Below, piece after piece: positions 1-64,000 of a DNA stretch of 64,000 nucleotides. The notes below the pieces were generated by a model. The model worked only from the letters and a program-made list of their open reading frames with translations. It was not told the DNA's origin and ran no database searches. Position 1 is the first letter of the stretch; the number at the start of each line of letters is the position of its first letter. The position numbers and the translations under genes were made by a program. Origin of the DNA: Brachyspira hampsonii. Its GTDB lineage: Bacteria > Spirochaetota > Brachyspiria > Brachyspirales > Brachyspiraceae. The stretch lies in contig NZ_CP019914.1 in NCBI RefSeq assembly GCF_002214805.1, positions 186,001-250,000 on the forward strand, in the 5' to 3' direction.

Positions 1-611
1 ATGAATTCTTAAAGGTTTGTCATGATAAAGAAATATTAAAAAAATACAATATTCCTTCTGACAGTGTTGAAGGCTATATATTTCCATCTACATATTATAT
101 AGTTAAAGGCAATCCAACTAAAGTATTAGTTACTTATATGATAGATTCTCTTTTTAAACAATTTCCTGATTTGGAAGAAAGAGCTAAAAAAATTGGCAGA
201 AATGTACATGAAGTACTTACTATGGCATCAATAGTAGAAAAGGAAATGGGACCTTTAGATGATCCGAAACTTATATCTTCAGTATACTATAATAGATTAA
301 ATATTGACAAAAGACTAGAGGCAGATCCTACAACAATATATGCTATGACCCTAGTAAAAGGTGATTATATAGAAAAACCCAATCTTAAATATGCTGACCT
401 TCGTATGGAGCATCCTTATAATACATATAAAAATACAGGGCTTCCTCCGGGTCCTATATGTTCATCTGGTGCTAAGGCTATAGAAGCGGCATTAGATCCG
501 GCTGATACAGATTATATTTTCTTTGTTGCTGATGGAACAGGAAAACATGCATTCTCTGTTACTTATGAAGAACATGTCGAAAACATTAATAGATATATTC
601 TAAAAAAATAA
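1..611 (+). CDS. mltG: Endolytic transglycosylase MltG (3' part)
   Basis: C-terminal part of the membrane-anchored YceG/MltG lytic transglycosylase, which cleaves nascent peptidoglycan strands on the outer face of the inner membrane. The reading frame is open from base 3, so the gene starts before the window; about 202 codons are visible. Seen: an EGYIFPSTYY stretch near base 70 (family EGYLFPDTY motif), the catalytic-glutamate segment ASIVEKE near base 227, then YYNRL and LPPGPICSSG, typical of the family C-terminus. A bidirectional hairpin terminator follows. The N-terminal anchor lies outside the window and cannot be judged. Confidence 0.93.
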   Translation, partial: EFLKVCHDKEILKKYNIPSDSVEGYIFPSTYYIVKGNPTKVLVTYMIDSLFKQFPDLEERAKKIGRNVHEVLTMASIVEKEMGPLDDPKLISSVYYNRLNIDKRLEADPTTIYAMTLVKGDYIEKPNLKYADLRMEHPYNTYKNTGLPPGPICSSGAKAIEAALDPADTDYIFFVADGTGKHAFSVTYEEHVENINRYILKK

Positions 612-626
612 ATAGTTAAGTTTTTA

Positions 627-656
627 AAAAGGGACTTATATAAAGTCCCTTTTTTT
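627..656. terminator. Bidirectional terminator, mltG/trpS
   Basis: A 7-bp stem GGGACTT/AAGTCCC (631-637/643-649) has A-rich sequence on the left and a T-run on the right, so it can end both mltG (+) and trpS (-), whose stop codon lies four bases further on. Confidence 0.85.
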
Positions 657-659
657 CAA

Positions 660-1658
660 TTATTTTCTTTTAGCATCAACTAAACCCATTAAATTTCTTA
701 CTTCATATAATGTTTTTTCAGCTACTTCAGAAGCATTTTTTGCACCTTGTTTAAGTACATCATAAACATAATCTTTATCATTAGAATATTTATTGATATT
801 TTCTCTTATAGGCATTAATTCATTATTAATGTTTTTGGCAAGCATTCTCTTACATTGTACACAGCCTATAGAAGCATTTTTACATCCTTCACAAATTTCT
901 TTCTGCTCTTCTTCGCTTGAAAATATTTTATGATAACTATAAACATTACATATATCAGGATTACCGGCATCAGTTTTAAGTTTTCTATTTGTATCTGTCA
1001 TAGCTTTCTGCATTATCAATTTTTCTGTTTCTTCAGCAGTTAAAGACAATGCTATATGATTATTTAAAGACTTACTCATTTTATTTTGTCCGTCTAAACC
1101 CAATATCCTTAAAACTTTTCCATGATAAGTATCCGGTTCTTTGAAATATTCACCATATCTATTATTAAACTTTCTTACTATCATTCTTGTAAGCTCTACA
1201 TGCTGCTCCTGATCTTCTCCAACAGGTACTATATCAGGGTGATAGAGTAAAATATCAGCAGCCATTAAAGAAGGGTAGGTTAATAATGCTGCATTGATGT
1301 TTTCAACATTCTTTCTTGATTTATCTTTATACTGAGTCATTCTTTCAAGCTCTGCTACGGGTATAATAGAATTGAATATCCAAGCAAGTTCTGTATGTGC
1401 TCTTACATCAGATTGAACAAATATAGAACATTTATTGGGATCAAGACCGCATGCTAAATATTCTACAGCAGCTTCTATTATTCTTTTTTGCATTTGAGAA
1501 ACATCATATTCAATAGTTATAGCATGATAATCAACAATACAAAAAAATCCATAATAATCATTAAGTATATCAACCCAATTTTTTAAAGCCCCAAGATAAT
1601 TCCCAATATGAAGAGAACCTGTCGGCTGTATTCCGCTTAACATAACTTTTTTTGACAT
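660..1658 (-). CDS. trpS: Tryptophanyl-tRNA synthetase
   Basis: Class Ic aminoacyl-tRNA synthetase charging tRNA-Trp in the cytoplasm. The 332-aa length is normal for bacterial TrpRS. Seen: the HIGH-type motif as GSLHIGN near residue 14, KMSKS near residue 195, and GEDQEQHVELTR, a conserved TrpRS segment. A Cys-rich stretch (CEGCKNASIGCVQC) sits about residues 258-271, a variant found in some TrpRS lineages that could bind a metal. The ATG is preceded by GGAG. I looked for a T-box leader upstream and saw none. Transcribed alone or downstream of the PSP1 gene. Confidence 0.96.
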   Translation of the reverse strand: MSKKVMLSGIQPTGSLHIGNYLGALKNWVDILNDYYGFFCIVDYHAITIEYDVSQMQKRIIEAAVEYLACGLDPNKCSIFVQSDVRAHTELAWIFNSIIPVAELERMTQYKDKSRKNVENINAALLTYPSLMAADILLYHPDIVPVGEDQEQHVELTRMIVRKFNNRYGEYFKEPDTYHGKVLRILGLDGQNKMSKSLNNHIALSLTAEETEKLIMQKAMTDTNRKLKTDAGNPDICNVYSYHKIFSSEEEQKEICEGCKNASIGCVQCKRMLAKNINNELMPIRENINKYSNDKDYVYDVLKQGAKNASEVAEKTLYEVRNLMGLVDAKRK

Positions 1659-1781
1659 ATTTTCATCTCCATTTAATTTTTATTATTTCTATATAGGCAT
1701 AATAAATTAAATCGCCTGCCTGTATACACTTAAGCTCACTTTTTATTATTGTTAATAAAACTCTAATATTATAAAATATTT

Positions 1782-2768
1782 TTATTCTGCTTTAATACTA
1801 GCTATTAAAAAACCTTCCTCATTTGCCTTCAAATCGTTCACGCTAATATATATAAGTCTTTTATCCTCTGTTTCTATTAACATTTTTTTATTTAAAGGAT
1901 TTAATTCTTTTATAACAGCCGGTACATTATTAAATACTAATTTAGTACCTACTTTAGGCAAATCTTTTTTAAGAGAACAATAAGCCTTATATTCATGAGC
2001 AAGACAGCACATAAGTCTTCCGCATTGTCCTGATATTTTCATTGTATTTAAAAGCATACCCTGTTCTTTTGCCATTTTTATAGTTATAGTTTCAAATTTT
2101 CCTTTTATTACTTTACAGCATAATTCTCTTCCGCATATTCCGCATCCACCTATAGACCTAGCTTCATCTCTTACGCCTATTTGCCTTAATTCTATTCTTG
2201 TTTTAAAATGTGCGGCCAAATCCTTAACTAATTCTCTAAAATCTATTCTCTCCTCAGCTATAAATTCAAATAAAAGTTTAGCCCTGTCCAAAAAATAATA
2301 AGAGCTTATTAATTTTAAATCTAAATTATGATTATTCACTTTCTCTTTGCATATCTTAAAAGCTTCAGCCGCATCTTCCATATTAATTTTATATTGTTCT
2401 AAATCTTTTTCATCTGCTATTCTTAAAATATTAAATATTTTATTTTTATTATTTTTAGTTTTTATATGATTATTTTCTTCTTTGGCAGCAATGTCCTTTA
2501 ATTCTTCAGATATCTCATCTTCATTAATAGCTTCATTTTCTTCTTGTATATCTTCATTATTTTCTGATACATTATCAGAGTTTATATTATTATCCTCTTC
2601 CAATAAATCTGAATCTATATACTCAAAATTTAGTACATGTCCTATTTCTATTCCTTCATCTGTTTCTATAACACATGCATCTTTTACCTTTATATTTTCT
2701 ATATGCAAATGTTCAAATTTACCTATATTGGATCCTCTAAACTTTATATGAGCTATATTTTTTATCAT
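1782..2768 (-). CDS. PSP1 domain protein (RicT/YaaT family)
   Basis: The PSP1 C-terminal region is recognisable by its cysteine set CGICGRELCC and SGQCGRLMCCLAHEY, about residues 210-260. In Bacillus RicT/YaaT these residues help bind iron-sulfur clusters, and the RicAFT complex affects RNase Y and sporulation. The N-terminal part carries a Glu/Asn-rich insertion (about residues 55-105) that breaks up the usual domain and looks like a disordered loop. RBS GGAG precedes the ATG. YaaR, encoded next to YaaT in Firmicutes, lies 5.7 kb away in this window. The role in spirochaetes is unknown to me. Confidence 0.85.
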   Translation of the reverse strand: MIKNIAHIKFRGSNIGKFEHLHIENIKVKDACVIETDEGIEIGHVLNFEYIDSDLLEEDNNINSDNVSENNEDIQEENEAINEDEISEELKDIAAKEENNHIKTKNNKNKIFNILRIADEKDLEQYKINMEDAAEAFKICKEKVNNHNLDLKLISSYYFLDRAKLLFEFIAEERIDFRELVKDLAAHFKTRIELRQIGVRDEARSIGGCGICGRELCCKVIKGKFETITIKMAKEQGMLLNTMKISGQCGRLMCCLAHEYKAYCSLKKDLPKVGTKLVFNNVPAVIKELNPLNKKMLIETEDKRLIYISVNDLKANEEGFLIASIKAE

Positions 2769-2961
2769 TTATATAATACTCCGCTTAATTACAATAAATT
2801 ATAATATTTAAAGTTACTATATTTTATTTTTAAGTTGATATTATTGCAAGTATTATTTTTAATAATAATGTAAAAAATATCAATTATTAAATTCTAAAAT
2901 TAGTTGCTAAATATTTCATATAGTATATGATATAATCTTAATAATATATATGCAGTTCATT

Positions 2962-3570
2962 ATGAAATTATTTTTATTCTTTCCATTGTTTTTTTTTATG
3001 ATATCATGTTTAACTGCACCGGAAATTTATTTAAACAATGATGTAATATACTGGAAAGAATATATAACTAATAAATCATCATCAGATATTTATCAGAATA
3101 TTTATAGATTTGATAAAAATGCCAATATGGATTATATAGTATATGGTTATAAATCAAAAATAAAATATAAATTATTCTTGATGAAAGAAACAAATGAAGC
3201 ATTTTATTATAAGAATTCCACATTAAAAAGTTATATTATAGAAAGTTTGCCTTCACTGAATCTATATCAAGATGCTTTAAAGAAAAATGATTATTCTATA
3301 CTATATATGAATTATTATTTTAATACAACATTTTCTGACAGGAGTATTTATTTGCCTATAGGGTTAGCATTCAAATCAGGCAATTTATATATAGCAAAAA
3401 CTTATGGAGAAGATTATAAAGACAGATTATCTCATTGGCTTAGAAAAAATGGTTATGGTATAGGTAAAGAATGGGTACCGGCTATAAATGTAGATTGGAA
3501 TTCATATCCTGTACCTATGGAGCATGAAATTGATTGGAATGATTTGGAAATTATAGGAAGATTATTCTAA
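2962..3570 (+). CDS. Putative lipoprotein, unknown function
   Basis: Short hydrophobic signal with a lipobox ending FMISC, so probably a lipid-anchored envelope protein of about 180 residues after cleavage. It is rich in Tyr, Trp and Asn, and I recognise no domain. Two in-frame starts exist: 2950 gives four extra residues, while 2962 gives a more typical MKLFLFF signal; neither has a clear ribosome site. A TATAAT at 2931-2936 is a possible -10 box. Single gene, divergent from the PSP1 gene. Confidence 0.7.
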   Translation: MKLFLFFPLFFFMISCLTAPEIYLNNDVIYWKEYITNKSSSDIYQNIYRFDKNANMDYIVYGYKSKIKYKLFLMKETNEAFYYKNSTLKSYIIESLPSLNLYQDALKKNDYSILYMNYYFNTTFSDRSIYLPIGLAFKSGNLYIAKTYGEDYKDRLSHWLRKNGYGIGKEWVPAINVDWNSYPVPMEHEIDWNDLEIIGRLF

Positions 3571-3711
3571 TATAAGTATTAAATGTATTATTAATTTTAT
3601 TATATAGTTATAATATGCTAGTAATAATATAATAATATAGTTATTTTTTTTCATTTATATTTTTTATTTATCAATTAAAATTATAAATATATACAATATA
3701 GGATAATATAG

Positions 3712-4386
3712 ATGGAGAAAAGTGCTGTTTATATTGATGTACAAAATAAATATTATAAATCAAGAAAAATAGGGGAGCTGTACTCTGCAATATCACATGG
3801 CATAGGTGCTTTGCTTGGTATTGCCGGACTAGTTCTTATGCTTGTTAAAATCAAAATGAATCCCATACCAATAATTATTTATGGAATTGGAATAATATTT
3901 TTGTATACATTTAGTTCTTTATATCATTTTTTTCCTAATGGTAATGTTAAGCAGATATTCAGAAAATTCGATCATATAGGAATATATGTATTTATTGCAG
4001 CAACTTATACTCCTGTTTGTATATTTTCATTACCAAGAAATATAGGCATACCAATATTATCAGTTATATGGTCTTGTGCTTCAATAGGTATCTTATCTAA
4101 TACGGTAATAAAATATAAAAATATAGTTTTAAGGCTTATTTTATATATATTAATGGGTTGGATAATTATATTTGCATTCAAACCTTTAATGAATAGATTT
4201 GATATTATGCATTTAAATTGGCTTATATGGGGAGGAATATTCTATACTATAGGAGCTTTTCTATATGCTTTGGGTAAAAAATGTAATGATAAAACTAAGC
4301 AATTTACTCATGATATCTTTCATATATTTGTATTAATGGGTTCTTTTGCTCATTATTGGTTTTTATATAGTTATGTTATAAATTAA
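3712..4386 (+). CDS. Hemolysin III family membrane protein (PAQR/YqfA)
   Basis: 224-aa protein with seven predicted membrane segments and the family hallmarks: ISHGIGALLG near the start, S-x3-H in SSLYHF, FDHIGIY, and a C-terminal H-x3-H (HDIFHIF) followed by H-Y. These His/Asp/Ser residues form the zinc site of the PAQR/CREST superfamily. The family is named for a Bacillus cereus hemolysin, but most members have no proven lytic activity and may act in membrane lipid homeostasis. Monocistronic by appearance. Confidence 0.92.
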   Translation: MEKSAVYIDVQNKYYKSRKIGELYSAISHGIGALLGIAGLVLMLVKIKMNPIPIIIYGIGIIFLYTFSSLYHFFPNGNVKQIFRKFDHIGIYVFIAATYTPVCIFSLPRNIGIPILSVIWSCASIGILSNTVIKYKNIVLRLILYILMGWIIIFAFKPLMNRFDIMHLNWLIWGGIFYTIGAFLYALGKKCNDKTKQFTHDIFHIFVLMGSFAHYWFLYSYVIN

Positions 4387-4446
4387 TGTCTTTACTTTTT
4401 TAAGTTTTTCTATATTATATTTATCATAATAATATAAGAGGTTATT

Positions 4447-5475
4447 ATGGTTAAAGTTATTGATATAGAAGAATTTTTAGAACTAGCTAATTATGATGAA
4501 TTACCTATCATAGATGTACGCTCTCCAATAGAATATAATCATGCTCATATTCCAAATGCATATAATGTATATTTATTCAATGATAAAGAAAGAAAAGATG
4601 TAGGAACTATATATAAACAAATAGGAAGGAAAGAGGCTATATTAAAAGGACTAGAATATGTGTCTGTTAGAATGACGGATATATTAAAATCTATCGATGA
4701 AATAGCCAAAAAATATAATTCTACAAATAAAATACTTATGCATTGTTTCAGAGGCGGAATGCGAAGCGAATCTACAGCTTGGCTTTGTTCAAATTATGGA
4801 TATGATGTTTATATGCTTAAAGGCGGATATAAAAGATATAGGAACTATGTATTAAGTTCATTTGAAAGAGATTATAAAATATATTTGCTTACAGGAAAAA
4901 CAGGAAGCGGGAAAACATTGATATTAAATAAATTAAAATCTATGGGATATAATGTAATAGATTTAGAAAAAATAGCAAAACATAAAGGTTCTGCCTTTGG
5001 ATGGATAAATGAGGGAGAACAGCCGTCTCAGGAACAATTTGAAAATAATTTATCTTATGAACTATTAAAGTATGATATTAATTCTACACTTTGGTTTGAA
5101 GATGAAAGCCTGCTTATAGGAAGAAGAGCAATACCTAAATCTTTATTTAATAAAATGAGAGAAGCTCAAAAAATCATATATTTAGATATACCAAAAGAAT
5201 GCCGAGCTGAATATATTGTTAATACATACGGAGAATATAATATTGAAGATTTAAGAGAATCTATTATAAAGATAAGAAAGCGTTTAGGAGGAGAAAGATT
5301 GAAAGAATCTTTAGAGCTGCTTAATAATGGAAAGATATATGAATGCGTACTTAATATGCTTTACTATTATGACAGAGCATACAGACTTAGTATAGATGAA
5401 AATAAATTAGTATCTATAAAATGTGAAGATAATAATTTTGATAATATAATACAACAAATAGTTAAAGTAATTTAA
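4447..5475 (+). CDS. mnmH: tRNA 2-selenouridine synthase (rhodanese + P-loop)
   Basis: SelU/MnmH replaces sulfur by selenium in 2-thiouridine at the wobble position of tRNAs for Lys, Glu and Gln, using selenophosphate. Seen: an N-terminal rhodanese domain (residues 1-135) with active-site Cys100 in MHCFRGGMRS, then a P-loop GKTGSGKT at residues 150-157 in the C-terminal nucleotide-binding half. The length of 342 aa fits the family (about 360). Its presence implies a selenophosphate synthetase (SelD) elsewhere in the genome; none is in the window. RBS AAGAGG lies just before the ATG. Confidence 0.93.
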   Translation: MVKVIDIEEFLELANYDELPIIDVRSPIEYNHAHIPNAYNVYLFNDKERKDVGTIYKQIGRKEAILKGLEYVSVRMTDILKSIDEIAKKYNSTNKILMHCFRGGMRSESTAWLCSNYGYDVYMLKGGYKRYRNYVLSSFERDYKIYLLTGKTGSGKTLILNKLKSMGYNVIDLEKIAKHKGSAFGWINEGEQPSQEQFENNLSYELLKYDINSTLWFEDESLLIGRRAIPKSLFNKMREAQKIIYLDIPKECRAEYIVNTYGEYNIEDLRESIIKIRKRLGGERLKESLELLNNGKIYECVLNMLYYYDRAYRLSIDENKLVSIKCEDNNFDNIIQQIVKVI

Positions 5476-5488
5476 ATGTTAAAATAAA

Positions 5489-5514
5489 AAAGCGATAGAA
5501 AATTCTATCGCTTT
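5489..5514. terminator. Bidirectional terminator, mnmH/chemoreceptor
   Basis: A 12-bp perfect inverted repeat AAAGCGATAGAA/TTCTATCGCTTT sits between the convergent mnmH and chemoreceptor genes, with A-rich and T-rich flanks for both directions. Confidence 0.85.
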
Positions 5515-5534
5515 ATTTTATTATTTAATAAAGA

Positions 5535-7664
5535 TTAAAATGATTCAAAACCATCGGAAGTATCTTTAGAAGTATCAAATGTATTTCCAAATTCATTGTC
5601 TTTTACTGTTTTAGCAGGCATTTGAGGCATTTTTTCTTCATGATGTTTTTTAATAGGGCTTTTTAATTCTGGTTTTTTATTAATTTTTACACTTGATTCA
5701 GATTTTGAAACTGGTTTATTTTCCTGAACCGCTTTTGAATCTGTACTTGGAGAAGATTTTTTTCTTTCTACTTGTGTTATGCTCTTTTTAGTATTTGAGC
5801 CTCTTAATTTGAAGAATTCCATAGCAGTTACCAATTCTTCAGCTTGTGAGAATAAAGCTTCAGAAGCAGCAGTAGATTCCTCTACTAAAGCAGCATTCTG
5901 CTGAGTAGTCATATCCATTTGAGTAATAGCTATATTAACTTGGTCTACACCAGCCTGCTGTTCCATAGCAGTAGAACTTAAATCCTGCATGATTTTAGCA
6001 GTTTCTTCTATTTGAACTCTCAAATTTTGGAATATTTCTTTAGATTCTCTTGCAGTCTCTGTAGCAGCAGCGATTTTTTCTTCTGAATCAGCAACCAAAG
6101 TAGTAATATCTTTAACTGAAGTTTGAGTAGTTTGAGCCAAGTTTCTAACTTCTGAAGCAACTACTGCAAAACCTCTTCCTTGTTCTCCAGCCCTTGCCGC
6201 TTCTACTGCAGCATTAAGAGCAAGTATATTAGTTTGGAATGCGATATCTTCAATTATTTTAGTAATAGCACTAATTTTAGAACTTGATTCATATACTGCC
6301 TCAATATTTTGAGTACTTTCTTCTATAATTCTGCCAGCCTCTTCAATAGCTTTTTTAGAACTAATCATCATATTATTACCTTCTAAAGTATGTTCAGCAG
6401 AAGATTTTATTGTAGAAGCAATTTCTTCCATAGAAGAAGCAGTTTCTTCAAGTCCTGATGCCTGATTTTCAGTTCTGTTTGATAAATCTATATTACCTTG
6501 TGCTACCTCATTAGCAGATGCTTTTACAGTATAGGCACTGTCATATACTATTCTAACTTTCTCATTTAATTGATCCAAAATATTTATTAAGGCAACAGCA
6601 ATATCACCAAATTCATCTTTTCTCTTTTCAAATCCAGGAGGAGTAGACCAACTAAGATCCCCTTTTGAAAGCATAGTTAAATCTACAGCAAGTACATGTA
6701 GTATAGTAGTTATTTTATTTATGTAGAACACTATAACTATAGATGCTATAATAAGTATTGCTATTGTACCTATAATGGCGTATTTTTTCATAGCATTTAT
6801 ATGTGCAAACAATTCATCAGATTCTATACTCATAACAACAGACCAACCTGATACAGGTTCCTTATAAAAAGTAGCTATAGAATCTTTGCCATTGAAAGGA
6901 GATTTAAATTCATAATATCCGGATTCATTTTCAACAGCATATTTTATATAATCAGCATTTCTTAAAACTTCGCTTCTAACATGTGAAGGTATAGGGTCTG
7001 CTATAACCCATCTGTCAGGGTCTACAATGAATGGGTGTCCGGTATTTCCAAATTTTACAAGATTTAATTCCTTATCTATAAAACCCAACCAATCTATCAT
7101 TGTTGATATTGCCCCAACTACATTTCCGGATGCATTTTTTATAGGTGAGAAAATTTTTACTACATATTTAGTATTATCAGCAGGAGAAGGGTCTACTGAA
7201 GGAAGTACCGCAGACTGACCTGACATAATCTTTTGCCATATTTCCGTTCCACTAAAATTTCTTGTACTTGAGGAATTAACAACCTTTCCATCTAAACTAT
7301 CAGATACAACACTGCCGTTGGCATCTAATACAACAATACCTTGTATATTACTATTATTTGCCACAACATTTTTAAGACTTGTTTCAAGAGCAGCCTTACT
7401 TTCTGGTGTCCTATCTTGAAGGAATGTTATTAATTGAGGATATCCTCTGCTTATAGCTTCAGATGTAAATATTGACTGTTCTAGCCATACATTTATCATT
7501 CTGGCATATACTTTGGTAGTAGATTCAAATCCAAATATGGCAGAACTTCTAATACCTTGAGAACCTATTCTAATAAGAAGTGTAACCAATATAATTGTCA
7601 TTACAGTAACAAGCAGCATTACAAAAAATGGTATTTTCACTTTCAAGGATTGCAATTTTCTCAC
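5535..7664 (-). CDS. Methyl-accepting chemotaxis protein, dCache sensor
   Basis: Transmembrane chemoreceptor that senses a small molecule outside the inner membrane and controls CheA. Order: TM1 (about residues 12-32), extracytoplasmic double-Cache domain (about 40-290), TM2 (about 295-316), HAMP, long methylated coiled coil with the hairpin tip containing NILALNAAVEAARAGEQGRGF and [11 protein letters not shown], then a Lys/Ser/Pro-rich tail of about 85 residues ending DGFESF. The tail lacks the NWETF pentapeptide. I place the start at GTG 7664, seven bases after GGAG; an upstream in-frame TTG at 7670 is too close to that RBS. Ligand unknown. Confidence 0.93.
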   Translation of the reverse strand: MRKLQSLKVKIPFFVMLLVTVMTIILVTLLIRIGSQGIRSSAIFGFESTTKVYARMINVWLEQSIFTSEAISRGYPQLITFLQDRTPESKAALETSLKNVVANNSNIQGIVVLDANGSVVSDSLDGKVVNSSSTRNFSGTEIWQKIMSGQSAVLPSVDPSPADNTKYVVKIFSPIKNASGNVVGAISTMIDWLGFIDKELNLVKFGNTGHPFIVDPDRWVIADPIPSHVRSEVLRNADYIKYAVENESGYYEFKSPFNGKDSIATFYKEPVSGWSVVMSIESDELFAHINAMKKYAIIGTIAILIIASIVIVFYINKITTILHVLAVDLTMLSKGDLSWSTPPGFEKRKDEFGDIAVALINILDQLNEKVRIVYDSAYTVKASANEVAQGNIDLSNRTENQASGLEETASSMEEIASTIKSSAEHTLEGNNMMISSKKAIEEAGRIIEESTQNIEAVYESSSKISAITKIIEDIAFQTNILALNAAVEAARAGEQGRGFAVVASEVRNLAQTTQTSVKDITTLVADSEEKIAAATETARESKEIFQNLRVQIEETAKIMQDLSSTAMEQQAGVDQVNIAITQMDMTTQQNAALVEESTAASEALFSQAEELVTAMEFFKLRGSNTKKSITQVERKKSSPSTDSKAVQENKPVSKSESSVKINKKPELKSPIKKHHEEKMPQMPAKTVKDNEFGNTFDTSKDTSDGFESF

Positions 7665-7711
7665 TTTCAAACTCCAACAATTATTTTACAAATATATTAT
7701 AATACATATAT

Positions 7712-7739
7712 ATAATAACAATATTTTTTATGAAGTCAA
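7712..7739 (-). promoter_or_regulatory. Promoter of chemoreceptor gene
   Basis: -35 TTGACT (7734-7739), 16-bp spacer, -10 TATTAT (7712-7717), reading leftward. This is sigma70-like rather than the sigma28 type often used for motility genes. Confidence 0.55.
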
Positions 7740-7818
7740 GATATATTTTTCATATATCGTAATAATTATCGTATATTTTTTATATATTTTTAATAATTAA
7801 CAAGAATTATGTAATTTG

Positions 7819-8511
7819 TCATTTATTCTTTTTATTTTCGGCTTCGCTATTTCTTAGATATAAAGGCAGCAAATTGAAAATATTATCAAAGTTGTTGGAT
7901 TTTATTTTTGGCAATGATAATTTTATACTATTAGAAGCTCTTATTATATTGAATGATTTATCTAAGTCATTTATTTTATAATCTTTTAAATTTTCTTTAA
8001 AATAATCTTGATTTTTATAAAATCCATCTCCGCATAAAGTGATATTTTTATTTGAAGTTTTAATGGAATTGATTATATCTATAAACTGCTGATAGGTGAG
8101 GTCATTATTCTCTGTTATTTTTTCGTTATCATTGTATATATTAGCATATACGCTGCCTTTTCTAGCATCTATCATAGCAGCTTTTATACCTTCTTTTTCA
8201 GAAATATTTTCGTATAAAGTTTCTAAACTTGAAACTCCAACTATAGGAATATTTTTAGCATAGCATATTGTTTTTACTGTGGCAAATGCTATTCTCAATG
8301 CCGTAAAAGATCCAGGACCAATTCCTAATACAATATAATCTATTTTATCCAATGAAAAATTATTTACTTTTAGAAAATTATCTAATACAGGAAGTATTTC
8401 CTCATTATGATTTCTGACATCTTCTTTATTGTATTCTATTATTGAATTATCATTATTTTGCAAGGCTATAGAAAAACTGCTTGATACAGTATCAAATGCT
8501 AATATATTCAT
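7819..8511 (-). CDS. tsaB: tRNA t6A biosynthesis protein TsaB
   Basis: Partner of TsaD (with TsaE and TsaC) in making N6-threonylcarbamoyladenosine at A37 of ANN-reading tRNAs. The N-terminus MNILAFDTVSSSFSIAL is the typical ASKHA-fold start, and GIGPGSFTALRIAFATVKTI near residues 73-92 matches the TsaB family. At 230 aa it is of normal TsaB length and lacks the metal-binding histidines of TsaD. The ATG overlaps the yaaR stop by four bases (ATGA), implying translational coupling. Confidence 0.92.
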   Translation of the reverse strand: MNILAFDTVSSSFSIALQNNDNSIIEYNKEDVRNHNEEILPVLDNFLKVNNFSLDKIDYIVLGIGPGSFTALRIAFATVKTICYAKNIPIVGVSSLETLYENISEKEGIKAAMIDARKGSVYANIYNDNEKITENNDLTYQQFIDIINSIKTSNKNITLCGDGFYKNQDYFKENLKDYKINDLDKSFNIIRASNSIKLSLPKIKSNNFDNIFNLLPLYLRNSEAENKKNK

Positions 8512-8963
8512 GACATTAAATCTAATACTAAACCTTTAAGTCTCATAACCTTATTTGCTATAGCGATATGATTTTTTTGTTCTGACATTATTAGTCTGTA
8601 TAATGAATCGAGTTCTTCGTTTATTTTTGAAACTACTTGATATTCACGGCCTCTTCTCATATATGAAGATACTATTCTTATTCTGTAGGCATCTTTTACT
8701 AATTTGTCGGTTAATGATCTTATTAAATCTCTAAATTTTTGAAAATCTTTTATATTGGCACTTTTTTCAAGCATATTTCCGGCATCATATATTTGTTTTT
8801 TCAATTCATCTAATTCATAAGAATATCTTTTTATTTCTTTTTCTTCTTCGAGCATTGCAGCAAACGGAGATGATGATACAGCCATTTTCATAGAAGCATC
8901 TTGCGATGTCATCAGCAAACTGTTTAAATTCATTTCTCTGTTTCTTCTTTCCTGAACTCTCAT
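8508..8963 (-). CDS. YaaR family protein (DUF327)
   Basis: 151-aa helical protein matching the YaaR family: a short disordered N-terminus, then charged helices with FRDLIRSLTDKLVKDAYRI, and a C-terminus resembling the family end (NHIAIANKVMRLKGLVLDLMS). Function is not established; in Bacillus it is encoded with yaaQ, holB and yaaT. First gene of a two-gene unit with tsaB, RBS GGAG. Confidence 0.8.
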   Translation of the reverse strand: MRVQERRNREMNLNSLLMTSQDASMKMAVSSSPFAAMLEEEKEIKRYSYELDELKKQIYDAGNMLEKSANIKDFQKFRDLIRSLTDKLVKDAYRIRIVSSYMRRGREYQVVSKINEELDSLYRLIMSEQKNHIAIANKVMRLKGLVLDLMS

Positions 8964-9137
8964 TATTTTTCTCCATAATTTATTTCTAATATATTATGTT
9001 AACTTAACATGAATCAGATAAAATTTCAATATATAATAAATCGTATTTTTGATATTTTACTTTATTATTTTATTTTTTTATAATTGAAAAAAAATATTAA
9101 AAGTTTTATAATATTCAAGCACCCAAGGAAATAAAAA

Positions 9138-9833
9138 ATGAATAGAAATGATATTTTAACAAGGTATAATTCTTTACTAGATAATATAAATACAGCAAAG
9201 CAGAAATATAATATAAAATACGATATAAATATTGTAGCCGTTAGTAAATATTCTTCTATTGAAACAATAAAAGAGTTTTTATCATTAAATATAGACTTGC
9301 CATTGGGAGAAAGTAAAGCTCAAAGTTTGAGGGATAGGGCAGGGGAGATTGCTCAATTTAAAAATGATGTAAAATGGCACTTTATAGGAAGAATACAATC
9401 AAACAAAGTTAAATATATAGTAAAATACGCAGATTTGATACAGAGTGTAGATTCTATAGAGATAGCCGAATGTATAAATAAAGAGGCATTAAAAAATAAT
9501 AAGATACAAAATATACTGCTTCAGTTTAATATAAGCGATGAAGGTCAGAAGGGCGGATTTAATTTAAATAATTATATGGATATATATGAAAATATTATCA
9601 AAATGAGTAATATATCAGTGAAAGGATTAATGGGAATAGGAAAAGATAGTGAGAATTTACTACTTATTGAAGATGAATTTGAGAAACTCAACAGCATATA
9701 TAAATCTATTAATTTAAAATATGATAATCCTTTATCAATTCTTTCTATGGGCATGTCATCTGACTATGAACTAGCAATAAAGCATGGTTCTAATATGGTT
9801 AGAATAGGCAGCAGCTTTTTGGGCAATTTTTAA
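9138..9833 (+). CDS. YggS/PLPBP family pyridoxal phosphate protein
   Basis: Cytoplasmic PLP-binding protein involved in vitamin B6 and amino-acid homeostasis; no catalytic reaction is firmly assigned to the family. Seen: VAVSKYSSIETI near residue 38 with the PLP lysine, WHFIGRIQSNKVKYIV, and the C-terminal SMGMSSDYELAIKHGSNMVRIGS phosphate-binding region, interrupted only by normal family variation. The 231-aa length is standard. RBS AAGGA lies nine bases before the ATG. No terminator follows, so transcription may run into the RM island 43 bases downstream. Confidence 0.95.
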   Translation: MNRNDILTRYNSLLDNINTAKQKYNIKYDINIVAVSKYSSIETIKEFLSLNIDLPLGESKAQSLRDRAGEIAQFKNDVKWHFIGRIQSNKVKYIVKYADLIQSVDSIEIAECINKEALKNNKIQNILLQFNISDEGQKGGFNLNNYMDIYENIIKMSNISVKGLMGIGKDSENLLLIEDEFEKLNSIYKSINLKYDNPLSILSMGMSSDYELAIKHGSNMVRIGSSFLGNF

Positions 9834-9875
9834 ATATTTTTGATTTTTCATAATGTAATTAGAGGTTTTTTAATA

Positions 9876-11171
9876 ATGAAAAATGATAATATAGAAAAAG
9901 GAAATATATACAAGCCTATATATTATGTAAATTGGGAAGAAAAAATATTATATAATTTAGCTATATGGAAAAATGGATTAGCATTTAAAAATATTAACTT
10001 TACAGATAGCGGTAAACCTGTAATAAAAATTGCGGAATTAAAAAATGGTATTACTTCTCAAACTAAATTTACTCAAGATGTATTTGATGATTCTGTATAT
10101 CTAAAAAAAGGCGATATGCTATTTTCTTGGTCTGGAAACCCTGAAACTTCAATAGATGTATTTTACTATAATTTACCAAATGGCTGGCTCAATCAGCATA
10201 TATTTAAAATAAAAACTAAAGACGGTGTATTTTATAGATATTTCTTTTATATCTTAAAATATTTAAAACCCAATTTTACAGCAATAGCAACAAATAAACA
10301 GACAACGGGATTAGGTCATGTAACAATTAATGATTTAAAAAAAATCAAAATAAAACTCCCGCCACTAGAAGAACAAAAGAAAATCGCCTCCATACTCTCA
10401 TCGCTTGACGACAAAATCGAACTCAATAACCGCATGAATAAAATACTCGAAGAGATGGCACAGACTATTTTTAAGGAATGGTTTGTCAATTTCAACTTTC
10501 CGGGCGAAGATGGCAAACCCTATAAAGATAGTGGCGGCAAGATGATAGAAAGCGAGCTAGGGGAGATACCAGAGGGGTGGAGAGTTGGAACTATTGGAGA
10601 ATACTCTAAAGTGAAATCAGGATTTGCATTTAAAAGTTCATGGTGGATAGATAAGGGAATACCTGTTATAAAAATACAAAATGTTTCATCAGAAAATATA
10701 AATATAGAAGAATGTTCTTTTGTAGATGAAGATAAATATAAAGCAGCAGAAATATTTAGAGTAAATGCTGGAGATTTATTAATAGCAATGACAGGAGCAA
10801 CTTTAGGAAAATTTGCTATAGTACCAAAATTAAAAAAAGATGCATTAGTTAATCAAAGAGTTGGCAAATTTTTTTTAGGAGATGACCCTATAAAAAAATT
10901 GCCTTTTATATATTCTCTATTAAAATTAAGTTCAATAAGTAATATTATAGTTTCTCTTGGAACAGGAAGTGCACAGCCTAATATTAGTCCTACAGATATA
11001 GAAAATATAAAAATAGTTTATCCAAACGAAGATATACTAAATAAATATAATCAATATACGGAAAAGATATTTATAAAAATTATCAATGCTAGAGATGAAA
11101 ACCATAAACTTGCTTCTATTCGGGATACGCTATTGCCTAGGCTTATGAGCGGGGAGATTAGGGTAAAATAG
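9876..11171 (+). CDS. hsdS: Type I restriction specificity subunit HsdS, copy A
   Basis: DNA-recognition subunit of a type I restriction-modification enzyme, 431 aa. Two target-recognition domains (TRDs) are separated by a conserved coiled-coil segment (LEEQKKIASILSSLDDKIEL, about residues 165-185, then ILEEMAQTIFKEWFVNF), and the protein ends with a second conserved region, SIRDTLLPRLMSGEIR. I start it at ATG 9876, 10 bases after AGAGG; an in-frame TTG at 9840 has no such support. From base 10366 to 11162 it is identical, inverted, to hsdS copy B; only the N-terminal TRD differs. hsdR follows on the same strand. Confidence 0.92.
   Translation: MKNDNIEKGNIYKPIYYVNWEEKILYNLAIWKNGLAFKNINFTDSGKPVIKIAELKNGITSQTKFTQDVFDDSVYLKKGDMLFSWSGNPETSIDVFYYNLPNGWLNQHIFKIKTKDGVFYRYFFYILKYLKPNFTAIATNKQTTGLGHVTINDLKKIKIKLPPLEEQKKIASILSSLDDKIELNNRMNKILEEMAQTIFKEWFVNFNFPGEDGKPYKDSGGKMIESELGEIPEGWRVGTIGEYSKVKSGFAFKSSWWIDKGIPVIKIQNVSSENINIEECSFVDEDKYKAAEIFRVNAGDLLIAMTGATLGKFAIVPKLKKDALVNQRVGKFFLGDDPIKKLPFIYSLLKLSSISNIIVSLGTGSAQPNISPTDIENIKIVYPNEDILNKYNQYTEKIFIKIINARDENHKLASIRDTLLPRLMSGEIRVK
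10366..11162 (+). repeat. 797-bp perfect inverted repeat, left arm
   Basis: Compared base by base with the reverse complement of 15335-16131, with no difference found over 797 bp. The arm covers the central conserved region, the second TRD and the C-terminal conserved region of hsdS. The arms diverge immediately outside both ends (C/T before the repeat, GTA/CTC after it). Confidence 0.95.
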
Positions 11172-11238
11172 TTTATTTATGCCGATATACATTCCTGAAT
11201 CAAATTATAAAATGCCAAATTAAAATTAAATAATTTAT

Positions 11239-11266
11239 TTGACTTTATATAAAATAAATATACACT
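11239..11266 (+). promoter_or_regulatory. Candidate hsdR promoter
   Basis: -35 TTGACT (11239-11244), 16-bp spacer, -10 TACACT (11261-11266), about 25 bases before the hsdR RBS. It lies inside the segment bounded by the inverted repeats and would move with hsdR. A small inverted repeat TATACT-ATAC-AGTATA (11268-11283) sits directly downstream, touching the AGGAG ribosome site. Confidence 0.45.
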
Positions 11267-11295
11267 ATATACTATACAGTATAGGAGTTTTATTT

Positions 11296-14200
11296 ATGAA
11301 AAAGTATATGCATGAAAGTGATTTTGAAGAAGCTGTTATTGAGATGATTCAAAACCTTGGCTATGAATATTATTATGGGGGAGATATTAGAGAAAATTTT
11401 CCCTCTATGAATAATACAAAAAATGTTGTTATCACTGAAGTATTATATAAAGCTCTTAAAAAAATTAATCCTAATGTTTCAGAGAAAGCTATTAATGAGG
11501 CTTTAAGAAAAATTACTAATCTCGAAGAAATTAATTATATAGATAAAAACAAAACCTTTCAAAAATATCTCTCATTTGGAATAGAAGTTAATTATTTTGA
11601 TAATGAAAATAAATCAACATACATAAAATTAGCTGACTATGAAAATATAGATAATAATTATTTTTATATTGTTAATCAGCTTGTTATTATAGATATTGAA
11701 AATAAAAGACCTGATGTAATAATATATTTAAATGGTATTCCTCTTGTTGTTATGGAGTTTAAAAATCCTGTTGCTGATTCTGAAACTATAGATGATGCAT
11801 ATTTGCAGTTAAAAAACTATATGGAAAATGGTATACCTAATCTTTTTTATTATAATGCTTTTTGTGTTATTACTGACGGCATAAGAGCAGAAGTAGGCAC
11901 TATTACGGCTGATAAAAGCAGATTTATTTCTTGGAAAAGAGAAAGCGAAGACATTAATATTATAGAAAAAAATGCTGATTTAAACAAACAGTATAAAACT
12001 TTAATTAATGGAATGCTTCAAAAAGAAAGATTTTTAAATATTCTTCATTATTTCGTTTTTTATATACAAAGCGGAAAAAAAGAAGAATTAAAAACATCTA
12101 AAATATTAGCTGCATATCATCAATATTTTGCTGTTAATAAAATAATTAAAAATATAAAAAAAGCATATTCAGAGAAAAAAACAAAAGCAGGTATTGTTTG
12201 GCATACCACAGGATCCGGCAAATCTTTTACTATGCTTATGGCTGCAAAGGTTATATCTCAAAGTTTGGATAATCCTACAATAGTTATAATTACAGACAGA
12301 ACGGAACTAGACGAACAATTATTTTCAACTTTTTCAAGTGCTCAAAGTACATATTTAAAACAAACACCAAAAAAAATAGAGTCAAGAAAAGAACTTGTAG
12401 AAGAGTTAAAAGATATTAACGAAGGCGGTATAATATTTACAACACTTCATAAGTTTGAGAAATATGATAAGGCATTATCTAGAAGAAGCAATATTGTTTT
12501 AATAGCAGATGAGGCACACCGCTCGCATGATCTTGAAAAGACTCAAATAAAAGATGACGGTAAAATAAAATATAATATGTCCAAATATATTAATGATGCT
12601 TTTCCTAATGCCATAAAAATAGGTTTTACAGGTACACCTATAGAAAAAGAAGACAGAAATACAAAAGATGTTTTCGGTAATTATATTGACAAATATGATA
12701 TAACACAGTCTGTCGAAGATGATGTAACAGTGCCTATATATTATGAGGGTAGAGTGAATCATTTGAAACTTGATGAGGACAAATTAAAAAAAGCTGATGA
12801 AGAATACAGAATAATGCTTGAGAATAATGAGGCTTCAGAAGAGGCTATAGAAAAATCTAAAAAAGAACTCTCAAAAATGGATGCTATACTAGGTTCTGAT
12901 GCGGCAATAGACACTTTATGCAAAGATATAATAGCACATTATGAAAAAAGAAAAAATGTACTTATAGGAAAGGCATTTATAGTGGCATATTCTCGTCCTA
13001 TAGGAATAAAAATATATAAAAAAACATTAGAGCTTAGACCACAATGGGAAGGCATGATAAAGCCTGTAATGACCAACACAAATAAAGATCCAGCAGAGTG
13101 GGGTAAAATACTTGGTACTAAATCATATAGGGGAGATTTGGCAGTTGAATTTAAAGATAAAACTTCAAACTTTAAAATAGCTGTAGTTGTAAGTATGTGG
13201 CTTACAGGTTTTGACGCTCCAGAGCTTGACACAATGTATATATATAAACCATTAGAGGGTCATGATCTTATGCAGACAATATCTAGAATTAATAGAGTTT
13301 GTAAAGATAAAGACTCCGGACTTATAGTTGATTATATAGGTATAGCGGATAATCTTAAAAAGGCTATGAATGATTATACAAAAAGAGATAAAGAAAATTA
13401 TGGTAATATGGATATAGCAAATACTGCATTGCCAAAGTTTAATGATATTATTGCATATATTAGAAATATTTTTAAAGATATTGATTATTCCAACTTTTAC
13501 ACTTGTTCAAGTACAGAGAGATTAGACCTTATAACTAAATTAGCCGATTATGTGTTTTCATTTGAAGAGAAAGAAAGAAACGATTTTTTAAATAATGCAG
13601 CGGCATTAAAAAAAGCGGAAGCATTATGCAGAAGTATTATTTCAAGAGAAGAATCTGCAGAAACAGCATTGTATGAAGCGGTTAAAGTAATAATAACTAA
13701 AATGCAAAGTCATCAGAAATTGTCATTAAGAGAGATAAATCATAGAATAAATAAAATACTTGAAGGAAGCATACAAAGCGAAGGTATTATGAATATTTTT
13801 GATGGAAATGAGGATTCTAAGGAGATTTCTTTGTTTGATAAAAAATATTTAGAATCTGTTGCCAATATGAAGTATAAGAATATAGCATTGGAAGTATTGA
13901 ATAAATTATTAAGTGATAAAATAAAGGCACATTTAAAAGTAAACATAATACAATCTAATATATTTTCTGATAGAATGAAAAAGATAATGGAGAAATATCA
14001 TAATAATGCTATAAATAATATAGAGGTAATAGATGAGCTTTTGAGTCTTGCTAATGATTTGGATAATATAGAAAAAGAAGCTAATGATTTAGGACTGACA
14101 AATGAAGAAAAAGCTATGTATGATGCTATATGCAGTCCTATGAATAATGATTATAATAAGGAAGAAATAAAAACGATGGCTAAAGAATTGGCTTTAATAG

Positions 14201-14376
14201 TAGAAAAAAATTCTGAAGATATAGATTGGCAGAATAAGGAATCCACAAAGGCAAAAATGAAAATGGATATAAAAAGATTTTTGAAATTGCATAAATATCC
14301 AAAAGAAAAGGAAAATGAGGCATTGGATAATATATTAAAACAGGCGGAAAATTACTCGTCATTAAAGTACAGCTAA
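11296..14376 (+). CDS. hsdR: Type I restriction endonuclease subunit HsdR
   Basis: 1026-aa motor and nuclease subunit; with HsdM and HsdS it translocates and cuts unmodified DNA. Order: N-terminal PD-(D/E)xK nuclease domain with RPDVIIYLNGIPLVVMEFKN (about residues 136-155), helicase RecA-like domain 1 with TTGSGKS (about 304-310) and DEAH (about 405-408), domain 2 with GFDAPELD and QTISRINRV, then a helical C-terminal region. I start it at ATG 11296, eight bases after AGGAG; an upstream in-frame start at 11239 falls in the promoter. All key motifs are intact. It is separated from hsdM and lies between the inverted repeats, so its orientation may be switchable. Confidence 0.95.
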   Translation: MKKYMHESDFEEAVIEMIQNLGYEYYYGGDIRENFPSMNNTKNVVITEVLYKALKKINPNVSEKAINEALRKITNLEEINYIDKNKTFQKYLSFGIEVNYFDNENKSTYIKLADYENIDNNYFYIVNQLVIIDIENKRPDVIIYLNGIPLVVMEFKNPVADSETIDDAYLQLKNYMENGIPNLFYYNAFCVITDGIRAEVGTITADKSRFISWKRESEDINIIEKNADLNKQYKTLINGMLQKERFLNILHYFVFYIQSGKKEELKTSKILAAYHQYFAVNKIIKNIKKAYSEKKTKAGIVWHTTGSGKSFTMLMAAKVISQSLDNPTIVIITDRTELDEQLFSTFSSAQSTYLKQTPKKIESRKELVEELKDINEGGIIFTTLHKFEKYDKALSRRSNIVLIADEAHRSHDLEKTQIKDDGKIKYNMSKYINDAFPNAIKIGFTGTPIEKEDRNTKDVFGNYIDKYDITQSVEDDVTVPIYYEGRVNHLKLDEDKLKKADEEYRIMLENNEASEEAIEKSKKELSKMDAILGSDAAIDTLCKDIIAHYEKRKNVLIGKAFIVAYSRPIGIKIYKKTLELRPQWEGMIKPVMTNTNKDPAEWGKILGTKSYRGDLAVEFKDKTSNFKIAVVVSMWLTGFDAPELDTMYIYKPLEGHDLMQTISRINRVCKDKDSGLIVDYIGIADNLKKAMNDYTKRDKENYGNMDIANTALPKFNDIIAYIRNIFKDIDYSNFYTCSSTERLDLITKLADYVFSFEEKERNDFLNNAAALKKAEALCRSIISREESAETALYEAVKVIITKMQSHQKLSLREINHRINKILEGSIQSEGIMNIFDGNEDSKEISLFDKKYLESVANMKYKNIALEVLNKLLSDKIKAHLKVNIIQSNIFSDRMKKIMEKYHNNAINNIEVIDELLSLANDLDNIEKEANDLGLTNEEKAMYDAICSPMNNDYNKEEIKTMAKELALIVEKNSEDIDWQNKESTKAKMKMDIKRFLKLHKYPKEKENEALDNILKQAENYSSLKYS

Positions 14377-14432
14377 TATTGGCGTATACCTAAACAATTA
14401 TAATTTATAAATATATAAAGTATTATTAAGTA

Positions 14433-14479
14433 TTAATAAAATATATTTAAAATGTATTACAATAAATATATTTTATTAA
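14433..14479 (+). terminator. AT-only hairpin after hsdR
   Basis: A 16-bp perfect inverted repeat, TTAATAAAATATATTT (14433-14448) and its complement at 14464-14479, with a 15-base loop, 57 bases after the hsdR stop. With no G:C pairs its strength as a terminator is uncertain. Confidence 0.4.
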
Positions 14480-14490
14480 AAATGCAGTCT

Positions 14491-14579
14491 TTTTGGTTCT
14501 TTGTGTCAACAAAAGAACTGGGGTGCGGGGCAAAGCCCTGCAAATATTTTAAATTTAAAAAATAATTTTGACAAAATTG
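14491..14579. repeat. GC-rich dispersed-repeat-like element
   Basis: Part of the 409-base gap between hsdR and the next gene. It holds two nested palindromes unlike their AT-rich surroundings: GTTCTTT/AAAGAAC (14496-14502/14512-14518) and TGCGGGGC-AAA-GCCCTGCA (14524-14542, one G:T pair), followed by the palindrome AATTTTG-A-CAAAATT (14564-14578). It resembles intergenic repeats I associate with Brachyspira genomes, but no second copy is in this window. The rest of the gap shows only the hairpin at 14433 and the promoter at 14716. Confidence 0.45.
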
Positions 14580-14715
14580 TAGCTAGGTATTCAATAAATA
14601 AATGCAAAAAAAAGAATAAATTTATATTCCGATAATGTGTATTATGTTAACTTATGCATGTTATTTTTTTATACCAATATACTAATATGAGCGTACAAGC
14701 AATTTTCATTAACAA

Positions 14716-14744
14716 TTGAACTTTTTTATATATTATAGTATAAT
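14716..14744 (+). promoter_or_regulatory. Promoter of lipoprotein gene 14786
   Basis: -35 TTGAAC (14716-14721), 17-bp spacer, -10 TATAAT (14739-14744), about 35 bases before the start codon. Confidence 0.65.
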
Positions 14745-14785
14745 CTAGCATTAATAAAGAAAAATAAAATTACGGATATGCACTA

Positions 14786-15313
14786 ATGAAAAAAATAACA
14801 CTTTTTTTAATATTAAGTTTAATAATTATATCATGCAAAAATGACGGCGGATCTATATACGCTATGGAGAAAAGATATAAAAATTTCTTAAATATACTTC
14901 CAACTGACATAAGGAACGATTATACATTAGAATCTGATAAATACGGTAATATGTATAAAGAATGGATTAATGAGTTTAATACTTGGACAGAAAATATTCT
15001 AAATACAGAAGCCCAAAGAGAACAAGAAATATCATCAAGAATAACACCAGACAAGATAGAATATGCACTTGAAACTTTAACAAGCAAAGACTATGAGAGA
15101 AACTTGCCTGTAGAGCTTATGTCTAAAGTAAAGGCACATACAGATGAATTATCCTTAAAAATAGAAGAATTAGAAAAAGATGAGGCTTTCTCTAACTCTA
15201 TGATAAAACTAAAAAAAGATGAAGCTGTAGAAAACTTTACTACAAAAGACACTATATTTTACTATGTATGGAACTATTTAATAACAATAGAAAGACCAAG
15301 ACGCTTTCAGTGA
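14786..15313 (+). CDS. Putative lipoprotein within the hsdS-flanked segment
   Basis: 175 aa with a signal peptide and lipobox (LIIISC, cysteine near residue 17), so probably lipid-anchored. The mature part is helical and charged, with Glu/Lys-rich stretches suggesting coiled coil; no domain recognised. It is an unusual passenger: it sits between hsdR and the convergent hsdS copy B, inside the segment bounded by the inverted repeats, and ends 12 bases before the hsdS stop. It has its own promoter, so it would remain expressed in either orientation. No evidence links it to restriction. Confidence 0.72.
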   Translation: MKKITLFLILSLIIISCKNDGGSIYAMEKRYKNFLNILPTDIRNDYTLESDKYGNMYKEWINEFNTWTENILNTEAQREQEISSRITPDKIEYALETLTSKDYERNLPVELMSKVKAHTDELSLKIEELEKDEAFSNSMIKLKKDEAVENFTTKDTIFYYVWNYLITIERPRRFQ

Positions 15314-15325
15314 TATTGATTTTTA

Positions 15326-16624
15326 TTATTTGAGCCTAATCTCCCCGCTCATAAGCCTAGGCAATAGCGTATCCCGAATAGAAGCAAGTTTATGGTTTTC
15401 ATCTCTAGCATTGATAATTTTTATAAATATCTTTTCCGTATATTGATTATATTTATTTAGTATATCTTCGTTTGGATAAACTATTTTTATATTTTCTATA
15501 TCTGTAGGACTAATATTAGGCTGTGCACTTCCTGTTCCAAGAGAAACTATAATATTACTTATTGAACTTAATTTTAATAGAGAATATATAAAAGGCAATT
15601 TTTTTATAGGGTCATCTCCTAAAAAAAATTTGCCAACTCTTTGATTAACTAATGCATCTTTTTTTAATTTTGGTACTATAGCAAATTTTCCTAAAGTTGC
15701 TCCTGTCATTGCTATTAATAAATCTCCAGCATTTACTCTAAATATTTCTGCTGCTTTATATTTATCTTCATCTACAAAAGAACATTCTTCTATATTTATA
15801 TTTTCTGATGAAACATTTTGTATTTTTATAACAGGTATTCCCTTATCTATCCACCATGAACTTTTAAATGCAAATCCTGATTTCACTTTAGAGTATTCTC
15901 CAATAGTTCCAACTCTCCACCCCTCTGGTATCTCCCCTAGCTCGCTTTCTATCATCTTGCCGCCACTATCTTTATAGGGTTTGCCATCTTCGCCCGGAAA
16001 GTTGAAATTGACAAACCATTCCTTAAAAATAGTCTGTGCCATCTCTTCGAGTATTTTATTCATGCGGTTATTGAGTTCGATTTTGTCGTCAAGCGATGAG
16101 AGTATGGAGGCGATTTTCTTTTGTTCTTCTAATGAAGGAAGTAAAAAATTTATTTTAATTATATCTGATATAGGTAATTGAGGCTGTGCTGTTCCTGTTG
16201 TTAACATAGATATTTTATCTTGTATATATTTTGATTTTAACAACATATATAAATATTTTGGTATTATTTTATTATGTTCTGCTCTTATAATAACCATGCC
16301 GGAGTTAATTCTTATATTATCATAAGGAATATTATCACCATAAAAAGCAATATTTCCTATAGTTCCTCTTGTAGTCATTACTATATCATATCTATTTAAT
16401 TTACCATTTCTTAATATACTATCTTTTTCTTCTGTTATATATTTATTAGATTGAAAATTAAATCCATTCTTTGTTACATTTTTTGTATTTAGGAATAAAC
16501 AAAATTCTTCATCAAAAAAATCATTTTCTTTTGGATAATTCTTTCCTCTATCGCCATCTATTATAGATATAAAATTTTTATCCCCAAAATAGACTTCCTG
16601 CCACTCTTTTTGATTTTTTTTCAT
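15326..16624 (-). CDS. hsdS: Type I restriction specificity subunit HsdS, copy B
   Basis: 432-aa second specificity subunit. The N-terminal TRD (about residues 1-165) differs completely from copy A (here with QEVYFGD and TTGTAQPQLP), while everything from LEEQKK onward is identical except the last codons (RLK against RVK). It is the last gene of the hsdM-HEPN-MNT-HEPN-MNT-hsdS unit, with RBS AGGAG before the ATG. It converges on the lipoprotein gene at 14786. With the shared HsdM, A and B should recognise sites that share one half and differ in the other. Confidence 0.92.
   Translation of the reverse strand: MKKNQKEWQEVYFGDKNFISIIDGDRGKNYPKENDFFDEEFCLFLNTKNVTKNGFNFQSNKYITEEKDSILRNGKLNRYDIVMTTRGTIGNIAFYGDNIPYDNIRINSGMVIIRAEHNKIIPKYLYMLLKSKYIQDKISMLTTGTAQPQLPISDIIKINFLLPSLEEQKKIASILSSLDDKIELNNRMNKILEEMAQTIFKEWFVNFNFPGEDGKPYKDSGGKMIESELGEIPEGWRVGTIGEYSKVKSGFAFKSSWWIDKGIPVIKIQNVSSENINIEECSFVDEDKYKAAEIFRVNAGDLLIAMTGATLGKFAIVPKLKKDALVNQRVGKFFLGDDPIKKLPFIYSLLKLSSISNIIVSLGTGSAQPNISPTDIENIKIVYPNEDILNKYNQYTEKIFIKIINARDENHKLASIRDTLLPRLMSGEIRLK
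15335..16131 (-). repeat. 797-bp perfect inverted repeat, right arm
   Basis: Reverse-complement twin of 10366-11162. The arms are separated by 4,172 bases carrying hsdR and a lipoprotein gene. No site-specific recombinase gene is visible in the window. Confidence 0.95.
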
Positions 16625-16641
16625 TTATTAAAAAACTCCTG

Positions 16642-16944
16642 CTATCTGCTATTATAAATTATTTCACTTCCAGAGTCTATTAGTCGCCTAAACTCTTCGC
16701 TGATATTATTATAATCTATAATATCTACTTTATAGCTTAAATCGCTTTCTTCAAAATCATATTTTAAATTTTCTATTTCATTTATACTCATTTTCCTGTT
16801 TAAATCAATAGCTAAATCCAAATCTGAAAATTTTCTATTAGTACATTTATATCTTGAACCAAAGGCATAAACTTTACCATATTCTATATTATCAGATAAA
16901 ATTTTATTTATTATTTCTATATCATTATATGGTATTGATATCAT
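16642..16944 (-). CDS. MNT-type minimal nucleotidyltransferase (pair 2)
   Basis: 100-aa nucleotidyltransferase of the MntA/HI0073 type. The signature G-S-x10-D-x-D is complete: Gly29-Ser30 and Asp41-x-Asp43 (FGSRYKCTNRKFSDLDLAI). In characterised HepT-MntA pairs the MNT antitoxin adds AMP to a tyrosine of the HEPN toxin and silences it. The ATG overlaps the stop of the preceding HEPN gene by one base and has an AAGGAGAG ribosome site, so the two are probably coupled. Antitoxin role is inference from family and order. Confidence 0.85.
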   Translation of the reverse strand: MISIPYNDIEIINKILSDNIEYGKVYAFGSRYKCTNRKFSDLDLAIDLNRKMSINEIENLKYDFEESDLSYKVDIIDYNNISEEFRRLIDSGSEIIYNSR

Positions 16945-17357
16945 TATACTCTCTCCTTTAGATTTTTTAAAAGAGATTGTGCATACATTGGAAATTTTAA
17001 TGCATACTCTAAAACTTCATACGATAAAACCCCAGAATATCTATGCGATGTATTATTTCTTGCATTATGAAATTTTATCCAAATATCTACATCATCTATC
17101 AAAAAATACTCGCCTGCAAGCCTGAATAATCCTTTTTTCGTAGTTTTATACGATGTATCCGCTGAAATATTTTTATCAAGCCATCTAGCAATTAATTTCC
17201 AACTGTTCTCATAGGCTATTTCAAAATTTTGTATTATTCCTGATGATATCGTTTCTATCAAGTCTTTATTTTCATCTTCTTTATAGCAGTAATATACATT
17301 TATAGATTTCTCTAACGCTTTTACTGATTTCTCTAATGCTTCGAGATTTAAAGACAT
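16944..17357 (-). CDS. HEPN domain protein, HI0074-like (pair 2)
   Basis: 137-aa helical HEPN protein. It carries the R-x4-H-x-Y motif as Arg100-NNTS-His105-R-Tyr107; Arg and His are the RNase residues in HEPN toxins, and Tyr is the AMPylation target of the partner MNT. It directly precedes, and overlaps by one base, the MNT gene at 16642, the usual toxin-antitoxin order. Located between hsdM and hsdS copy B with a second such pair upstream. Whether it is toxic, or only a substrate-binding partner of the nucleotidyltransferase, is open. Confidence 0.83.
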   Translation of the reverse strand: MSLNLEALEKSVKALEKSINVYYCYKEDENKDLIETISSGIIQNFEIAYENSWKLIARWLDKNISADTSYKTTKKGLFRLAGEYFLIDDVDIWIKFHNARNNTSHRYSGVLSYEVLEYALKFPMYAQSLLKNLKERV

Positions 17358-17375
17358 AGCCTACCCTATTCTATT

Positions 17376-17672
17376 TTAATTAAGCCTATTATAAATTATT
17401 TTACCATATTTTTCTATATTGTTTTTTAGCTCTTCATTGTTTATATCATTATGACTTATTACATCAAATTTTAAAAGAGTTTCTAATTCTGAAAGCTCTT
17501 CCTTCAAACGCTCGCAAAAAAGAAAATCAAAATCACCTATCACAGATAAATCTATATCCGAATTATATTTTTCTCTGTTTTCTGCCCTAGACCCAAACAG
17601 TATTATTTTTTCTATTTCTTTATGAGATTTAAAAATATTGTTCATATCATAAAGAAGTTTTTCATCTATCAT
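17376..17672 (-). CDS. MNT-type minimal nucleotidyltransferase (pair 1)
   Basis: 98-aa nucleotidyltransferase with the complete G-S-x10-D-x-D signature (Gly27-Ser28, Asp39, Asp41, in FGSRAENREKYNSDIDLSV). It lies 14 bases after the first HEPN gene and 18 bases before the second, so the cassette reads HEPN-MNT-HEPN-MNT. It is similar to but clearly divergent from the pair-2 MNT, so this is not a recent duplication. Confidence 0.86.
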   Translation of the reverse strand: MIDEKLLYDMNNIFKSHKEIEKIILFGSRAENREKYNSDIDLSVIGDFDFLFCERLKEELSELETLLKFDVISHNDINNEELKNNIEKYGKIIYNRLN

Positions 17673-17686
17673 ATATAAAACCGCTC

Positions 17687-18106
17687 TTATAATTTATTTA
17701 CAAAAAAGTTATTCAAATCTTCTAAAACATTTAAATAATCATTTTCTATTTTTATTATGATTTCTTTAAATCTCGCAAAATCATAAGTATGGGAAAGTAA
17801 ATTCCTGCTTAGCATCATATCTATAAAAATCCCCTGTTCCTTTATTATACCCGCAGAGTATGCCTCTTTAAATACATTTCTTGCTGTAATATCTATATTA
17901 TTTAAATTGCCGTTATATTCTAAATAATCTTTTAATGTTTTCCATGCAAGCTCATAGGTATATTCAAATCTTTGTATAACGCCTTCCTGCTCTAATATTG
18001 ATAATTCTTCTATTTTTCTTTCTTCAAATACGCTATTTAATAATTTATAAGCCTTACTAAAATTATTAAATCTTTGTTTCCAGCGTATATTTTCATTTAA
18101 TTGCAT
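17687..18106 (-). CDS. HEPN domain protein, HI0074-like (pair 1)
   Basis: 139-aa protein of the nucleotidyltransferase-substrate-binding (HI0074) type. Seen: FEYTYELAWKTLKDYLE, RNVFKEAYSAGII and the R-x4-H-x-Y motif Arg101-NLLS-His106-T-Tyr108. It overlaps the end of hsdM by 14 bases, which ties its translation to the methyltransferase. By family knowledge it is the RNase-type toxin component, kept inactive by the following MNT protein. Confidence 0.86.
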   Translation of the reverse strand: MQLNENIRWKQRFNNFSKAYKLLNSVFEERKIEELSILEQEGVIQRFEYTYELAWKTLKDYLEYNGNLNNIDITARNVFKEAYSAGIIKEQGIFIDMMLSRNLLSHTYDFARFKEIIIKIENDYLNVLEDLNNFFVNKL

Positions 18107-19586
18107 ACCCTATTTCCTCTAAATTATCCTTTATGCTCTTTTCTAGTTTTCTGCTTTCTTTGAAACATTCTTCAAGCTCTTTTGTTAGTGCTTTCATCTT
18201 AGAATTAAAATCTTCTTCTTCATTACTTTCTTCTTCAAGTCCTACATATCGTCCTGTTGTTAGTATATAATCTTCTTTGGCTATTTCATCTATAGTTACA
18301 CTTTTGCAGTATCCTTTTATATCTTTATATCCCTTGCCTTTCTGCCAATTATGAACAGTTTCTGCTATTGCTTCTATATCTTCATTATCCAATACCCTTT
18401 GAACTCTGCTTTCCATTCTGCCGTAATTTCTTGCATCTATAAAAAGCACATTTCCTTTCTGTTTTTTATCCTTATTCAAAAACCATAATGAAACAGGTAT
18501 CTGAGTAGATATAAATAATTGAGTTGGAAGAGATATTATGCATTCTATTAAATCATCTTTTATCATATTCTCTCTTATTACTCCCTCGCCTGATGTTTGC
18601 GTAGAAAGAGAGCCGTTTGCAAGTACAACCCCAGCTTTTCCTTTTTTTGATAATTTGGATGCAATATGAGAAAGCCAAGCATAATTTGCATTCCCATTAG
18701 GAGGAATACCCAATTTCCAGCGATAATCATCTTTTAAAGCATCGCCTCCCCAATCTGACATATTAAAAGGAGGATTAGCCAATATATAATCAGCTTTTAA
18801 ATCACTATGTAAATCTTCAAAAAAAGTATCAGCATTTTTTTTACCCAAATTACCGTCTATGGCATGTATAGCGATATTCATAGTGCAAAGTTTCCAAGTT
18901 GTAGGATTGCTTTCTTGTCCGTATACTGATATGCTGTTTACACTTTCAGAATGTGCCTCTAAAAACTTTGCACTTTGTACAAACATTCCTCCGCTTCCGC
19001 AGCAGGGATCATATACTCTTCCTTTATACGGTTCTAATATTTCTACTAAAAGTTTAACTATTGGCGACGGAGTATAGAACTCTCCGCCTCTCTTTCCTTC
19101 TGCAGTTGCAAATTGAGATAAAAAATATTCATACACATTTCCTAATATATCCTTTTTATTTTTATTCACTATTTTTATATTAGAAAATAAATCTATTATC
19201 TCCCCTAGCCTTCTTTTATCAAGTTCAGGACGGCTGTAATTTTTAGGCAGTATGTCTTTTAATTTTTTATTATTTTCTTCTATTTTAAGCATAGCCTCAT
19301 CTATAATAGCACCTATTTCATCAGAACGGGCATGAGATGATATATAATCAAATCTTGACTCTTTAGGCAAATAGAATATATTTTTTTCTCTATATGCATC
19401 TGCATCATCTTGCATATCAAAACCTTCTTTCACAAGCTCATTATATCTTATCTCGAATTTATCAGATATATATTTTAAAAATACAAGTCCAAGTATTACA
19501 TGCTTATATTCTGAAGCATCTATATTGCCTCTTAATTTGTCAGAAGCCGCCCATAGCTCTTTTTTTATATCTTTATCATCACTCAT
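18093..19586 (-). CDS. hsdM: Type I DNA methyltransferase subunit HsdM
   Basis: 497-aa N6-adenine methyltransferase; HsdM2S alone modifies DNA and HsdR2M2S restricts. Seen: the N-terminal helical domain (LWAASDKLRGNIDASEYKHV), SAM-binding DPCCGSGG at residues 193-200 preceded by GGEFYTPSPIV, catalytic NPPF at 271-274, and a C-terminal coiled coil. All catalytic motifs are intact. First gene of a leftward unit that continues with two HEPN/MNT pairs and hsdS copy B; hsdR is absent from this unit in the present orientation. RBS GGGAGAG. Confidence 0.95.
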   Translation of the reverse strand: MSDDKDIKKELWAASDKLRGNIDASEYKHVILGLVFLKYISDKFEIRYNELVKEGFDMQDDADAYREKNIFYLPKESRFDYISSHARSDEIGAIIDEAMLKIEENNKKLKDILPKNYSRPELDKRRLGEIIDLFSNIKIVNKNKKDILGNVYEYFLSQFATAEGKRGGEFYTPSPIVKLLVEILEPYKGRVYDPCCGSGGMFVQSAKFLEAHSESVNSISVYGQESNPTTWKLCTMNIAIHAIDGNLGKKNADTFFEDLHSDLKADYILANPPFNMSDWGGDALKDDYRWKLGIPPNGNANYAWLSHIASKLSKKGKAGVVLANGSLSTQTSGEGVIRENMIKDDLIECIISLPTQLFISTQIPVSLWFLNKDKKQKGNVLFIDARNYGRMESRVQRVLDNEDIEAIAETVHNWQKGKGYKDIKGYCKSVTIDEIAKEDYILTTGRYVGLEEESNEEEDFNSKMKALTKELEECFKESRKLEKSIKDNLEEIGYAIK

Positions 19587-19628
19587 TTTATTTAAACTCT
19601 CCCTATTATAGATTAATAGATAATTATA

Positions 19629-19657
19629 AATATACTTAAAAAATGCAATTTTGTCAA
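19629..19657 (-). promoter_or_regulatory. Promoter of hsdM operon
   Basis: -35 TTGACA (19652-19657), 17-bp spacer, -10 TATATT (19629-19634), reading leftward, about 35 bases before the hsdM start. The -35 box is embedded in an imperfect palindrome AATTTTG-T-CAAAATA (19647-19661) that also occurs, perfect, at 14564-14578. Confidence 0.75.
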
Positions 19658-19709
19658 AATATAAATTAATTATATATTTTGATACAATTAAAAATTATAA
19701 TAAAAATAT

Positions 19710-19737
19710 TTGACATAAAAAATAAAAGCATTATATT
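19710..19737 (+). promoter_or_regulatory. Promoter of LacI-type regulator gene
   Basis: -35 TTGACA (19710-19715), 16-bp spacer, -10 TATATT (19732-19737); an alternative TATTAT lies two bases on. It is divergent from the hsdM promoter 52 bases away. Confidence 0.6.
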
Positions 19738-19767
19738 ATAATACTCAGTAAAAAAATAGGATTTTAT

Positions 19768-20802
19768 ATGGCTACCATAAGAGAAATAGCTAAACTCGCA
19801 GGCGTTTCAATAGGAACTGTTGACCGGGCTTTAAATAACAGAGGACGAATTGATCCTGAAGTTGAACAGAAAATACTTGATATTGCTAAGTCATTAAATT
19901 ATAAACCAGATAAAATAGCCAAATCATTAGCCATTAGAAAAAAGAAATTTAAAATAGCTGCGGTACTTAATACTTACAATAATGTATTTTTTGAAGATGT
20001 TATAAAAGGCATAGAAATTGCCGGAAAAGAAATAGAAGAGTTTGGAATGTATGTTATTATAAAACGCTGTAAAGATTTCGATGCTGACAATCAATTAGAG
20101 CTTATAGATGATGCTGTTAAAGAAGGTGCTAATGCCATGGCAATAGTTGCTATAAACGACAATAGAGTTATAAATAAAATATCAGAGCTTCATAATAATA
20201 ATGTTCCTATTGTGCTTTTAAACTCTTTCATAAATAGTAATGATTGTATAGCTTATGTTGGATGCAATTATGATTTAGCAGGAGAAATAGCTGCTTCTAT
20301 TTTAAATATTATATCTAATGGAAACCATATTAATTTATTAGTGTTTTCCAATAACTTCAATAAAATGCTTGGAAATAAAAAACGTGTTGATAGTTTGCAA
20401 AACCGACTTAAAACAGACTATAAAAATATTTATGTTCAGTCTGTAATAGAAATGGAAAAAGACAATAATCTTAATTTTAATAAAAGTAAAGATTATTTAT
20501 TAAAATATAGTAATACAGATGTTGTTATATGTCCCGGTGCCGAAACTAGTAAATATGTTATAAATGCCATTAAAGAATTAGGGCTATACAATAAAATAAA
20601 AATAATCACTTATGACTTTTCAGATGTTGTAAAAGAAGGGCTTTTAGACAGAGGTATTATAGCTTCAATAACACAAAATCCAAAAGAACAAGGATACAGA
20701 GCAATAAAAGTTTTATTTGAATATTTACTCACAAAAACTATACCAGATAAAAGATACACATATATAGAAACGCAAGTAATATTCAGAGAAAATTTATTAT
20801 AG
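19768..20802 (+). CDS. LacI family transcriptional regulator
   Basis: 344-aa DNA-binding repressor. The N-terminal helix-turn-helix (IREIAKLAGVSIGTVDRALN, residues 4-23) and hinge KPDKIAKSLA are followed by a periplasmic-binding-protein-like sensor domain. The GTVDRALNNRG variant is typical of LacI members that sense sugars such as xylose or inositol-like ligands. It converges on the ABC importer operon at 20838-25105, and the sulfatase/transport genes beyond are plausible targets, but I found no clear shared operator. RBS AGGA. Confidence 0.9.
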   Translation: MATIREIAKLAGVSIGTVDRALNNRGRIDPEVEQKILDIAKSLNYKPDKIAKSLAIRKKKFKIAAVLNTYNNVFFEDVIKGIEIAGKEIEEFGMYVIIKRCKDFDADNQLELIDDAVKEGANAMAIVAINDNRVINKISELHNNNVPIVLLNSFINSNDCIAYVGCNYDLAGEIAASILNIISNGNHINLLVFSNNFNKMLGNKKRVDSLQNRLKTDYKNIYVQSVIEMEKDNNLNFNKSKDYLLKYSNTDVVICPGAETSKYVINAIKELGLYNKIKIITYDFSDVVKEGLLDRGIIASITQNPKEQGYRAIKVLFEYLLTKTIPDKRYTYIETQVIFRENLL

Positions 20803-20837
20803 TATTTTCTATGTTAATTATTTATTTTTAGTATATA

Positions 20838-21590
20838 TTACCACCATTTTATAAGTTCGGTTATCTCTTCTCTGTATTCAACGAATTTAGGGTCAGCAAT
20901 ATTTCTTGGGTGCTGCAAATCTATATGTATTTCCTTTTTTATAGAAGTCGGCTTATTAGTCAATACTAAAACTCTTTCTCCCAAATAAACAGCTTCTTCA
21001 ATATTATGAGTAATAAATATTATTGTAGTTCCTAAAGTTTTCCATATATTTAAAAGTTCATCTTCTAGTTTAAATCTTAAAGATACATCTAATTGCCCAT
21101 AAGGCTCATCCATTAAAAGAAGTTCTGGTTCAACCGCAAATGCTCTAGCTATAACAACCCTTTGAAGCATACTAGCAGAAAGTTCACTCGGATAAAAATT
21201 TCTAAACTTTTCAAGCCCTACCATTTTTATAACCTTATCAGCCCTTTCATTTATTATATCCTGAGGAAGTTTTTTTATCTTTAATCCAAATTTGATATTT
21301 TCTTCTACTTTAAGCCAAGGCATAGTAGAATATTCCTGAAATATATATGCTATATCATGCTTTTTCAAATCTACATGTTCTCCGTCTATTTGTATAGCAC
21401 CATAAGTGGGTTTATATAATTTTGTAAGACTATTTAAGAATGTAGTTTTACCGCATCCAGTAGGTCCTACTATGCATAAAAACTCACCTTTCATAACATT
21501 AAATGATATATCATTCAAAACCAATAAATCACCGAATTTTTTTGTAAGTCTAGAAACTTTTACTTTAACTTCTCTAGTATCATTTGTCAT
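20838..21590 (-). CDS. ABC transporter ATPase, nitrate/sulfonate/taurine type (second NBD)
   Basis: 250-aa ATPase of the SsuB/TauB/NrtD group. Walker A GPTGCGKT (residues 42-49), Walker B LLLMDEP, H-loop ITHNIEE. The ABC signature reads LSASM where LSGGM is expected, losing both glycines, so one of the two ATP sites in the heterodimer may be weak. It is the last gene of the importer operon, 18 bases after the other ATPase gene; the two share the C-terminal HPRN/RPRK-x-DP region but are clearly divergent. Confidence 0.9.
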   Translation of the reverse strand: MTNDTREVKVKVSRLTKKFGDLLVLNDISFNVMKGEFLCIVGPTGCGKTTFLNSLTKLYKPTYGAIQIDGEHVDLKKHDIAYIFQEYSTMPWLKVEENIKFGLKIKKLPQDIINERADKVIKMVGLEKFRNFYPSELSASMLQRVVIARAFAVEPELLLMDEPYGQLDVSLRFKLEDELLNIWKTLGTTIIFITHNIEEAVYLGERVLVLTNKPTSIKKEIHIDLQHPRNIADPKFVEYREEITELIKWW

Positions 21591-21608
21591 AAGTATATCC
21601 TTTTAATG

Positions 21609-22367
21609 TTATAAAGTTATATCCATATTGTCATTTATTTCATTTCTAATTTTTAAGAAATCAGGATCTGTTAATTTTCTAGGTCTTGGTAAATCTATAA
21701 TATATTCTTTTTTTACAACAGTAGGACAATTTGTAAGAAGTATTATTCTATCGCCTAAATATACAGCCTCTTCAATATTATTAGTAACAAATACAACAGT
21801 TCTTTTTTCTTTCTGCCAAATTTTTTCAATTTCTTCTTCCATCATATACCTTGTTTGTGCATCCAAATGTCCGAAAGGCTCATCAAGAAGCATTACAACA
21901 GGTTCATTGCAGTAAGCCCTAGCTATACCTACCCTCTGCCTCATACCTCCTGATAATTGATTAGGATAACTATTTTCAAATCCGTTAAGCCCTACTAGAT
22001 CTATATAATATTTAGCTTTTTCTCTTCTTTCTTTTTTTGCTATGCCTCTTGCTCTAGGACCGAACTCCACATTTTCAATAACAGTTAAAAATGGAAATAA
22101 AGCCGTAGTCTGATATACAACTCCTCTTTCAGGGTGCGGTGCTGTTACCTTTTTACCATTAACTACTATGTCAGAGTCTTCAGATGTTTCTAATCCTGCT
22201 ATTAAATTTATTAATGTAGTTTTTCCGCATTGACCCGGTCCAAATAATACCACAAATTCATTTTCTTTAACTTCAAGACTGATATCTTTTATAACTTCTT
22301 TATATCCATGTTCACTGAAAAATACTTTATTTACATGATTCATTTTTATAATAGTTTTATTTTCCAT
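21609..22367 (-). CDS. ABC transporter ATPase, nitrate/sulfonate/taurine type (first NBD)
   Basis: 252-aa ATPase. Walker A GPGQCGKTT, Q-loop VYQTTALFPFLTV, canonical signature LSGGMRQRV, Walker B VVMLLDEPFGHLD, H-loop position VTNNIEE with Asn where the switch His normally stands. The missing H-loop His here and the broken signature in the partner suggest an asymmetric heterodimer. Pairs with the two permeases encoded directly upstream. Substrate class by family: nitrate, sulfonates, taurine, thiamine precursors or similar small anions. Confidence 0.91.
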   Translation of the reverse strand: MENKTIIKMNHVNKVFFSEHGYKEVIKDISLEVKENEFVVLFGPGQCGKTTLINLIAGLETSEDSDIVVNGKKVTAPHPERGVVYQTTALFPFLTVIENVEFGPRARGIAKKERREKAKYYIDLVGLNGFENSYPNQLSGGMRQRVGIARAYCNEPVVMLLDEPFGHLDAQTRYMMEEEIEKIWQKEKRTVVFVTNNIEEAVYLGDRIILLTNCPTVVKKEYIIDLPRPRKLTDPDFLKIRNEINDNMDITL

Positions 22368-22386
22368 AACACAACCTAAATTAATT

Positions 22387-23181
22387 TTATATTCCTGTAG
22401 AATTCCAAATAGTTAATCTTTTTTCTATATATCTCATTAAAGAAGATAATAATAAACCAACTATACCTATAGTTATCATACCAGCCAAAACCTGAGGTAT
22501 ATTTGCAGTATCAGATCCTCTTATTATAACCCAACCTACACCTGCAAATGAACTAACCATTTCTGCCGCTAATACACCCATCCAACTTACTGAAAATCCT
22601 ACCTGCATACCATTAAATATTTGAGGTACTGAAGCTGGAAGTATAACATGCAAAAATATATCTCTGTCATTAGATCCAAGCATTTTAGCAGCACCTATTA
22701 GAGTAGGATTAACCTGCGAACTTCCTGCATAAGCGTTTAAAGTAACATTGACGAAAGTACCAATAAATATTATAAATATTTTTGGAACCTCCCCTATTCC
22801 GAACCAAAGTATAGCCATAGGTATCCAAGCTATAGGAGGTATTTGTCTGAATACTTCAAAAAATGGTCTTATTACAGCCCTTACATATTTATTTACTCCC
22901 ATAGATATACCAAGTATAATTCCTGTTACAGCACCTATTGCAAAACCTGCTAATACTCTGAATATACTTATTAGTACATGCCCTAATATAGTCTGCTGTC
23001 CTATATTATGATTTATACTCCATATTAAAAATTTAAATACTTCTAATGGTTTAGGTGTAGTTATTTTTATAGGGGTATAAGTTGTTAATAATTGCCATAC
23101 TATCAAAAATCCTGCTATGGATATGATTGCCCAAATAGGTTTCTCAAAATCAGATAATTTAATTCTTTTTTTATCTTTCAT
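22387..23181 (-). CDS. ABC transporter permease, SsuC/TauC type (second)
   Basis: 264-aa inner-membrane permease with about six membrane segments and the EAA loop as GAAKMLGSNDRDIFLHVILPASVPQIFNG, split here only by family variation. The conserved RQIPPIAWIPMAILWFG stretch is typical of the nitrate/taurine group. Twelve bases separate it from the upstream permease gene, which it resembles over its whole length. RBS AAGGGG. Confidence 0.92.
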   Translation of the reverse strand: MKDKKRIKLSDFEKPIWAIISIAGFLIVWQLLTTYTPIKITTPKPLEVFKFLIWSINHNIGQQTILGHVLISIFRVLAGFAIGAVTGIILGISMGVNKYVRAVIRPFFEVFRQIPPIAWIPMAILWFGIGEVPKIFIIFIGTFVNVTLNAYAGSSQVNPTLIGAAKMLGSNDRDIFLHVILPASVPQIFNGMQVGFSVSWMGVLAAEMVSSFAGVGWVIIRGSDTANIPQVLAGMITIGIVGLLLSSLMRYIEKRLTIWNSTGI

Positions 23182-23193
23182 AAATGCCCCTTA

Positions 23194-24027
23194 TCATCTC
23201 TTAACAAATTTTTTCTCTAAATATCCTAATCCCACTGATAGAATAGCACCTACTGCACCTATTGTGAGCATACCAACTATTATTAAATCAGCCCTGGCTA
23301 ACTGTCTATTTAACTGTATCATAAATCCCAAACCTCTGCTTGCAGCAAGCATTTCAGCAGCACATAGTGAAGTCCAAGAAGCCCCCAATGATACCCTAAG
23401 TCCTGTAAATATATAAGGTAAAGCTGTAGGTATTGCAACTTCTTTAAGCATTTGTCCCCTTGAAGCTCCGAAAGTCTGAGCAACCCATAAATGTACCTGA
23501 GTAGTAGCTTTTATTCCGCTGTATGTATTAATAACACAAGGCACAAAAGCAGACATAAATACTATTGCTGATTTTGCTCCTAATCCTATACCAAACCATA
23601 ATATCATCATAGGTATCCATGCTATAGTAGGTATTGGTCTTATTAGATCGAACAAAGGAGTTGCTACTAAATTAAATTTACTAAACCAAGCCATACATAT
23701 TCCTAGAGGTATTCCTATAGCAGCACCTAAAAAATAACCTGTTAATGCTACTTGCAAAGATGCTAATATATGCTGGAATAATGTACCATTATCCGGTGCT
23801 TTGTTTGTAAGTTTGTAAATAAAGGATTTAAAAACTGTATAAGGACTTGGAAGAGAATATGAAGGAAATAATTTAAATACATCTGTTATTAACTGCCATA
23901 TTATAAGAAATATTACAACAGATATTACAGATATAAGAAAAAATTTATTTCTATCTCTTTTTTTGTTTGCTATGACGATTTTTTCTTTTTCTTTAAGTGA
24001 TGGATTAATTATTATATTCTCTTCCAT
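23194..24027 (-). CDS. ABC transporter permease, SsuC/TauC type (first)
   Basis: 277-aa permease with a cytoplasmic N-terminal extension (about 30 residues) and about six membrane segments. Conserved RPIPTIAWIPMMILWFGIG and an EAA loop VAQTFGASRGQMLKEVAIPTALPYIF. Two different permeases and two different ATPases with one binding protein give a fully heteromeric importer, less usual in a family where homodimers are the rule. RBS AAGGA. Confidence 0.92.
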   Translation of the reverse strand: MEENIIINPSLKEKEKIVIANKKRDRNKFFLISVISVVIFLIIWQLITDVFKLFPSYSLPSPYTVFKSFIYKLTNKAPDNGTLFQHILASLQVALTGYFLGAAIGIPLGICMAWFSKFNLVATPLFDLIRPIPTIAWIPMMILWFGIGLGAKSAIVFMSAFVPCVINTYSGIKATTQVHLWVAQTFGASRGQMLKEVAIPTALPYIFTGLRVSLGASWTSLCAAEMLAASRGLGFMIQLNRQLARADLIIVGMLTIGAVGAILSVGLGYLEKKFVKR

Positions 24028-24064
24028 TTATAAAGTCCTTTATAAGATTATAAAAATTGTTATA

Positions 24065-25105
24065 TTAGTTTAATGCTTTATTTAATAATTCAGTATCCAC
24101 ATTTTTATCAACAACAGGAAGTTTATCTTCTGTAATAAGTGATTGGCTTGCAAAGAAGTCAGCTGTTACTCTTACAGAATCCCCTATTTTTATATTTTTA
24201 ATTTCTTCTGTAGTAACAAAAGGACGAGTAGCTACTTCAGACTGACATGCTTCTATAGTAGAGCTTGATCCATTTTTTGTATACCAATTTAATAATTCTT
24301 CTGCTGCCATATTAGTATCTGCCTGCAAAGCATCGCATGCTTCTAAGAATGCTTTAATATATAAAACTATAGTATCTTTTTTATTATTAAATGCTTCATC
24401 TGATACTATTATTGAGTCAAACTGAGGTATATTTAATGTAGTTAAACTTGAAACTATTTTCATTCCGTCAGCTTCAGCAGAAAAAGAAGTAGGAGGATTT
24501 AAAGCTGCAGCATCTATTTTTTTTGCTTTTAAAGCCTGATATGCCTGAGGGAATTCCATATGAACTATATTAACTGTATTAGGATCAACATTTATAGCTC
24601 TTAGCCAATGTATAACATTCAAATGTGATATTGTTCCAGTAGGTACAGCTATAGTTTTTCCTTTTAGTGTAGCAGCATCTCCGTAAACTTCTGGAAAGTC
24701 TTTATTAACACCTTTTACAGTTAAAATATCAGAGTCTGGATTAACTAATACTTCTATTCCGCCTTCAGAGTGTCCTATATCAGCAACAACATGAGCATTA
24801 TAATTAGCTAAAGAATAAACAGAAGCAGCACTTAAAGTACCAACTTCCCATAAGCCGGCACCTAATGCTTCGTTCATAGGTCCGCCTGATGGAAAATATA
24901 CAGTTTCAATTTTAAAACCATATTTTTCATCTAATTTATTATTTATCATATACTCAATAGGTACAGAGTTTAAAAACGGCATTACAGCCACTTTCAATGT
25001 TTTGGCATCATTAGAAGATGATGAGCCTTTATTAGCACATGAAGCTAATAAAAATAAACATGTAATTAAAACTAATGAAGTAATAATTTTCACTGTTCTT
25101 TTCAT
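24065..25105 (-). CDS. ABC importer substrate-binding lipoprotein (NrtA/SsuA-like)
   Basis: 346-aa periplasmic-facing binding protein. Signal peptide with lipobox LLASC at the end of the first 20-odd residues, then KVAVMPFLNSVPIEY, AGLWEVGTLSAA and KIDAAALNPP, which fit the NMT1/SsuA-type fold. I start it at ATG 25105 with AGGAG eight bases upstream; a longer in-frame start at 25162 would overlap the sulfatase stop and lacks an RBS. Co-transcribed with the sulfatase upstream and the permeases downstream. Ligand unknown; a sulfated or sulfonated small molecule is inference. Confidence 0.88.
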   Translation of the reverse strand: MKRTVKIITSLVLITCLFLLASCANKGSSSSNDAKTLKVAVMPFLNSVPIEYMINNKLDEKYGFKIETVYFPSGGPMNEALGAGLWEVGTLSAASVYSLANYNAHVVADIGHSEGGIEVLVNPDSDILTVKGVNKDFPEVYGDAATLKGKTIAVPTGTISHLNVIHWLRAINVDPNTVNIVHMEFPQAYQALKAKKIDAAALNPPTSFSAEADGMKIVSSLTTLNIPQFDSIIVSDEAFNNKKDTIVLYIKAFLEACDALQADTNMAAEELLNWYTKNGSSSTIEACQSEVATRPFVTTEEIKNIKIGDSVRVTADFFASQSLITEDKLPVVDKNVDTELLNKALN

Positions 25106-25148
25106 TTTATATCTCCTTAAAATTGTTAATTTATTATAAATAAAATAA

Positions 25149-26573
25149 TTACCAACTAGCATATCTTTTATTTAGAGGATCACTGCATTCTATCATCTTA
25201 TGACACATTTCTAATAATAGTTTATTTTTTATCTCATCATACTCCTTATTAAAAAATAAATTATTCTCCTCATTAGGATCTTTTTCCAAATCATAAAACT
25301 CACCATACTCTTCATCTAAAAATATTGAAAGTTTATATTGTTTAGTTCTATATGTCTTTATAAATATGCCTCTATCATGGGCATCATAAGTAATTACTGC
25401 TCCCTTTTTATATGTTTTATTTTTATCTTTTCCAGTCAAAATATTCTTTAAACTATGTCCCTGTATTCCATAAGGTATTTCTTTTCCTAACATATCTAAT
25501 ATTGTTGGAACTATATCAACATTTTCTATTATTTCATCGCTTCTATTTTTTACTATGCCTTTACCATAAAATAATAAAGGAGTTTTTATGAGACAGTCAT
25601 ACATAAAAGGACCTTTTCTTAAAAGTCCGTAATCCCCTAAATATTCTCCATGATCGCTCGTAAATACTATTATTGTATTATCCCATTCATTTTTTTCTTT
25701 TAACTTTTCTATAATTCTTCCTATTTGCGAATCTATAAAACTTATCATAGCGTAGTAAAGTCTTTTTATCTCTTTTATCTCTTCTTCACTATAATCATGT
25801 TCTTCACCGCCGCCAGGCCAATAACCTCTGTCTCCTTGCTTAGTTAAATATTCTGGTCTTCTGCTATCTAATTTTAATTTACTGTTAAGCTCTTTAGGAT
25901 TAATATCTTTATAAATATCATAATATTTTTTTATTGGATCAAAAGGATGATGAGGATCAACAAAACTTACCCACATAAATAATGGATTATCAAAATTATA
26001 ATTCTCTATCTCATCTATAGCTTTCTGGGCTGTCCAATAAGTTTGATGAAATTCTTCAGGTATAGGATTAACTCCATCATATCCTTTACCTGTTTCTAAA
26101 TTGCATCCATGGCTATTGGCAAAATCTAAATACTCACCTTGTTTATCATCTTCTGTTATATGTGTTATATCAAATCCATAATATGTTTTATCTCTTTCTC
26201 TTACTCTATCTCTTTTTGCTACATCTTCAAATTCCCAATTAAGATTTTTTAACTGAGGTCTGAAATGCATTTTACCTGAAGCTACATTAAAATAGTTTTC
26301 TTCTTTCAAATAATCAGCCAAAGTTTTTTCATCTTCATTTAATTCTGTACCTATATTCCAAGCCCCTATATTCATTGGATATCTTCCTGTAAAAATAGAT
26401 GCCCTTGAAGGAGTACATACAGGACTTGTACAAAAAGAATTTATAAATACGGTTCCATTTTCAGCTAATTCATTTAATACCGGTGTCTTTACTTCATCAT
26501 TTACATATTCTATAGAATCGGCTCTCATTTGATCAGCTGTTATTAATATAATATTTGTTTTTTTATTATCCAT
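25149..26573 (-). CDS. Sulfatase, Cys-type, probably cytoplasmic
   Basis: 474-aa S1-type sulfatase of the alkaline phosphatase superfamily, hydrolysing sulfate esters. Seen: metal ligands Asp14-Gln15 (ITADQM), the formylglycine motif Cys53-T-P-S-R, PHHPFDP and TSDHGEYLGDYG. The Cys-type site needs an anaerobic maturase (anSME), not found here. There is no signal peptide (the protein starts MDNKKTNIILITADQ), so it should act in the cytoplasm on imported substrate. First gene of a unit with a complete nitrate/sulfonate-type ABC importer. Confidence 0.92.
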   Translation of the reverse strand: MDNKKTNIILITADQMRADSIEYVNDEVKTPVLNELAENGTVFINSFCTSPVCTPSRASIFTGRYPMNIGAWNIGTELNEDEKTLADYLKEENYFNVASGKMHFRPQLKNLNWEFEDVAKRDRVRERDKTYYGFDITHITEDDKQGEYLDFANSHGCNLETGKGYDGVNPIPEEFHQTYWTAQKAIDEIENYNFDNPLFMWVSFVDPHHPFDPIKKYYDIYKDINPKELNSKLKLDSRRPEYLTKQGDRGYWPGGGEEHDYSEEEIKEIKRLYYAMISFIDSQIGRIIEKLKEKNEWDNTIIVFTSDHGEYLGDYGLLRKGPFMYDCLIKTPLLFYGKGIVKNRSDEIIENVDIVPTILDMLGKEIPYGIQGHSLKNILTGKDKNKTYKKGAVITYDAHDRGIFIKTYRTKQYKLSIFLDEEYGEFYDLEKDPNEENNLFFNKEYDEIKNKLLLEMCHKMIECSDPLNKRYASW

Positions 26574-26622
26574 TTTTTAATCTCTTTTATTTTTTGCGTG
26601 TACTGTAACATTTTATATTTAT

Positions 26623-26651
26623 AGTATAGTAAATAAATAATACATTGTCAA
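26623..26651 (-). promoter_or_regulatory. Promoter of sulfatase/ABC importer operon
   Basis: -35 TTGACA (26646-26651), 17-bp spacer, -10 TATACT (26623-26628), reading leftward into the sulfatase gene about 50 bases away. The start region carries TGTTACAGTACA, a weak dyad that could be a repressor site. Confidence 0.7.
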
Positions 26652-26727
26652 TTTTTTTATTAATTATTTTTTATTTTATTATTTGTATTGAATAAATTTT
26701 AATACAAATTGATAATATTATTATAAT

Positions 26728-26765
26728 AGCCTATATTCACAGCAATATAACTATAAATATAGGCT
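26728..26765 (-). terminator. Terminator after MalG-like permease gene
   Basis: 10-bp perfect inverted repeat AGCCTATATT/AATATAGGCT (26728-26737/26756-26765), 30 bases past the permease stop on the minus strand, followed by AT-rich sequence. Confidence 0.6.
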
Positions 26766-26794
26766 GCTCAAATCAATTAATTTTATTATTTATA

Positions 26795-27628
26795 TCACTC
26801 TTTTACAGCTCCTCCCATAAGTCCTGATATAAAGTACTTACTTGAGAATAGGAAAGCTACCAAAACAGGAAGTACTGCAAAAATTGCACCAACCATAATT
26901 TGCCCGTAATCTATACGAGTATCACCTTTTAATACAGAAAGTGCCACAGGCAATGTATACATATTTTCTGTATTCAAAATTATTAAAGGCCAAGTGAAAT
27001 TACTCCATTGTCCCATAAAAATATATATTCCTAAAGCTGCAAGAGAAGGTATCATTAAAGGCATGATAATTTTAGCAAAAATATATATTTCACTTGCTCC
27101 GTCTAATCTTGCAGCTTCTATCAAAGCATCTGGTATACTAACAAAATTCTGCCTCATCAAAAATACACCAAATGCTCCGGCTAAACCAGGCAATATAAGT
27201 GCAATATGTGTATTTTGTAGATTAACAAATGTCATCATTCTATATAAAGGTATTAATCTGCTGTAAACAGGTATCATCATAGAAAGAAGCACGCAAGTAA
27301 ATAAAAAATTCTTGCCTTTAAAATCAAATTTAGCAAATGCATATCCTGATAATGAACATAAAAGAAGATTAATAACTGTAAATATTATTGATACTTTTAA
27401 AGAATTAAATAATGCTGTCCATATAGGAATTCTATTGCTAAGAGATTTCAAATTTTCAAAGAAATAATCTCCAAAAAATATCGGAGGAGTATTCATAAAT
27501 ATTTCTCCTGAACTTTTTGTTGCTGCTACAAACATAAAGTAAATAGGATATATACTGAAAAAAGCTCCTATTGATAATAATACATATAATAATATTGTGA
27601 TTATTTTATTTTTTTTACTAGTTCTCAT
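26795..27628 (-). CDS. Carbohydrate ABC permease, MalG type
   Basis: 277-aa inner-membrane permease with six membrane segments and the EAA motif EAARLDGASEIYIFAKIIMPLMIP (read here in two overlapping parts). The start IYPIYFMFVAATKSSGEIF is typical of the CUT1 sugar importer MalG family. Its ATG overlaps the MalF-type gene by four bases. No ATPase gene accompanies the pair, so a shared MsmX/UgpC-like ATPase elsewhere is expected. Confidence 0.93.
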   Translation of the reverse strand: MRTSKKNKIITILLYVLLSIGAFFSIYPIYFMFVAATKSSGEIFMNTPPIFFGDYFFENLKSLSNRIPIWTALFNSLKVSIIFTVINLLLCSLSGYAFAKFDFKGKNFLFTCVLLSMMIPVYSRLIPLYRMMTFVNLQNTHIALILPGLAGAFGVFLMRQNFVSIPDALIEAARLDGASEIYIFAKIIMPLMIPSLAALGIYIFMGQWSNFTWPLIILNTENMYTLPVALSVLKGDTRIDYGQIMVGAIFAVLPVLVAFLFSSKYFISGLMGGAVKE

Positions 27629-28482
27629 GATTTTTTATCTCCTAATTTCAACTGCAAGAAAGTTAAAGTTCCAACTATAATCAATATTAGAACTGATATC
27701 GTAGCGGCATAAGTCATATTTAATGAAACAAATGCCTGATTATATATATAAAGCCCCAAGGTCATTGTACCATTATTAGGTCCTCCATTTGTAAGAAGGA
27801 AAGGCTCTTCAAATAAATTCAATGTACCTATTGTAGACATTATAGTAGTAAATAAAATTATAGGTTTTAAAGAAGGCAATGTAACATATAAAAATTTCTG
27901 CCAAGAATTAGCTCCGTCTATAGTTGCTGCTTCATAATAATCTTCCGGTATATTCTGCATAGCAGCAAGGAATAAAATCATATTATAACCAGTCCAACGC
28001 CAAGAAACTGCTATTACTATAAGAAGTTTTGCCGGTATAGTTTGTTTAAGCCAAGGTATAGCTTCTATTCCAAATTTAGATAGTACAAAATTGATTACTC
28101 CTCTATCCTGAAATATAAGTAAAAATATCATACTGTAGGCAACAGCATCAACTAAAACTGGTATAAAATAAGATGCTTCAAAAAAAGATTTTAATTTCTT
28201 TACACCTCTATGAATAATACTTCCCAATAATGTAGAAGTAATGAGCATTATAGGAAGTCTTATTATATAAAATATAAAAGAGTTAACTATAGCTGCCCTA
28301 AATATATTATCACCAAAAAGTCTTTGATAATTTTTTATTCCATTAAATAAAAACTCTCCTCTTCTCTGCGTCATAAAACTCAATACAATTGTTTCAATAA
28401 AAGGCCAAAAATTGAATAATATTAAAGTAATAATAACAGGAATTGATAAATAGAATCCGAATCTTCTTGAATATTTCTTCAT
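27625..28482 (-). CDS. Carbohydrate ABC permease, MalF/UgpA type
   Basis: 285-aa permease, six membrane segments, EAA loop YEAATIDGANSWQKFLYVTLP and the family LLTNGGPNNGTMTLGLYIY segment before the last membrane helix. Partner of the MalG-type protein. RBS CGGAGGA is close to the anti-Shine-Dalgarno consensus. The upstream binding-protein genes end at a hairpin 160 bases earlier, so permeases are probably made in smaller amounts than the binding proteins. Confidence 0.93.
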   Translation of the reverse strand: MKKYSRRFGFYLSIPVIITLILFNFWPFIETIVLSFMTQRRGEFLFNGIKNYQRLFGDNIFRAAIVNSFIFYIIRLPIMLITSTLLGSIIHRGVKKLKSFFEASYFIPVLVDAVAYSMIFLLIFQDRGVINFVLSKFGIEAIPWLKQTIPAKLLIVIAVSWRWTGYNMILFLAAMQNIPEDYYEAATIDGANSWQKFLYVTLPSLKPIILFTTIMSTIGTLNLFEEPFLLTNGGPNNGTMTLGLYIYNQAFVSLNMTYAATISVLILIIVGTLTFLQLKLGDKKS

Positions 28483-28641
28483 TATTCCTCCGTCAGCATT
28501 TAAGTATATTAGAATTAAGTTTATTTCATAATGTATAATACAAGATAATAAAATACAATTTAAAAAATAATTTTTACATATTAATATAAAATTTTACAAA
28601 AAATATATTTAATTAATAAAATGCATTTAATTAAAAAATTA

Positions 28642-28680
28642 AACAGTTAGTTCACATATATACAAAGTAAACTAACTGTT
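28642..28680 (-). terminator. Hairpin after binding-protein gene 1
   Basis: 11-bp perfect inverted repeat AACAGTTAGTT/AACTAACTGTT (28642-28652/28670-28680), then a T-rich stretch in the leftward RNA. It may act as a partial terminator between binding protein and permeases. Same arm sequence as the hairpin at 30098-30130. Confidence 0.7.
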
Positions 28681-28704
28681 ATAAAACTATTATAAACAAT
28701 TAGT

Positions 28705-30027
28705 TTATTTAGCCATTTCTACGCCTGTACTATTTTTCAACTGTTCAGCAGTATTTTGAAGTGTTTTTTCTACATCTGCTTTATCATTGATTATAGTTTG
28801 ATAGGCTGATTCCATAAGTGTTTGTGCCTCTGGGAATGATTCTGTATATTTAGCTGATAAAGGCATTTGGTTTACTAATTCACCTAATAACTCATTAAAA
28901 CCTTTTCCAAAATAAGGGTCTTCTTCTAAGAATTTAGCATCTTCATAAGTAGGTAAATATGTAGGTATTAAACCATATTGTTTATATGCTATTAATTGAC
29001 CGTCTATTGTCATCATAGCATTTTTAACAAATTCTACAGCAGCTGTTTGTTTTACAGGATCTCCTACATTTACAATTCCGCCTGAAGCTCCGCCCCATAT
29101 AGAAGTTCTTTTCTGTCCTTCTGCTAATACAGGTAAGTAAGTAACCTGCCATTTACCTTTCATTTCTGGTGCCTGATCTTTTAAAGTGCCACCCCACCAT
29201 ATTCCATAAGGTATACTTGCTATATCATCTGTTTTTGAGGCTCTTATAGTACCTGTCCAATCTGTTGTATCAAAAGTTATGCCTTCATTAACCAATCTCT
29301 GCATCATTTTTGCAGCTTCTATTCCTTCCTTTGAATATATTGCTATTTTTCCATCTTGATCAAAATAGTCTCTGTCTTGCTGAAGCATCATAGCTCTTAT
29401 GAAGGAAGAAAAACCTGTAGTATATGAAAAGCCTACCATCTTAGTATTAGGCAATGCTGCCTGTAATTTCTTACCTGCTTCTATAAAATCTTCCCAAGTT
29501 ACTATACTATTAACATCAATACCTGCTTTTTCAAATAAATCTGCTCTATAAAATAAAGCTGCAGGTGCTATTCCAAACGGCATTGTAACTTGTTTGCCTG
29601 TAGAATCAAAACTTGTAGATATTTTTGAAGCAACTACAACATTACTCCAATTATCAGGCATTTGATCTTTTAAATCTAAAAAATATTCATGATATTGTTC
29701 TGTAATAAGAGGAGTATCAATATCTTCCATTTGTACAACATTAGGAAGCTCACCATTACCACCTAGACTAACAAATAATTTTTGTTTCAAAGCTGGGGGA
29801 CCTCCAAACTCAGTAACATTAACTTTAATTTTTGGGTATTTAGCATTAAAAGAAGAAATAGTATCTTTCAAATGATTGGCGGCAACATTCCAAGCCCATA
29901 CTTCTATAGTAGTTTCTGTATCCGGAGTTATTTCTGTCCAAGCATCAGCATTGGTATTAGATGTCTTTTTAGAGCATGAAATAATAGCCAAAATACTAAA
30001 TACAATGGCAAGTATTTTTTTTAACAT
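28705..30027 (-). CDS. Sugar ABC substrate-binding lipoprotein, copy 1
   Basis: 440-aa family 1 extracellular solute-binding protein, lipid-anchored (signal with lipobox AIISC, about residue 17). It binds a sugar outside the inner membrane for the MalF/MalG-type permeases. Start at ATG 30027 after AGGAG; the longer in-frame start at 30060 lacks support. It is a close paralogue of the next gene upstream: equal length, near-identical signal peptide and N-terminal third, with differences concentrated in the middle and C-terminal third, as expected for changed ligand preference. Confidence 0.92.
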   Translation of the reverse strand: MLKKILAIVFSILAIISCSKKTSNTNADAWTEITPDTETTIEVWAWNVAANHLKDTISSFNAKYPKIKVNVTEFGGPPALKQKLFVSLGGNGELPNVVQMEDIDTPLITEQYHEYFLDLKDQMPDNWSNVVVASKISTSFDSTGKQVTMPFGIAPAALFYRADLFEKAGIDVNSIVTWEDFIEAGKKLQAALPNTKMVGFSYTTGFSSFIRAMMLQQDRDYFDQDGKIAIYSKEGIEAAKMMQRLVNEGITFDTTDWTGTIRASKTDDIASIPYGIWWGGTLKDQAPEMKGKWQVTYLPVLAEGQKRTSIWGGASGGIVNVGDPVKQTAAVEFVKNAMMTIDGQLIAYKQYGLIPTYLPTYEDAKFLEEDPYFGKGFNELLGELVNQMPLSAKYTESFPEAQTLMESAYQTIINDKADVEKTLQNTAEQLKNSTGVEMAK

Positions 30028-30097
30028 GATTAAGTTCTCCTTTTTCCAATTAAATATCAAATTTATTTATAAAAAATAATTTGTATCTCTGCTAACT

Positions 30098-30130
30098 AGC
30101 AGTTAGTTTATTATTTATAAACTAACTGCT
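30098..30130 (-). terminator. Hairpin after binding-protein gene 2
   Basis: 13-bp perfect inverted repeat AGCAGTTAGTTTA/TAAACTAACTGCT with a 7-base loop, 12 bases past the stop of binding protein 2. The arm shares CAGTTAGTT with the hairpin at 28642, so the gene and its hairpin were probably duplicated together. Confidence 0.7.
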
Positions 30131-30141
30131 ATAACATAATT

Positions 30142-31464
30142 TTATTTTGCTATTTCTATACCTGTAGAATTATTCAATTCTTTAGCAACATTTTCCATAG
30201 TTTTTGCAGGATCCGCATTATTATTAACTAAATCCTGATAAGCTGATTCCATTAAAGTTTGTGCATCTGGAAATGCTTCTGTATATTTTGCTACCAAAGG
30301 CATTTCTTTACTTAATTGAGGTATTAATTCATTGAAACCTTTACCAAAATAAGGATCTTCTTCATAGAATTCTTCTTCTTCATAAACAGGTGTATATGCT
30401 GGTAATAATCCGTATTTTTTGAAAGCTATCATTTGATTTTCTACACTCAATATAGCATTTTTAGCAAATTCTAAAGTAGCTGTCTGTTTTACAGGATCTC
30501 CGCAATTTATTATACTGCCTGAAGCCCCGCCCCATATAGAAGTTCTTTTCTGTCCTTCAACTAATACAGGTAGGAAAGTAGCTTTCCATTTTCCTTTCAT
30601 TTCTGGTGCTTGATCTTTTAAAGTACCTCCCCACCATATTCCATAAGGAATAGTAGCTATATCATCTGTTTTTGAGGCTCTTATAGTTCCTGTCCAATCT
30701 GTTGTATCAAAAGCTATACCTTCATTTACAAATCTCTGTATTAATTTAGCTCCTTCTATACCAGCTTCTGAAGCAATAGCTATTTTTCCGTCTTTAGAAA
30801 AATAATCTGTACCTAGCTGAAGCATAGTAGCTCTTATAAGAGATGAAAATCCTACAGTATAAGGGAAACCTATCATCTTAGTATTAGGCAAAGCAGCCTG
30901 AAGTTTTTTTCCTGCCTCTATAAAGTCGTCCCAAGTTACTATACTATTAATATCTATACCAGCTTTTTCAAATAAATCTGCTCTATAAAATAATACAGCA
31001 GGAGCTATTCCCCAAGGCATAACTACTTGCTTACCTGTAGAATCAAAACTTGTAGATATTTTTGAAGGTTCTACAACATTGCTCCAATTATCAGGCATTT
31101 GATCTTTCAAATCTAAAAAGTATTGATGATATTGTTCAGTTATCAATGCTATATCAGGATCCTCTATTTGTACATAGTTAGGCAACTCAGAATTTCCGCC
31201 TAAAGTAACAAATAATTTTTGTTTTAAAGCTGGAGGACCTCCAAACTCAGTAACATTAACTTTAATTTTTGGATATTTAGCATTAAAAGAAGAAATAGTA
31301 TCTTCTAAATGATTAGCCCCTATATTCCAAGCCCATACTTCTATGGTAGTTTCTGTATCCGGAGTTATTTCTGTCCAAGCATCAGCATTGGTATTAGATG
31401 TCTTTTTAGAGCATGAAATAATAGCCAAAATACTGAATACAATAACAAGTATTTTTTTTAACAT
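30142..31464 (-). CDS. Sugar ABC substrate-binding lipoprotein, copy 2
   Basis: 440-aa family 1 solute-binding lipoprotein, lipobox AIISC, close paralogue of the gene at 28705. Two ATGs lie two codons apart; I choose 31464 because AGGAG is nine bases upstream of it, against three for 31470. Differences from copy 1 include VQIEDPDIALI against VQMEDIDTPLI and a changed C-terminal lobe. It is first in the transport unit and is separated by hairpins from copy 1 and the permeases. Confidence 0.92.
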   Translation of the reverse strand: MLKKILVIVFSILAIISCSKKTSNTNADAWTEITPDTETTIEVWAWNIGANHLEDTISSFNAKYPKIKVNVTEFGGPPALKQKLFVTLGGNSELPNYVQIEDPDIALITEQYHQYFLDLKDQMPDNWSNVVEPSKISTSFDSTGKQVVMPWGIAPAVLFYRADLFEKAGIDINSIVTWDDFIEAGKKLQAALPNTKMIGFPYTVGFSSLIRATMLQLGTDYFSKDGKIAIASEAGIEGAKLIQRFVNEGIAFDTTDWTGTIRASKTDDIATIPYGIWWGGTLKDQAPEMKGKWKATFLPVLVEGQKRTSIWGGASGSIINCGDPVKQTATLEFAKNAILSVENQMIAFKKYGLLPAYTPVYEEEEFYEEDPYFGKGFNELIPQLSKEMPLVAKYTEAFPDAQTLMESAYQDLVNNNADPAKTMENVAKELNNSTGIEIAK

Positions 31465-31539
31465 AATCATATTCTCCTTTTTTTATTAATATATTTTATA
31501 AAATAAGCTAAATATCAGTTTCATTAGTAAAATATAATA

Positions 31540-31580
31540 ACTATAATATTATAGTATATACATAAAATGATTAAAGTCAA
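31540..31580 (-). promoter_or_regulatory. Promoter and palindrome ahead of sugar-importer operon
   Basis: -35 TTGACT (31575-31580), 16-bp spacer, -10 TATACT (31553-31558), reading leftward. A perfect 16-bp palindrome ACTATAATATTATAGT (31540-31555) overlaps the end of the -10 box and the start site, a typical repressor position. It lies in the 345-base gap 31465-31809, which otherwise holds only the terminator at 31742-31779. Confidence 0.55.
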
Positions 31581-31741
31581 AAAAATATTTTACAGCATTA
31601 ATACGGAATTTAATTTTGATGAGTTTTTATTTCTTTATGTTATAATGAATTCTATATAATTTAGAAATTTATATGAGACTAAGAAGAAATAGAAAAAATC
31701 TAATATGCAATTAATTTTAATAATACTAAATTATAAAAAAA

Positions 31742-31779
31742 TTAGAACAATTATTAATATTATAAAATAATTGTTCTAA
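31742..31779 (-). terminator. Terminator after second sulfatase gene
   Basis: 14-bp perfect inverted repeat TTAGAACAATTATT/AATAATTGTTCTAA, about 30 bases past the sulfatase stop on the minus strand. Confidence 0.7.
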
Positions 31780-31809
31780 AACTATAAAAATGATATTTTA
31801 CTAATAAAA

Positions 31810-33153
31810 TTAATCTATTTTAACATCCAATTTTTCTATATTTTTAATTTTTTCTTTTATAATATCCTCTAATTTAATTTTAATATCCTTGTAACTTTCA
31901 TCATTAACAACATTATTTAATTGATACGGATCTTTTTTTAAATCATATAATGAGTAACTTTTATATGTTAAACTATCTTTATCTTTAAGCGGATTTTTAT
32001 CAGGATCATATATACAATATGAATAGTCTTCTGTTCTGATAGCTCTTCCAACAAAACTTTCACTTATTTGTAAAAATACTATATTTTTATAATTTTTATC
32101 ATCTATAATATCCTGTATAGATATTTCATCCATATCCTGATATTTTATACCAGCCATTTTTAGTAAAGTAGGAGGAAGATTTATTAAACTAACAAATTTC
32201 TCTTCTCTTTTTCCTGTATTAAATTCTCCTCCTTTTATAATAAGAGGTATATGTATTGCAGCATCTTCAGAAGTTCTTTTATAATCATCTTGTCCGTTTT
32301 TAGGCATATTTTTATTTCTAGTTCTAAAGTGAGAACCATGATCACTTGTATATACTATATAAGTATTATCCCAAATATTTAATTTTTCTAATTTTTCTCT
32401 TATTCTTCCAAAATTATAATCTATAGAATGACAAGCACCTAAATAATCAGCATAATTTTCTTTAGCATCTCCGCATCCAAGTGATTCAATATCTTTAGGA
32501 AGTTCAAAATTTGAAAATTTTTCTTTAGAATATTCAGGTCCTTCATATCTTCTTTTATCATTCTGATGATGAGGTTCTAAATATGAAATGAATAAAAAGA
32601 ATGGTTTATCTTTTTCTCTATTATCTAAAAAATCAATGGCATAATCAGTAACAGCATCAACTCTATATTTATTGAATTCTACTTTTTTCATATCTTTATC
32701 AAATAAATACCCTCCAAATCCATGAGAGGTTAATTCTAGTGCATCTGAAACTACCCAATAGTCTTTATATCCTCCCCTTCTATTTTCCGGTATAGGATTA
32801 TATATATAATCTTCACTAGATCCATCATTTCCTATACCTGTTGAAGCTAAATGCCATTTACCGACATAAGCAGTTTGATAACCGTTATCTGAAAAATATG
32901 ATGCTATTGTTTTTATATTTTCATTTAACGGAATAGCATTGACAAATACATCTGTTTTTGTAGAATATAGCCCTGTTTGTAATGATGCCCTTGCAGGTCC
33001 GCATACAGGCTGACAAGTAAATGCATTATCAAATATTGTAGATTCCTTACCCAATCTATCTAAATTTGGTGTGGTATCTAATTTTTGACCATAAATTCCC
33101 ATTGTATCCCATCTTTGCTGATCTGAAAAAATAAATATTATATTTTTATTCAT
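31810..33153 (-). CDS. Sulfatase, Cys-type, probably cytoplasmic (second)
   Basis: 447-aa S1-type sulfatase. Metal ligands Asp11-Gln12 (FIFSDQQRW), formylglycine motif Cys51-G-P-A-R, GKWHLAS, EPHHQND and TSDHGSHF. It lacks a signal peptide (MNKNIIFIFSDQQ), so it should work in the cytoplasm, probably on a sulfated sugar brought in by the carbohydrate importer encoded just downstream. Only distantly related to the sulfatase at 25149. Own promoter and terminator. Needs an anSME maturase encoded elsewhere. Confidence 0.92.
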   Translation of the reverse strand: MNKNIIFIFSDQQRWDTMGIYGQKLDTTPNLDRLGKESTIFDNAFTCQPVCGPARASLQTGLYSTKTDVFVNAIPLNENIKTIASYFSDNGYQTAYVGKWHLASTGIGNDGSSEDYIYNPIPENRRGGYKDYWVVSDALELTSHGFGGYLFDKDMKKVEFNKYRVDAVTDYAIDFLDNREKDKPFFLFISYLEPHHQNDKRRYEGPEYSKEKFSNFELPKDIESLGCGDAKENYADYLGACHSIDYNFGRIREKLEKLNIWDNTYIVYTSDHGSHFRTRNKNMPKNGQDDYKRTSEDAAIHIPLIIKGGEFNTGKREEKFVSLINLPPTLLKMAGIKYQDMDEISIQDIIDDKNYKNIVFLQISESFVGRAIRTEDYSYCIYDPDKNPLKDKDSLTYKSYSLYDLKKDPYQLNNVVNDESYKDIKIKLEDIIKEKIKNIEKLDVKID

Positions 33154-33194
33154 AAAAATTCCTGATAATTTATTATTTTATTTCTACTTATATT

Positions 33195-33222
33195 ATATTA
33201 TAATAAAACATTTAATTGTCAA
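33195..33222 (-). promoter_or_regulatory. Promoter of second sulfatase gene
   Basis: -35 TTGACA (33217-33222), 16-bp spacer, -10 TAATAT (33195-33200), reading leftward, about 40 bases before the start codon. Confidence 0.65.
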
Positions 33223-33252
33223 TATTATTATTTTTTATTTTATAAAATAATA

Positions 33253-33285
33253 ATTAGGCCGCTATTTATTAAACAGCAGCCTAAT
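33253..33285 (-). terminator. Terminator after HEXXH lipoprotein gene
   Basis: 11-bp stem ATTAGGCCGCT/AGCAGCCTAAT with one mismatch that becomes a G:U pair only in the leftward RNA, which fits termination of the gene at 33309. Confidence 0.7.
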
Positions 33286-33308
33286 TTTATGAAATATTTA
33301 ATTAATAT

Positions 33309-34658
33309 TTATTCTTTAGATTTAGCTTTCATAACTTCTTCAGGTGTTAATACTTTATCTATATAAATTTTATTATATTTGAAATAATCAAAGCTAAACA
33401 TTTCGCTTTTTGATAAAGATGATGCAGAAGAAGAAATATTTATTGCATTAATCCATATAACATCATTAGGATTAACTTCCCCTAAACTACTAACAGAATT
33501 AAAATTACCATTCCATGCTAAATAAATATTATTTTGAGAATCCAAAACTTCTGTTTTAACTTCCTGATTATTCAAATCATATTCATCAGCATCATAAATA
33601 ATGAATCCTCCAGGTGCCAAAGGCAATCCTTTACTAGGATCTGATAAAGAATTAACAAATGTATCAAATGGGATATTTTGAACTTTAACATCTGTAAGAT
33701 TATCTTTATATATATCTTTTATCCAAGAAATAAATATCTCCTCTACACTATTACCAATATTTAAACTTTGAACAGAATTAACCAATCTAGTTTTTGAGTC
33801 TAATGAAGGACTTGAATGTGCTATGGCTCTAATAGCTTCTTTACCGCCTATATGGTTAATCCATCTCATAAATACTGACGAAGAACAATAACTAAAATAA
33901 AGAGAATTAATAGAACTTTTTTCAGTATTTATATTCCCAATAATTTCATTAATCTTCCAAGAAAAAAAAGAATAATAAGGAAATCTATTAAAAAATCTTA
34001 TTCTAGAATCGGCTGTCAAAGGTTCAAATAAAACAGATGTTGATTCTGAAAGTGACTCGTTCAGCCATAAATCCATTTCATTTCCTGAATTTATTAAATT
34101 TACGCTAGCATTAATTAAATGCTGAAATTCATGTAACATTGTACCAACTACGGCATCAGGATTATTTATACCATTAATATTTATATACATATACTTACCT
34201 TTATTAACAGTTGCCTCGTAGTCAAATAAATCGGCTCCATAAAAAAAACCTGCAAAATCTCCAGGCTCTGAATTAGGATAAAAATTATATATCAAGAATA
34301 CCATTTTATCATCATTAATACTTGGAAAAGATATTGGTTCACCATATATTCTTATTTCCTCATCATAATTTGCTTCAAATTTAGTAAATAATTTCTTTAC
34401 ATTATTCATATCAAATGATTGACCATTTTGAATATAAATTATAGCATTATCCGATTCAGCAATTTTTTTAAACTCTGTATTAATACTATAAAGATCAGCA
34501 CCTATAAAAACAATAGCATTAAATTTACTTATTTCTGCATTGTTAGGATCATAATAAGTTATACCATCAATACTCTCTGACGGATTTAAAACTTTGTTAC
34601 TGCATGAGACTATAAATGTCATAGCAATAGTTAAATAGATAAATAGTAGTTTCTTCAT
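33309..34658 (-). CDS. Lipoprotein zinc metallopeptidase (M30/hyicolysin-like)
   Basis: 449 aa. Signal peptide with lipobox FIVSC. Zinc-binding HEXXH motif MLHEFQHLIN near residue 172, followed by WLNESLSES about 25 residues later, where Glu can be the third ligand as in hyicolysin-type (M30) peptidases. The C-terminal third looks like a beta-rich accessory domain. Probably a surface or periplasmic protease; substrate unknown. Single gene with RBS AGG and its own terminator, transcribed toward the sulfatase gene. Confidence 0.75.
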   Translation of the reverse strand: MKKLLFIYLTIAMTFIVSCSNKVLNPSESIDGITYYDPNNAEISKFNAIVFIGADLYSINTEFKKIAESDNAIIYIQNGQSFDMNNVKKLFTKFEANYDEEIRIYGEPISFPSINDDKMVFLIYNFYPNSEPGDFAGFFYGADLFDYEATVNKGKYMYININGINNPDAVVGTMLHEFQHLINASVNLINSGNEMDLWLNESLSESTSVLFEPLTADSRIRFFNRFPYYSFFSWKINEIIGNINTEKSSINSLYFSYCSSSVFMRWINHIGGKEAIRAIAHSSPSLDSKTRLVNSVQSLNIGNSVEEIFISWIKDIYKDNLTDVKVQNIPFDTFVNSLSDPSKGLPLAPGGFIIYDADEYDLNNQEVKTEVLDSQNNIYLAWNGNFNSVSSLGEVNPNDVIWINAINISSSASSLSKSEMFSFDYFKYNKIYIDKVLTPEEVMKAKSKE

Positions 34659-34858
34659 TTTAATTATACCTAAAATAATATTTTTTTAATGAAAATAATT
34701 AATAAAATATATTTGCTTAGAATTATAATATATATTTACTAAAACTCAATAATATTAATACAAATAGTTAAAAATTCTCTAGTTTAGTATTAAAATTTCG
34801 ATACTAATAATACTATATAATGGAATATTTTAAACTGAATAAAAAAGGCAATACCAAA

Positions 34859-37030
34859 ATGAAAGGCAAACGCATAATAATAATAGGTGCTGGCTTATTG
34901 CAAGTACCTGCAATACAAATAGCTCAGGAAATGGGACTTTACACAATAGTATTTGATTATAATAAAGATGCACATGGAATGAAAATAGCTGATTATCCTA
35001 TGGTAGTTTCTACTAGAGATGTTGATGGAAGCGTAAGAGCGGCAAGAGATTTAAGTCAGAAAATGGAAATACATGGAGTTATAACTGTAGGTACTGATGC
35101 TTCTTCTACTGTTGCGGCAGTTGCCAACGCTTTAGGACTTCCGGGAAATAGATTTGAAGATGCTTATGCTGCATCAAATAAAATAAGAATGCGTGAAAGA
35201 TTCAAAAAGAACAATGTACCTCAGCCGAATTTCTTTCCTGTATGGAATTATGAAGAGGCTATGGAAGCATATAAGCATTTAAATACTCCTGTTGTTGTTA
35301 AGCCTGCTGATAATATGGGGGCTCGCGGTGTAATGAAAGTATCAAGTGAAAGCGATATATTAGCGGCATTTAACAGAGCTAAAAGTGCTTCGCCTTCTGG
35401 GGAAGTAATAATAGAAGAGTTTATGGACGGTCCGGAACTATCTATTGATATGCTTATATATAATGATGAGATATATGTTACAGGAGTTGCTGACAGAATA
35501 ATAGAGTTTCCTCCATTTTTCATAGAAACAGGTCATATTATGCCTTCTGCATTAGAAAAAGAAAAGATAGATGATGCCATAAATGTAATGAAAGCTGGTA
35601 TAAAAGCGTTGAATCTCAAAATAGGAGCTGCTAAAGGAGATATAAAAGTAACAAAAAATGGTGCTATGGTAGGAGAAATTGCAGCAAGATTATCCGGCGG
35701 ATTTATGAGTGCCTATACCTACCCTCTTTCTACAGGTGTTAATCTAATAAAAAATGCAATAGAAATAGCATTAGGAAATCCTCCAAGCGATTTAAAACCC
35801 AAATGGGATAAAGTTTCCGTTGAAAAAGCATTTCTTCCGGGTACAGGAATAATAGAATCTATTGAAGGGGTTGAAAATGCTAAAAAAATAGAAGGTGTTA
35901 AAGAAGTATTTATAAAAACAAAAACAGGCGATATATTAGTAACACCTACAAATAACTTGGAAAAAGCAGGTAATGTTATAACTGTAGGGAAAACAAGAGA
36001 TGAGGCTGTAGCAATAGCAAATAAGGCTATAAATGCTGTCCATTTCAAACTTACAGATGAAAAAAGTATAACAGTAGAAGAAATAAAAAGAATAGCCCAG
36101 GAAAAATTAGCATCAAAACATAATGCAAATTACCTATTCAAAGATAGTATAGATGAAAAAACAGGACTTTCAAATTATTCTTTTAATCCAAGTATTATAC
36201 ATGAAGAAAAAGAAGTAAAATTAGAAACAACATTATTTAATACTCATGTTTCTCATCCTGTCATTATAGATACCATACATAATTTAACAGAAGTAATAGA
36301 CGGCATAATGGATATAAGAGAATATTATGAAACTATAATGGATAGTGCTTCTAACTGCGAAGTATTGGCTATATTAAATGATTTTAATAATGAAGAACTA
36401 TTTGAATTATCTGTAAAAACTGTAAAAGATAAAAAAAGAGGTATTATTATGATTGACGGTAATAATACCCAAGATGTTTTACTTCAAAGATTAAGAGAAT
36501 CTGAAAAGAATGGTGCTTGTGCTGTTGGAATAGATTTCTCATATTGTTATAATATTAATTCCAATAATAAGATACATATAAGAAGCGAAAAAGAATTGTC
36601 CAAACTAATAAAAGAAATAGATATACCTGTAATAATTAAAGGGATATCTAATGAAAATGATATACATAATATTAATTCAGCACATGCAAATGCTGTATAT
36701 TTTTCAAATAATAATAGGTATGCATTAAAAGGTATGGAAAAAGTTGCCGATACTATTAATAGAGTAACATGTAATTTGCATAATAGTCATAAAATGCAGT
36801 TATTATGGCTTGCTGAATCTCCTAGATATGGGGCTGATGTATTTAAATATTTTATGTTAGGAGCTAATGCAGTTTCTATAACAGAAGAAAGTTTTATTGC
36901 TGCTATAAGTAAAGGCAGAAAAGGACTTGAATATGCTATCTATTCTAATAAAATAGAATTAGAAAAAATGATGAAAGTATTCGGTCAGCCTAAACTTAAA
37001 TTTAATAATGCAATATGGCGAAAAAATTAG
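34859..37030 (+). CDS. ATP-grasp protein fused to degenerate FMN-oxidase-like domain
   Basis: 723 aa. The N-terminal 400 residues form a complete ATP-grasp unit related to carbamoyl-phosphate synthase/PurK: Rossmann start RIIIIGAGLLQVPAIQIA, VVKPADNMGARGV, EEFMDGPELSIDM, VGEIAARLSGG. The last 270 residues resemble the TIM barrel of FMN-dependent alpha-hydroxy-acid dehydrogenases (IPVIIKGI, then YFSNNNRY where SNHGGR is expected, then LGANAVSI), with the active-site His replaced. Start at ATG 34859 preceded by AAAAGG; the in-frame ATG at 34820 overlaps a -10-like TATAAT. First of three tightly spaced genes. Reaction unknown; probably ligation of a carboxylate. Confidence 0.75.
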   Translation: MKGKRIIIIGAGLLQVPAIQIAQEMGLYTIVFDYNKDAHGMKIADYPMVVSTRDVDGSVRAARDLSQKMEIHGVITVGTDASSTVAAVANALGLPGNRFEDAYAASNKIRMRERFKKNNVPQPNFFPVWNYEEAMEAYKHLNTPVVVKPADNMGARGVMKVSSESDILAAFNRAKSASPSGEVIIEEFMDGPELSIDMLIYNDEIYVTGVADRIIEFPPFFIETGHIMPSALEKEKIDDAINVMKAGIKALNLKIGAAKGDIKVTKNGAMVGEIAARLSGGFMSAYTYPLSTGVNLIKNAIEIALGNPPSDLKPKWDKVSVEKAFLPGTGIIESIEGVENAKKIEGVKEVFIKTKTGDILVTPTNNLEKAGNVITVGKTRDEAVAIANKAINAVHFKLTDEKSITVEEIKRIAQEKLASKHNANYLFKDSIDEKTGLSNYSFNPSIIHEEKEVKLETTLFNTHVSHPVIIDTIHNLTEVIDGIMDIREYYETIMDSASNCEVLAILNDFNNEELFELSVKTVKDKKRGIIMIDGNNTQDVLLQRLRESEKNGACAVGIDFSYCYNINSNNKIHIRSEKELSKLIKEIDIPVIIKGISNENDIHNINSAHANAVYFSNNNRYALKGMEKVADTINRVTCNLHNSHKMQLLWLAESPRYGADVFKYFMLGANAVSITEESFIAAISKGRKGLEYAIYSNKIELEKMMKVFGQPKLKFNNAIWRKN

Positions 37031-37039
37031 GAACTATTT

Positions 37040-38071
37040 ATGGAAGATAAACAAATAAACTTATCTAAATCATATATATACGGCTTTTTTGCTGCTATGA
37101 TATGTACTTTGATATATAGTGCTGTAATTATACCTATATACATATTATTGATATCGCCTAATACTCAGAATTTTTTTGTTTACCTATTATATGCTCTTGA
37201 TGTTTGGGTATGGATATGGATTGGAATATCAATATTATATGCTTTCATTATAGTATTAATGCAGCCTACTAAAAGTTATACAGGTGTTTCTAAAACAATA
37301 GAAAATTTACTTTTTTTTGCAGTTACTTCTATAATATTAATATTATCTCTTAGCTATGTTCCAGAAATACAAAAATTATTATATAAAAGAGATTACACAT
37401 TTTACAGCAGTATATTAGCAATAGGATTGTTTTTTATATCTATACAGCTATCATATAATTTGAAAAAACTTATTATATTTATGTATAAAACTATATTATA
37501 TAATTTAGGCTACAGTATAGAAGATAATATAATACAAGATGATAATGATGAAAATAGTGATTATGAAGTTGTTAAAATGGATAAATCAGAATATGAAATA
37601 TTTTCAAGCACTATCAAAAACATAATAGCATTTTCACAAAGATATAAGCATGCTATTGGAATAATAGCTTTTAAAATATCAAATGCCAGCTCTATAAGAG
37701 AAGAATACGGAAATACTGCTTATAAAAAATTAGAAGATGAACTTATAAAAGCAATAAAGAAAAATGCCAGAATAGGTGAAAATCAATGCATGCTTTATGA
37801 AGGTATTATATACTCTGTAATTTTTGCAAATGAAGAAGAGGCTTGGAAAGCTACAAAAAGATATTTTAAAGCATTAAAAAATTATAATTTTGAATACAAT
37901 GAAGAATCTGTAGATATTAATGTATCTATAGCTGTAAGCGGATTTGATTTTTCTCATAATATATCAAATAAGATCTCTGTATTTGTTATTAAAGACAATA
38001 TGATGAAAAAAATCAAAGATGCTTTAAATGAATCAGAAGAAACTGGAAGTCCAGTTATATATTATGAATAA
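37040..38071 (+). CDS. Membrane protein with degenerate GGDEF-like domain
   Basis: 343 aa. Four membrane segments in the first 150 residues, an acidic linker, then a region that aligns by eye with diguanylate cyclase domains: HAIGIIAFKISNASSIREEYGNTAYKKLEDELI corresponds to the family start (quoted here in two overlapping parts of the frame), INVSIAVSG to the TISIGVA strand. At the GGDEF position the sequence reads YEGIIYSV, so no cyclase activity is expected; it could be a c-di-GMP-independent sensor or an interaction domain. Nine bases after the ATP-grasp gene and 14 before the TPR gene. Confidence 0.65.
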   Translation: MEDKQINLSKSYIYGFFAAMICTLIYSAVIIPIYILLISPNTQNFFVYLLYALDVWVWIWIGISILYAFIIVLMQPTKSYTGVSKTIENLLFFAVTSIILILSLSYVPEIQKLLYKRDYTFYSSILAIGLFFISIQLSYNLKKLIIFMYKTILYNLGYSIEDNIIQDDNDENSDYEVVKMDKSEYEIFSSTIKNIIAFSQRYKHAIGIIAFKISNASSIREEYGNTAYKKLEDELIKAIKKNARIGENQCMLYEGIIYSVIFANEEEAWKATKRYFKALKNYNFEYNEESVDINVSIAVSGFDFSHNISNKISVFVIKDNMMKKIKDALNESEETGSPVIYYE

Positions 38072-38085
38072 AAGGGATAAGAACC

Positions 38086-39447
38086 GTGGAAGCTTCATTA
38101 ATTGTAATATTAGTATTAATTGTTTTATTAGGTTTTGCTACTCAATATGTTATAAAGAGCGGCTCATACCCTATTAAACTGAAAAAAATTGTTCAGGCTT
38201 ATAATGAACAAAACTATGATGTAGCCATGCGAGAAATTAATACTTTAGACCCTAAATATAAAAAAGATGCTAATATATTATGGATGACTGCTAATATGTA
38301 TTATAAGCAGCAGCAATATATATTGGCTATGGCGGCACTTCAAAATATGATAGACGGAGCTTATTTTACAAAAGAATTAACAGAATTGAATGTAAGAGAG
38401 TTTCTAGCAAAAATATATGAACAAACAGGAAACAGTAAAAAATCTATAGATGAATATGATATGATTACTAAAATTAGGGATCAGGATTATGATTCATTAT
38501 ATAAAGCAGGACTTGTATGCTATAATTATGAAGAATGGGTTCAGGCACAAAAATATTTATCATTAGCTGCAGCACAAAATGACAGTAATCCGCAGTTATT
38601 ATATATGTTGGCATTTTGTTTTTATAAAATTCGTTCATATCATGCCGCTCAGCAGAATATAGAAAAAGCTATTGCTTTAGATAATTCAAATCCTCAATAC
38701 CATTTACTTTTAGGTGAAATATTATCTTCAAGCAGAGATTTCCAAAATGCAATAAAAGAATTGGAAATAGCTTATGAAAGTAATGAAGTATCTGATAAAG
38801 ATGCTATATCTTTGAATCTTGCTAATTCTTATTATGAACTAGGAAATTTCAGTAAAGCAAGAGAATATTACGGACAAGTTTTAACTAAAGAAAATATACC
38901 AAATGAAAAAGTTGTAGATGAAAGATACAGATATGCTGAAACTTTGGTAAAAAATAAGCAGTTTGAAGCGGCAGTTAAGCAATGGGAAATAATTAAATCT
39001 GTAAGAAATATATACTTAGATGTTGATCAAAAATTAAAAACTTACAGTTCTATTATTGCGAATAATGCATTCAGAACTGCATTGGAAATGGATATTATAG
39101 AATATCTTGAAAAATACTTCTATAGAATATTGACCTTAAATGGATATGTAGTTACAGATCATACTAAAAAATCTGACACATTAGTATTCTTTGTAACTAT
39201 TAAGAAATTCGGTTCTGAAGGACAGTCATATAAGAGTACATTTGCCTTAGATACTTCAGGATATCCTATGAGACAGGATACAGTGGATCAGTTTATGGAA
39301 TATGCAAGACAATACAAAAGTGCTCACTCTTTCTTGATAAGTATAGGAGATTTCGCACCTAATTTGAAAGTAGATGATACTGTAATGATTATTGAACCTG
39401 AAAGATTTGAAGCGATTATTGAAGGTGTTATATCATTCAGCGATTAA
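38086..39447 (+). CDS. TPR protein with C-terminal Mrr-like domain
   Basis: 453 aa, GTG start with AAAGGG upstream. One N-terminal membrane helix (residues 2-20) anchors a row of TPR repeats (about 30-330; for example LLYMLAFCFYKIRSYHAAQQNIEKAI, counted in parts). The last 110 residues resemble the Mrr/restriction-endonuclease-like fold: FFVTIKKFG at the catalytic strand, VDQFMEYARQYKSAHSFLIS and VMIIEPERFEAII at the end. Lys is kept but the usual Glu/Gln before it is Thr, so it is probably an inactive, protein-binding version. Third gene of the operon; a strong terminator follows. Confidence 0.68.
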   Translation: MEASLIVILVLIVLLGFATQYVIKSGSYPIKLKKIVQAYNEQNYDVAMREINTLDPKYKKDANILWMTANMYYKQQQYILAMAALQNMIDGAYFTKELTELNVREFLAKIYEQTGNSKKSIDEYDMITKIRDQDYDSLYKAGLVCYNYEEWVQAQKYLSLAAAQNDSNPQLLYMLAFCFYKIRSYHAAQQNIEKAIALDNSNPQYHLLLGEILSSSRDFQNAIKELEIAYESNEVSDKDAISLNLANSYYELGNFSKAREYYGQVLTKENIPNEKVVDERYRYAETLVKNKQFEAAVKQWEIIKSVRNIYLDVDQKLKTYSSIIANNAFRTALEMDIIEYLEKYFYRILTLNGYVVTDHTKKSDTLVFFVTIKKFGSEGQSYKSTFALDTSGYPMRQDTVDQFMEYARQYKSAHSFLISIGDFAPNLKVDDTVMIIEPERFEAIIEGVISFSD

Positions 39448-39477
39448 GAAATTAATAACTCATTTATTATACTCATT

Positions 39478-39511
39478 AAAAAAGGTTATGATACAAGTCA
39501 TAACCTTTTTT
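39478..39511 (+). terminator. Terminator after TPR gene
   Basis: 14-bp stem AAAAAAGGTTATGA/TCATAACCTTTTTT with a 6-base loop and a T-run; also usable from the other strand. Confidence 0.85.
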
Positions 39512-39529
39512 ATTTTTATTAAAATAAAA

Positions 39530-39557
39530 CGGATTACTATTAAAAAATAATAATCCG
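39530..39557 (-). terminator. Terminator after tsf
   Basis: 12-bp stem CGGATTACTATT/AATAATAATCCG with one mismatch that is a U:G pair in the leftward RNA, followed by a T-rich tract; ends the rpsB-tsf transcript. Confidence 0.75.
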
Positions 39558-39573
39558 CTTAATTTTTTATTGA

Positions 39574-40428
39574 TTATAAACCTAATGAAACAATTACAAA
39601 GTTTTTAATAGTAGCCTTAGAACCTGCTTCTTTAGAGATTTCATCTATTAAACTTTTGATAGTTATTTTATTGTCAGTAAATAATTTTTGATCTATAAGA
39701 ACGCTTTCAGAATACCAAGAATTCATTTTACCATCAACAATTTTTTCTATCATGTTTTCAGGTTTTCCTGCATCTCTTACTTGTTTTTCAAAGATTTCTT
39801 TCTGTTCTTTAACAGCATTAGAATCTATTCCTTCCCTATTCAAAGCTAGAGGTTTTTCACTAGCAACATGCATAGCTATTTGATCTGCTATTTCCTGACA
39901 TTTGCCTTTAGGCTTAACATCAAATTCTACTATAGCAACAAGTTTATTATTGAAGTGAGCATAAGTACCAAAGAATCCATCTGTTTTCATAACTTTAGCT
40001 TCAGCAAGTACAGTTTTTTCACCCCATTTTTGTATGCCTTCATTTATCATACCTTGAATAGTATCGCCATTAGAACCTTTAGCATTTAGAACTGTTTCTA
40101 CAGATACATCATCTAAACCCATAGCTGTATTAGCAATTTCTTTGGCTAAATTGATGAATAATTCATTTTTAGCAACAAAGTCAGTTTCACATTGAAGTTC
40201 TATACAAGCAGCTTTAGTTCTATCATCATTAATGCAGAAACCTATAGAACCCTCTTTAACAATACGTTCATTCTTTTTAGCAGCAACAGCCGCACCTTTT
40301 TCTTTAAGAAGGCGAATAGCTTTATCCATATCGCCGTCAGTTTCCTGAAGAGCTTTTTTACAGTCCATTATACCTACGCCGGTACGCTCTCTAAGCTCTT
40401 TAATAGTATCCATACTAATATTTGCCAT
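39574..40428 (-). CDS. tsf: Translation elongation factor Ts
   Basis: 284-aa nucleotide exchange factor that recycles EF-Tu. N-terminal UBA-like region (TIKELRERTGVGIMDCKKAL) and the core motif CETDFVAKN, which contacts EF-Tu. I start it at ATG 40428 with AAGGA upstream; an in-frame TTG one codon earlier is less likely. Conserved rpsB-tsf operon, 49 bases after rpsB. Confidence 0.97.
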   Translation of the reverse strand: MANISMDTIKELRERTGVGIMDCKKALQETDGDMDKAIRLLKEKGAAVAAKKNERIVKEGSIGFCINDDRTKAACIELQCETDFVAKNELFINLAKEIANTAMGLDDVSVETVLNAKGSNGDTIQGMINEGIQKWGEKTVLAEAKVMKTDGFFGTYAHFNNKLVAIVEFDVKPKGKCQEIADQIAMHVASEKPLALNREGIDSNAVKEQKEIFEKQVRDAGKPENMIEKIVDGKMNSWYSESVLIDQKLFTDNKITIKSLIDEISKEAGSKATIKNFVIVSLGL

Positions 40429-40477
40429 CAATTTTTTCCTTTATATTAAATATTTTATTATTAACAAATTATATTAA

Positions 40478-41293
40478 TTATTCATCATCTTCCTGAGAAA
40501 CACCATATTTTTCAGCAACAGCCTCAGCAGCTTCTGTAGCACTATTATCGTAAACTTCTTCAGCAGGCTCTTCAGAAGAACTGTCATGCTTAGCTAATGT
40601 TTCTTTTCCTGCTTCATTCTGACCTTCTATAACAGCAGAAGCAACAACACCTGCAAATAAACTTATAGCTCTTATAGCATCATCATTTCCAGGTATAGGA
40701 TAATCTATAACTTCAGGGTTACAGTTAGTATCAACAACTGCAACTACAGGTATTCCTAATTTTCTAGCTTCGCTTACAGCAATAGCTTCCTGCATAGGAT
40801 CTATTACGAAAAGCATATCTGGTAAGTTTTCCATATCTTTAATACCGGCAAAGTTTTTTTCTAATCTTTCTTTTTCTTTAAGAAGAAGTATAACCTCTTT
40901 TTTAGGAAGTTTATCAAAAGTACCGTCAACTTCTTCTTTTTCTATTTTTTTAAGTCTAGCAATACTTTTTTTGATAGTAGCAAAATTTGTAAGCATACCT
41001 CCTAACCAGCGATTATTAACATAGTACATATCGCATTTTTCAGCAGCTTCTTTAATGCTTTGAGAGGCTTGTTTTTTAGTACCAACGAAAAGAACATTTC
41101 CGCCGTTTCTAGCCATTTCTTTTACTGCTTCATGAGCTTTTTTAACATAAGTTAAAGTTTTCATAAGGTCAATGATATAAATATCATTTCTCTCTTGGAA
41201 AATAAAAGGTTTCATTCTAGGATCCCATTTTCTAGTTGGGTGTCCGAAATGTACGCCTGCCTCTAAAAGGTCTTTCATAACTGGTAATGACAT
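40478..41293 (-). CDS. rpsB: 30S ribosomal protein S2
   Basis: 271-aa ribosomal protein S2. Typical [20 protein letters not shown] start, [15 protein letters not shown] and [12 protein letters not shown]. An acidic C-terminal tail of about 40 residues ([10 protein letters not shown]...) extends beyond the core. Preceded by a roughly 200-base leader with a hairpin and U-rich stretch directly before the AAAGGA ribosome site. Confidence 0.97.
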
Positions 41294-41305
41294 AACATAT
41301 CCTTT

Positions 41306-41337
41306 AAAATAAAAATAGAGTACCGATTAAGGCACCC
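41306..41337 (-). promoter_or_regulatory. Terminator-like hairpin in the rpsB leader
   Basis: In the leftward RNA GGGTGCC-TTAATC-GGTACTC (41318-41337) forms a 7-bp stem with two G:U pairs, followed at once by TATTTTTATTTT and then the rpsB ribosome site. Such a hairpin before the first ribosomal gene could be an attenuator or an S2 autoregulatory site. Confidence 0.45.
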
Positions 41338-41503
41338 TATCCATAAATTTCATATATAAACATTAGCAGTATAAAAATCATAATGCTTTGATTACTAAAT
41401 AAGTAACAATGTCTTTTTTATATTCTATATTTTTAGAAATTATAAAATAATTAAGAACATTTTGCTATTATGGAAAAGTTTACCAATATAATCGGCTTAC
41501 TGT

Positions 41504-41531
41504 ATATTACCATAATATAAAAAAAAGTCAA
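41504..41531 (-). promoter_or_regulatory. Promoter of rpsB-tsf
   Basis: -35 TTGACT (41526-41531), 16-bp spacer, -10 TAATAT (41504-41509), reading leftward, implying a 5' leader of about 200 bases. Confidence 0.65.
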
Positions 41532-41540
41532 TGACAAATA

Positions 41541-42497
41541 TTAATTATTTCTAAAAAATAAAGCGGCACATCCTAAAACTCCGGCATCATTTCCTAAAGA
41601 AGCAGGTTTTATTTCAACATTATTAACCATCATTCTAAGCCCATAATTTCTAACACCTTTATTAATATGCTCTATCATCATATCAAAATCTTTACAAAGT
41701 CCGCCGCCTATAAGAACCAAATCCAAATCAAGCATATTCAAAGCCTGAGCTATAGACATACCCAAATAATAAGAACATTCAGCAATAGTTTCTTTTGCAA
41801 GTGCATCGCCTTTTTTGGCAGCATCAAATAAAGCTTTAGCCTTACCTTTATCTAATTCTTCATAAGTTAAAGTTGTAGGAATAACACCTTTATGAATTTT
41901 CTGCTTAGCCATAGCAATAAATCCGGTGGCTGATGCATATCTTTCTATACATCCGCTTGAACCGCAATTACATTTATCTCCGTCAGGAACTACAAATACA
42001 TGCCCAATCTCTCCGGCACCTCCCAAAGAACCTGTAAATAATTGTCCGTTAAGTACAAATCCGCCACCAACACCCGTTCCAAGCGTAATAAACATTACAG
42101 ACTGATAATCCTTTTCTTTACCGCTTCCATATTTTGCTTCTCCTAAAGCAGCCATACTAGCATCATTAGCTGTCTTTGTAGGAATATTAAATTTATTTCC
42201 AATATCTGAAAATTTTAATCCTTTAAGTCCCGGTATATTTTCAGCTCCTCCCATATGAAGTGTTTCTCTATTCATAACACCCGGACAGTCTATTCCTAAA
42301 CCCACTGCTTTATAATCATTAGGCATATTGCTTTTTAATTTCTCAACAAATTCTGTAATAACTTTTTTATGCTCTTCTGTTGTATGACTAGGATTTACAT
42401 CAAAATTATCTTTATATAAAATATTGCCGTTTTCCTCTATAACAGCACCTTTCATAGATGTTCCGCCAATATCTATAGCTATAACTGCTTCTTTCAT
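41541..42497 (-). CDS. ROK family glucokinase
   Basis: 318-aa sugar kinase of the ROK family, phosphorylating glucose or a related hexose with ATP. Seen: phosphate-binding IDIGGTSMKGAVI at residues 8-20, GTGVGGGFVLNGQLFTG, the EIGH segment, and the zinc motif CNCGSSGCIERYAS. No DNA-binding domain, so an enzyme rather than a repressor. RBS AGGAG. N-acetylmannosamine or N-acetylglucosamine kinase is an alternative, in keeping with the nearby sialidase. Confidence 0.9.
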   Translation of the reverse strand: MKEAVIAIDIGGTSMKGAVIEENGNILYKDNFDVNPSHTTEEHKKVITEFVEKLKSNMPNDYKAVGLGIDCPGVMNRETLHMGGAENIPGLKGLKFSDIGNKFNIPTKTANDASMAALGEAKYGSGKEKDYQSVMFITLGTGVGGGFVLNGQLFTGSLGGAGEIGHVFVVPDGDKCNCGSSGCIERYASATGFIAMAKQKIHKGVIPTTLTYEELDKGKAKALFDAAKKGDALAKETIAECSYYLGMSIAQALNMLDLDLVLIGGGLCKDFDMMIEHINKGVRNYGLRMMVNNVEIKPASLGNDAGVLGCAALFFRNN

Positions 42498-42590
42498 AAT
42501 TTAAAACTCCTAGTTTATTTATTTTTCATATATATAATATAATTGTAGTATTAAGAATATAAATTGTCAAGAATAAAAAATAAATTCTAA

Positions 42591-43613
42591 CTATCTCTGT
42601 ATTCGTCCTGAAGCGTCTCCATTATAAACAGTCATAACCTCATCAACAGTTACAATATTAAAATCACCGTCAATAGAATGCTTCAAACAGCTTGCAGCCG
42701 CAGCAAATTCTAATGCTTCCCTGTCATCTTTTCCATTTAAAAGTGAATATATAAGCCCAGCAGAAAAACTATCTCCGCCTCCTACTCTATCAACTATTTT
42801 TATTAAATATTCTTTTGAAAAGAAATACTCTTCTCCATTATAAAGCATACAAGACCATAGATTTTCACTTGCAGAAATGGAACCTCTTAAAGCAATTCCC
42901 ACTTTTTTCACTTTAAATCTATTTACTATTTCTTTAGCTACATCTTTATAGCCTTCATGAGATAATTTACCCTCTATAATATTACTGTCCTTTGCTTTAA
43001 TACCAAATACTTTTTCAGCATCTTCTTCATTGGCAATACATATATCAATATAAGGCATTAATTTGCTCATAGTTTCATTAGCTTCTTTTGATGTCCATAA
43101 TTTTTTTCTGTAATTTAAATCTAAACTAATTGCAATGTTTTTTTCTTTAGCTTTTTTGCAAGCCTCAATACAGACTTCAGAAACATTTTTGCCAAGTGCA
43201 GGAGTTATTCCCGTAAGGTGAAACCATTTAGCTTCATCAAAAATTTTATCCCAATCAAAATCTTCTTTAGTACACTTAGATATAGAAGAATTAGCCCTAT
43301 CATATATAACTTTAGAACCTCTTTGACTTGCACCTTTTTCAAGAAAATATATACCTATTCTATCTCCGCCAAAAGCTATATTAGATACATCAACACCATA
43401 TCTTCTTAACTCATTGATGCATGCCTGACCTATATCATTATTAGGGAGTTTAGTAACAAATGAAGCATCAACTCCGAAATTAGATAATGCAAAAGCAACA
43501 TTCGCCTCGCCTCCTCCGAATCTTGCATCATAAGAATTAGCCTGTAGAAATCTTAAATTTGAAGGAGGAGAAAGTCTTAACATTATTTCTCCAAAAGTAA
43601 CAACTGAAGCCAT
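42591..43613 (-). CDS. PfkB family sugar kinase, probably 2-keto-3-deoxygluconate kinase
   Basis: 340 aa. N-terminal VVTFGEIMLRLSPPSNLRF and GGGEANVAFALSNFG are typical of KDG kinases, and the C-terminal GGGDSFSAGLIYSLLNG holds the catalytic Asp and anion hole of the family. Start at ATG 43613 with AAAGGA seven bases upstream; the track of upstream codons to 43655 lies in the operator-like repeats. The substrate (KDG, as from uronate or sialate-related catabolism) is inferred from sequence type only. Confidence 0.85.
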   Translation of the reverse strand: MASVVTFGEIMLRLSPPSNLRFLQANSYDARFGGGEANVAFALSNFGVDASFVTKLPNNDIGQACINELRRYGVDVSNIAFGGDRIGIYFLEKGASQRGSKVIYDRANSSISKCTKEDFDWDKIFDEAKWFHLTGITPALGKNVSEVCIEACKKAKEKNIAISLDLNYRKKLWTSKEANETMSKLMPYIDICIANEEDAEKVFGIKAKDSNIIEGKLSHEGYKDVAKEIVNRFKVKKVGIALRGSISASENLWSCMLYNGEEYFFSKEYLIKIVDRVGGGDSFSAGLIYSLLNGKDDREALEFAAAASCLKHSIDGDFNIVTVDEVMTVYNGDASGRIQR

Positions 43614-43640
43614 AGAAAAATCCTTTGAATATATCACATA

Positions 43641-43692
43641 ATTAACATAATTCAATTAACATAATAGTACATTATATTTATAATTATTTCAA
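43641..43692 (-). promoter_or_regulatory. Promoter with direct repeats ahead of the PfkB kinase gene
   Basis: -35 TTGAAA (43687-43692), 17-bp spacer, -10 TACTAT (43664-43669), leftward. Just downstream the 10-mer TTATGTTAAT occurs twice with a 14-base period (43655-43664 and 43641-43650), a possible regulator site. Confidence 0.5.
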
Positions 43693-43708
43693 TGAAATTC
43701 TATAAATA

Positions 43709-43741
43709 AAAAAAGAAAGGAAATAAATTCCTCTCTTTTTT
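43709..43741 (-). terminator. Terminator after sialidase gene
   Basis: 12-bp stem AAAAAAGAAAGG/CCTCTCTTTTTT with one mismatch that pairs as G:U in the leftward RNA. Confidence 0.7.
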
Positions 43742-43763
43742 GATGCTTTTATATGATATTAAA

Positions 43764-45161
43764 TTATAATATTCTTCTTATAGCAGTTTTATCAGGAGGA
43801 GTATAAAAATCTTTCTGATTAGTAAGCCATCTTAAATTAAATCTTCTAAATACAATGTTATAAAGATCATTACCTGAATTTTGAGGCAAGTTTGATTGTC
43901 CGCCCTGTTCCTCACTAAGAGTAACTATTGTACCATCATTTAATCTAGCCAATGCTGCATATCCTGCTCTTCCAGAATTTAAAACCCTTTGTTTTTCCCA
44001 AGACTGACCTTCATCATAACTTATAAAAGCAGTTAGGTTTCTTCTATCGGTATTAGAATCCAATGCTAAATGTATAAGCCTATTCTTATCATATCCCTCT
44101 AAGACAGAAGTAAATAAAATACCTTCTGCATTACAATTAGCATCATAAAAATTTCCAGTAGGTGTAAATTCTTCCCAATCAGCCCCCAAATCAGCTTTAG
44201 ATCTAAACCATACCCTTTTATTGCCTCTTTGTCCTGAGCGTACTGATAATAAAATTCTTCTGTCATTTAATTGAGTAATAACTTTAGGTTCATCTTGTGC
44301 ACCTGATTTTCTTTTAACTATACTTCTAACTGTCCAAGTATTACCATTATCAGTAGAAACTATAACAGCAGCTGCTCTTGTATTATTATTGCTTCCTTTT
44401 CTTATAAGCATAGCCCCCATCAAAGTACCATTAGCAAGTCTTGCTCCAGTACCCGAAGCTGCAAATCCTCTGTCATAACCAGACAATAGCCCCTGTCCAA
44501 AACTATTGACATTTCCTTCAGCAAGTTTCCAATCACTCCAAGTAATACCATCATCTGTACTCCTTGATATCATAATTTTAGATTTACCGCCTATATTTTG
44601 AGCATATCCTCCGCCTGCAACACATAAAACTACTAAATCACCATTAGCACATGAAAAAAATAGTGAATCCCCATGAGATTCTAAATTATTATTTGCAATT
44701 GGAGGAATAATTATCTCAGGATCCCAACTTTTACCGCCATCTGTACTTCTTCTTACAACAATATCTATAGGTTTTGAATTAAGAACACCAACATCAGAAT
44801 AACTATCTTTCCTATAATCCGCAACTGCTATTATTGTATTTTTCTCTGAAACTGTTATTCCGGGTATTCTATATATATGTTTAGGACTATTTTCACTATT
44901 ATTATTTACCTCACTTGTAAAAATTATAGTCTGCTCCATAAAAGGTTCAATTTGTTCTTCAGGATCTAAAAACCATTCAGGAGCATCTTCTGTGATATCA
45001 GGAATATTAATAGGAGGTGTTATTTCTACTGCTGAACCATTTTCATGACTTCCGCTATTAACAGGATTAAATGGATTTAATCTCTTAGAACATGAAATTA
45101 TAACAAACATTAAAAACACAATCACTATACAAATCAACAAAAGAAAACGTTTGACTTTCAT
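43764..45161 (-). CDS. Exo-alpha-sialidase lipoprotein
   Basis: 465-aa glycoside hydrolase family 33-type sialidase that releases terminal sialic acid. Signal peptide with lipobox VIISC puts it on the cell envelope. Seen: YRIP (the FRIP arginine motif), ADYRKD with the acid/base Asp region, and four Asp-boxes: STDGGKSW, STDDGITW, STDNGNTW, SYDEGQSW. AGYAALARLNDG near the C-terminus contains the likely nucleophile Tyr. Start at ATG 45161, nine bases after GGAAAGG; an in-frame ATG at 45182 has no RBS. No sialate transporter or nan genes are in the window, so released sialic acid is used elsewhere or feeds neighbours. Confidence 0.92.
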   Translation of the reverse strand: MKVKRFLLLICIVIVFLMFVIISCSKRLNPFNPVNSGSHENGSAVEITPPINIPDITEDAPEWFLDPEEQIEPFMEQTIIFTSEVNNNSENSPKHIYRIPGITVSEKNTIIAVADYRKDSYSDVGVLNSKPIDIVVRRSTDGGKSWDPEIIIPPIANNNLESHGDSLFFSCANGDLVVLCVAGGGYAQNIGGKSKIMISRSTDDGITWSDWKLAEGNVNSFGQGLLSGYDRGFAASGTGARLANGTLMGAMLIRKGSNNNTRAAAVIVSTDNGNTWTVRSIVKRKSGAQDEPKVITQLNDRRILLSVRSGQRGNKRVWFRSKADLGADWEEFTPTGNFYDANCNAEGILFTSVLEGYDKNRLIHLALDSNTDRRNLTAFISYDEGQSWEKQRVLNSGRAGYAALARLNDGTIVTLSEEQGGQSNLPQNSGNDLYNIVFRRFNLRWLTNQKDFYTPPDKTAIRRIL

Positions 45162-45333
45162 TTCTACATACCTTTCCAACAATAGATAATTTATTTTTCA
45201 TAAATAAGTAATTAAAATATAACAAAATATAACAAAAAAGTAAAGATATTTTTTCAAAATAATTTTTTATTGACTATAATTAAAAAATTATTAACATTAT
45301 ATAGTTAATATTAGAAATTTTATTGGAGTTTAT

Positions 45334-46005
45334 ATGTTAAAGAAAAGAATATTTACATTGATTATATTATTTATAATGATATGTAAAACTACATTTACAC
45401 AAGTAAAAGGAGGTTTTGAAGCAATAGTTAATATTCCATTAGGCATGGGTATTACTGTTATTCATAAAAATGTAGAAGTTCAAGGCAATCCTAAGGGTAA
45501 AGTTAATTTTCAAGGAGGTATTGAGGCAAATTTGGGATATATGTTTCAAATAAAGGAAAAAATGGGATTTAGTTTATTAGGGGTATTAGGATACAGCTAT
45601 ACTGAAACCAAATATTCTAAATATAATGATACAGTAAGATACAAATTTATAGACAATGATTTGTACTTTGGAATAATGCCTAAATTCGATTTTTATTCTT
45701 GTTCTATAGGATTAAATGTAGGATACAAAATTACATTAACTCCAAATTCTTTATATTATACACCAGAAATAGGTGATATAGAAATAAAACATGATATATA
45801 TGCAAGGCTTTATATTAGAGCTGTATTTGATTATTTATTCTTTGTCGGTATAGATTCAGCAGTTAATTTAGGATTTTATGTAGGATACGACTTTGGAAAT
45901 TATTGGGCTCAAACAAGCAGCTACTTAAATGTTGTATAAAATGAAACATTTGGTAATGTAGATATTGGTGTACAATTTGGATATAGATACGGACCTAAAT
46001 TCTAA
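45334..46005 (+). pseudogene. Outer-membrane beta-barrel protein with in-frame stop
   Basis: Signal peptide (residues 1 to about 22, cleavage after TFT) followed by alternating hydrophobic strands typical of small beta-barrel proteins. A TAA at 45937-45939 ends the frame after 201 codons, but the same frame continues for 21 codons to a second TAA at 46003-46005 and ends GVQFGYRYGPKF, with the C-terminal Phe needed for barrel assembly. A terminator follows 12 bases later. One substitution would restore the full frame, so this looks like a recent nonsense mutation (or a sequencing error). Confidence 0.72.
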
Positions 46006-46016
46006 TAGTAAATAAA

Positions 46017-46047
46017 AAAGCCTGAATTCTAATTGAATGCAGGCTTT
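46017..46047. terminator. Terminator between beta-barrel gene and cysE
   Basis: 8-bp stem AAAGCCTG/CAGGCTTT, extended by an inner AATTC/GAAT, with A-rich and T-rich flanks; serves the convergent genes on both sides. Confidence 0.75.
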
Positions 46048-46068
46048 ATTTTACACAAAATATATTAA

Positions 46069-46797
46069 TTATACTGACATATTATTATTAAATGTTATCT
46101 TTTTATTCTCTTCAACAGACTCTAAAACTATACAGTTGGCACCTATAACGGTATTTTCACCTATAATAGTATTACCGCCAAATATTGAAGCATTAGCATA
46201 TATTGTAACATAATCACATACTGTAGGATGCCTTTTCTGACCTTCCAAAGATCTGCCGTTAGTTAATGATAATGCTCCTAATGTAACACCTTGATATATT
46301 TTTACATGATTACCAATAATGGTAGTTTCGCCTATAACAATTCCTGTACCATGATCTATAAAGAAATAATCGCCTATTTTAGCTCCCGGATGAATATCTA
46401 TACCTGTTTTTGAATGAGCAAATTCAGATATAGTTCTAGCTATTAAATATTCCTTTTGTTGATAAAATATATGTGCTATTCTATAATGAAATATAGCTCT
46501 GAATCCGGGATATGTGAATATTATTTCATCATAAGATTTTGAAGCAGGATCTGACTGATAAAAAAAATCCAAATCATGTTCTAAACTTTCAACAATATCA
46601 TCAAGCTGTTCTATAAAATCTAATAAAGAAGAATCATTAGTAACTATTTTCATATAAAGTTTAGCTATACTTTTTTTGACAATATCTCTATTTGGACTTT
46701 CTCTAAAAAAATTAGGAAACACATAATCCCTTATAAGTTTAACTATATCCTTAATATCTTTTTGATTAGGCAATTCATTAAAAGTCTTCAATTTCAT
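46069..46797 (-). CDS. cysE: Serine O-acetyltransferase
   Basis: 242-aa acetyl-CoA:serine acetyltransferase, first step of cysteine synthesis. Helical N-terminal half, then left-handed beta-helix hexapeptide repeats: HPGAKIGDYFFIDHGTGIVIG, split by family variation, with catalytic Asp-His pair, GGNTIIGENTVIGANC. The C-terminus ends MSV rather than the Ile that docks into cysteine synthase in the enteric complex, so complex formation is uncertain. Follows cysK after 12 bases; the ribosome site is weak, suggesting coupling to cysK. Confidence 0.93.
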   Translation of the reverse strand: MKLKTFNELPNQKDIKDIVKLIRDYVFPNFFRESPNRDIVKKSIAKLYMKIVTNDSSLLDFIEQLDDIVESLEHDLDFFYQSDPASKSYDEIIFTYPGFRAIFHYRIAHIFYQQKEYLIARTISEFAHSKTGIDIHPGAKIGDYFFIDHGTGIVIGETTIIGNHVKIYQGVTLGALSLTNGRSLEGQKRHPTVCDYVTIYANASIFGGNTIIGENTVIGANCIVLESVEENKKITFNNNMSV

Positions 46798-46809
46798 AAA
46801 AAAACACCA

Positions 46810-47724
46810 TTAATTCCAAGAATATCTTTCACCTGTATCAGGCAATATACAAAGCATTTTTATTTTTTTATCATTACCGGAAATTTGTTTAGAAAAATCT
46901 ATTGCAGCATAAACACTAGCCCCAGAAGATATTCCTACAAATAAACCTTCATTTACAGATAATTCTCTCGCTGTATTTATAGCATTATCATTAGAAACAT
47001 CTATTATTTTTGATATAACATTTAAATCTAGAATTTCAGGTATAAAATTAGGACCTATACCCTGTATTTTATGAGGAGCAGCATGCCCTTTAGTTAAAAG
47101 AGGCGAAGATTCAGGCTCTACTCCAATAACTTTTGCATTCTTATTATTGTCTTTTATATATTTTCCTATTCCTGTAGCAGTACCGCCTGTTCCAATTCCA
47201 GCAAATATATAATTTACATCATCAATATCTTTAAATATTTCAGGTGCGGTTGTAAGATAATGAGCCATAACATTAGATTTATTAGTAAATTGACCCGGTA
47301 TAATAGAATCAGCAATTTTTTTATTTAAATATTCTGCTCTTTCAACTGCAACATTCATTCCGCCATCAACCAATTCTAATTTTGCACCGTAATCTCTTAT
47401 TAATTTTCTTCTCTCTTCAGACATTGATGAAGGCATAACTATTATAACATTAAGTTTTAAATATCTTCCAATAGCAGCCATAGCAATACCAGTGTTGCCT
47501 GAAGTAGGCTCTATTATAGTAGAACCTTCTTTCAGCTTACCTTCTTCAATTAGGTCTATTAATATTTGTTTTACTGCTCTATCTTTTATTGATCCTGCCG
47601 GATTAACCTTCTCTACTTTTCCATACAATTCTATATTACTGTCTAAATTGAACTTTGATTCAATATTTTTTAACCTTACTATTGGAGTATTTCCTATTAA
47701 ATCAAGTATATTATTATAAATCAT
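46810..47724 (-). CDS. cysK: Cysteine synthase A
   Basis: 304-aa PLP enzyme making cysteine from O-acetylserine and sulfide. PLP lysine Lys47 in NPAGSIKDRA, substrate loop PTSGNTGIAMA, phosphate-binding GTGGTATGIGKYI and C-terminal LPDTGERY. Heads a cysK-cysE operon, with AAGGAG eight bases before the ATG. Complete pathway from serine to cysteine in two genes; sulfate released by the sulfatases in this window would need reduction before use here. Confidence 0.96.
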   Translation of the reverse strand: MIYNNILDLIGNTPIVRLKNIESKFNLDSNIELYGKVEKVNPAGSIKDRAVKQILIDLIEEGKLKEGSTIIEPTSGNTGIAMAAIGRYLKLNVIIVMPSSMSEERRKLIRDYGAKLELVDGGMNVAVERAEYLNKKIADSIIPGQFTNKSNVMAHYLTTAPEIFKDIDDVNYIFAGIGTGGTATGIGKYIKDNNKNAKVIGVEPESSPLLTKGHAAPHKIQGIGPNFIPEILDLNVISKIIDVSNDNAINTARELSVNEGLFVGISSGASVYAAIDFSKQISGNDKKIKMLCILPDTGERYSWN

Positions 47725-47755
47725 ATTAATGCTCCTTAATAATATTAGAATGTGT

Positions 47756-47787
47756 ATTAGTATATACTAATGTATTAATAAAAACAA
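47756..47787 (-). promoter_or_regulatory. Promoter and palindromic operator ahead of cysK
   Basis: -35 TTGTTT (47782-47787), 17-bp spacer, -10 TATACT (47759-47764), leftward. The -10 box lies within a perfect 16-bp palindrome ATTAGTATATACTAAT (47756-47771), a likely repressor site for the cysteine operon. It does not resemble the CymR motif. Confidence 0.5.
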
Positions 47788-47808
47788 TACACTATAATAT
47801 CAAATTAA

Positions 47809-49248
47809 TCATTTAATATTTTTAATAATTTCTTTCAAAACTTTCCATATTGTATCAACTGAAGATATGCTTAAATATTCTCTAGGAGTATGAACATTAT
47901 AAATATTAGGTCCCATACTAATAACATCAACATCTTTTAATGCTTTCTTTAATATACCGCATTCCAAACCAACATGTACAGAAGATACAGCAGCATCTTT
48001 ACCTGTAATTGTTTTATATGCTTTTACAGCTATATCTCTTACTTTTGAATTAGGATCATACTCCCAAGCAGCATATCCATCTTGATCTATAAAATTAGAA
48101 TTTGTCATCGAAGATAAAGCCTTAACTCTTAACACTATTTCATCTGATGAGCTTTCTACTGAACTTCTAATAAATATATTAAATGTCAATTTATTATTTT
48201 TTTCTTTAAGAACCCCATTATTAGCACTTGTCTGCACTAAGCCTTCTATATCTTTACTCATATAAAGAACTCCGTCAGGAGAGAGCATCATAAAATTTAT
48301 AACATTATTAGTTAATTCTTTTTTATAACATTCTTGTACATTTTCAGTATTTGAAACAAGTATCTGCATATTAGGATCAGCAATTCTATATTCAAACTTT
48401 ATATTTTCAGAAAGCTCCTCTATAATATTTTTTACTTTATCCGTATCTTCAGCAGTAATAACAGCATAAGCATTTTTAGCTATAGCATTATGAACAGAAC
48501 CGCCCTCTATATACGCAATATTTATATAATCTTTCACAGAATACAAAACTCTTCCTAATATTTTTACAGCATTGGCTCTTTGTTTATCAATCTCCATACC
48601 TGAATGCCCCCCTTTAAGTCCTGTAACCTCTATCTTTAATGCCGGATTATTATTTGCCTCTTTCTCTATATTAAATTCGGATACAGCATTAATACCGCCT
48701 GCACTGCTTACCCAAAGTACACCTTCAACCTCAGAATCTAAATTAATAAGTGTTTTGCCATTTAAATGCTCATCAGTAACAGAAAATGCACCAGACATAC
48801 CATCTTCTTCATCAGATGTAATTAGAACTTCTAAAGCAGGATGAGGTATATCTTTAGAATCAAGCAATGCTAAACCATAAGCAACAGCAATGCCGTCATC
48901 TGCTCCCAAAGTAGTGTCATTTGCTCTTAAAACATCTCCTTCTGCTATTAATTCTAATGGATCTTTATCAAAATCATGTTTAGATTCATTAGTCTTTTCG
49001 CAAACCATATCCATATGTCCCTGTATAATAACAGGTGCTATATTTTCATATCCTTTTGATGCTTCTTTTTTAATTATTACATTATTTTCTTTACTCTGAT
49101 ATACTTCTAAATTTCTGTCTTTAGCAAATTGCACTAAAAAATCACTTATCTGCTTTTCATGTTTAGATCTTCTTGGTATTTTACTTATTTCAGCAAACCA
49201 TTTGAAAACTTCTTTAGAATCAAGATTATCAAAATTATTTAAAAACAT
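47809..49248 (-). CDS. pepD: Aminoacyl-histidine dipeptidase (PepD, M20 family)
   Basis: 479-aa zinc dipeptidase of broad specificity, Xaa-His type. Metal ligands in QGHMDMVCE, GADDGIA and SDEEDGMSGA; a lid domain follows, and the C-terminal His is in SVHVGLECG/NVHTPREY. Start at ATG 49248 with AGGAAG upstream; a longer frame to 49311 has no RBS. Single gene upstream of cysK. Confidence 0.92.
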   Translation of the reverse strand: MFLNNFDNLDSKEVFKWFAEISKIPRRSKHEKQISDFLVQFAKDRNLEVYQSKENNVIIKKEASKGYENIAPVIIQGHMDMVCEKTNESKHDFDKDPLELIAEGDVLRANDTTLGADDGIAVAYGLALLDSKDIPHPALEVLITSDEEDGMSGAFSVTDEHLNGKTLINLDSEVEGVLWVSSAGGINAVSEFNIEKEANNNPALKIEVTGLKGGHSGMEIDKQRANAVKILGRVLYSVKDYINIAYIEGGSVHNAIAKNAYAVITAEDTDKVKNIIEELSENIKFEYRIADPNMQILVSNTENVQECYKKELTNNVINFMMLSPDGVLYMSKDIEGLVQTSANNGVLKEKNNKLTFNIFIRSSVESSSDEIVLRVKALSSMTNSNFIDQDGYAAWEYDPNSKVRDIAVKAYKTITGKDAAVSSVHVGLECGILKKALKDVDVISMGPNIYNVHTPREYLSISSVDTIWKVLKEIIKNIK

Positions 49249-49314
49249 ATAAACTTCCTCCAAAACTACTAAATAACAAAATTCAGATATTAATCTATAT
49301 ATAATATACAATAA

Positions 49315-49343
49315 AAAACAAGGGATTTGTTCTCCCTTGTTTT
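49315..49343. terminator. Terminator after oppA-like gene
   Basis: 11-bp perfect stem AAAACAAGGGA/TCCCTTGTTTT with a 7-base loop, 26 bases past the stop of the binding-protein gene; T-rich in the leftward RNA. Confidence 0.8.
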
Positions 49344-49368
49344 ATAAATAAAATAATATAATAAATTT

Positions 49369-50991
49369 TTAATTTTTATTATTTTCTAAATAAGCATAGA
49401 AAAATTTATGCTTGCCTAAAACATCATACTGTACATCTTTCAAATTAGGATTAACAAGTACAGGTAGAGTATAGAAATATAAAGGTATAATAGGCATTTC
49501 CGACATAAATAAATCTTCTGCTTTATGAAGTATAGGCATTCTTACATTATTATCACCTGTAGAAGAAGCCTGAGCTAATAATGCATCATACTGAGGATTA
49601 TTATAACCTTCTACATTTTGAGCACTATGACTTAAGAACATACCTAAAAATGTCATAGGATCATCATAATCTCCAACCCAAGCATTTCTAGCAACTACAT
49701 AAGATTTATCCAAACGAGTTTGCTGAAATACTGCCCATTCTTCGCTTGATATTGTACTGTCTATTCCTAAATTATTTTTCCACATCTGCTGAACAGCTTC
49801 AAATATAGAAGTATGTTCTCCGGGATTAGTCTTAAAATCTAATACCGGAAATCCCTGACCATCAGGATATCCTGCTTCTGCCAATAATTTTTTAGCTTCT
49901 TCTACATTTTTTGTATAATCTTCTGCTTTTACACTGTAATAATCGCCGCCGTTAGTTCTAAAACTTCCATTAACATCTGATATCAAGCCTGGTACAAGTG
50001 CTGCCGCCGGTATCTGTCCTCCCCTTGTAACCTGCTCTACTATGTAATTTCTATCTATAGCCAAAGATAATGCTTTACGAACTCTTACATCTTTTAAAAC
50101 ATCATTGGTATTATTCAAACTATAATAATAAACAGCTAAATATGGTTTTATTTGTAAATATCCTTCCTCTTTTAAAGCATCCATATCCTGAGTAGGAACT
50201 CTGTCAGAGAAATATATAGAACCTTCTTTAATGCCGGCTACTACTGAAGTTCCATTATCCATTAGAACAAATACTAACTTTTTAGGCACTATAGCTGAAA
50301 CATTCCAATAATTAGTATTAACTTCCATAACTATTCTGTCATCAATAGATCTTTCAGTCATTTTAAAAGGACCATTTCCTATATAAGTTTCAGGATTCAT
50401 AGTCCAAGTATCCGGATTAGCCTCTATAATATCCTCTCTTAAAGGGAAATAAACAGGATAAGCCATAAGCTGATCAAAATATGGAGTAGGTGCTTCCAAT
50501 GTTACTTCTAAAGTATTATCATCTAAAGCTTTAACTCCCAATGAATCTACAGGCATTTCTCCTGCTGTAATCTTTTTAGCATTTTTTAAAGGCTCCATCT
50601 GATAACTATAATTAGCAGCTGTTTTTGGATCTGTTGCTCTTCTCCAACTGTAAACAAAATCATATGCTGTTACAGGCTTTCCATCTGACCATTTAGCATT
50701 ACTTCTAATATGAAATACATATTTGGTTCCGTTATCGCTAATATCCCAGCTTTCAGCAACTCCTCCTACTATCCTACCGTCTTTATCCTTATTAGCAAGC
50801 CCTTCAAAAGCATGAATTATATACATACTTCCGTCTATAGCTGAATTCAATGTTGGATCTATTGTTTGAGGCTCTGGTCCTACATTGAGTCTCAATACTC
50901 CTTCCTCATATTTAGAACTTCCGCCGCCGCAAGAAATAGAAAATATAAATATAGACATAGAAAAAATTGCATATTTTAACAGTTTAATCAT
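49369..50991 (-). CDS. Oligopeptide ABC substrate-binding lipoprotein
   Basis: 540-aa family 5 solute-binding protein (OppA/DppA type). Lipobox IFSISC near residue 21. Family marks: PQTIDPTLNSAIDGSMYI, AESWDISDNGTKYVFHIR, WSDGKPVTAYDFVYSWRR and VRKALSLAIDRNYIV. No permease or ATPase genes adjoin it, so it is an orphan receptor feeding a transporter encoded elsewhere. RBS GGAG. Divergent from the second chemoreceptor gene; a joint sensing role is only a possibility. Confidence 0.93.
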   Translation of the reverse strand: MIKLLKYAIFSMSIFIFSISCGGGSSKYEEGVLRLNVGPEPQTIDPTLNSAIDGSMYIIHAFEGLANKDKDGRIVGGVAESWDISDNGTKYVFHIRSNAKWSDGKPVTAYDFVYSWRRATDPKTAANYSYQMEPLKNAKKITAGEMPVDSLGVKALDDNTLEVTLEAPTPYFDQLMAYPVYFPLREDIIEANPDTWTMNPETYIGNGPFKMTERSIDDRIVMEVNTNYWNVSAIVPKKLVFVLMDNGTSVVAGIKEGSIYFSDRVPTQDMDALKEEGYLQIKPYLAVYYYSLNNTNDVLKDVRVRKALSLAIDRNYIVEQVTRGGQIPAAALVPGLISDVNGSFRTNGGDYYSVKAEDYTKNVEEAKKLLAEAGYPDGQGFPVLDFKTNPGEHTSIFEAVQQMWKNNLGIDSTISSEEWAVFQQTRLDKSYVVARNAWVGDYDDPMTFLGMFLSHSAQNVEGYNNPQYDALLAQASSTGDNNVRMPILHKAEDLFMSEMPIIPLYFYTLPVLVNPNLKDVQYDVLGKHKFFYAYLENNKN

Positions 50992-51231
50992 TAATAAATC
51001 TCCAAAAAAAATAGTTTATATATTTTATCATAGCATAAAATTTCAGTCAATGATACATTATTAAAAATAATAAACATTTTAAATTAATAATTTAAAATGT
51101 CGCTTAATTATTAATAATTAAATGATATTTTTGTATATACTATTTACTATTTTTGTATATTAAAGTATATTAGTATAGTTTAAAAAAGTTATTTTATTCG
51201 TTTTTAATTTAATTATAGAGAGGTTGTATTC

Positions 51232-53064
51232 ATGTTGGCTAATAATAAAATAAGTATTAGAAATAATAGTTTGATATTTAAATTTTTAATACCATATATG
51301 GCTGCTTTATTTATAATTTGTACTGCTATATACATTTTATATTTTCCTCAGTATAAAATAAGATTTATCAATTCAAATAAATATAATGCATCTGATATTT
51401 CATCTCAAATAGAAAATAATATTTCTTATTTATACGGCAAAATAAATATATTCTGTTCTTATTTAGAAAAAGAAACAAACAGAGATAACTTATTAAATAT
51501 ATTCAAAAATATCATAAAAAATGAACCTAATTTGGTAAATATATTTTATGCTGATACTATACCGTATAAAGACGGAGGAACAGTATTAAATACAGCTGGT
51601 ACATTACCAAGCGACTATGATCAAACATCAAGAGAATGGTATAAAAATGCTATAGCTTCAAAGGAAATAGTAATATCAGAACCTTATGTAGATATTGTTA
51701 CAAAATCTATTGTAGTAACTTTTTCAAAAACTATATATGTGGATGGAAGGCTTTACGGTATTGTAGGAATAGATGTTGATTTTTCTAAAATTATATCTTC
51801 TGCATTAGAAACATCAAAAAAATACGGCTATAATTTAAATATTATCGATAAAGATGGATTGTATATATATAACGAAAATGAAAATAATATATTAAAAGAA
51901 AATATATTTAATAATAAAGATATATCTTCTCATAAAAATGATATTCTTAACAACAATAATTATGCATGGATAGATAAAAAATCATCATACATATCTTCAA
52001 AAATAAGAAACACTAATTGGAATATAATTCTAAATATAGAAAATAAAGAATTAAATTTATCATTATTAAAATTACTTATACTTATAATATCTGTATTTAT
52101 ATTACTATCCGCCATAGAGGCAGTATTAGTCATAGTTATAGCAAAACCTATATCAAATACATTAGACAATACTATTTCAATAATAAAATCTATGTCTAAA
52201 GGTAATTTTAATACCAATTTTGATGAAAAAGAATTGAATAAAAAAGATCAAACCGGAGATGTAATAAGAGCACTTAATGATATGCAAAATAAACTTGGGG
52301 ATATTATTTATAGCATGAAAGATAATATAAATGGAATTAACGATTCTGTTAATATTATTACAAACGGAAATATAGACTTATCTGATAGATCTGTATCACA
52401 GGCAAGCTCTTTAGAAGAGTTAACAAGATCTATAGAATTTGTATTTTCATCACTAAAAGACACTGCTGAAAATGCTGGAAATGCAAAAAACATGAGTGAA
52501 AAAGTATCAAATGCCACAAGAAATGGTGTTAATGCTATAAATTCAACATCAGAAAATATGACTCTAATATCTGAATCTAGTAAAAAAATATCAGATATTA
52601 CAAAAATAATAGAATCAATAGCTTTCCAAACTAATATATTAGCTTTGAATGCATCTGTTGAGGCTGCCAGAGCAGGAGACCAAGGAAAAGGATTTGCTGT
52701 TGTGGCAAGTGAAGTTAGAAACCTTGCTATTAATGTAGGAAATGCTGCTAAAGATATAACCGCAATAGCTAATGAAACTGTTGAAAAAATAAAAAATGGC
52801 AGTGCATCCGTACAGGCTTCATCATACCTACTAAATCAAATAGAATCATCTGTTAATGATGTTCTTACATTACTGACAGAAATATCAAGTGCTATTATAG
52901 AAGAAGAAAACAGTCTTTCTCAAATCAATACTGCTGTTATAGAAATTAATAAAATAACTCAGGTTACTTCTAAAATAGCAAATGACGGAGCAAATGCAAG
53001 TAAAGATGTACTTAATAAGTCAAATAATATAGTAGAGCAAGTTTCTTATTTCAATTTTAATTAA
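51232..53064 (+). CDS. Methyl-accepting chemotaxis protein, dCache sensor (second)
   Basis: 610-aa chemoreceptor. TM1 about residues 17-37, double-Cache domain with [23 protein letters not shown] and [23 protein letters not shown] (family hallmarks, given in parts), TM2 about 278-302, HAMP, then the signalling hairpin with [20 protein letters not shown] and [15 protein letters not shown]. It ends soon after the coiled coil without the long tail of the receptor at 5535. RBS AGAGG. Family knowledge suggests amino acids or small organic acids as ligands. Confidence 0.93.
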
Positions 53065-53251
53065 AATAAATAGTTATATATAATAATTTTAATATTTATA
53101 TATAACTATTAAGAAATAATTAAGTGGTTTTAAAGTATCATTAAATATATTTTATAGTTTTAAGTTAGGTTTGATTACTAAATTTAATTATGGAAAAGTT
53201 TTCTATACATTTAAAAGTATGAATTGGAACTCAATAAATTATACAAAATTA

Positions 53252-53291
53252 AAAAAGGCTTGAATTAAAATTAATTAATGCAAGCCTTTTT
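53252..53291. terminator. Terminator between chemoreceptor and SpoIID-like gene
   Basis: 11-bp stem AAAAAGGCTTG/CAAGCCTTTTT with an 18-base loop that can pair further (AATTAA/TTAAT); T-rich on both sides, serving convergent genes. Confidence 0.8.
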
Positions 53292-53313
53292 AATTTTATA
53301 TAGTTATAAAGTT

Positions 53314-54465
53314 TTATTTTCCCCAAACATCAGGTTCAAACTGTTTATTAACCCTATTATAATCAACAATATCAATACCGTTATAATAGAATTTTAAAAT
53401 CTCTTTATAATCTTTTTTAACCTGAGCCATACCGTAAGCACCCCATTGACACATACCTACACCATGTCCGCTTCCTTTACCAGTGATTATTATACCGTTA
53501 TCAACTTTTTTAATAGTAAAATTAAGTGATGGTACCAATTTAGGAGAAAGTGTAGTTCTGAAATCTCTTGAAGTAATATCACTGTCATCTATTTTTATAT
53601 TAGTAGCTTTTCCGGATTTAGGATCAGTACTAATGCCAATAGAAGATTTTTCATTTGCATGTACAGAATAATTAGCTAAATCATTATTAAGTTCATTGTA
53701 GCTTAAAGCATTAGTCCAAGGTTTAATCTGAGCATTGCAGTAAGGACAAGAAACACCTCCCAAATAAGGTACAGCAACACCGAATACATTTTCAGCACTG
53801 TCAGTATGTCCGCCGCATAAAGCACTAAAGTATGTAGCTATAACTTTTCCTTTATAAACAGCTATCTCATATCTTGTTCTGTCAACTGCTTGTTCAACAG
53901 ACCAATTCATTTTTTCTTTACCATTATAAACTTGATATTTTGTAGTATTATCAACATCAAAAGGAAGTTTATTAGCATTTTTTAATATATGATACATTGC
54001 ATAAGTTCTTGCGGCAACTGCCTGAGCTTTTAATGCTTCCATAGGCCAATCTGGAGACATCTCATGAGGTAAAACCCCTTTAACATAGTCTTCAATATTA
54101 AGCTCATTAACCACTATCATAGTATCATTATACGGAATAAACATTAAAGAACCATAATATTCTTTTCCATTCAATGTAAATCCGTCCTGTGTTTCAAATA
54201 CTATTCCCTCTTTATAAACGCCAACCTCATTAACTTTTAAACCTAATCTGTTTTCTACAACCATCACAGTTTCATTAGTCAAAGCTGATATAATTTCACT
54301 TTCATATTTGTAATTGTATGCCTTATAAGGACCTTTGATATTAATAGTATATGGAGCTTTTACATCTGTTAATTGCACTCTAATAATATTTTGATTTGCA
54401 AATGCATATATACTATTCATCGCTAATAATGCTAGCAATAAAAAGAAATACTTTTTGACTCCCAT
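53314..54465 (-). CDS. SpoIID/LytB domain protein (lytic transglycosylase-like)
   Basis: 383 aa, Sec signal peptide (residues 1 to about 23, ending YAFA), so exported to the periplasm. SpoIID domain with VKGVLPHEMSPDWPMEALKA, which holds the catalytic Glu, AVAARTYAM, SALCGGHTDSAE, GVSCPYC and the C-terminal GKGSGHGVGMCQWGAYGMA. SpoIID cleaves glycan strands lacking stem peptides; in non-sporulating bacteria such proteins act in wall remodelling. RBS AAGGAGG is consensus. It lies next to the surface-modification locus but appears to be a separate unit. Confidence 0.92.
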   Translation of the reverse strand: MGVKKYFFLLLALLAMNSIYAFANQNIIRVQLTDVKAPYTINIKGPYKAYNYKYESEIISALTNETVMVVENRLGLKVNEVGVYKEGIVFETQDGFTLNGKEYYGSLMFIPYNDTMIVVNELNIEDYVKGVLPHEMSPDWPMEALKAQAVAARTYAMYHILKNANKLPFDVDNTTKYQVYNGKEKMNWSVEQAVDRTRYEIAVYKGKVIATYFSALCGGHTDSAENVFGVAVPYLGGVSCPYCNAQIKPWTNALSYNELNNDLANYSVHANEKSSIGISTDPKSGKATNIKIDDSDITSRDFRTTLSPKLVPSLNFTIKKVDNGIIITGKGSGHGVGMCQWGAYGMAQVKKDYKEILKFYYNGIDIVDYNRVNKQFEPDVWGK

Positions 54466-54536
54466 AATTTTAACGCCTCCTTGCTGTATATAAAATTATT
54501 CGCTAAAATTATCGGCTGTTTAATAACTTGCTTTAT

Positions 54537-57530
54537 TTATTTTAATTCTATTTCTTTTGATTCTTTTGTATTCCAATCAATTTGGAACTTTTTCCAATTA
54601 TTTATATCAAATATATTATCTTTTACATTATAATAATATTTAAAGTTATATGAATTACTTAATTGTCTATCAACCTGCCAGGAATCAATACTTACTATAT
54701 TGACTCCATTCTTTTTATAATCATTTGTTATTATTTTATTATTAAATGGATTGACTGCATTATCAAGATGCTTAGTTACCAAATACGGTGTATCAGCTAC
54801 AGTCATAAAATTAGTATCAATTTTTATATTTCCTTTACTATTAAAATCTTTAAACATTAATAAAGGATTTATACTAGTTACGAAAGATAAATTATTTGAA
54901 TTAAAATAATTATTATATCCCCCGCTTCCATGATCTGAAACTACTATTATCTTAGTATTATCATAAATATTATTATTTTTTAAATATTCTATAATCTTTA
55001 TTAAAGAGTTAATAGCTGCAATATTAACATAAAAAAATCTTACACTAATTTCATTACCGTATATTTCTAAATCCTTACTATCAACATCCTCCAAAATCGT
55101 ATGCGGTAAAAAATCAGAAGCAAAATAATAAGGTTCATGTGTACTTAAGTTATATATCATATTATAATAATTGCCGTTTTCTGTGATATTCATAAAATTG
55201 GTTATAGAATACAAAATAGAATAATGTCTTATACTGGAATTAAATCTAAAAAAAGAAGAACTAGCTAGAAACCACCCTGTATTATTATAAAAATTATACC
55301 TTAAATTTATAGGCATCATTCTAAATAATGAAAATCTTATAGATTTATTTTTTTGATCTATTTCTAAAGTCTTTTCAAAATTAATATTTGTTCCTCCAAA
55401 ATAAATATTCAAACTATAATTTTGAATAGAATCTGACAAATAAGCTGAAATATTAGTGTAATTTTCAAATATACTCAAATCTGGCGTATCTATAAAATTA
55501 GCATATGTAGGTTCTAATAAAACAGACTTATATCCATACTTTTCTAATGACAATGGTATTGTTAATATAGCCTCATTATGTTTATCCCTTAAAAGCTTAC
55601 TTCCATTTGTACTTAATTCAAAAGGTAAATAATCATAACCTCCGTATAAAGAAGCAGTTGTTATAGTTGAGGGACTAAAAGAAACAGTATTTGGATATAT
55701 TGTAAATCCGTCTAGTTTTTCTTTATATTCAGGAAATCTTTCCAAAGCATCTAACCAATAATAATTTACAGCTTTATCAATAAACAAAACTATTATATTA
55801 TTTCCAGTTTTAGATAAATTAAATATCTTAATATTTGATAGTTCATTTGAATTTTTTTTAATACTATTAAGTTTTATATGAGATTTAGATATGTTTGTTA
55901 TATCTAATAATGAAATAATAAGTAATACAGCCAATGTAATATAATTTATATTAATTAAAAATATGCTTTTATTAGATTTTAAAATAAAACCTATAACTAA
56001 ACTTACTATAACTATTAATGAAAAATTCAATAATAATTCTTTAAAAGAAAACTTTAATAAATCAGCATTGTCAAATAAAAATTCATTATTTATATTAATA
56101 TAATTTCCTGTCATTATGAATGTATTTATAAGTACAAACATAACAAAAAATAAAGATAATAAAACAATATAATTTTTAATTTTTTCTGAAAATAAAGTAT
56201 AAATGCATATAGGATAAAATAAAAAAATCCCAATGCTCATAGAAAAATTGTTTATAATTAAATAAAATGGAGATGAAAATTCCTGAGGAGAATTAGATAT
56301 AAGAGATGACAATATAAAAAGTCCTGATAATATAGTAATTGTTAAACAAGAAGTTATCATCAATTTGAATCTGTTTTTTTCAAAAGATTTTATTAAATAA
56401 TCTTTATCAAATATAAATTTATATATATTAGATAAATGCACAATAAAAGTAATAAAAATTAAAAATAAATATATATTAATAGAATAACTTCTAGGAGATA
56501 ATCTATAATATATAATAATATCATCTTTTATATTTTCAATTTTATCTTTTAAAATTAAAGTAGATGTTATTGTACTATCACCGCTATATTCTATACTAAC
56601 TACATTATTATCTAATTTATCTTTATCACCAATAAAGGAAAATATATCACTTGTAATAAAAACCTTGCTATAATATTTTACTCTGGCACTATAAAAATAT
56701 CCATCTCTATCATTTATAAATTCAAAATCTGATAGATATCCTTTTCTTTCTATATTGGCAAAAGACATTAATAATATAAACAATACTGTAATTACAATAA
56801 ACAATATATTATATGCTTTTAATAATTTATATTTATTTCTAACAAATACCTCATATAGTTTAAACTCTATTACAATATTTTTTATTAAAGAGAATAAGCA
56901 ATTAATAGTCCAATAAAATAGAAGACCTGAAGGGGAAGTATATAATAAAACTAAAAATATTAATGATACTATATATAGCGGTAAACTTTCTTTAAATCTT
57001 AATTTCCTAGCATAAACAAATCCCGCTAATAGACTAAATAAAGTCATTATAAAAGGAAGTAAATTAATACTAATACTTCCAATATGAATCAAAGCATCTG
57101 GGTTAGCTAAATCTTTAATAAATAAAAAACTCTGTCCATTTAAACCTGATATACTATGTACAAAATTATACGCTGCAATAAAAAACGGTATCTGTATTAA
57201 TAGTCCTAAAGTACCGAGAAAAGCATATATTGTTTTATATCCATTTATCCTTTGACAAGCTCTTATAAGTAAATATCTTTGATCTCCTTTATATACAGCT
57301 TTAATATTATCAATCATAGGCTTCATCTTATCCTGAATAGCTCTCTCTTTAGCCTGCCAAGATTCTGCTATGTTATATAAAGGAAGTGATAAAAAATTTA
57401 TACATAAACTTAGAAAAAATAAACTTATTCCATAACCTGATTGAAATACTGTATTAAATAGATAAAATAATATTTCTATAATTAATTCTATTGGATAAAT
57501 GAAAATATTATAAAGTATATCAAAAAACAT
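54537..57530 (-). CDS. YidC/Oxa1-like domain fused to alkaline-phosphatase/sulfatase-superfamily domain
   Basis: 997 aa. Residues 1-225 are a clear YidC/Oxa1 fold: LGLLIQIPFFIAAYNFV, FLFIKDLANPD, LLPFIMTLFSLLAGF, SPSGLLFYWTINCLFSLIKN. The groove Arg of YidC appears replaced (CINFLSLPL where IIIRLLILP stands in SpoIIIJ), so insertase activity is doubtful. About nine further membrane segments lead to a C-terminal catalytic domain (about 575-930): metal-site LFIDKA, nucleophile region SPSTITTASLYGGYD, STHEPYYF and VVSDHGSGG. These fit phosphoethanolamine or phosphoglycerol transferases. Start at ATG 57530, seven bases after GGGGG. Last gene of the locus with eutH and licCA; role in decorating a surface polymer is inference. 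Confidence 0.82.
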   Translation of the reverse strand: MFFDILYNIFIYPIELIIEILFYLFNTVFQSGYGISLFFLSLCINFLSLPLYNIAESWQAKERAIQDKMKPMIDNIKAVYKGDQRYLLIRACQRINGYKTIYAFLGTLGLLIQIPFFIAAYNFVHSISGLNGQSFLFIKDLANPDALIHIGSISINLLPFIMTLFSLLAGFVYARKLRFKESLPLYIVSLIFLVLLYTSPSGLLFYWTINCLFSLIKNIVIEFKLYEVFVRNKYKLLKAYNILFIVITVLFILLMSFANIERKGYLSDFEFINDRDGYFYSARVKYYSKVFITSDIFSFIGDKDKLDNNVVSIEYSGDSTITSTLILKDKIENIKDDIIIYYRLSPRSYSINIYLFLIFITFIVHLSNIYKFIFDKDYLIKSFEKNRFKLMITSCLTITILSGLFILSSLISNSPQEFSSPFYLIINNFSMSIGIFLFYPICIYTLFSEKIKNYIVLLSLFFVMFVLINTFIMTGNYININNEFLFDNADLLKFSFKELLLNFSLIVIVSLVIGFILKSNKSIFLININYITLAVLLIISLLDITNISKSHIKLNSIKKNSNELSNIKIFNLSKTGNNIIVLFIDKAVNYYWLDALERFPEYKEKLDGFTIYPNTVSFSPSTITTASLYGGYDYLPFELSTNGSKLLRDKHNEAILTIPLSLEKYGYKSVLLEPTYANFIDTPDLSIFENYTNISAYLSDSIQNYSLNIYFGGTNINFEKTLEIDQKNKSIRFSLFRMMPINLRYNFYNNTGWFLASSSFFRFNSSIRHYSILYSITNFMNITENGNYYNMIYNLSTHEPYYFASDFLPHTILEDVDSKDLEIYGNEISVRFFYVNIAAINSLIKIIEYLKNNNIYDNTKIIVVSDHGSGGYNNYFNSNNLSFVTSINPLLMFKDFNSKGNIKIDTNFMTVADTPYLVTKHLDNAVNPFNNKIITNDYKKNGVNIVSIDSWQVDRQLSNSYNFKYYYNVKDNIFDINNWKKFQIDWNTKESKEIELK

Positions 57531-57631
57531 CACAAAACCCCCAAGAAATAATTTTCTTCGAGTTTATGATTTTTTTTATAAAAAACTGATTTATATAAAA
57601 AGTAAAATCTATACTGTTGACTGTTAATCAT
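57530..57631 (-). CDS. Small coupled ORF upstream of the YidC fusion gene
   Basis: 33 codons, starting MINSQQYRFYF and ending EENYFLGVL, with a good ribosome site (GAGGAAATATATG). Its TGA overlaps the ATG of the YidC-fusion gene as TGATG, the classic arrangement for translational coupling, and a TATAAT lies upstream near 57650. The peptide is basic and aromatic-rich with no membrane helix. It may be a leader that opens the downstream start, or a small protein; I cannot tell. Confidence 0.45.
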   Translation of the reverse strand: MINSQQYRFYFLYKSVFYKKNHKLEENYFLGVL

Positions 57632-57681
57632 ATATTTCCTCTACATTAATTATATTGTATTTTATACCAAAAGTAAATAAA

Positions 57682-58806
57682 TCAATTATCATTTTTTAAT
57701 GCTATTTTAGATACAAAGTAAGCTGCAATTATGGCTGTTACACCGCCAATGAGTTTAGCAACTATCATAGGAAATATCATACTTTTATACTCTCCGCCTG
57801 CATAACCAGCTGTAAATCCTAAATGGTCTCCAAATGTAAATGCCGCACTAACAGCAAATGCACAATTAATAATTTTTCCTTGATTATTCATATCTTTCAT
57901 TATATTAAACATAGGTATATTATTTGCTAAAGTTGCAACTAAGCCTGCAGCTCCTACATCATTCATGCCTAATTTTTTGCCTATAGACTCCAAAGGCTTT
58001 GAAGCTGCTTTAGTAAGTACAAATACAAGCGGAAAAGCTCCTGCCAATACAAATGCTATGCTTGCAACTGTGGTAACAGCATCTGATATAGGAGACATTG
58101 TGATTGTTTGATTATCAATAGTAAATTTTATTATTTGAATACCAGTAAGAACTTCTATAACGGCAAATACTAAACCTATAGTAATTAATATAACTAGAAA
58201 TTTAGAAAATATATCAAATACTTTTATCAAAATATCTCTTATAAATATTAATCCTAAAGTGAGAAGTATTGACACTATAATTATTGGTATAAGATTTTTT
58301 ATTAAGAATATTATACCATACCCTGCCGCAAGTCCTCCGAAAAAGGCTCCTATAGGTATAGTAATCATACCAGAAGCTATACCCAAAGCCAAATACTTAT
58401 GATCTTCTTTATTGATAATACCAATAGCAACAGGAATACTAAAAACTATAGTAGGTCCCATCATAGCCCCAACTATAAAAGCTGAAAACTTTCCTGCATT
58501 TACATCTTGAGCAAACTCTAATGCTAAAGGAGCACCTCCCATATCATTAGCAAGTATTGTTGTAGCAAACATAGCCGGATCTGCTCCAAGTGCCGTATAT
58601 ATTGGAACTATAATAGGTTTTAATAATGCTGCTATTACAGGAGCAAGACATATAATGCCTATCATAGATAAAGCCAAAGCTCCCATAGCATTAAATCCCG
58701 CTTCAAACTGTTCACCAAGACCAAATTTATTGCCAATGATTTTATCTATAGCTCCTAAAACCATAAACAAAATCATTATATACAAAATTATCTCATTTAT
58801 ACTCAT
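57682..58806 (-). CDS. eutH: EutH-type ethanolamine permease
   Basis: 374-aa polytopic inner-membrane protein (about 10 segments) matching the EutH family throughout: FNAMGALALSMIGIICLAPV, TILANDMGGAPLA, GASGM-like GIASGMITIPIG, FTFGDHLGFTAGYAGG. EutH allows ethanolamine uptake when it is scarce or protonated. No eut catabolic or microcompartment genes are near; instead it lies 24 bases downstream of licCA, so imported ethanolamine (or choline) is probably phosphorylated for surface or lipid synthesis rather than broken down. Confidence 0.92.
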   Translation of the reverse strand: MSINEIILYIMILFMVLGAIDKIIGNKFGLGEQFEAGFNAMGALALSMIGIICLAPVIAALLKPIIVPIYTALGADPAMFATTILANDMGGAPLALEFAQDVNAGKFSAFIVGAMMGPTIVFSIPVAIGIINKEDHKYLALGIASGMITIPIGAFFGGLAAGYGIIFLIKNLIPIIIVSILLTLGLIFIRDILIKVFDIFSKFLVILITIGLVFAVIEVLTGIQIIKFTIDNQTITMSPISDAVTTVASIAFVLAGAFPLVFVLTKAASKPLESIGKKLGMNDVGAAGLVATLANNIPMFNIMKDMNNQGKIINCAFAVSAAFTFGDHLGFTAGYAGGEYKSMIFPMIVAKLIGGVTAIIAAYFVSKIALKNDN

Positions 58807-58830
58807 GTGATTATATAGCCTATCAATATA

Positions 58831-60288
58831 TTAATTCAAATTAAAATATGACAAATTTTTATGAAGACCAGCAATATGATATCTCATATACTCATAAGAC
58901 TTATTCATAATACCCCATAATGACCATATATAATTATGTATAATCTGAGCCTTTCTTACTCTTAAATCATCTAAACCATTATAAGATTTTAGTAATTTAG
59001 CCCTTCTTTCATCATCTATATCAGACTCGCATACAAAACTAGCTATATCCAAATAATTAGAAGTAAAACCAGAATATTCAAAATCTATTATCTTAACATC
59101 GCTGCCATTATACAAAATATTTCCAAATAATAAATCTAAATGACATAAAACCTTTTCATCTTTATCTAGTTCCTTAGCAGAATTATGAATAAACTCTCTT
59201 TCTTTTTCTGTTACCAAACTAATAGGAACTAATTCTTCATATTTTAGAATTTTATTATGCATAAACAGAGGAACAAATCCAGGATTGTCTTTTAATTTAA
59301 TCTGATGCAATTGTTCTAGTCTTTTCATAAAAAGAGATAAAAACTTTTCATCTATATCATCAAACTCTAAATCCTTATATCCTTCCAAATAATTAGTTAT
59401 TTTAATATCATAATCAAAGAACATACTTTTAGGAGCAATTTCTTCAGAAACTAATGACATAATATGTTTTTCTGCTGGTCTGTCAATAAACTTTTCTGTA
59501 CCTAATCCCGGAATTCTTATTACTTTTTTATCACCATTAAAAGTTATTTTATAATTATAATTAGTTAATCCTTTTAATCTTAGAGCTTCTCCATTATCAG
59601 AACACTGTTTAGCAATATCCTCAAAAGTTAAAGTATTAGTCATAATTGCATCTTTAAAAGAATCTACTTCTGTTACAATATCTTCTGCCTCACTAATATA
59701 GAACTCAATTCTATTTAATGCTCTGAAAACAGCATATTCCCAATATTCATCATCTGTACAATTATCAAGTTCTTCTTTTATAGTATCAACATATTCGCCT
59801 GCAAAATAAGCAATTCCTGTTTCCCCGTATCTTCCGCTAGTTGCATCTTCAATAATCTTTATAAGTTTCTTTTCTTCATCAACAACATATTCCCACACCA
59901 TCACATTTTTTATTTCCTGAGATAAAAATTGACATTCATTAGGTTTTATATATTCAAAAAAAGATTTTTTAATATATAAATCTCCATTCATTATTATAGT
60001 ACCATTAGCTATTTCATCTTTAACTAATTTTAATGATGCACTGCTGTTTTTAGATGCAAAATCTGAAGATACAACTTTTTTAAATCCTAACTTTTTTTGC
60101 AAAGGATCAAATAATTCATGCTTATAACCTGTAACAACAGTAATATCATCAACTCCGCCTTCTCTCAAAATATCAATAGCATTTTCTAATATAGTTTTTC
60201 CATGTATCTCAAGTAATGGTTTTGGTTTAACTAAAGTCATAGGAAGAAGTCTAGTACCTTTTCCAGCTGCAAGTATTATAGCTTTCAT
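58831..60288 (-). CDS. licCA: LicC-LicA fusion: CTP:phosphocholine/ethanolamine cytidylyltransferase and choline/ethanolamine kinase
   Basis: 485-aa bifunctional cytoplasmic enzyme. Residues 1-235: nucleotidyltransferase with LAAGKGTRLLPMT, KPKPLLEI, IMNGDLY and a C-terminal EVDSFKDA. Residues 250-485: kinase of the aminoglycoside-phosphotransferase fold with catalytic loop HLDLLFGNIL and metal-site IDFEYSG. Together they turn choline or ethanolamine into the CDP derivative. A LicCA protein of this order serves phosphatidylcholine synthesis in Treponema denticola. Here no CDP-alcohol phosphatidyltransferase is adjacent; EutH and a CDP-glycerol-transferase-like gene are. RBS AAGGAG. Confidence 0.9.
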   Translation of the reverse strand: MKAIILAAGKGTRLLPMTLVKPKPLLEIHGKTILENAIDILREGGVDDITVVTGYKHELFDPLQKKLGFKKVVSSDFASKNSSASLKLVKDEIANGTIIMNGDLYIKKSFFEYIKPNECQFLSQEIKNVMVWEYVVDEEKKLIKIIEDATSGRYGETGIAYFAGEYVDTIKEELDNCTDDEYWEYAVFRALNRIEFYISEAEDIVTEVDSFKDAIMTNTLTFEDIAKQCSDNGEALRLKGLTNYNYKITFNGDKKVIRIPGLGTEKFIDRPAEKHIMSLVSEEIAPKSMFFDYDIKITNYLEGYKDLEFDDIDEKFLSLFMKRLEQLHQIKLKDNPGFVPLFMHNKILKYEELVPISLVTEKEREFIHNSAKELDKDEKVLCHLDLLFGNILYNGSDVKIIDFEYSGFTSNYLDIASFVCESDIDDERRAKLLKSYNGLDDLRVRKAQIIHNYIWSLWGIMNKSYEYMRYHIAGLHKNLSYFNLN

Positions 60289-60326
60289 AAAAATAACACT
60301 CCTTATTGTTTATGATATTAAAATTA

Positions 60327-61607
60327 TTAATTCAATTCTGCAAGCATTTTACTTAAAACTAAAGCTCCGTTTCTAGCAGCTTCACCTCGGCATTTATAAG
60401 CCTCATCTTTTGCTTTTATAATATTATCTTTTAATGAAGTATTGTTAATGGTATCATTTACTATATTTGAAATATTAGAAAAATTATTCTCATCTAAAGA
60501 TACAGTTATTTTTGGCAAAGTTTTTAAAGTCCAAGTTTCCTCTTTAAGTTCTATAGCATCATAGCCCCTTTTATCGAAAGTAAAACTAGGTATAATTGTA
60601 GGTTTTTCAAAGAGAAAAGCATAATCCAATATAACGCCAGAAAAATCAGATATCATAACATCAGCTCTTGATAATGAATAAATATTATCCCTATTAAAAT
60701 CCCATTCTATATTGGCATTATCCTTATATTTATTTTTTAATCTTTTAAGCATATCTTTTTCAACTATACTAGATTGAGGATGAGGGCGTATTATAACATA
60801 ATATCCGCTGTCCAAAATAGGATCTATAACTTTTTCACCAAACCTATTAAGAAGTCCGTTCATACCCCAAGATGGTGCTATTAAAACAGTTTTTTTATTC
60901 TCTACTTTAGTAATAGATTTTGAAGCTTCCTCTTTCTTTTTATTAAGTTCATCTAAATAAGTACTTCCTATCATTTCCAATTCTTTTACTTTAGTGCCTC
61001 TTGTATCTTCCAATTCTCTTATATCCGATATTTGATTTTCACCGCTTAATAATACTGCATCAAAAAAATCTAAAGAATATAAACAATACATAGCAGATTC
61101 ATTTGGAGCATGAAATATATGCACATATCTTTTTACACCTTTAGAACGTTTTAATTGAAATACATCTAAATTCGGAGTAGTCATTAAACAAATATCTGCT
61201 TCTATAAAATTAAGTTTAGCATAAGCCATATTACCTACACCTATAAATTCAGTGTGAAGTAAATCATTCTTTATTTCAAATATAGGATCATCTTCGCTTG
61301 AACTATAATATATAACAGGTATTTCTAATTTTATTAGCTCTTCTATTATAGGTTTAAATACATTGCAGTATCTTTTGTCCTCTCCGTAAATTATTATTCT
61401 CGCCTTTTTAGAAGCCTCTGTTTCTATATTTTTGCTTTTAGAAAAAGACATAGTTTTTAATTTTATAAGAAGTGCTTTAGAAAGAAAAAATAAAGTTCCT
61501 ATAATTCCAAAAAGTGCTGAAAAAAGCAAACTTCCTGTACCCGGATCTATATATCCAAATACATTACTCTGGCATAGTATAAATAAAGCAAATACAGTAA
61601 TTAACAT
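60327..61607 (-). CDS. CDP-glycerol glycerophosphotransferase family protein (TagB/TagF-like)
   Basis: 426 aa. Two N-terminal hydrophobic segments around a GYIDPGTGS motif (residues 18-26), then the TagB/F-type catalytic region: HIFHAPNESAMY, VLIAPSWGMNG, YYVIIRPHPQS and SRADVMISDFSGVILDYAFLF, which correspond to the nucleotide-sugar-transferase-like C-terminal site with its HPQS and DxSG motifs. The family moves an alcohol phosphate from a CDP donor to a surface polymer. Next to licCA it is the obvious candidate to use CDP-ethanolamine or CDP-choline instead of CDP-glycerol; this is inference. First gene of the locus, RBS AGGA. Confidence 0.82.
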   Translation of the reverse strand: MLITVFALFILCQSNVFGYIDPGTGSLLFSALFGIIGTLFFLSKALLIKLKTMSFSKSKNIETEASKKARIIIYGEDKRYCNVFKPIIEELIKLEIPVIYYSSSEDDPIFEIKNDLLHTEFIGVGNMAYAKLNFIEADICLMTTPNLDVFQLKRSKGVKRYVHIFHAPNESAMYCLYSLDFFDAVLLSGENQISDIRELEDTRGTKVKELEMIGSTYLDELNKKKEEASKSITKVENKKTVLIAPSWGMNGLLNRFGEKVIDPILDSGYYVIIRPHPQSSIVEKDMLKRLKNKYKDNANIEWDFNRDNIYSLSRADVMISDFSGVILDYAFLFEKPTIIPSFTFDKRGYDAIELKEETWTLKTLPKITVSLDENNFSNISNIVNDTINNTSLKDNIIKAKDEAYKCRGEAARNGALVLSKMLAELN

Positions 61608-61744
61608 GTCTATTCCTAAAAAATTAATATATCATAAATTATATAATATATAAATTGAAAAATCAAACTAATTTATAAAAAATAATATAGCCTATTCATA
61701 ATTTATACGAATAGACTATATGAAATGATGTTATAAAAAATTAA

Positions 61745-62788
61745 CTACTTAGTATAAATTTTTCCGTTATGCTTTTCTTTTATTTTTTGAACAGTATCAG
61801 ATATCATATTAACAGATTCCATAATATCAGCAAACACATCAGGCTTTATAGACTGTGCTCCATCGCATAAAGCATGCTCAGGATCATTATGTACTTCTAT
61901 AATCATACCGTCAGCACCTGCAGAAATAGCTGACAATGTGAGAGGAAGTGCCATCCATGATTTTCCGCTGGCATGCGAAGGATCTCCTATAACAGGCAAA
62001 TGGCTTAAACGCTTTATTGAAGGTATTGCACTTACATCAAATGTATTTCTAGTATAAGTTTCAAATGTTCTTATACCTCTCTCACATAACACAACATTTT
62101 CATTGCCTTGATTGAGTATGTACTCAGCACTCATAAGCCATTCTTCTATAGTATTTGATAAACCTCTTTTTAAGAGTATAGGCTTTTTTAATTTTCCTAC
62201 TTCTTTTAAAAGTTCAAAGTTCTGCATGTTTCTTGCCCCAATCTGAATCATATCCACTGTATTATCAAAATCTTCTAAATGCCTTATAGATACAATCTCA
62301 CTTACAATAGGTATGCCAACCTCTTCTTTTGCAAGCTTTAATATTTTAAGTCCGTCCAAAGCTAAACCCTGAAATGCATAAGGAGAAGTTCTAGGCTTAA
62401 ATGCTCCGCCTCTAAGTATAGAAGCTCCAGAAGACTTTACACTTTTAGCTATATTAATAACCTGCTCTTCACTTTCAACAGAACAAGGTCCTGCAATAAT
62501 TACAGGCTTACCTTCTCCTATTTTTACACCGCTTACATCAACTACAGTATCTTCTTTTTTGAACGCCCTATTTGCTCTTTTAAATGGTTCCTGCACTTTT
62601 AATACTTTAGATACTCCGGGTAAAGATGAAATTAAATCTCTATCTATCTTTGAAGTATCCCCAACCATACCTATTACTGTGTAGTCTACTCCTACACTTT
62701 TATTTATGCCAAGACCTGCATTTTTAAGTCTTTCTATAATGTTATTAATATGTTCTTCTTTGGCATTCGGTTTCATTACCACTATCAT
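61745..62788 (-). CDS. aroF: 3-deoxy-7-phosphoheptulonate (DAHP) synthase, type I-beta
   Basis: 347 aa; joins phosphoenolpyruvate and erythrose 4-phosphate at the start of aromatic amino-acid synthesis. A ferredoxin-like N-terminal regulatory domain (residues 1-70) precedes the barrel, as in the Thermotoga enzyme, where it mediates tyrosine inhibition. Core motifs: IIAGPCSVES, LRGGAFKPRTSPYAF, GARNMQN, KRGLSNTIEEW, PVIGDPSHASG. Strong RBS AAGGAG. Preceded by a leader region encoding an aromatic-rich peptide and a hairpin, so probably also controlled by attenuation. Confidence 0.95.
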   Translation of the reverse strand: MIVVMKPNAKEEHINNIIERLKNAGLGINKSVGVDYTVIGMVGDTSKIDRDLISSLPGVSKVLKVQEPFKRANRAFKKEDTVVDVSGVKIGEGKPVIIAGPCSVESEEQVINIAKSVKSSGASILRGGAFKPRTSPYAFQGLALDGLKILKLAKEEVGIPIVSEIVSIRHLEDFDNTVDMIQIGARNMQNFELLKEVGKLKKPILLKRGLSNTIEEWLMSAEYILNQGNENVVLCERGIRTFETYTRNTFDVSAIPSIKRLSHLPVIGDPSHASGKSWMALPLTLSAISAGADGMIIEVHNDPEHALCDGAQSIKPDVFADIMESVNMISDTVQKIKEKHNGKIYTK

Positions 62789-62906
62789 AATAAATTCTCC
62801 TTAAAAAAATAGTTAATTAAAAATTGATAAACTTAAATATAAAAATTAAGTATTAATAAAAAAGTTTAAATATATAAATTTGTTTTGATTAGAAAAATAG
62901 ATACTC

Positions 62907-62923
62907 TGGCGTCTTAAACGCCA
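62907..62923 (-). promoter_or_regulatory. Hairpin in the aroF leader
   Basis: TGGCGT-CTTAA-ACGCCA is a perfect 6-bp stem overlapping the last codons and stop of the leader peptide. In the leftward RNA a T-run (CTATTTTTC) follows about eight bases later. ACGC in the Tyr-Ala codons of the leader can pair with GCGT of this stem, giving a competing fold. Confidence 0.5.
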
Positions 62924-62985
62924 TAATAGAAGAAGTAATAAGCGTAGATGCTTTTGAAATTAATTGAAAATAAATTACCTTTCAT
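62914..62985 (-). CDS. Aromatic-rich leader peptide ahead of DAHP synthase
   Basis: 23 codons: it starts MKGNLFSINFKS and ends I-Y-A-Y-Y-F-F-Y-Y-G-V, so seven of eight successive residues are Tyr or Phe. It lies in the 302-base gap between deoD and aroF on the aroF strand, and the hairpin at 62907-62923 overlaps its end. The composition fits a ribosome-stalling attenuator sensing charged tRNA-Tyr/Phe. Weak point: the visible promoter would start RNA only about three bases before the ATG, so translation would be leaderless. Confidence 0.6.
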   Translation of the reverse strand: MKGNLFSINFKSIYAYYFFYYGV

Positions 62986-62993
62986 AGTAATAA

Positions 62994-63021
62994 ATTATAT
63001 ACAAAAAATATAAAAAGTCAA
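62994..63021 (-). promoter_or_regulatory. Promoter of the aroF leader
   Basis: -35 TTGACT (63016-63021), 16-bp spacer, -10 TATAAT (62994-62999), leftward; predicted start near 62987-62988. Confidence 0.75.
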
Positions 63022-63053
63022 GCCTTTATAATTTTTTTACTTTTAATATATAA

Positions 63054-63079
63054 AAGCATCCGCAAAAATACAGATGCTT
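63054..63079 (-). terminator. Terminator after deoD
   Basis: 7-bp stem AAGCATC/GATGCTT (63054-63060/63073-63079), T-rich on the leftward side, 12 bases past the deoD stop. Confidence 0.7.
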
Positions 63080-63090
63080 ATTAATTTAAT

Positions 63091-63789
63091 TTATGCCAAA
63101 GATAAAGCAACTTCCATCATATTTGTAAAAGTTTTCTCCCTCTGTTCAGCAGTTGTAGCCTCACCTGTAACAAGAGAATCCGAAATAGTAACCATACAAA
63201 GTGCATTAACCCCAGCATAAGCAGCATTCATATATAAAGCAGCAGCCTCCATCTCAACAGCCAATACTCCCATTTTAGCCCATTTTGGCGTTGCATTATT
63301 AGCTCCGTAAAATACATCAGATGATACTATATTGCCGACATGATAATTAATTTTCATTTCATCAGCTTTTTTTACAGCATTCTTTAAAAGCTCATAACTA
63401 GCTATAGGAGCAAAAGTTCCAGGAAGTTCATACTGAGAAGCATAATTAGAATCAGTACATGCCCCCATTCCTATAACCAAATCGCCTATATGAAGTTTAT
63501 CAGATAAAGCCCCTGCTGTACCAATACGAATCAAATTCTTACAGCCGTAAAAATGAATAAGCTCATAAGAATATATACTGCAGGAAGGCATTCCCATACC
63601 TGTGCCTTGAACAGAAACTTTTTTGCCTTTATAAGTACCAGTAAACCCAAACATATTTCTTATAGAGTTATACTGAACAGCATTTTCTAAAAAATTTTCA
63701 GCTATAAATTTTGCTCTTAGAGGATCTCCCGGTAAAAGTATAGTTTCAGCAATATCGCCTTTATTTGCTCCTATATGAGGTGTAGCCAT
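63091..63789 (-). CDS. deoD: Purine nucleoside phosphorylase, DeoD type
   Basis: 232-aa hexameric-type phosphorylase that splits purine (deoxy)nucleosides to base and sugar 1-phosphate for salvage. Seen: [29 protein letters not shown], of which the GDPLRAK stretch binds phosphate, [26 protein letters not shown] near residue 180 and [10 protein letters not shown] with the catalytic Asp. Full length. RBS AAAGGAG. Single gene with its own promoter and terminator. Confidence 0.96.
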
Positions 63790-63826
63790 AATATTTTACT
63801 CCTTTATTTTTATATTATTTATTTTT

Positions 63827-63855
63827 ATTATAAATATTAATCTTTTTTATATCAA
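63827..63855 (-). promoter_or_regulatory. Promoter of deoD
   Basis: -35 TTGATA (63850-63855), 17-bp spacer, -10 TATAAT (63827-63832), leftward, about 38 bases before the start codon. Confidence 0.7.
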
Positions 63856-63940
63856 GCAAATAAATTAAATAATGTTACAACTATAATTTTATTTATTTTT
63901 TTGCAATTATTTTTACATCAGCTTTTTATTAATTTCAAAA

Positions 63941-63969
63941 TTGACTTATAATTTGTTTTATAATATTAT
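63941..63969 (+). promoter_or_regulatory. Rightward promoter leaving the window
   Basis: -35 TTGACT (63941-63946), 17-bp spacer, -10 TATTAT (63964-63969). The gene it would serve lies beyond the window. Confidence 0.45.
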
Positions 63970-64000
63970 TTTTATACAATGAAAATAATACAATATAAAA

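Follow-up and report, generated by a model that had tools for sequence, protein, structure and literature searches.

A TagF-like protein and a YidC-alkaline phosphatase fusion as the predicted constant part of a probable envelope-decoration cassette with exchangeable modules in Brachyspira

The lic1 system of Haemophilus (LicA, LicB, LicC and LicD) shares its order of events, i.e., import, phosphorylation by a kinase, CTP-dependent activation and a proposed transfer to the envelope, with four neighboring genes of Brachyspira hampsonii. The parts, however, are different. In Brachyspira, LicA and LicC are fused (LicCA), the importer EutH takes the place of LicB, and the LicCA gene carries no short-repeat phase-variation tract (no tetranucleotide repeat array was found in 58831-60288). 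LicD (PF04991) was found in 0 of 26 genomes, with two control genomes positive, which rules out a LicD-type transfer. That role may instead fall to a TagF-like protein and to a fusion of a YidC-like domain with a domain of the alkaline phosphatase superfamily (YidC-AlkP). Brachyspira relatives also join LicCA to an EamA-family permease, the family to which LicB belongs.

A LicC-LicA fusion is likewise found in Treponema, where the LicCA of Treponema denticola was reportedly placed by Kent and colleagues in 2004 on a CDP-choline route to phosphatidylcholine. The Treponema-side protein that was examined differs by its winged-helix N-terminus, its BCCT neighbor and a genome with several CDP-alcohol transferases, whereas the Brachyspira genome contains PgsA alone. 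TagF and TarL (PF04464) share with the TagF-like protein their fold, the CDP-alcohol donor family and invariant His/Asp motifs. The identity is only 14-16%, however, the Brachyspira protein (426 aa) has an N-terminal YIDPGTGS membrane segment, and its donor is presumably CDP-ethanolamine or a CMP-phosphonate. Spirochetes are not known to produce wall teichoic acid. YidC-AlkP has the transmembrane block followed by an AlkP domain of LtaS/LtaP, EptA/MCR-1 and PbgA/YejM, and keeps the motif residues for the Thr nucleophile and metal ligands, but it adds an N-terminal YidC-like domain and a beta domain to the layout of LtaS, EptA and PbgA. PbgA is not known to have an active site, while the YidC-AlkP family retains the active-site motif residues. 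With the YidC insertase it shares the YidC/Oxa1 core fold but not the groove arginine. Finally, the Pnt pathway also relies on a LicC-like enzyme (PntC), which activates aminoethyl-phosph(on)ate as the CMP/CDP form. Rice et al. (2019) left open which enzyme links CMP-aminoethylphosphonate and similar activated phosphonates to the bacterial surface, and suggested LicD-like proteins or glycosyltransferases for this transfer step (PMC6697681). In spirochetes, the TagF-like protein and YidC-AlkP are candidates for it.

The 64,000-nucleotide window analyzed here belongs to a genome that consists of one contig (G000). The four open reading frames are intact and all lie on the minus strand at 54537-61607; together with the family matches, this bears out the original prediction of four leftward genes. 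The TagF-like gene (60327-61607, minus strand, 426 aa) is followed after 38 bp by LicCA (58831-60288, minus strand, 485 aa, LicC at about 1-220 and LicA at about 236-485). Another 24 bp separate LicCA from EutH (57682-58806, minus strand, 374 aa), a member of the ethanolamine permease family, and 148 bp lie between EutH and YidC-AlkP (54537-57533, minus strand, 998 aa), which starts with GTG and has ATG as its next codon. A promoter-like site (TTGATT-17-TATAAT, 61638-61666, minus strand) precedes the start codon (ATG) of the TagF-like gene by 31 nt; it is a match to the consensus alone, and such sites are as numerous in the region as in shuffled sequence. Between the cassette and the DAHP synthase gene on the right flank (61745-62788, minus strand), pattern matching detected a terminator-like 16-pair hairpin with a T-rich tail (61685-61721, minus strand); 4 terminator-like sites were observed where 1.9 are expected. 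The left flank is a gene for a SpoIID/LytB-domain protein (53314-54465, minus strand), which is 71 bp from YidC-AlkP and could be co-transcribed with it.

LicCA is predicted to be a fused CTP:phosphocholine/phosphoethanolamine cytidylyltransferase and choline/ethanolamine kinase. Profile searches recognized an NTP_transferase and a Choline_kinase domain (PF01633, E 2e-16). The best PDB match of the LicC half is LicC from S. pneumoniae (1jyk, E 5e-26) and that of the LicA half is the choline kinase 4r77 (E 2e-15, by profile 3e-26). EutH matches PF04346 (E 4e-136) and lies above the cut-off of the NCBIfam EutH subfamily (559 versus 482 bits); a PDB search by sequence returned no relative. In this LicCA subgroup, EutH adjoins LicCA in 6/6 carrier genomes, and it may have been recruited as importer for LicCA.

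The TagF-like protein combines the N-terminal YIDPGTGS membrane segment with a GT-B-like TagF domain (PF04464, E 6e-8, over the cut-off) and is a putative CDP-donor transferase. TarL and TagF were the sole matches of a PDB sequence search. With Foldseek, the top 10 matches were all TagF/TarL, and the top PDB folds were TagF and CDP-ribitol-bound TarL. Across 42 homologues, H166, R274-P-H276-P, D321, S323 and D328 are invariant. The two halves of the protein have diverged differently. Whatever the module, residues 1-160 share 87-99% identity (75-84% for two divergent genomes). Residues 161-426, on the other hand, are 89-97% identical between proteins with EutH modules and 81-90% between those with EamA modules, but only 62-64% between EutH and EamA, 78-81% between EutH and aminoethylphosphonate (AEP), and 49-53% between hydroxyethylphosphonate (HEP) and all others. 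The same split is seen within G018, where two copies are 99% identical over residues 1-160 and 49% over 161-426. The catalytic half thus tracks the headgroup module and residues 1-160 do not, which points to the TagF-like protein as the enzyme that chooses the activated headgroup. Species phylogeny is disfavored as the source of this divergence, because the first 160 residues of the same genes lack the module pattern.

YidC-AlkP is composed of a YidC-like domain with five transmembrane segments (1-228), a transmembrane segment plus beta region (about 229-347, the beta domain proper at about 261-347), a second transmembrane block (about 349-562) and a periplasmic-type AlkP-superfamily domain (about 571-998). 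The YidC part matches PF02096 over 34-222 (E 2e-21) and falls just under the cut-off of TIGR03592 (82.2 versus 84.3); E. coli YidC was matched by profile. The C-terminal match to Sulfatase (PF00884, E 5e-4) is under the gathering threshold, but was firmed up by the AlphaFold model, in which 576-998 resembles LtaS/LtaP (Z about 19-20), MCR-1, YejM/PbgA and sulfatases. When the full model was used with VIA-align/Foldseek, the matches were taken up by the AlkP domain, with little on the YidC part or the beta domain. D586, T623, H799, D867 and H868 are invariant in 37/37 homologues and are assigned by motif as the Thr nucleophile and metal ligands. At the position of the insertase groove arginine (R366 of E. 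coli, located by alignment with E. coli YidC), all 37 carry Asn, Ser or Thr. In the AlkP domain, divergence is not linked to the headgroup module; this fits a role in acceptor recognition but would also suit an unrelated envelope task. The original prediction had named both proteins for the transfer; they are not equivalent options, as only the TagF-like catalytic half tracks the donor module.

The pairing of the two proteins extends far beyond Brachyspira. Among 393 spirochete genomes, 103 contain both, 3 contain one alone and 287 contain neither, so that the pair co-occurs in 103 of the 106 genomes with either (Fisher p 8e-92, kinship being ignored). The two genes are less than 200 bp apart in 40/59 loci and less than 5 kb in 50/59. 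At about half of the loci in the phylum, no recognized activation gene was found within 9 kb, a point against the cassette reading given below. From these sequence comparisons, the pair is a spirochete-wide chassis with interchangeable neighbor genes.

In Brachyspira, the chassis is accompanied by LicCA and EutH, by LicCA and an EamA-family (LicB-like) permease (G001, G011, G024 and the second locus of G014), or by phosphonate genes. The phosphonate modules comprise PepM, phosphonopyruvate decarboxylase and PhnW, all above their NCBIfam cut-offs, and a LicC/PntC-like enzyme; PepM/Ppd/PhnW/PntC-like genes join the chassis in Brachyspira alvinipulli and other spirochetes. In G006, LicCA and EutH stand next to PntC-like and MFS genes left over from a phosphonate module. 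Modules are exchanged in the slot between the DAHP synthase and SpoIID genes and at other places, and DAHP synthase borders the slot in most genomes, whether the cassette is present or not. The slot is empty in G017 and G021, with 125-181 bp from SpoIID to DAHP synthase, whereas in G004, G005, G007, G009 and G015 it holds an alcohol-dehydrogenase-like gene; by its gene content it is an accessory island. YidC-AlkP copies lie elsewhere in the genome or are fragmented in G022 and G006, which also counts against the cassette reading. The lic1-like logic of import, phosphorylation, activation and transfer was supported, and a survey of related genomes found the genes together; the four genes are, however, no fixed set, EutH and LicCA being one of several swappable modules.

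The locus is probably an accessory envelope-decoration cassette of constant chassis and exchangeable module, supplied here with CDP-ethanolamine or, less likely, CDP-choline. Gene content, chassis pairing, module swapping, donor-linked divergence of the TagF-like protein and absence of the tested sinks can be read from the sequences; exactly which headgroup is used, what accepts it, in which order the two transfers run and what YidC does are our inference. EutH would import ethanolamine (choline as second choice), the LicA half would phosphorylate it and the LicC half would form the CDP-derivative. At the cytoplasmic face, the membrane-associated TagF-like protein would take up the CDP-headgroup (CMP- with other modules) and attach the phospho-headgroup to an acceptor that is probably a lipid or a glycan linked to a lipid. 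The YidC domain may hold or flip this lipid intermediate, a role suggested by analogy with the published scrambling by insertases (PMC10491306); the loss of the groove arginine counts against it. The LtaS/EptA-like AlkP domain, on the periplasmic side of the inner membrane, would then hand the headgroup to an envelope acceptor.

The headgroup of this same system could instead be phosphocholine, with EutH recruited for choline import like LicB or BCCT transporters elsewhere. The nearest solved relatives of LicCA are choline enzymes, the EamA-type relatives resemble lic1 choline modules, and the LicC half keeps the aromatic residues of the choline pocket (W136 and Y190 equivalents). However, a characterized PntC that prefers AEP retains aromatic residues as well (PMC6697681), so these cannot separate choline from other substrates. 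Moreover, EutH is 75-77% identical to EutH from two Brachyspira genomes with EutB, and the TagF-like catalytic half resembles AEP-type proteins (78-81%) more than EamA-type ones (62-64%); phosphocholine is considered rather unlikely. A slightly stronger contender, though still a minority view, is that the TagF-like protein alone transfers the headgroup to a glycan precursor in the cytoplasm, while YidC-AlkP performs a different envelope step (acceptor editing, headgroup removal or lipid handling) coupled via the same product. Donor-linked divergence is confined to the TagF-like protein and absent from AlkP, hydrolases occur among AlkP-fold members, and several YidC-AlkP copies can stand by one TagF-like gene (three in L099, four in L132), suggesting several acceptors or steps. 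Yet membrane AlkP enzymes of like build (LtaS and MCR-1, among the top Foldseek matches) are mostly headgroup transferases, and the near-perfect co-occurrence speaks for a joint step.

That LicCA feeds a Kennedy branch of phospholipid synthesis via CDP-choline or CDP-ethanolamine, with the chassis genes as mere neighbors, is improbable. Such a route would suit the Treponema side, where LicCA fusions stand apart from the TagF-like locus and adjoin a BCCT-type transporter in the three neighborhoods read, and where each LicCA genome encodes 2-4 CDP-alcohol transferases. In G000, however, PgsA (over its cut-off) is the single CDP-alcohol phosphatidyltransferase and sole CDP-OH_P family member, no choline/ethanolamine phosphotransferase of that family was found, and the route was rejected. 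The earlier statement that no CDP-alcohol phosphatidyltransferase is present thus applies to the locus, not to the genome. In addition, LicCA sits inside the chassis, next to the TagF-like gene, and is replaced by phosphonate genes in relatives. Catabolism of ethanolamine, with which the locus shares the EutH permease, was ruled out: EutB is absent from G000, in line with the original prediction, and present in G013 and G021 alone. Genomes with EutH and LicCA have neither EutB nor LicD (gene content was checked one family at a time). A chance neighborhood in a variable slot would agree with the accessory nature of the island, but is most improbable given the pair co-occurrence over 393 genomes and the module-linked divergence within one gene.

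Going further, and only as a speculative extension that may well not hold, the pair could form an undescribed two-part spirochete machine: a cytoplasmic TagF-fold CDP/CMP-headgroup transferase and a YidC-AlkP that flips and re-transfers the headgroup, served by modules for phosphoethanolamine, phosphocholine, aminoethylphosphonate and hydroxyethylphosphonate. Recombination within the TagF-like gene would swap its donor specificity along with the module. If so, the machine would fill the vacant transferase step in phosphonate tailoring and be, to our knowledge, the first case of a YidC fold used for lipid-linked headgroup transport. For spirochetes, the pair already provides named candidates for phosphonate attachment, and the module swaps that occur naturally in Brachyspira make it possible to trace donor specificity to a single half of the TagF-like protein. 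Phosphocholine, phosphoethanolamine and phosphonates on the cell surface can influence host immune recognition, so strain-to-strain surface differences are predicted in these gut spirochetes. Literature searches on Brachyspira choline kinase and on spirochete YidC combined with an AlkP-superfamily protein, mostly of papers outside subscription, returned no description of the system and nothing biochemical or structural on envelope decoration of Brachyspira. The viral contigs searched contained no TagF-like relative, and a scan of genome contigs with two peptide patterns matched spirochetes and, with short N-terminal matches, two archaeal contigs.

The four co-directional genes lie on the (-) strand exactly where the original prediction had placed them: a TagF-like gene (60327-61607), a LicC-LicA fusion (LicCA, 58831-60288), EutH (57682-58806) and a fusion of YidC with an alkaline-phosphatase-superfamily domain (YidC-AlkP, 54537-57533), separated by gaps of 38, 24 and 148 bp. 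Their predicted families were borne out by domain searches (PF04464, NTP-transferase plus choline kinase, EutH, and YidC plus sulfatase-like, respectively), and the nearest solved relatives of LicCA are pneumococcal LicC and choline kinase. Between the DAHP synthase gene (61745-62788) and the TagF-like gene, pattern matching alone points to a terminator-like hairpin at 61721-61685 and a promoter-like site at 61666-61638. At the other flank, a + strand ORF (51232-53064) resembling a methyl-accepting chemotaxis protein sits between an oligopeptide-binding protein gene (49369-50991) and the SpoIID-domain gene (53314-54465).

The lic1-like prediction could be upheld in part, but the four genes are not a fixed set. 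The cassettes keep TagF-like and YidC-AlkP as a constant chassis, while the remaining genes are exchanged: LicCA with EutH, LicCA with an EamA-family permease, or phosphonate genes. The slot between the DAHP synthase and SpoIID-domain genes is closed in the surveyed genomes G017 and G021 (125-181 bp between the flanks), and in five close relatives it is filled by an alcohol-dehydrogenase-like gene; some cassettes, such as those of G001 and G003 and part of the one in G011, are located elsewhere in the chromosome. In G005 and G004, the intact DAHP synthase gene is adjoined by short duplicates of its own 5' end (loci L215:5668-5811 and L216:6105-6241). The phosphonate set of B. alvinipulli comprises PEP mutase, phosphonopyruvate decarboxylase and 2-aminoethylphosphonate transaminase, each of which passes its NCBIfam cut-off, and is accompanied by a LicC/PntC-like enzyme. 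The second cassette of G018 contains an alcohol dehydrogenase (best NCBIfam match PsrA, 212 bits, below its cut-off) and no transaminase, a gene content that would give hydroxyethylphosphonate (HEP) as product. G006 looks like a recent module exchange, since its LicCA and EutH genes adjoin leftover PntC-like and MFS genes, both of which G002 and G008 have alongside their phosphonate module. The G008 module (L048, 4945-7849) looks decayed: its PEP-mutase gene is broken into two frames and its decarboxylase is truncated.

Mechanistically, the most telling clue is the divergence inside the TagF-like gene, as compared half by half in a small sample of 11 Brachyspira genes. Residues 1-160 are 87-99% identical regardless of the module (75-84% for the most divergent, G001 and G003). 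Residues 161-426, which hold all of the invariant H166, R274-P-H276-P, D321, S323 and D328, sort by module: the identity is 89-97% within the EutH type, 81-90% within EamA and 89% within aminoethylphosphonate (AEP), versus 78-81% between EutH and AEP, 62-64% between EutH and EamA and 49-53% between HEP and all others. The proteins of G024 (EamA) and G006 (EutH) are 97% identical over residues 1-160 and 62% over residues 161-426; for the two copies of G018 these values are 99% and 49%. Since the catalytic half is swapped along with the module, it would seem to be fitted to the activated headgroup in use, although 11 genes make this a strong hint rather than proof. The ten best PDB matches of the TagF-like model (pLDDT 87) are TagF and CDP-ribitol-bound TarL, and its sequence relatives in the PDB are TarL/TagF only. 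Because the AlkP domain does not sort by module (G006, EutH, groups with G024, EamA, at 76%), recognition of the acceptor or of a shared intermediate is the likelier role for it.

In the YidC-AlkP model (pLDDT 87), the YidC core is followed by a beta domain, a further TM block and the AlkP domain. Foldseek ranks MCR-1, PbgA, LtaP and LtaS at the top; in VIA-align, residues 576-998 give Z scores of about 19-21 against LtaS/LtaP, YejM and sulfatases, and the PbgA alignment starts at residue 376 with a large rmsd. The AlkP site looks active, as D586, T623, H799, D867 and H868 are shared by all 37 homologues compared, whose column identity averages 33%; PbgA is not known to have an active site. 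The groove arginine of YidC is replaced by N, S or T in 37/37 homologues. Since lipid scrambling in vitro has been reported for purified insertases, YidC and Oxa1 among them (PMC10491306), a lipid-moving role of the YidC domain would be plausible by analogy. An orphan second fusion (924 aa) occurs outside the window in the same genome (C1:3145473-3148244; L167:7465-10239) with no TagF-like gene near, and similar orphans are present in other Brachyspira genomes.

Gene content, gene fusion, co-occurrence of the chassis pair, module swapping, donor-linked divergence and the lack of the sinks looked for come directly from the sequences, and a relay is inferred from them. In this proposed relay, EutH would bring in ethanolamine, which would be converted to phosphoethanolamine and then to CDP-ethanolamine. 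The TagF-like protein would perform a transfer on the inner side of the membrane, followed by movement across it and a transfer by AlkP on the outer side. The fold shared with LtaS and MCR-1 is compatible with a transferase or a hydrolase role alike and does not fix which. TagF-like may instead be the sole transferase, with AlkP serving a different envelope step; this reading is as simple as the two-step relay and stands as a less likely rival. The activation logic of the relay is already known from lic1 and Pnt. For the latter, LicD-like proteins or glycosyltransferases were named as transfer candidates in the PntC paper, which makes no mention of Brachyspira, CDP-glycerol-type transferases or YidC (PMC6697681). 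Our literature search gave no description of the transfer pair, of its linkage throughout the spirochetes or of its loading by exchangeable modules.

Full LicCA is found in 10 of 26 Brachyspira genomes. In the six whose LicCA is, or is 95-96% identical to, that of the window, EutH directly adjoins it (6/6). The relatives in G001, G011, G024 and G014 (second locus) adjoin the EamA-family permease, the family of Haemophilus LicB. Beyond the six, EutH occurs only in G013 and G021. These are also the sole EutB carriers among the 26, in agreement with the predicted absence of eut catabolism. LicD was found in none of the 26. The claim that a CDP-alcohol phosphatidyltransferase is missing holds for the locus but needs amending for the genome: its single 3.19 Mb contig encodes one, PgsA by curated cut-off, and no other. 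The headgroup is probably ethanolamine, as indicated by the EutH family membership, the 75-77% identity to EutH of the EutB genomes, and a TagF-like catalytic half closer to the AEP type than to the EamA type, AEP being a near-isostere of phosphoethanolamine. Choline, for which the aromatic box of LicC kept in LicCA would speak, is unlikely; the box is kept as well in a characterised AEP-preferring PntC (PMC6697681). Two EutH-type cassettes contain a SAM methyltransferase gene upstream of LicCA (L040:4319-5035 in G018; L042:184-906 in G022), which might methylate the headgroup.

On the Treponema side, seven genomes with full-length LicCA (G043, G167, G173, G054, G339, G275 and G307) have 2-4 CDP-alcohol phosphatidyltransferases each. 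A BCCT-type choline/betaine transporter (by Pfam in two of three) is located beside or two genes from LicCA in 3/3 neighbourhoods read, and in G043 and G167 LicCA lies >180 kb from the TagF-like gene. LicCA thus occurs in two contexts: in Treponema it probably feeds a phospholipid route, and in Brachyspira it accompanies the TagF-like/YidC-AlkP chassis. An N-terminal winged-helix domain precedes Treponema-side LicCA in L162:5963-7750 (Pfam match), L163:4953-6737 and L168:7031-8806.

Of 393 spirochete genomes searched (E <= 1e-26 for TagF-like, E <= 1e-50 for YidC-AlkP), 103 have both chassis genes, 287 neither and 3 a single one, namely G221 (66% complete), G021 and G023 (about 85% complete). 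The Fisher value of 8e-92 ignores relatedness; the TagF-like positives are distributed over 40 genera. Among 59 loci read, YidC-AlkP lies <=200 bp from TagF-like in 40 and <=5 kb in 50; 30 of the loci contain a LicC-like enzyme and 10 a PEP mutase. In many Treponema-like loci, LicC is fused to a HisC/CobD-like class I/II PLP enzyme beside the chassis (L112:10160-12151, L123:10234-12060 and about ten similar loci). This may be a further headgroup module, derived from phosphoserine or threonine-phosphate; one guess is a putative decarboxylase route from phosphoserine to phosphoethanolamine. L099 and L132 pair a single TagF-like gene with three to four tandem YidC-AlkP genes, as if one donor enzyme served several acceptors or steps. 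In G173 (L105:12853-17000), a second divergent TagF-like gene is followed by YidC and AlkP as separate ORFs, so the fusion may also exist in split form; stand-alone YidC-like genes also occur in L146, L149 and L151. The N-terminal membrane motif of TagF-like, YIDPGTGS, has a ~49-residue match in two archaeal contigs (L066 and L067; Nanoarchaeales, UBA583).
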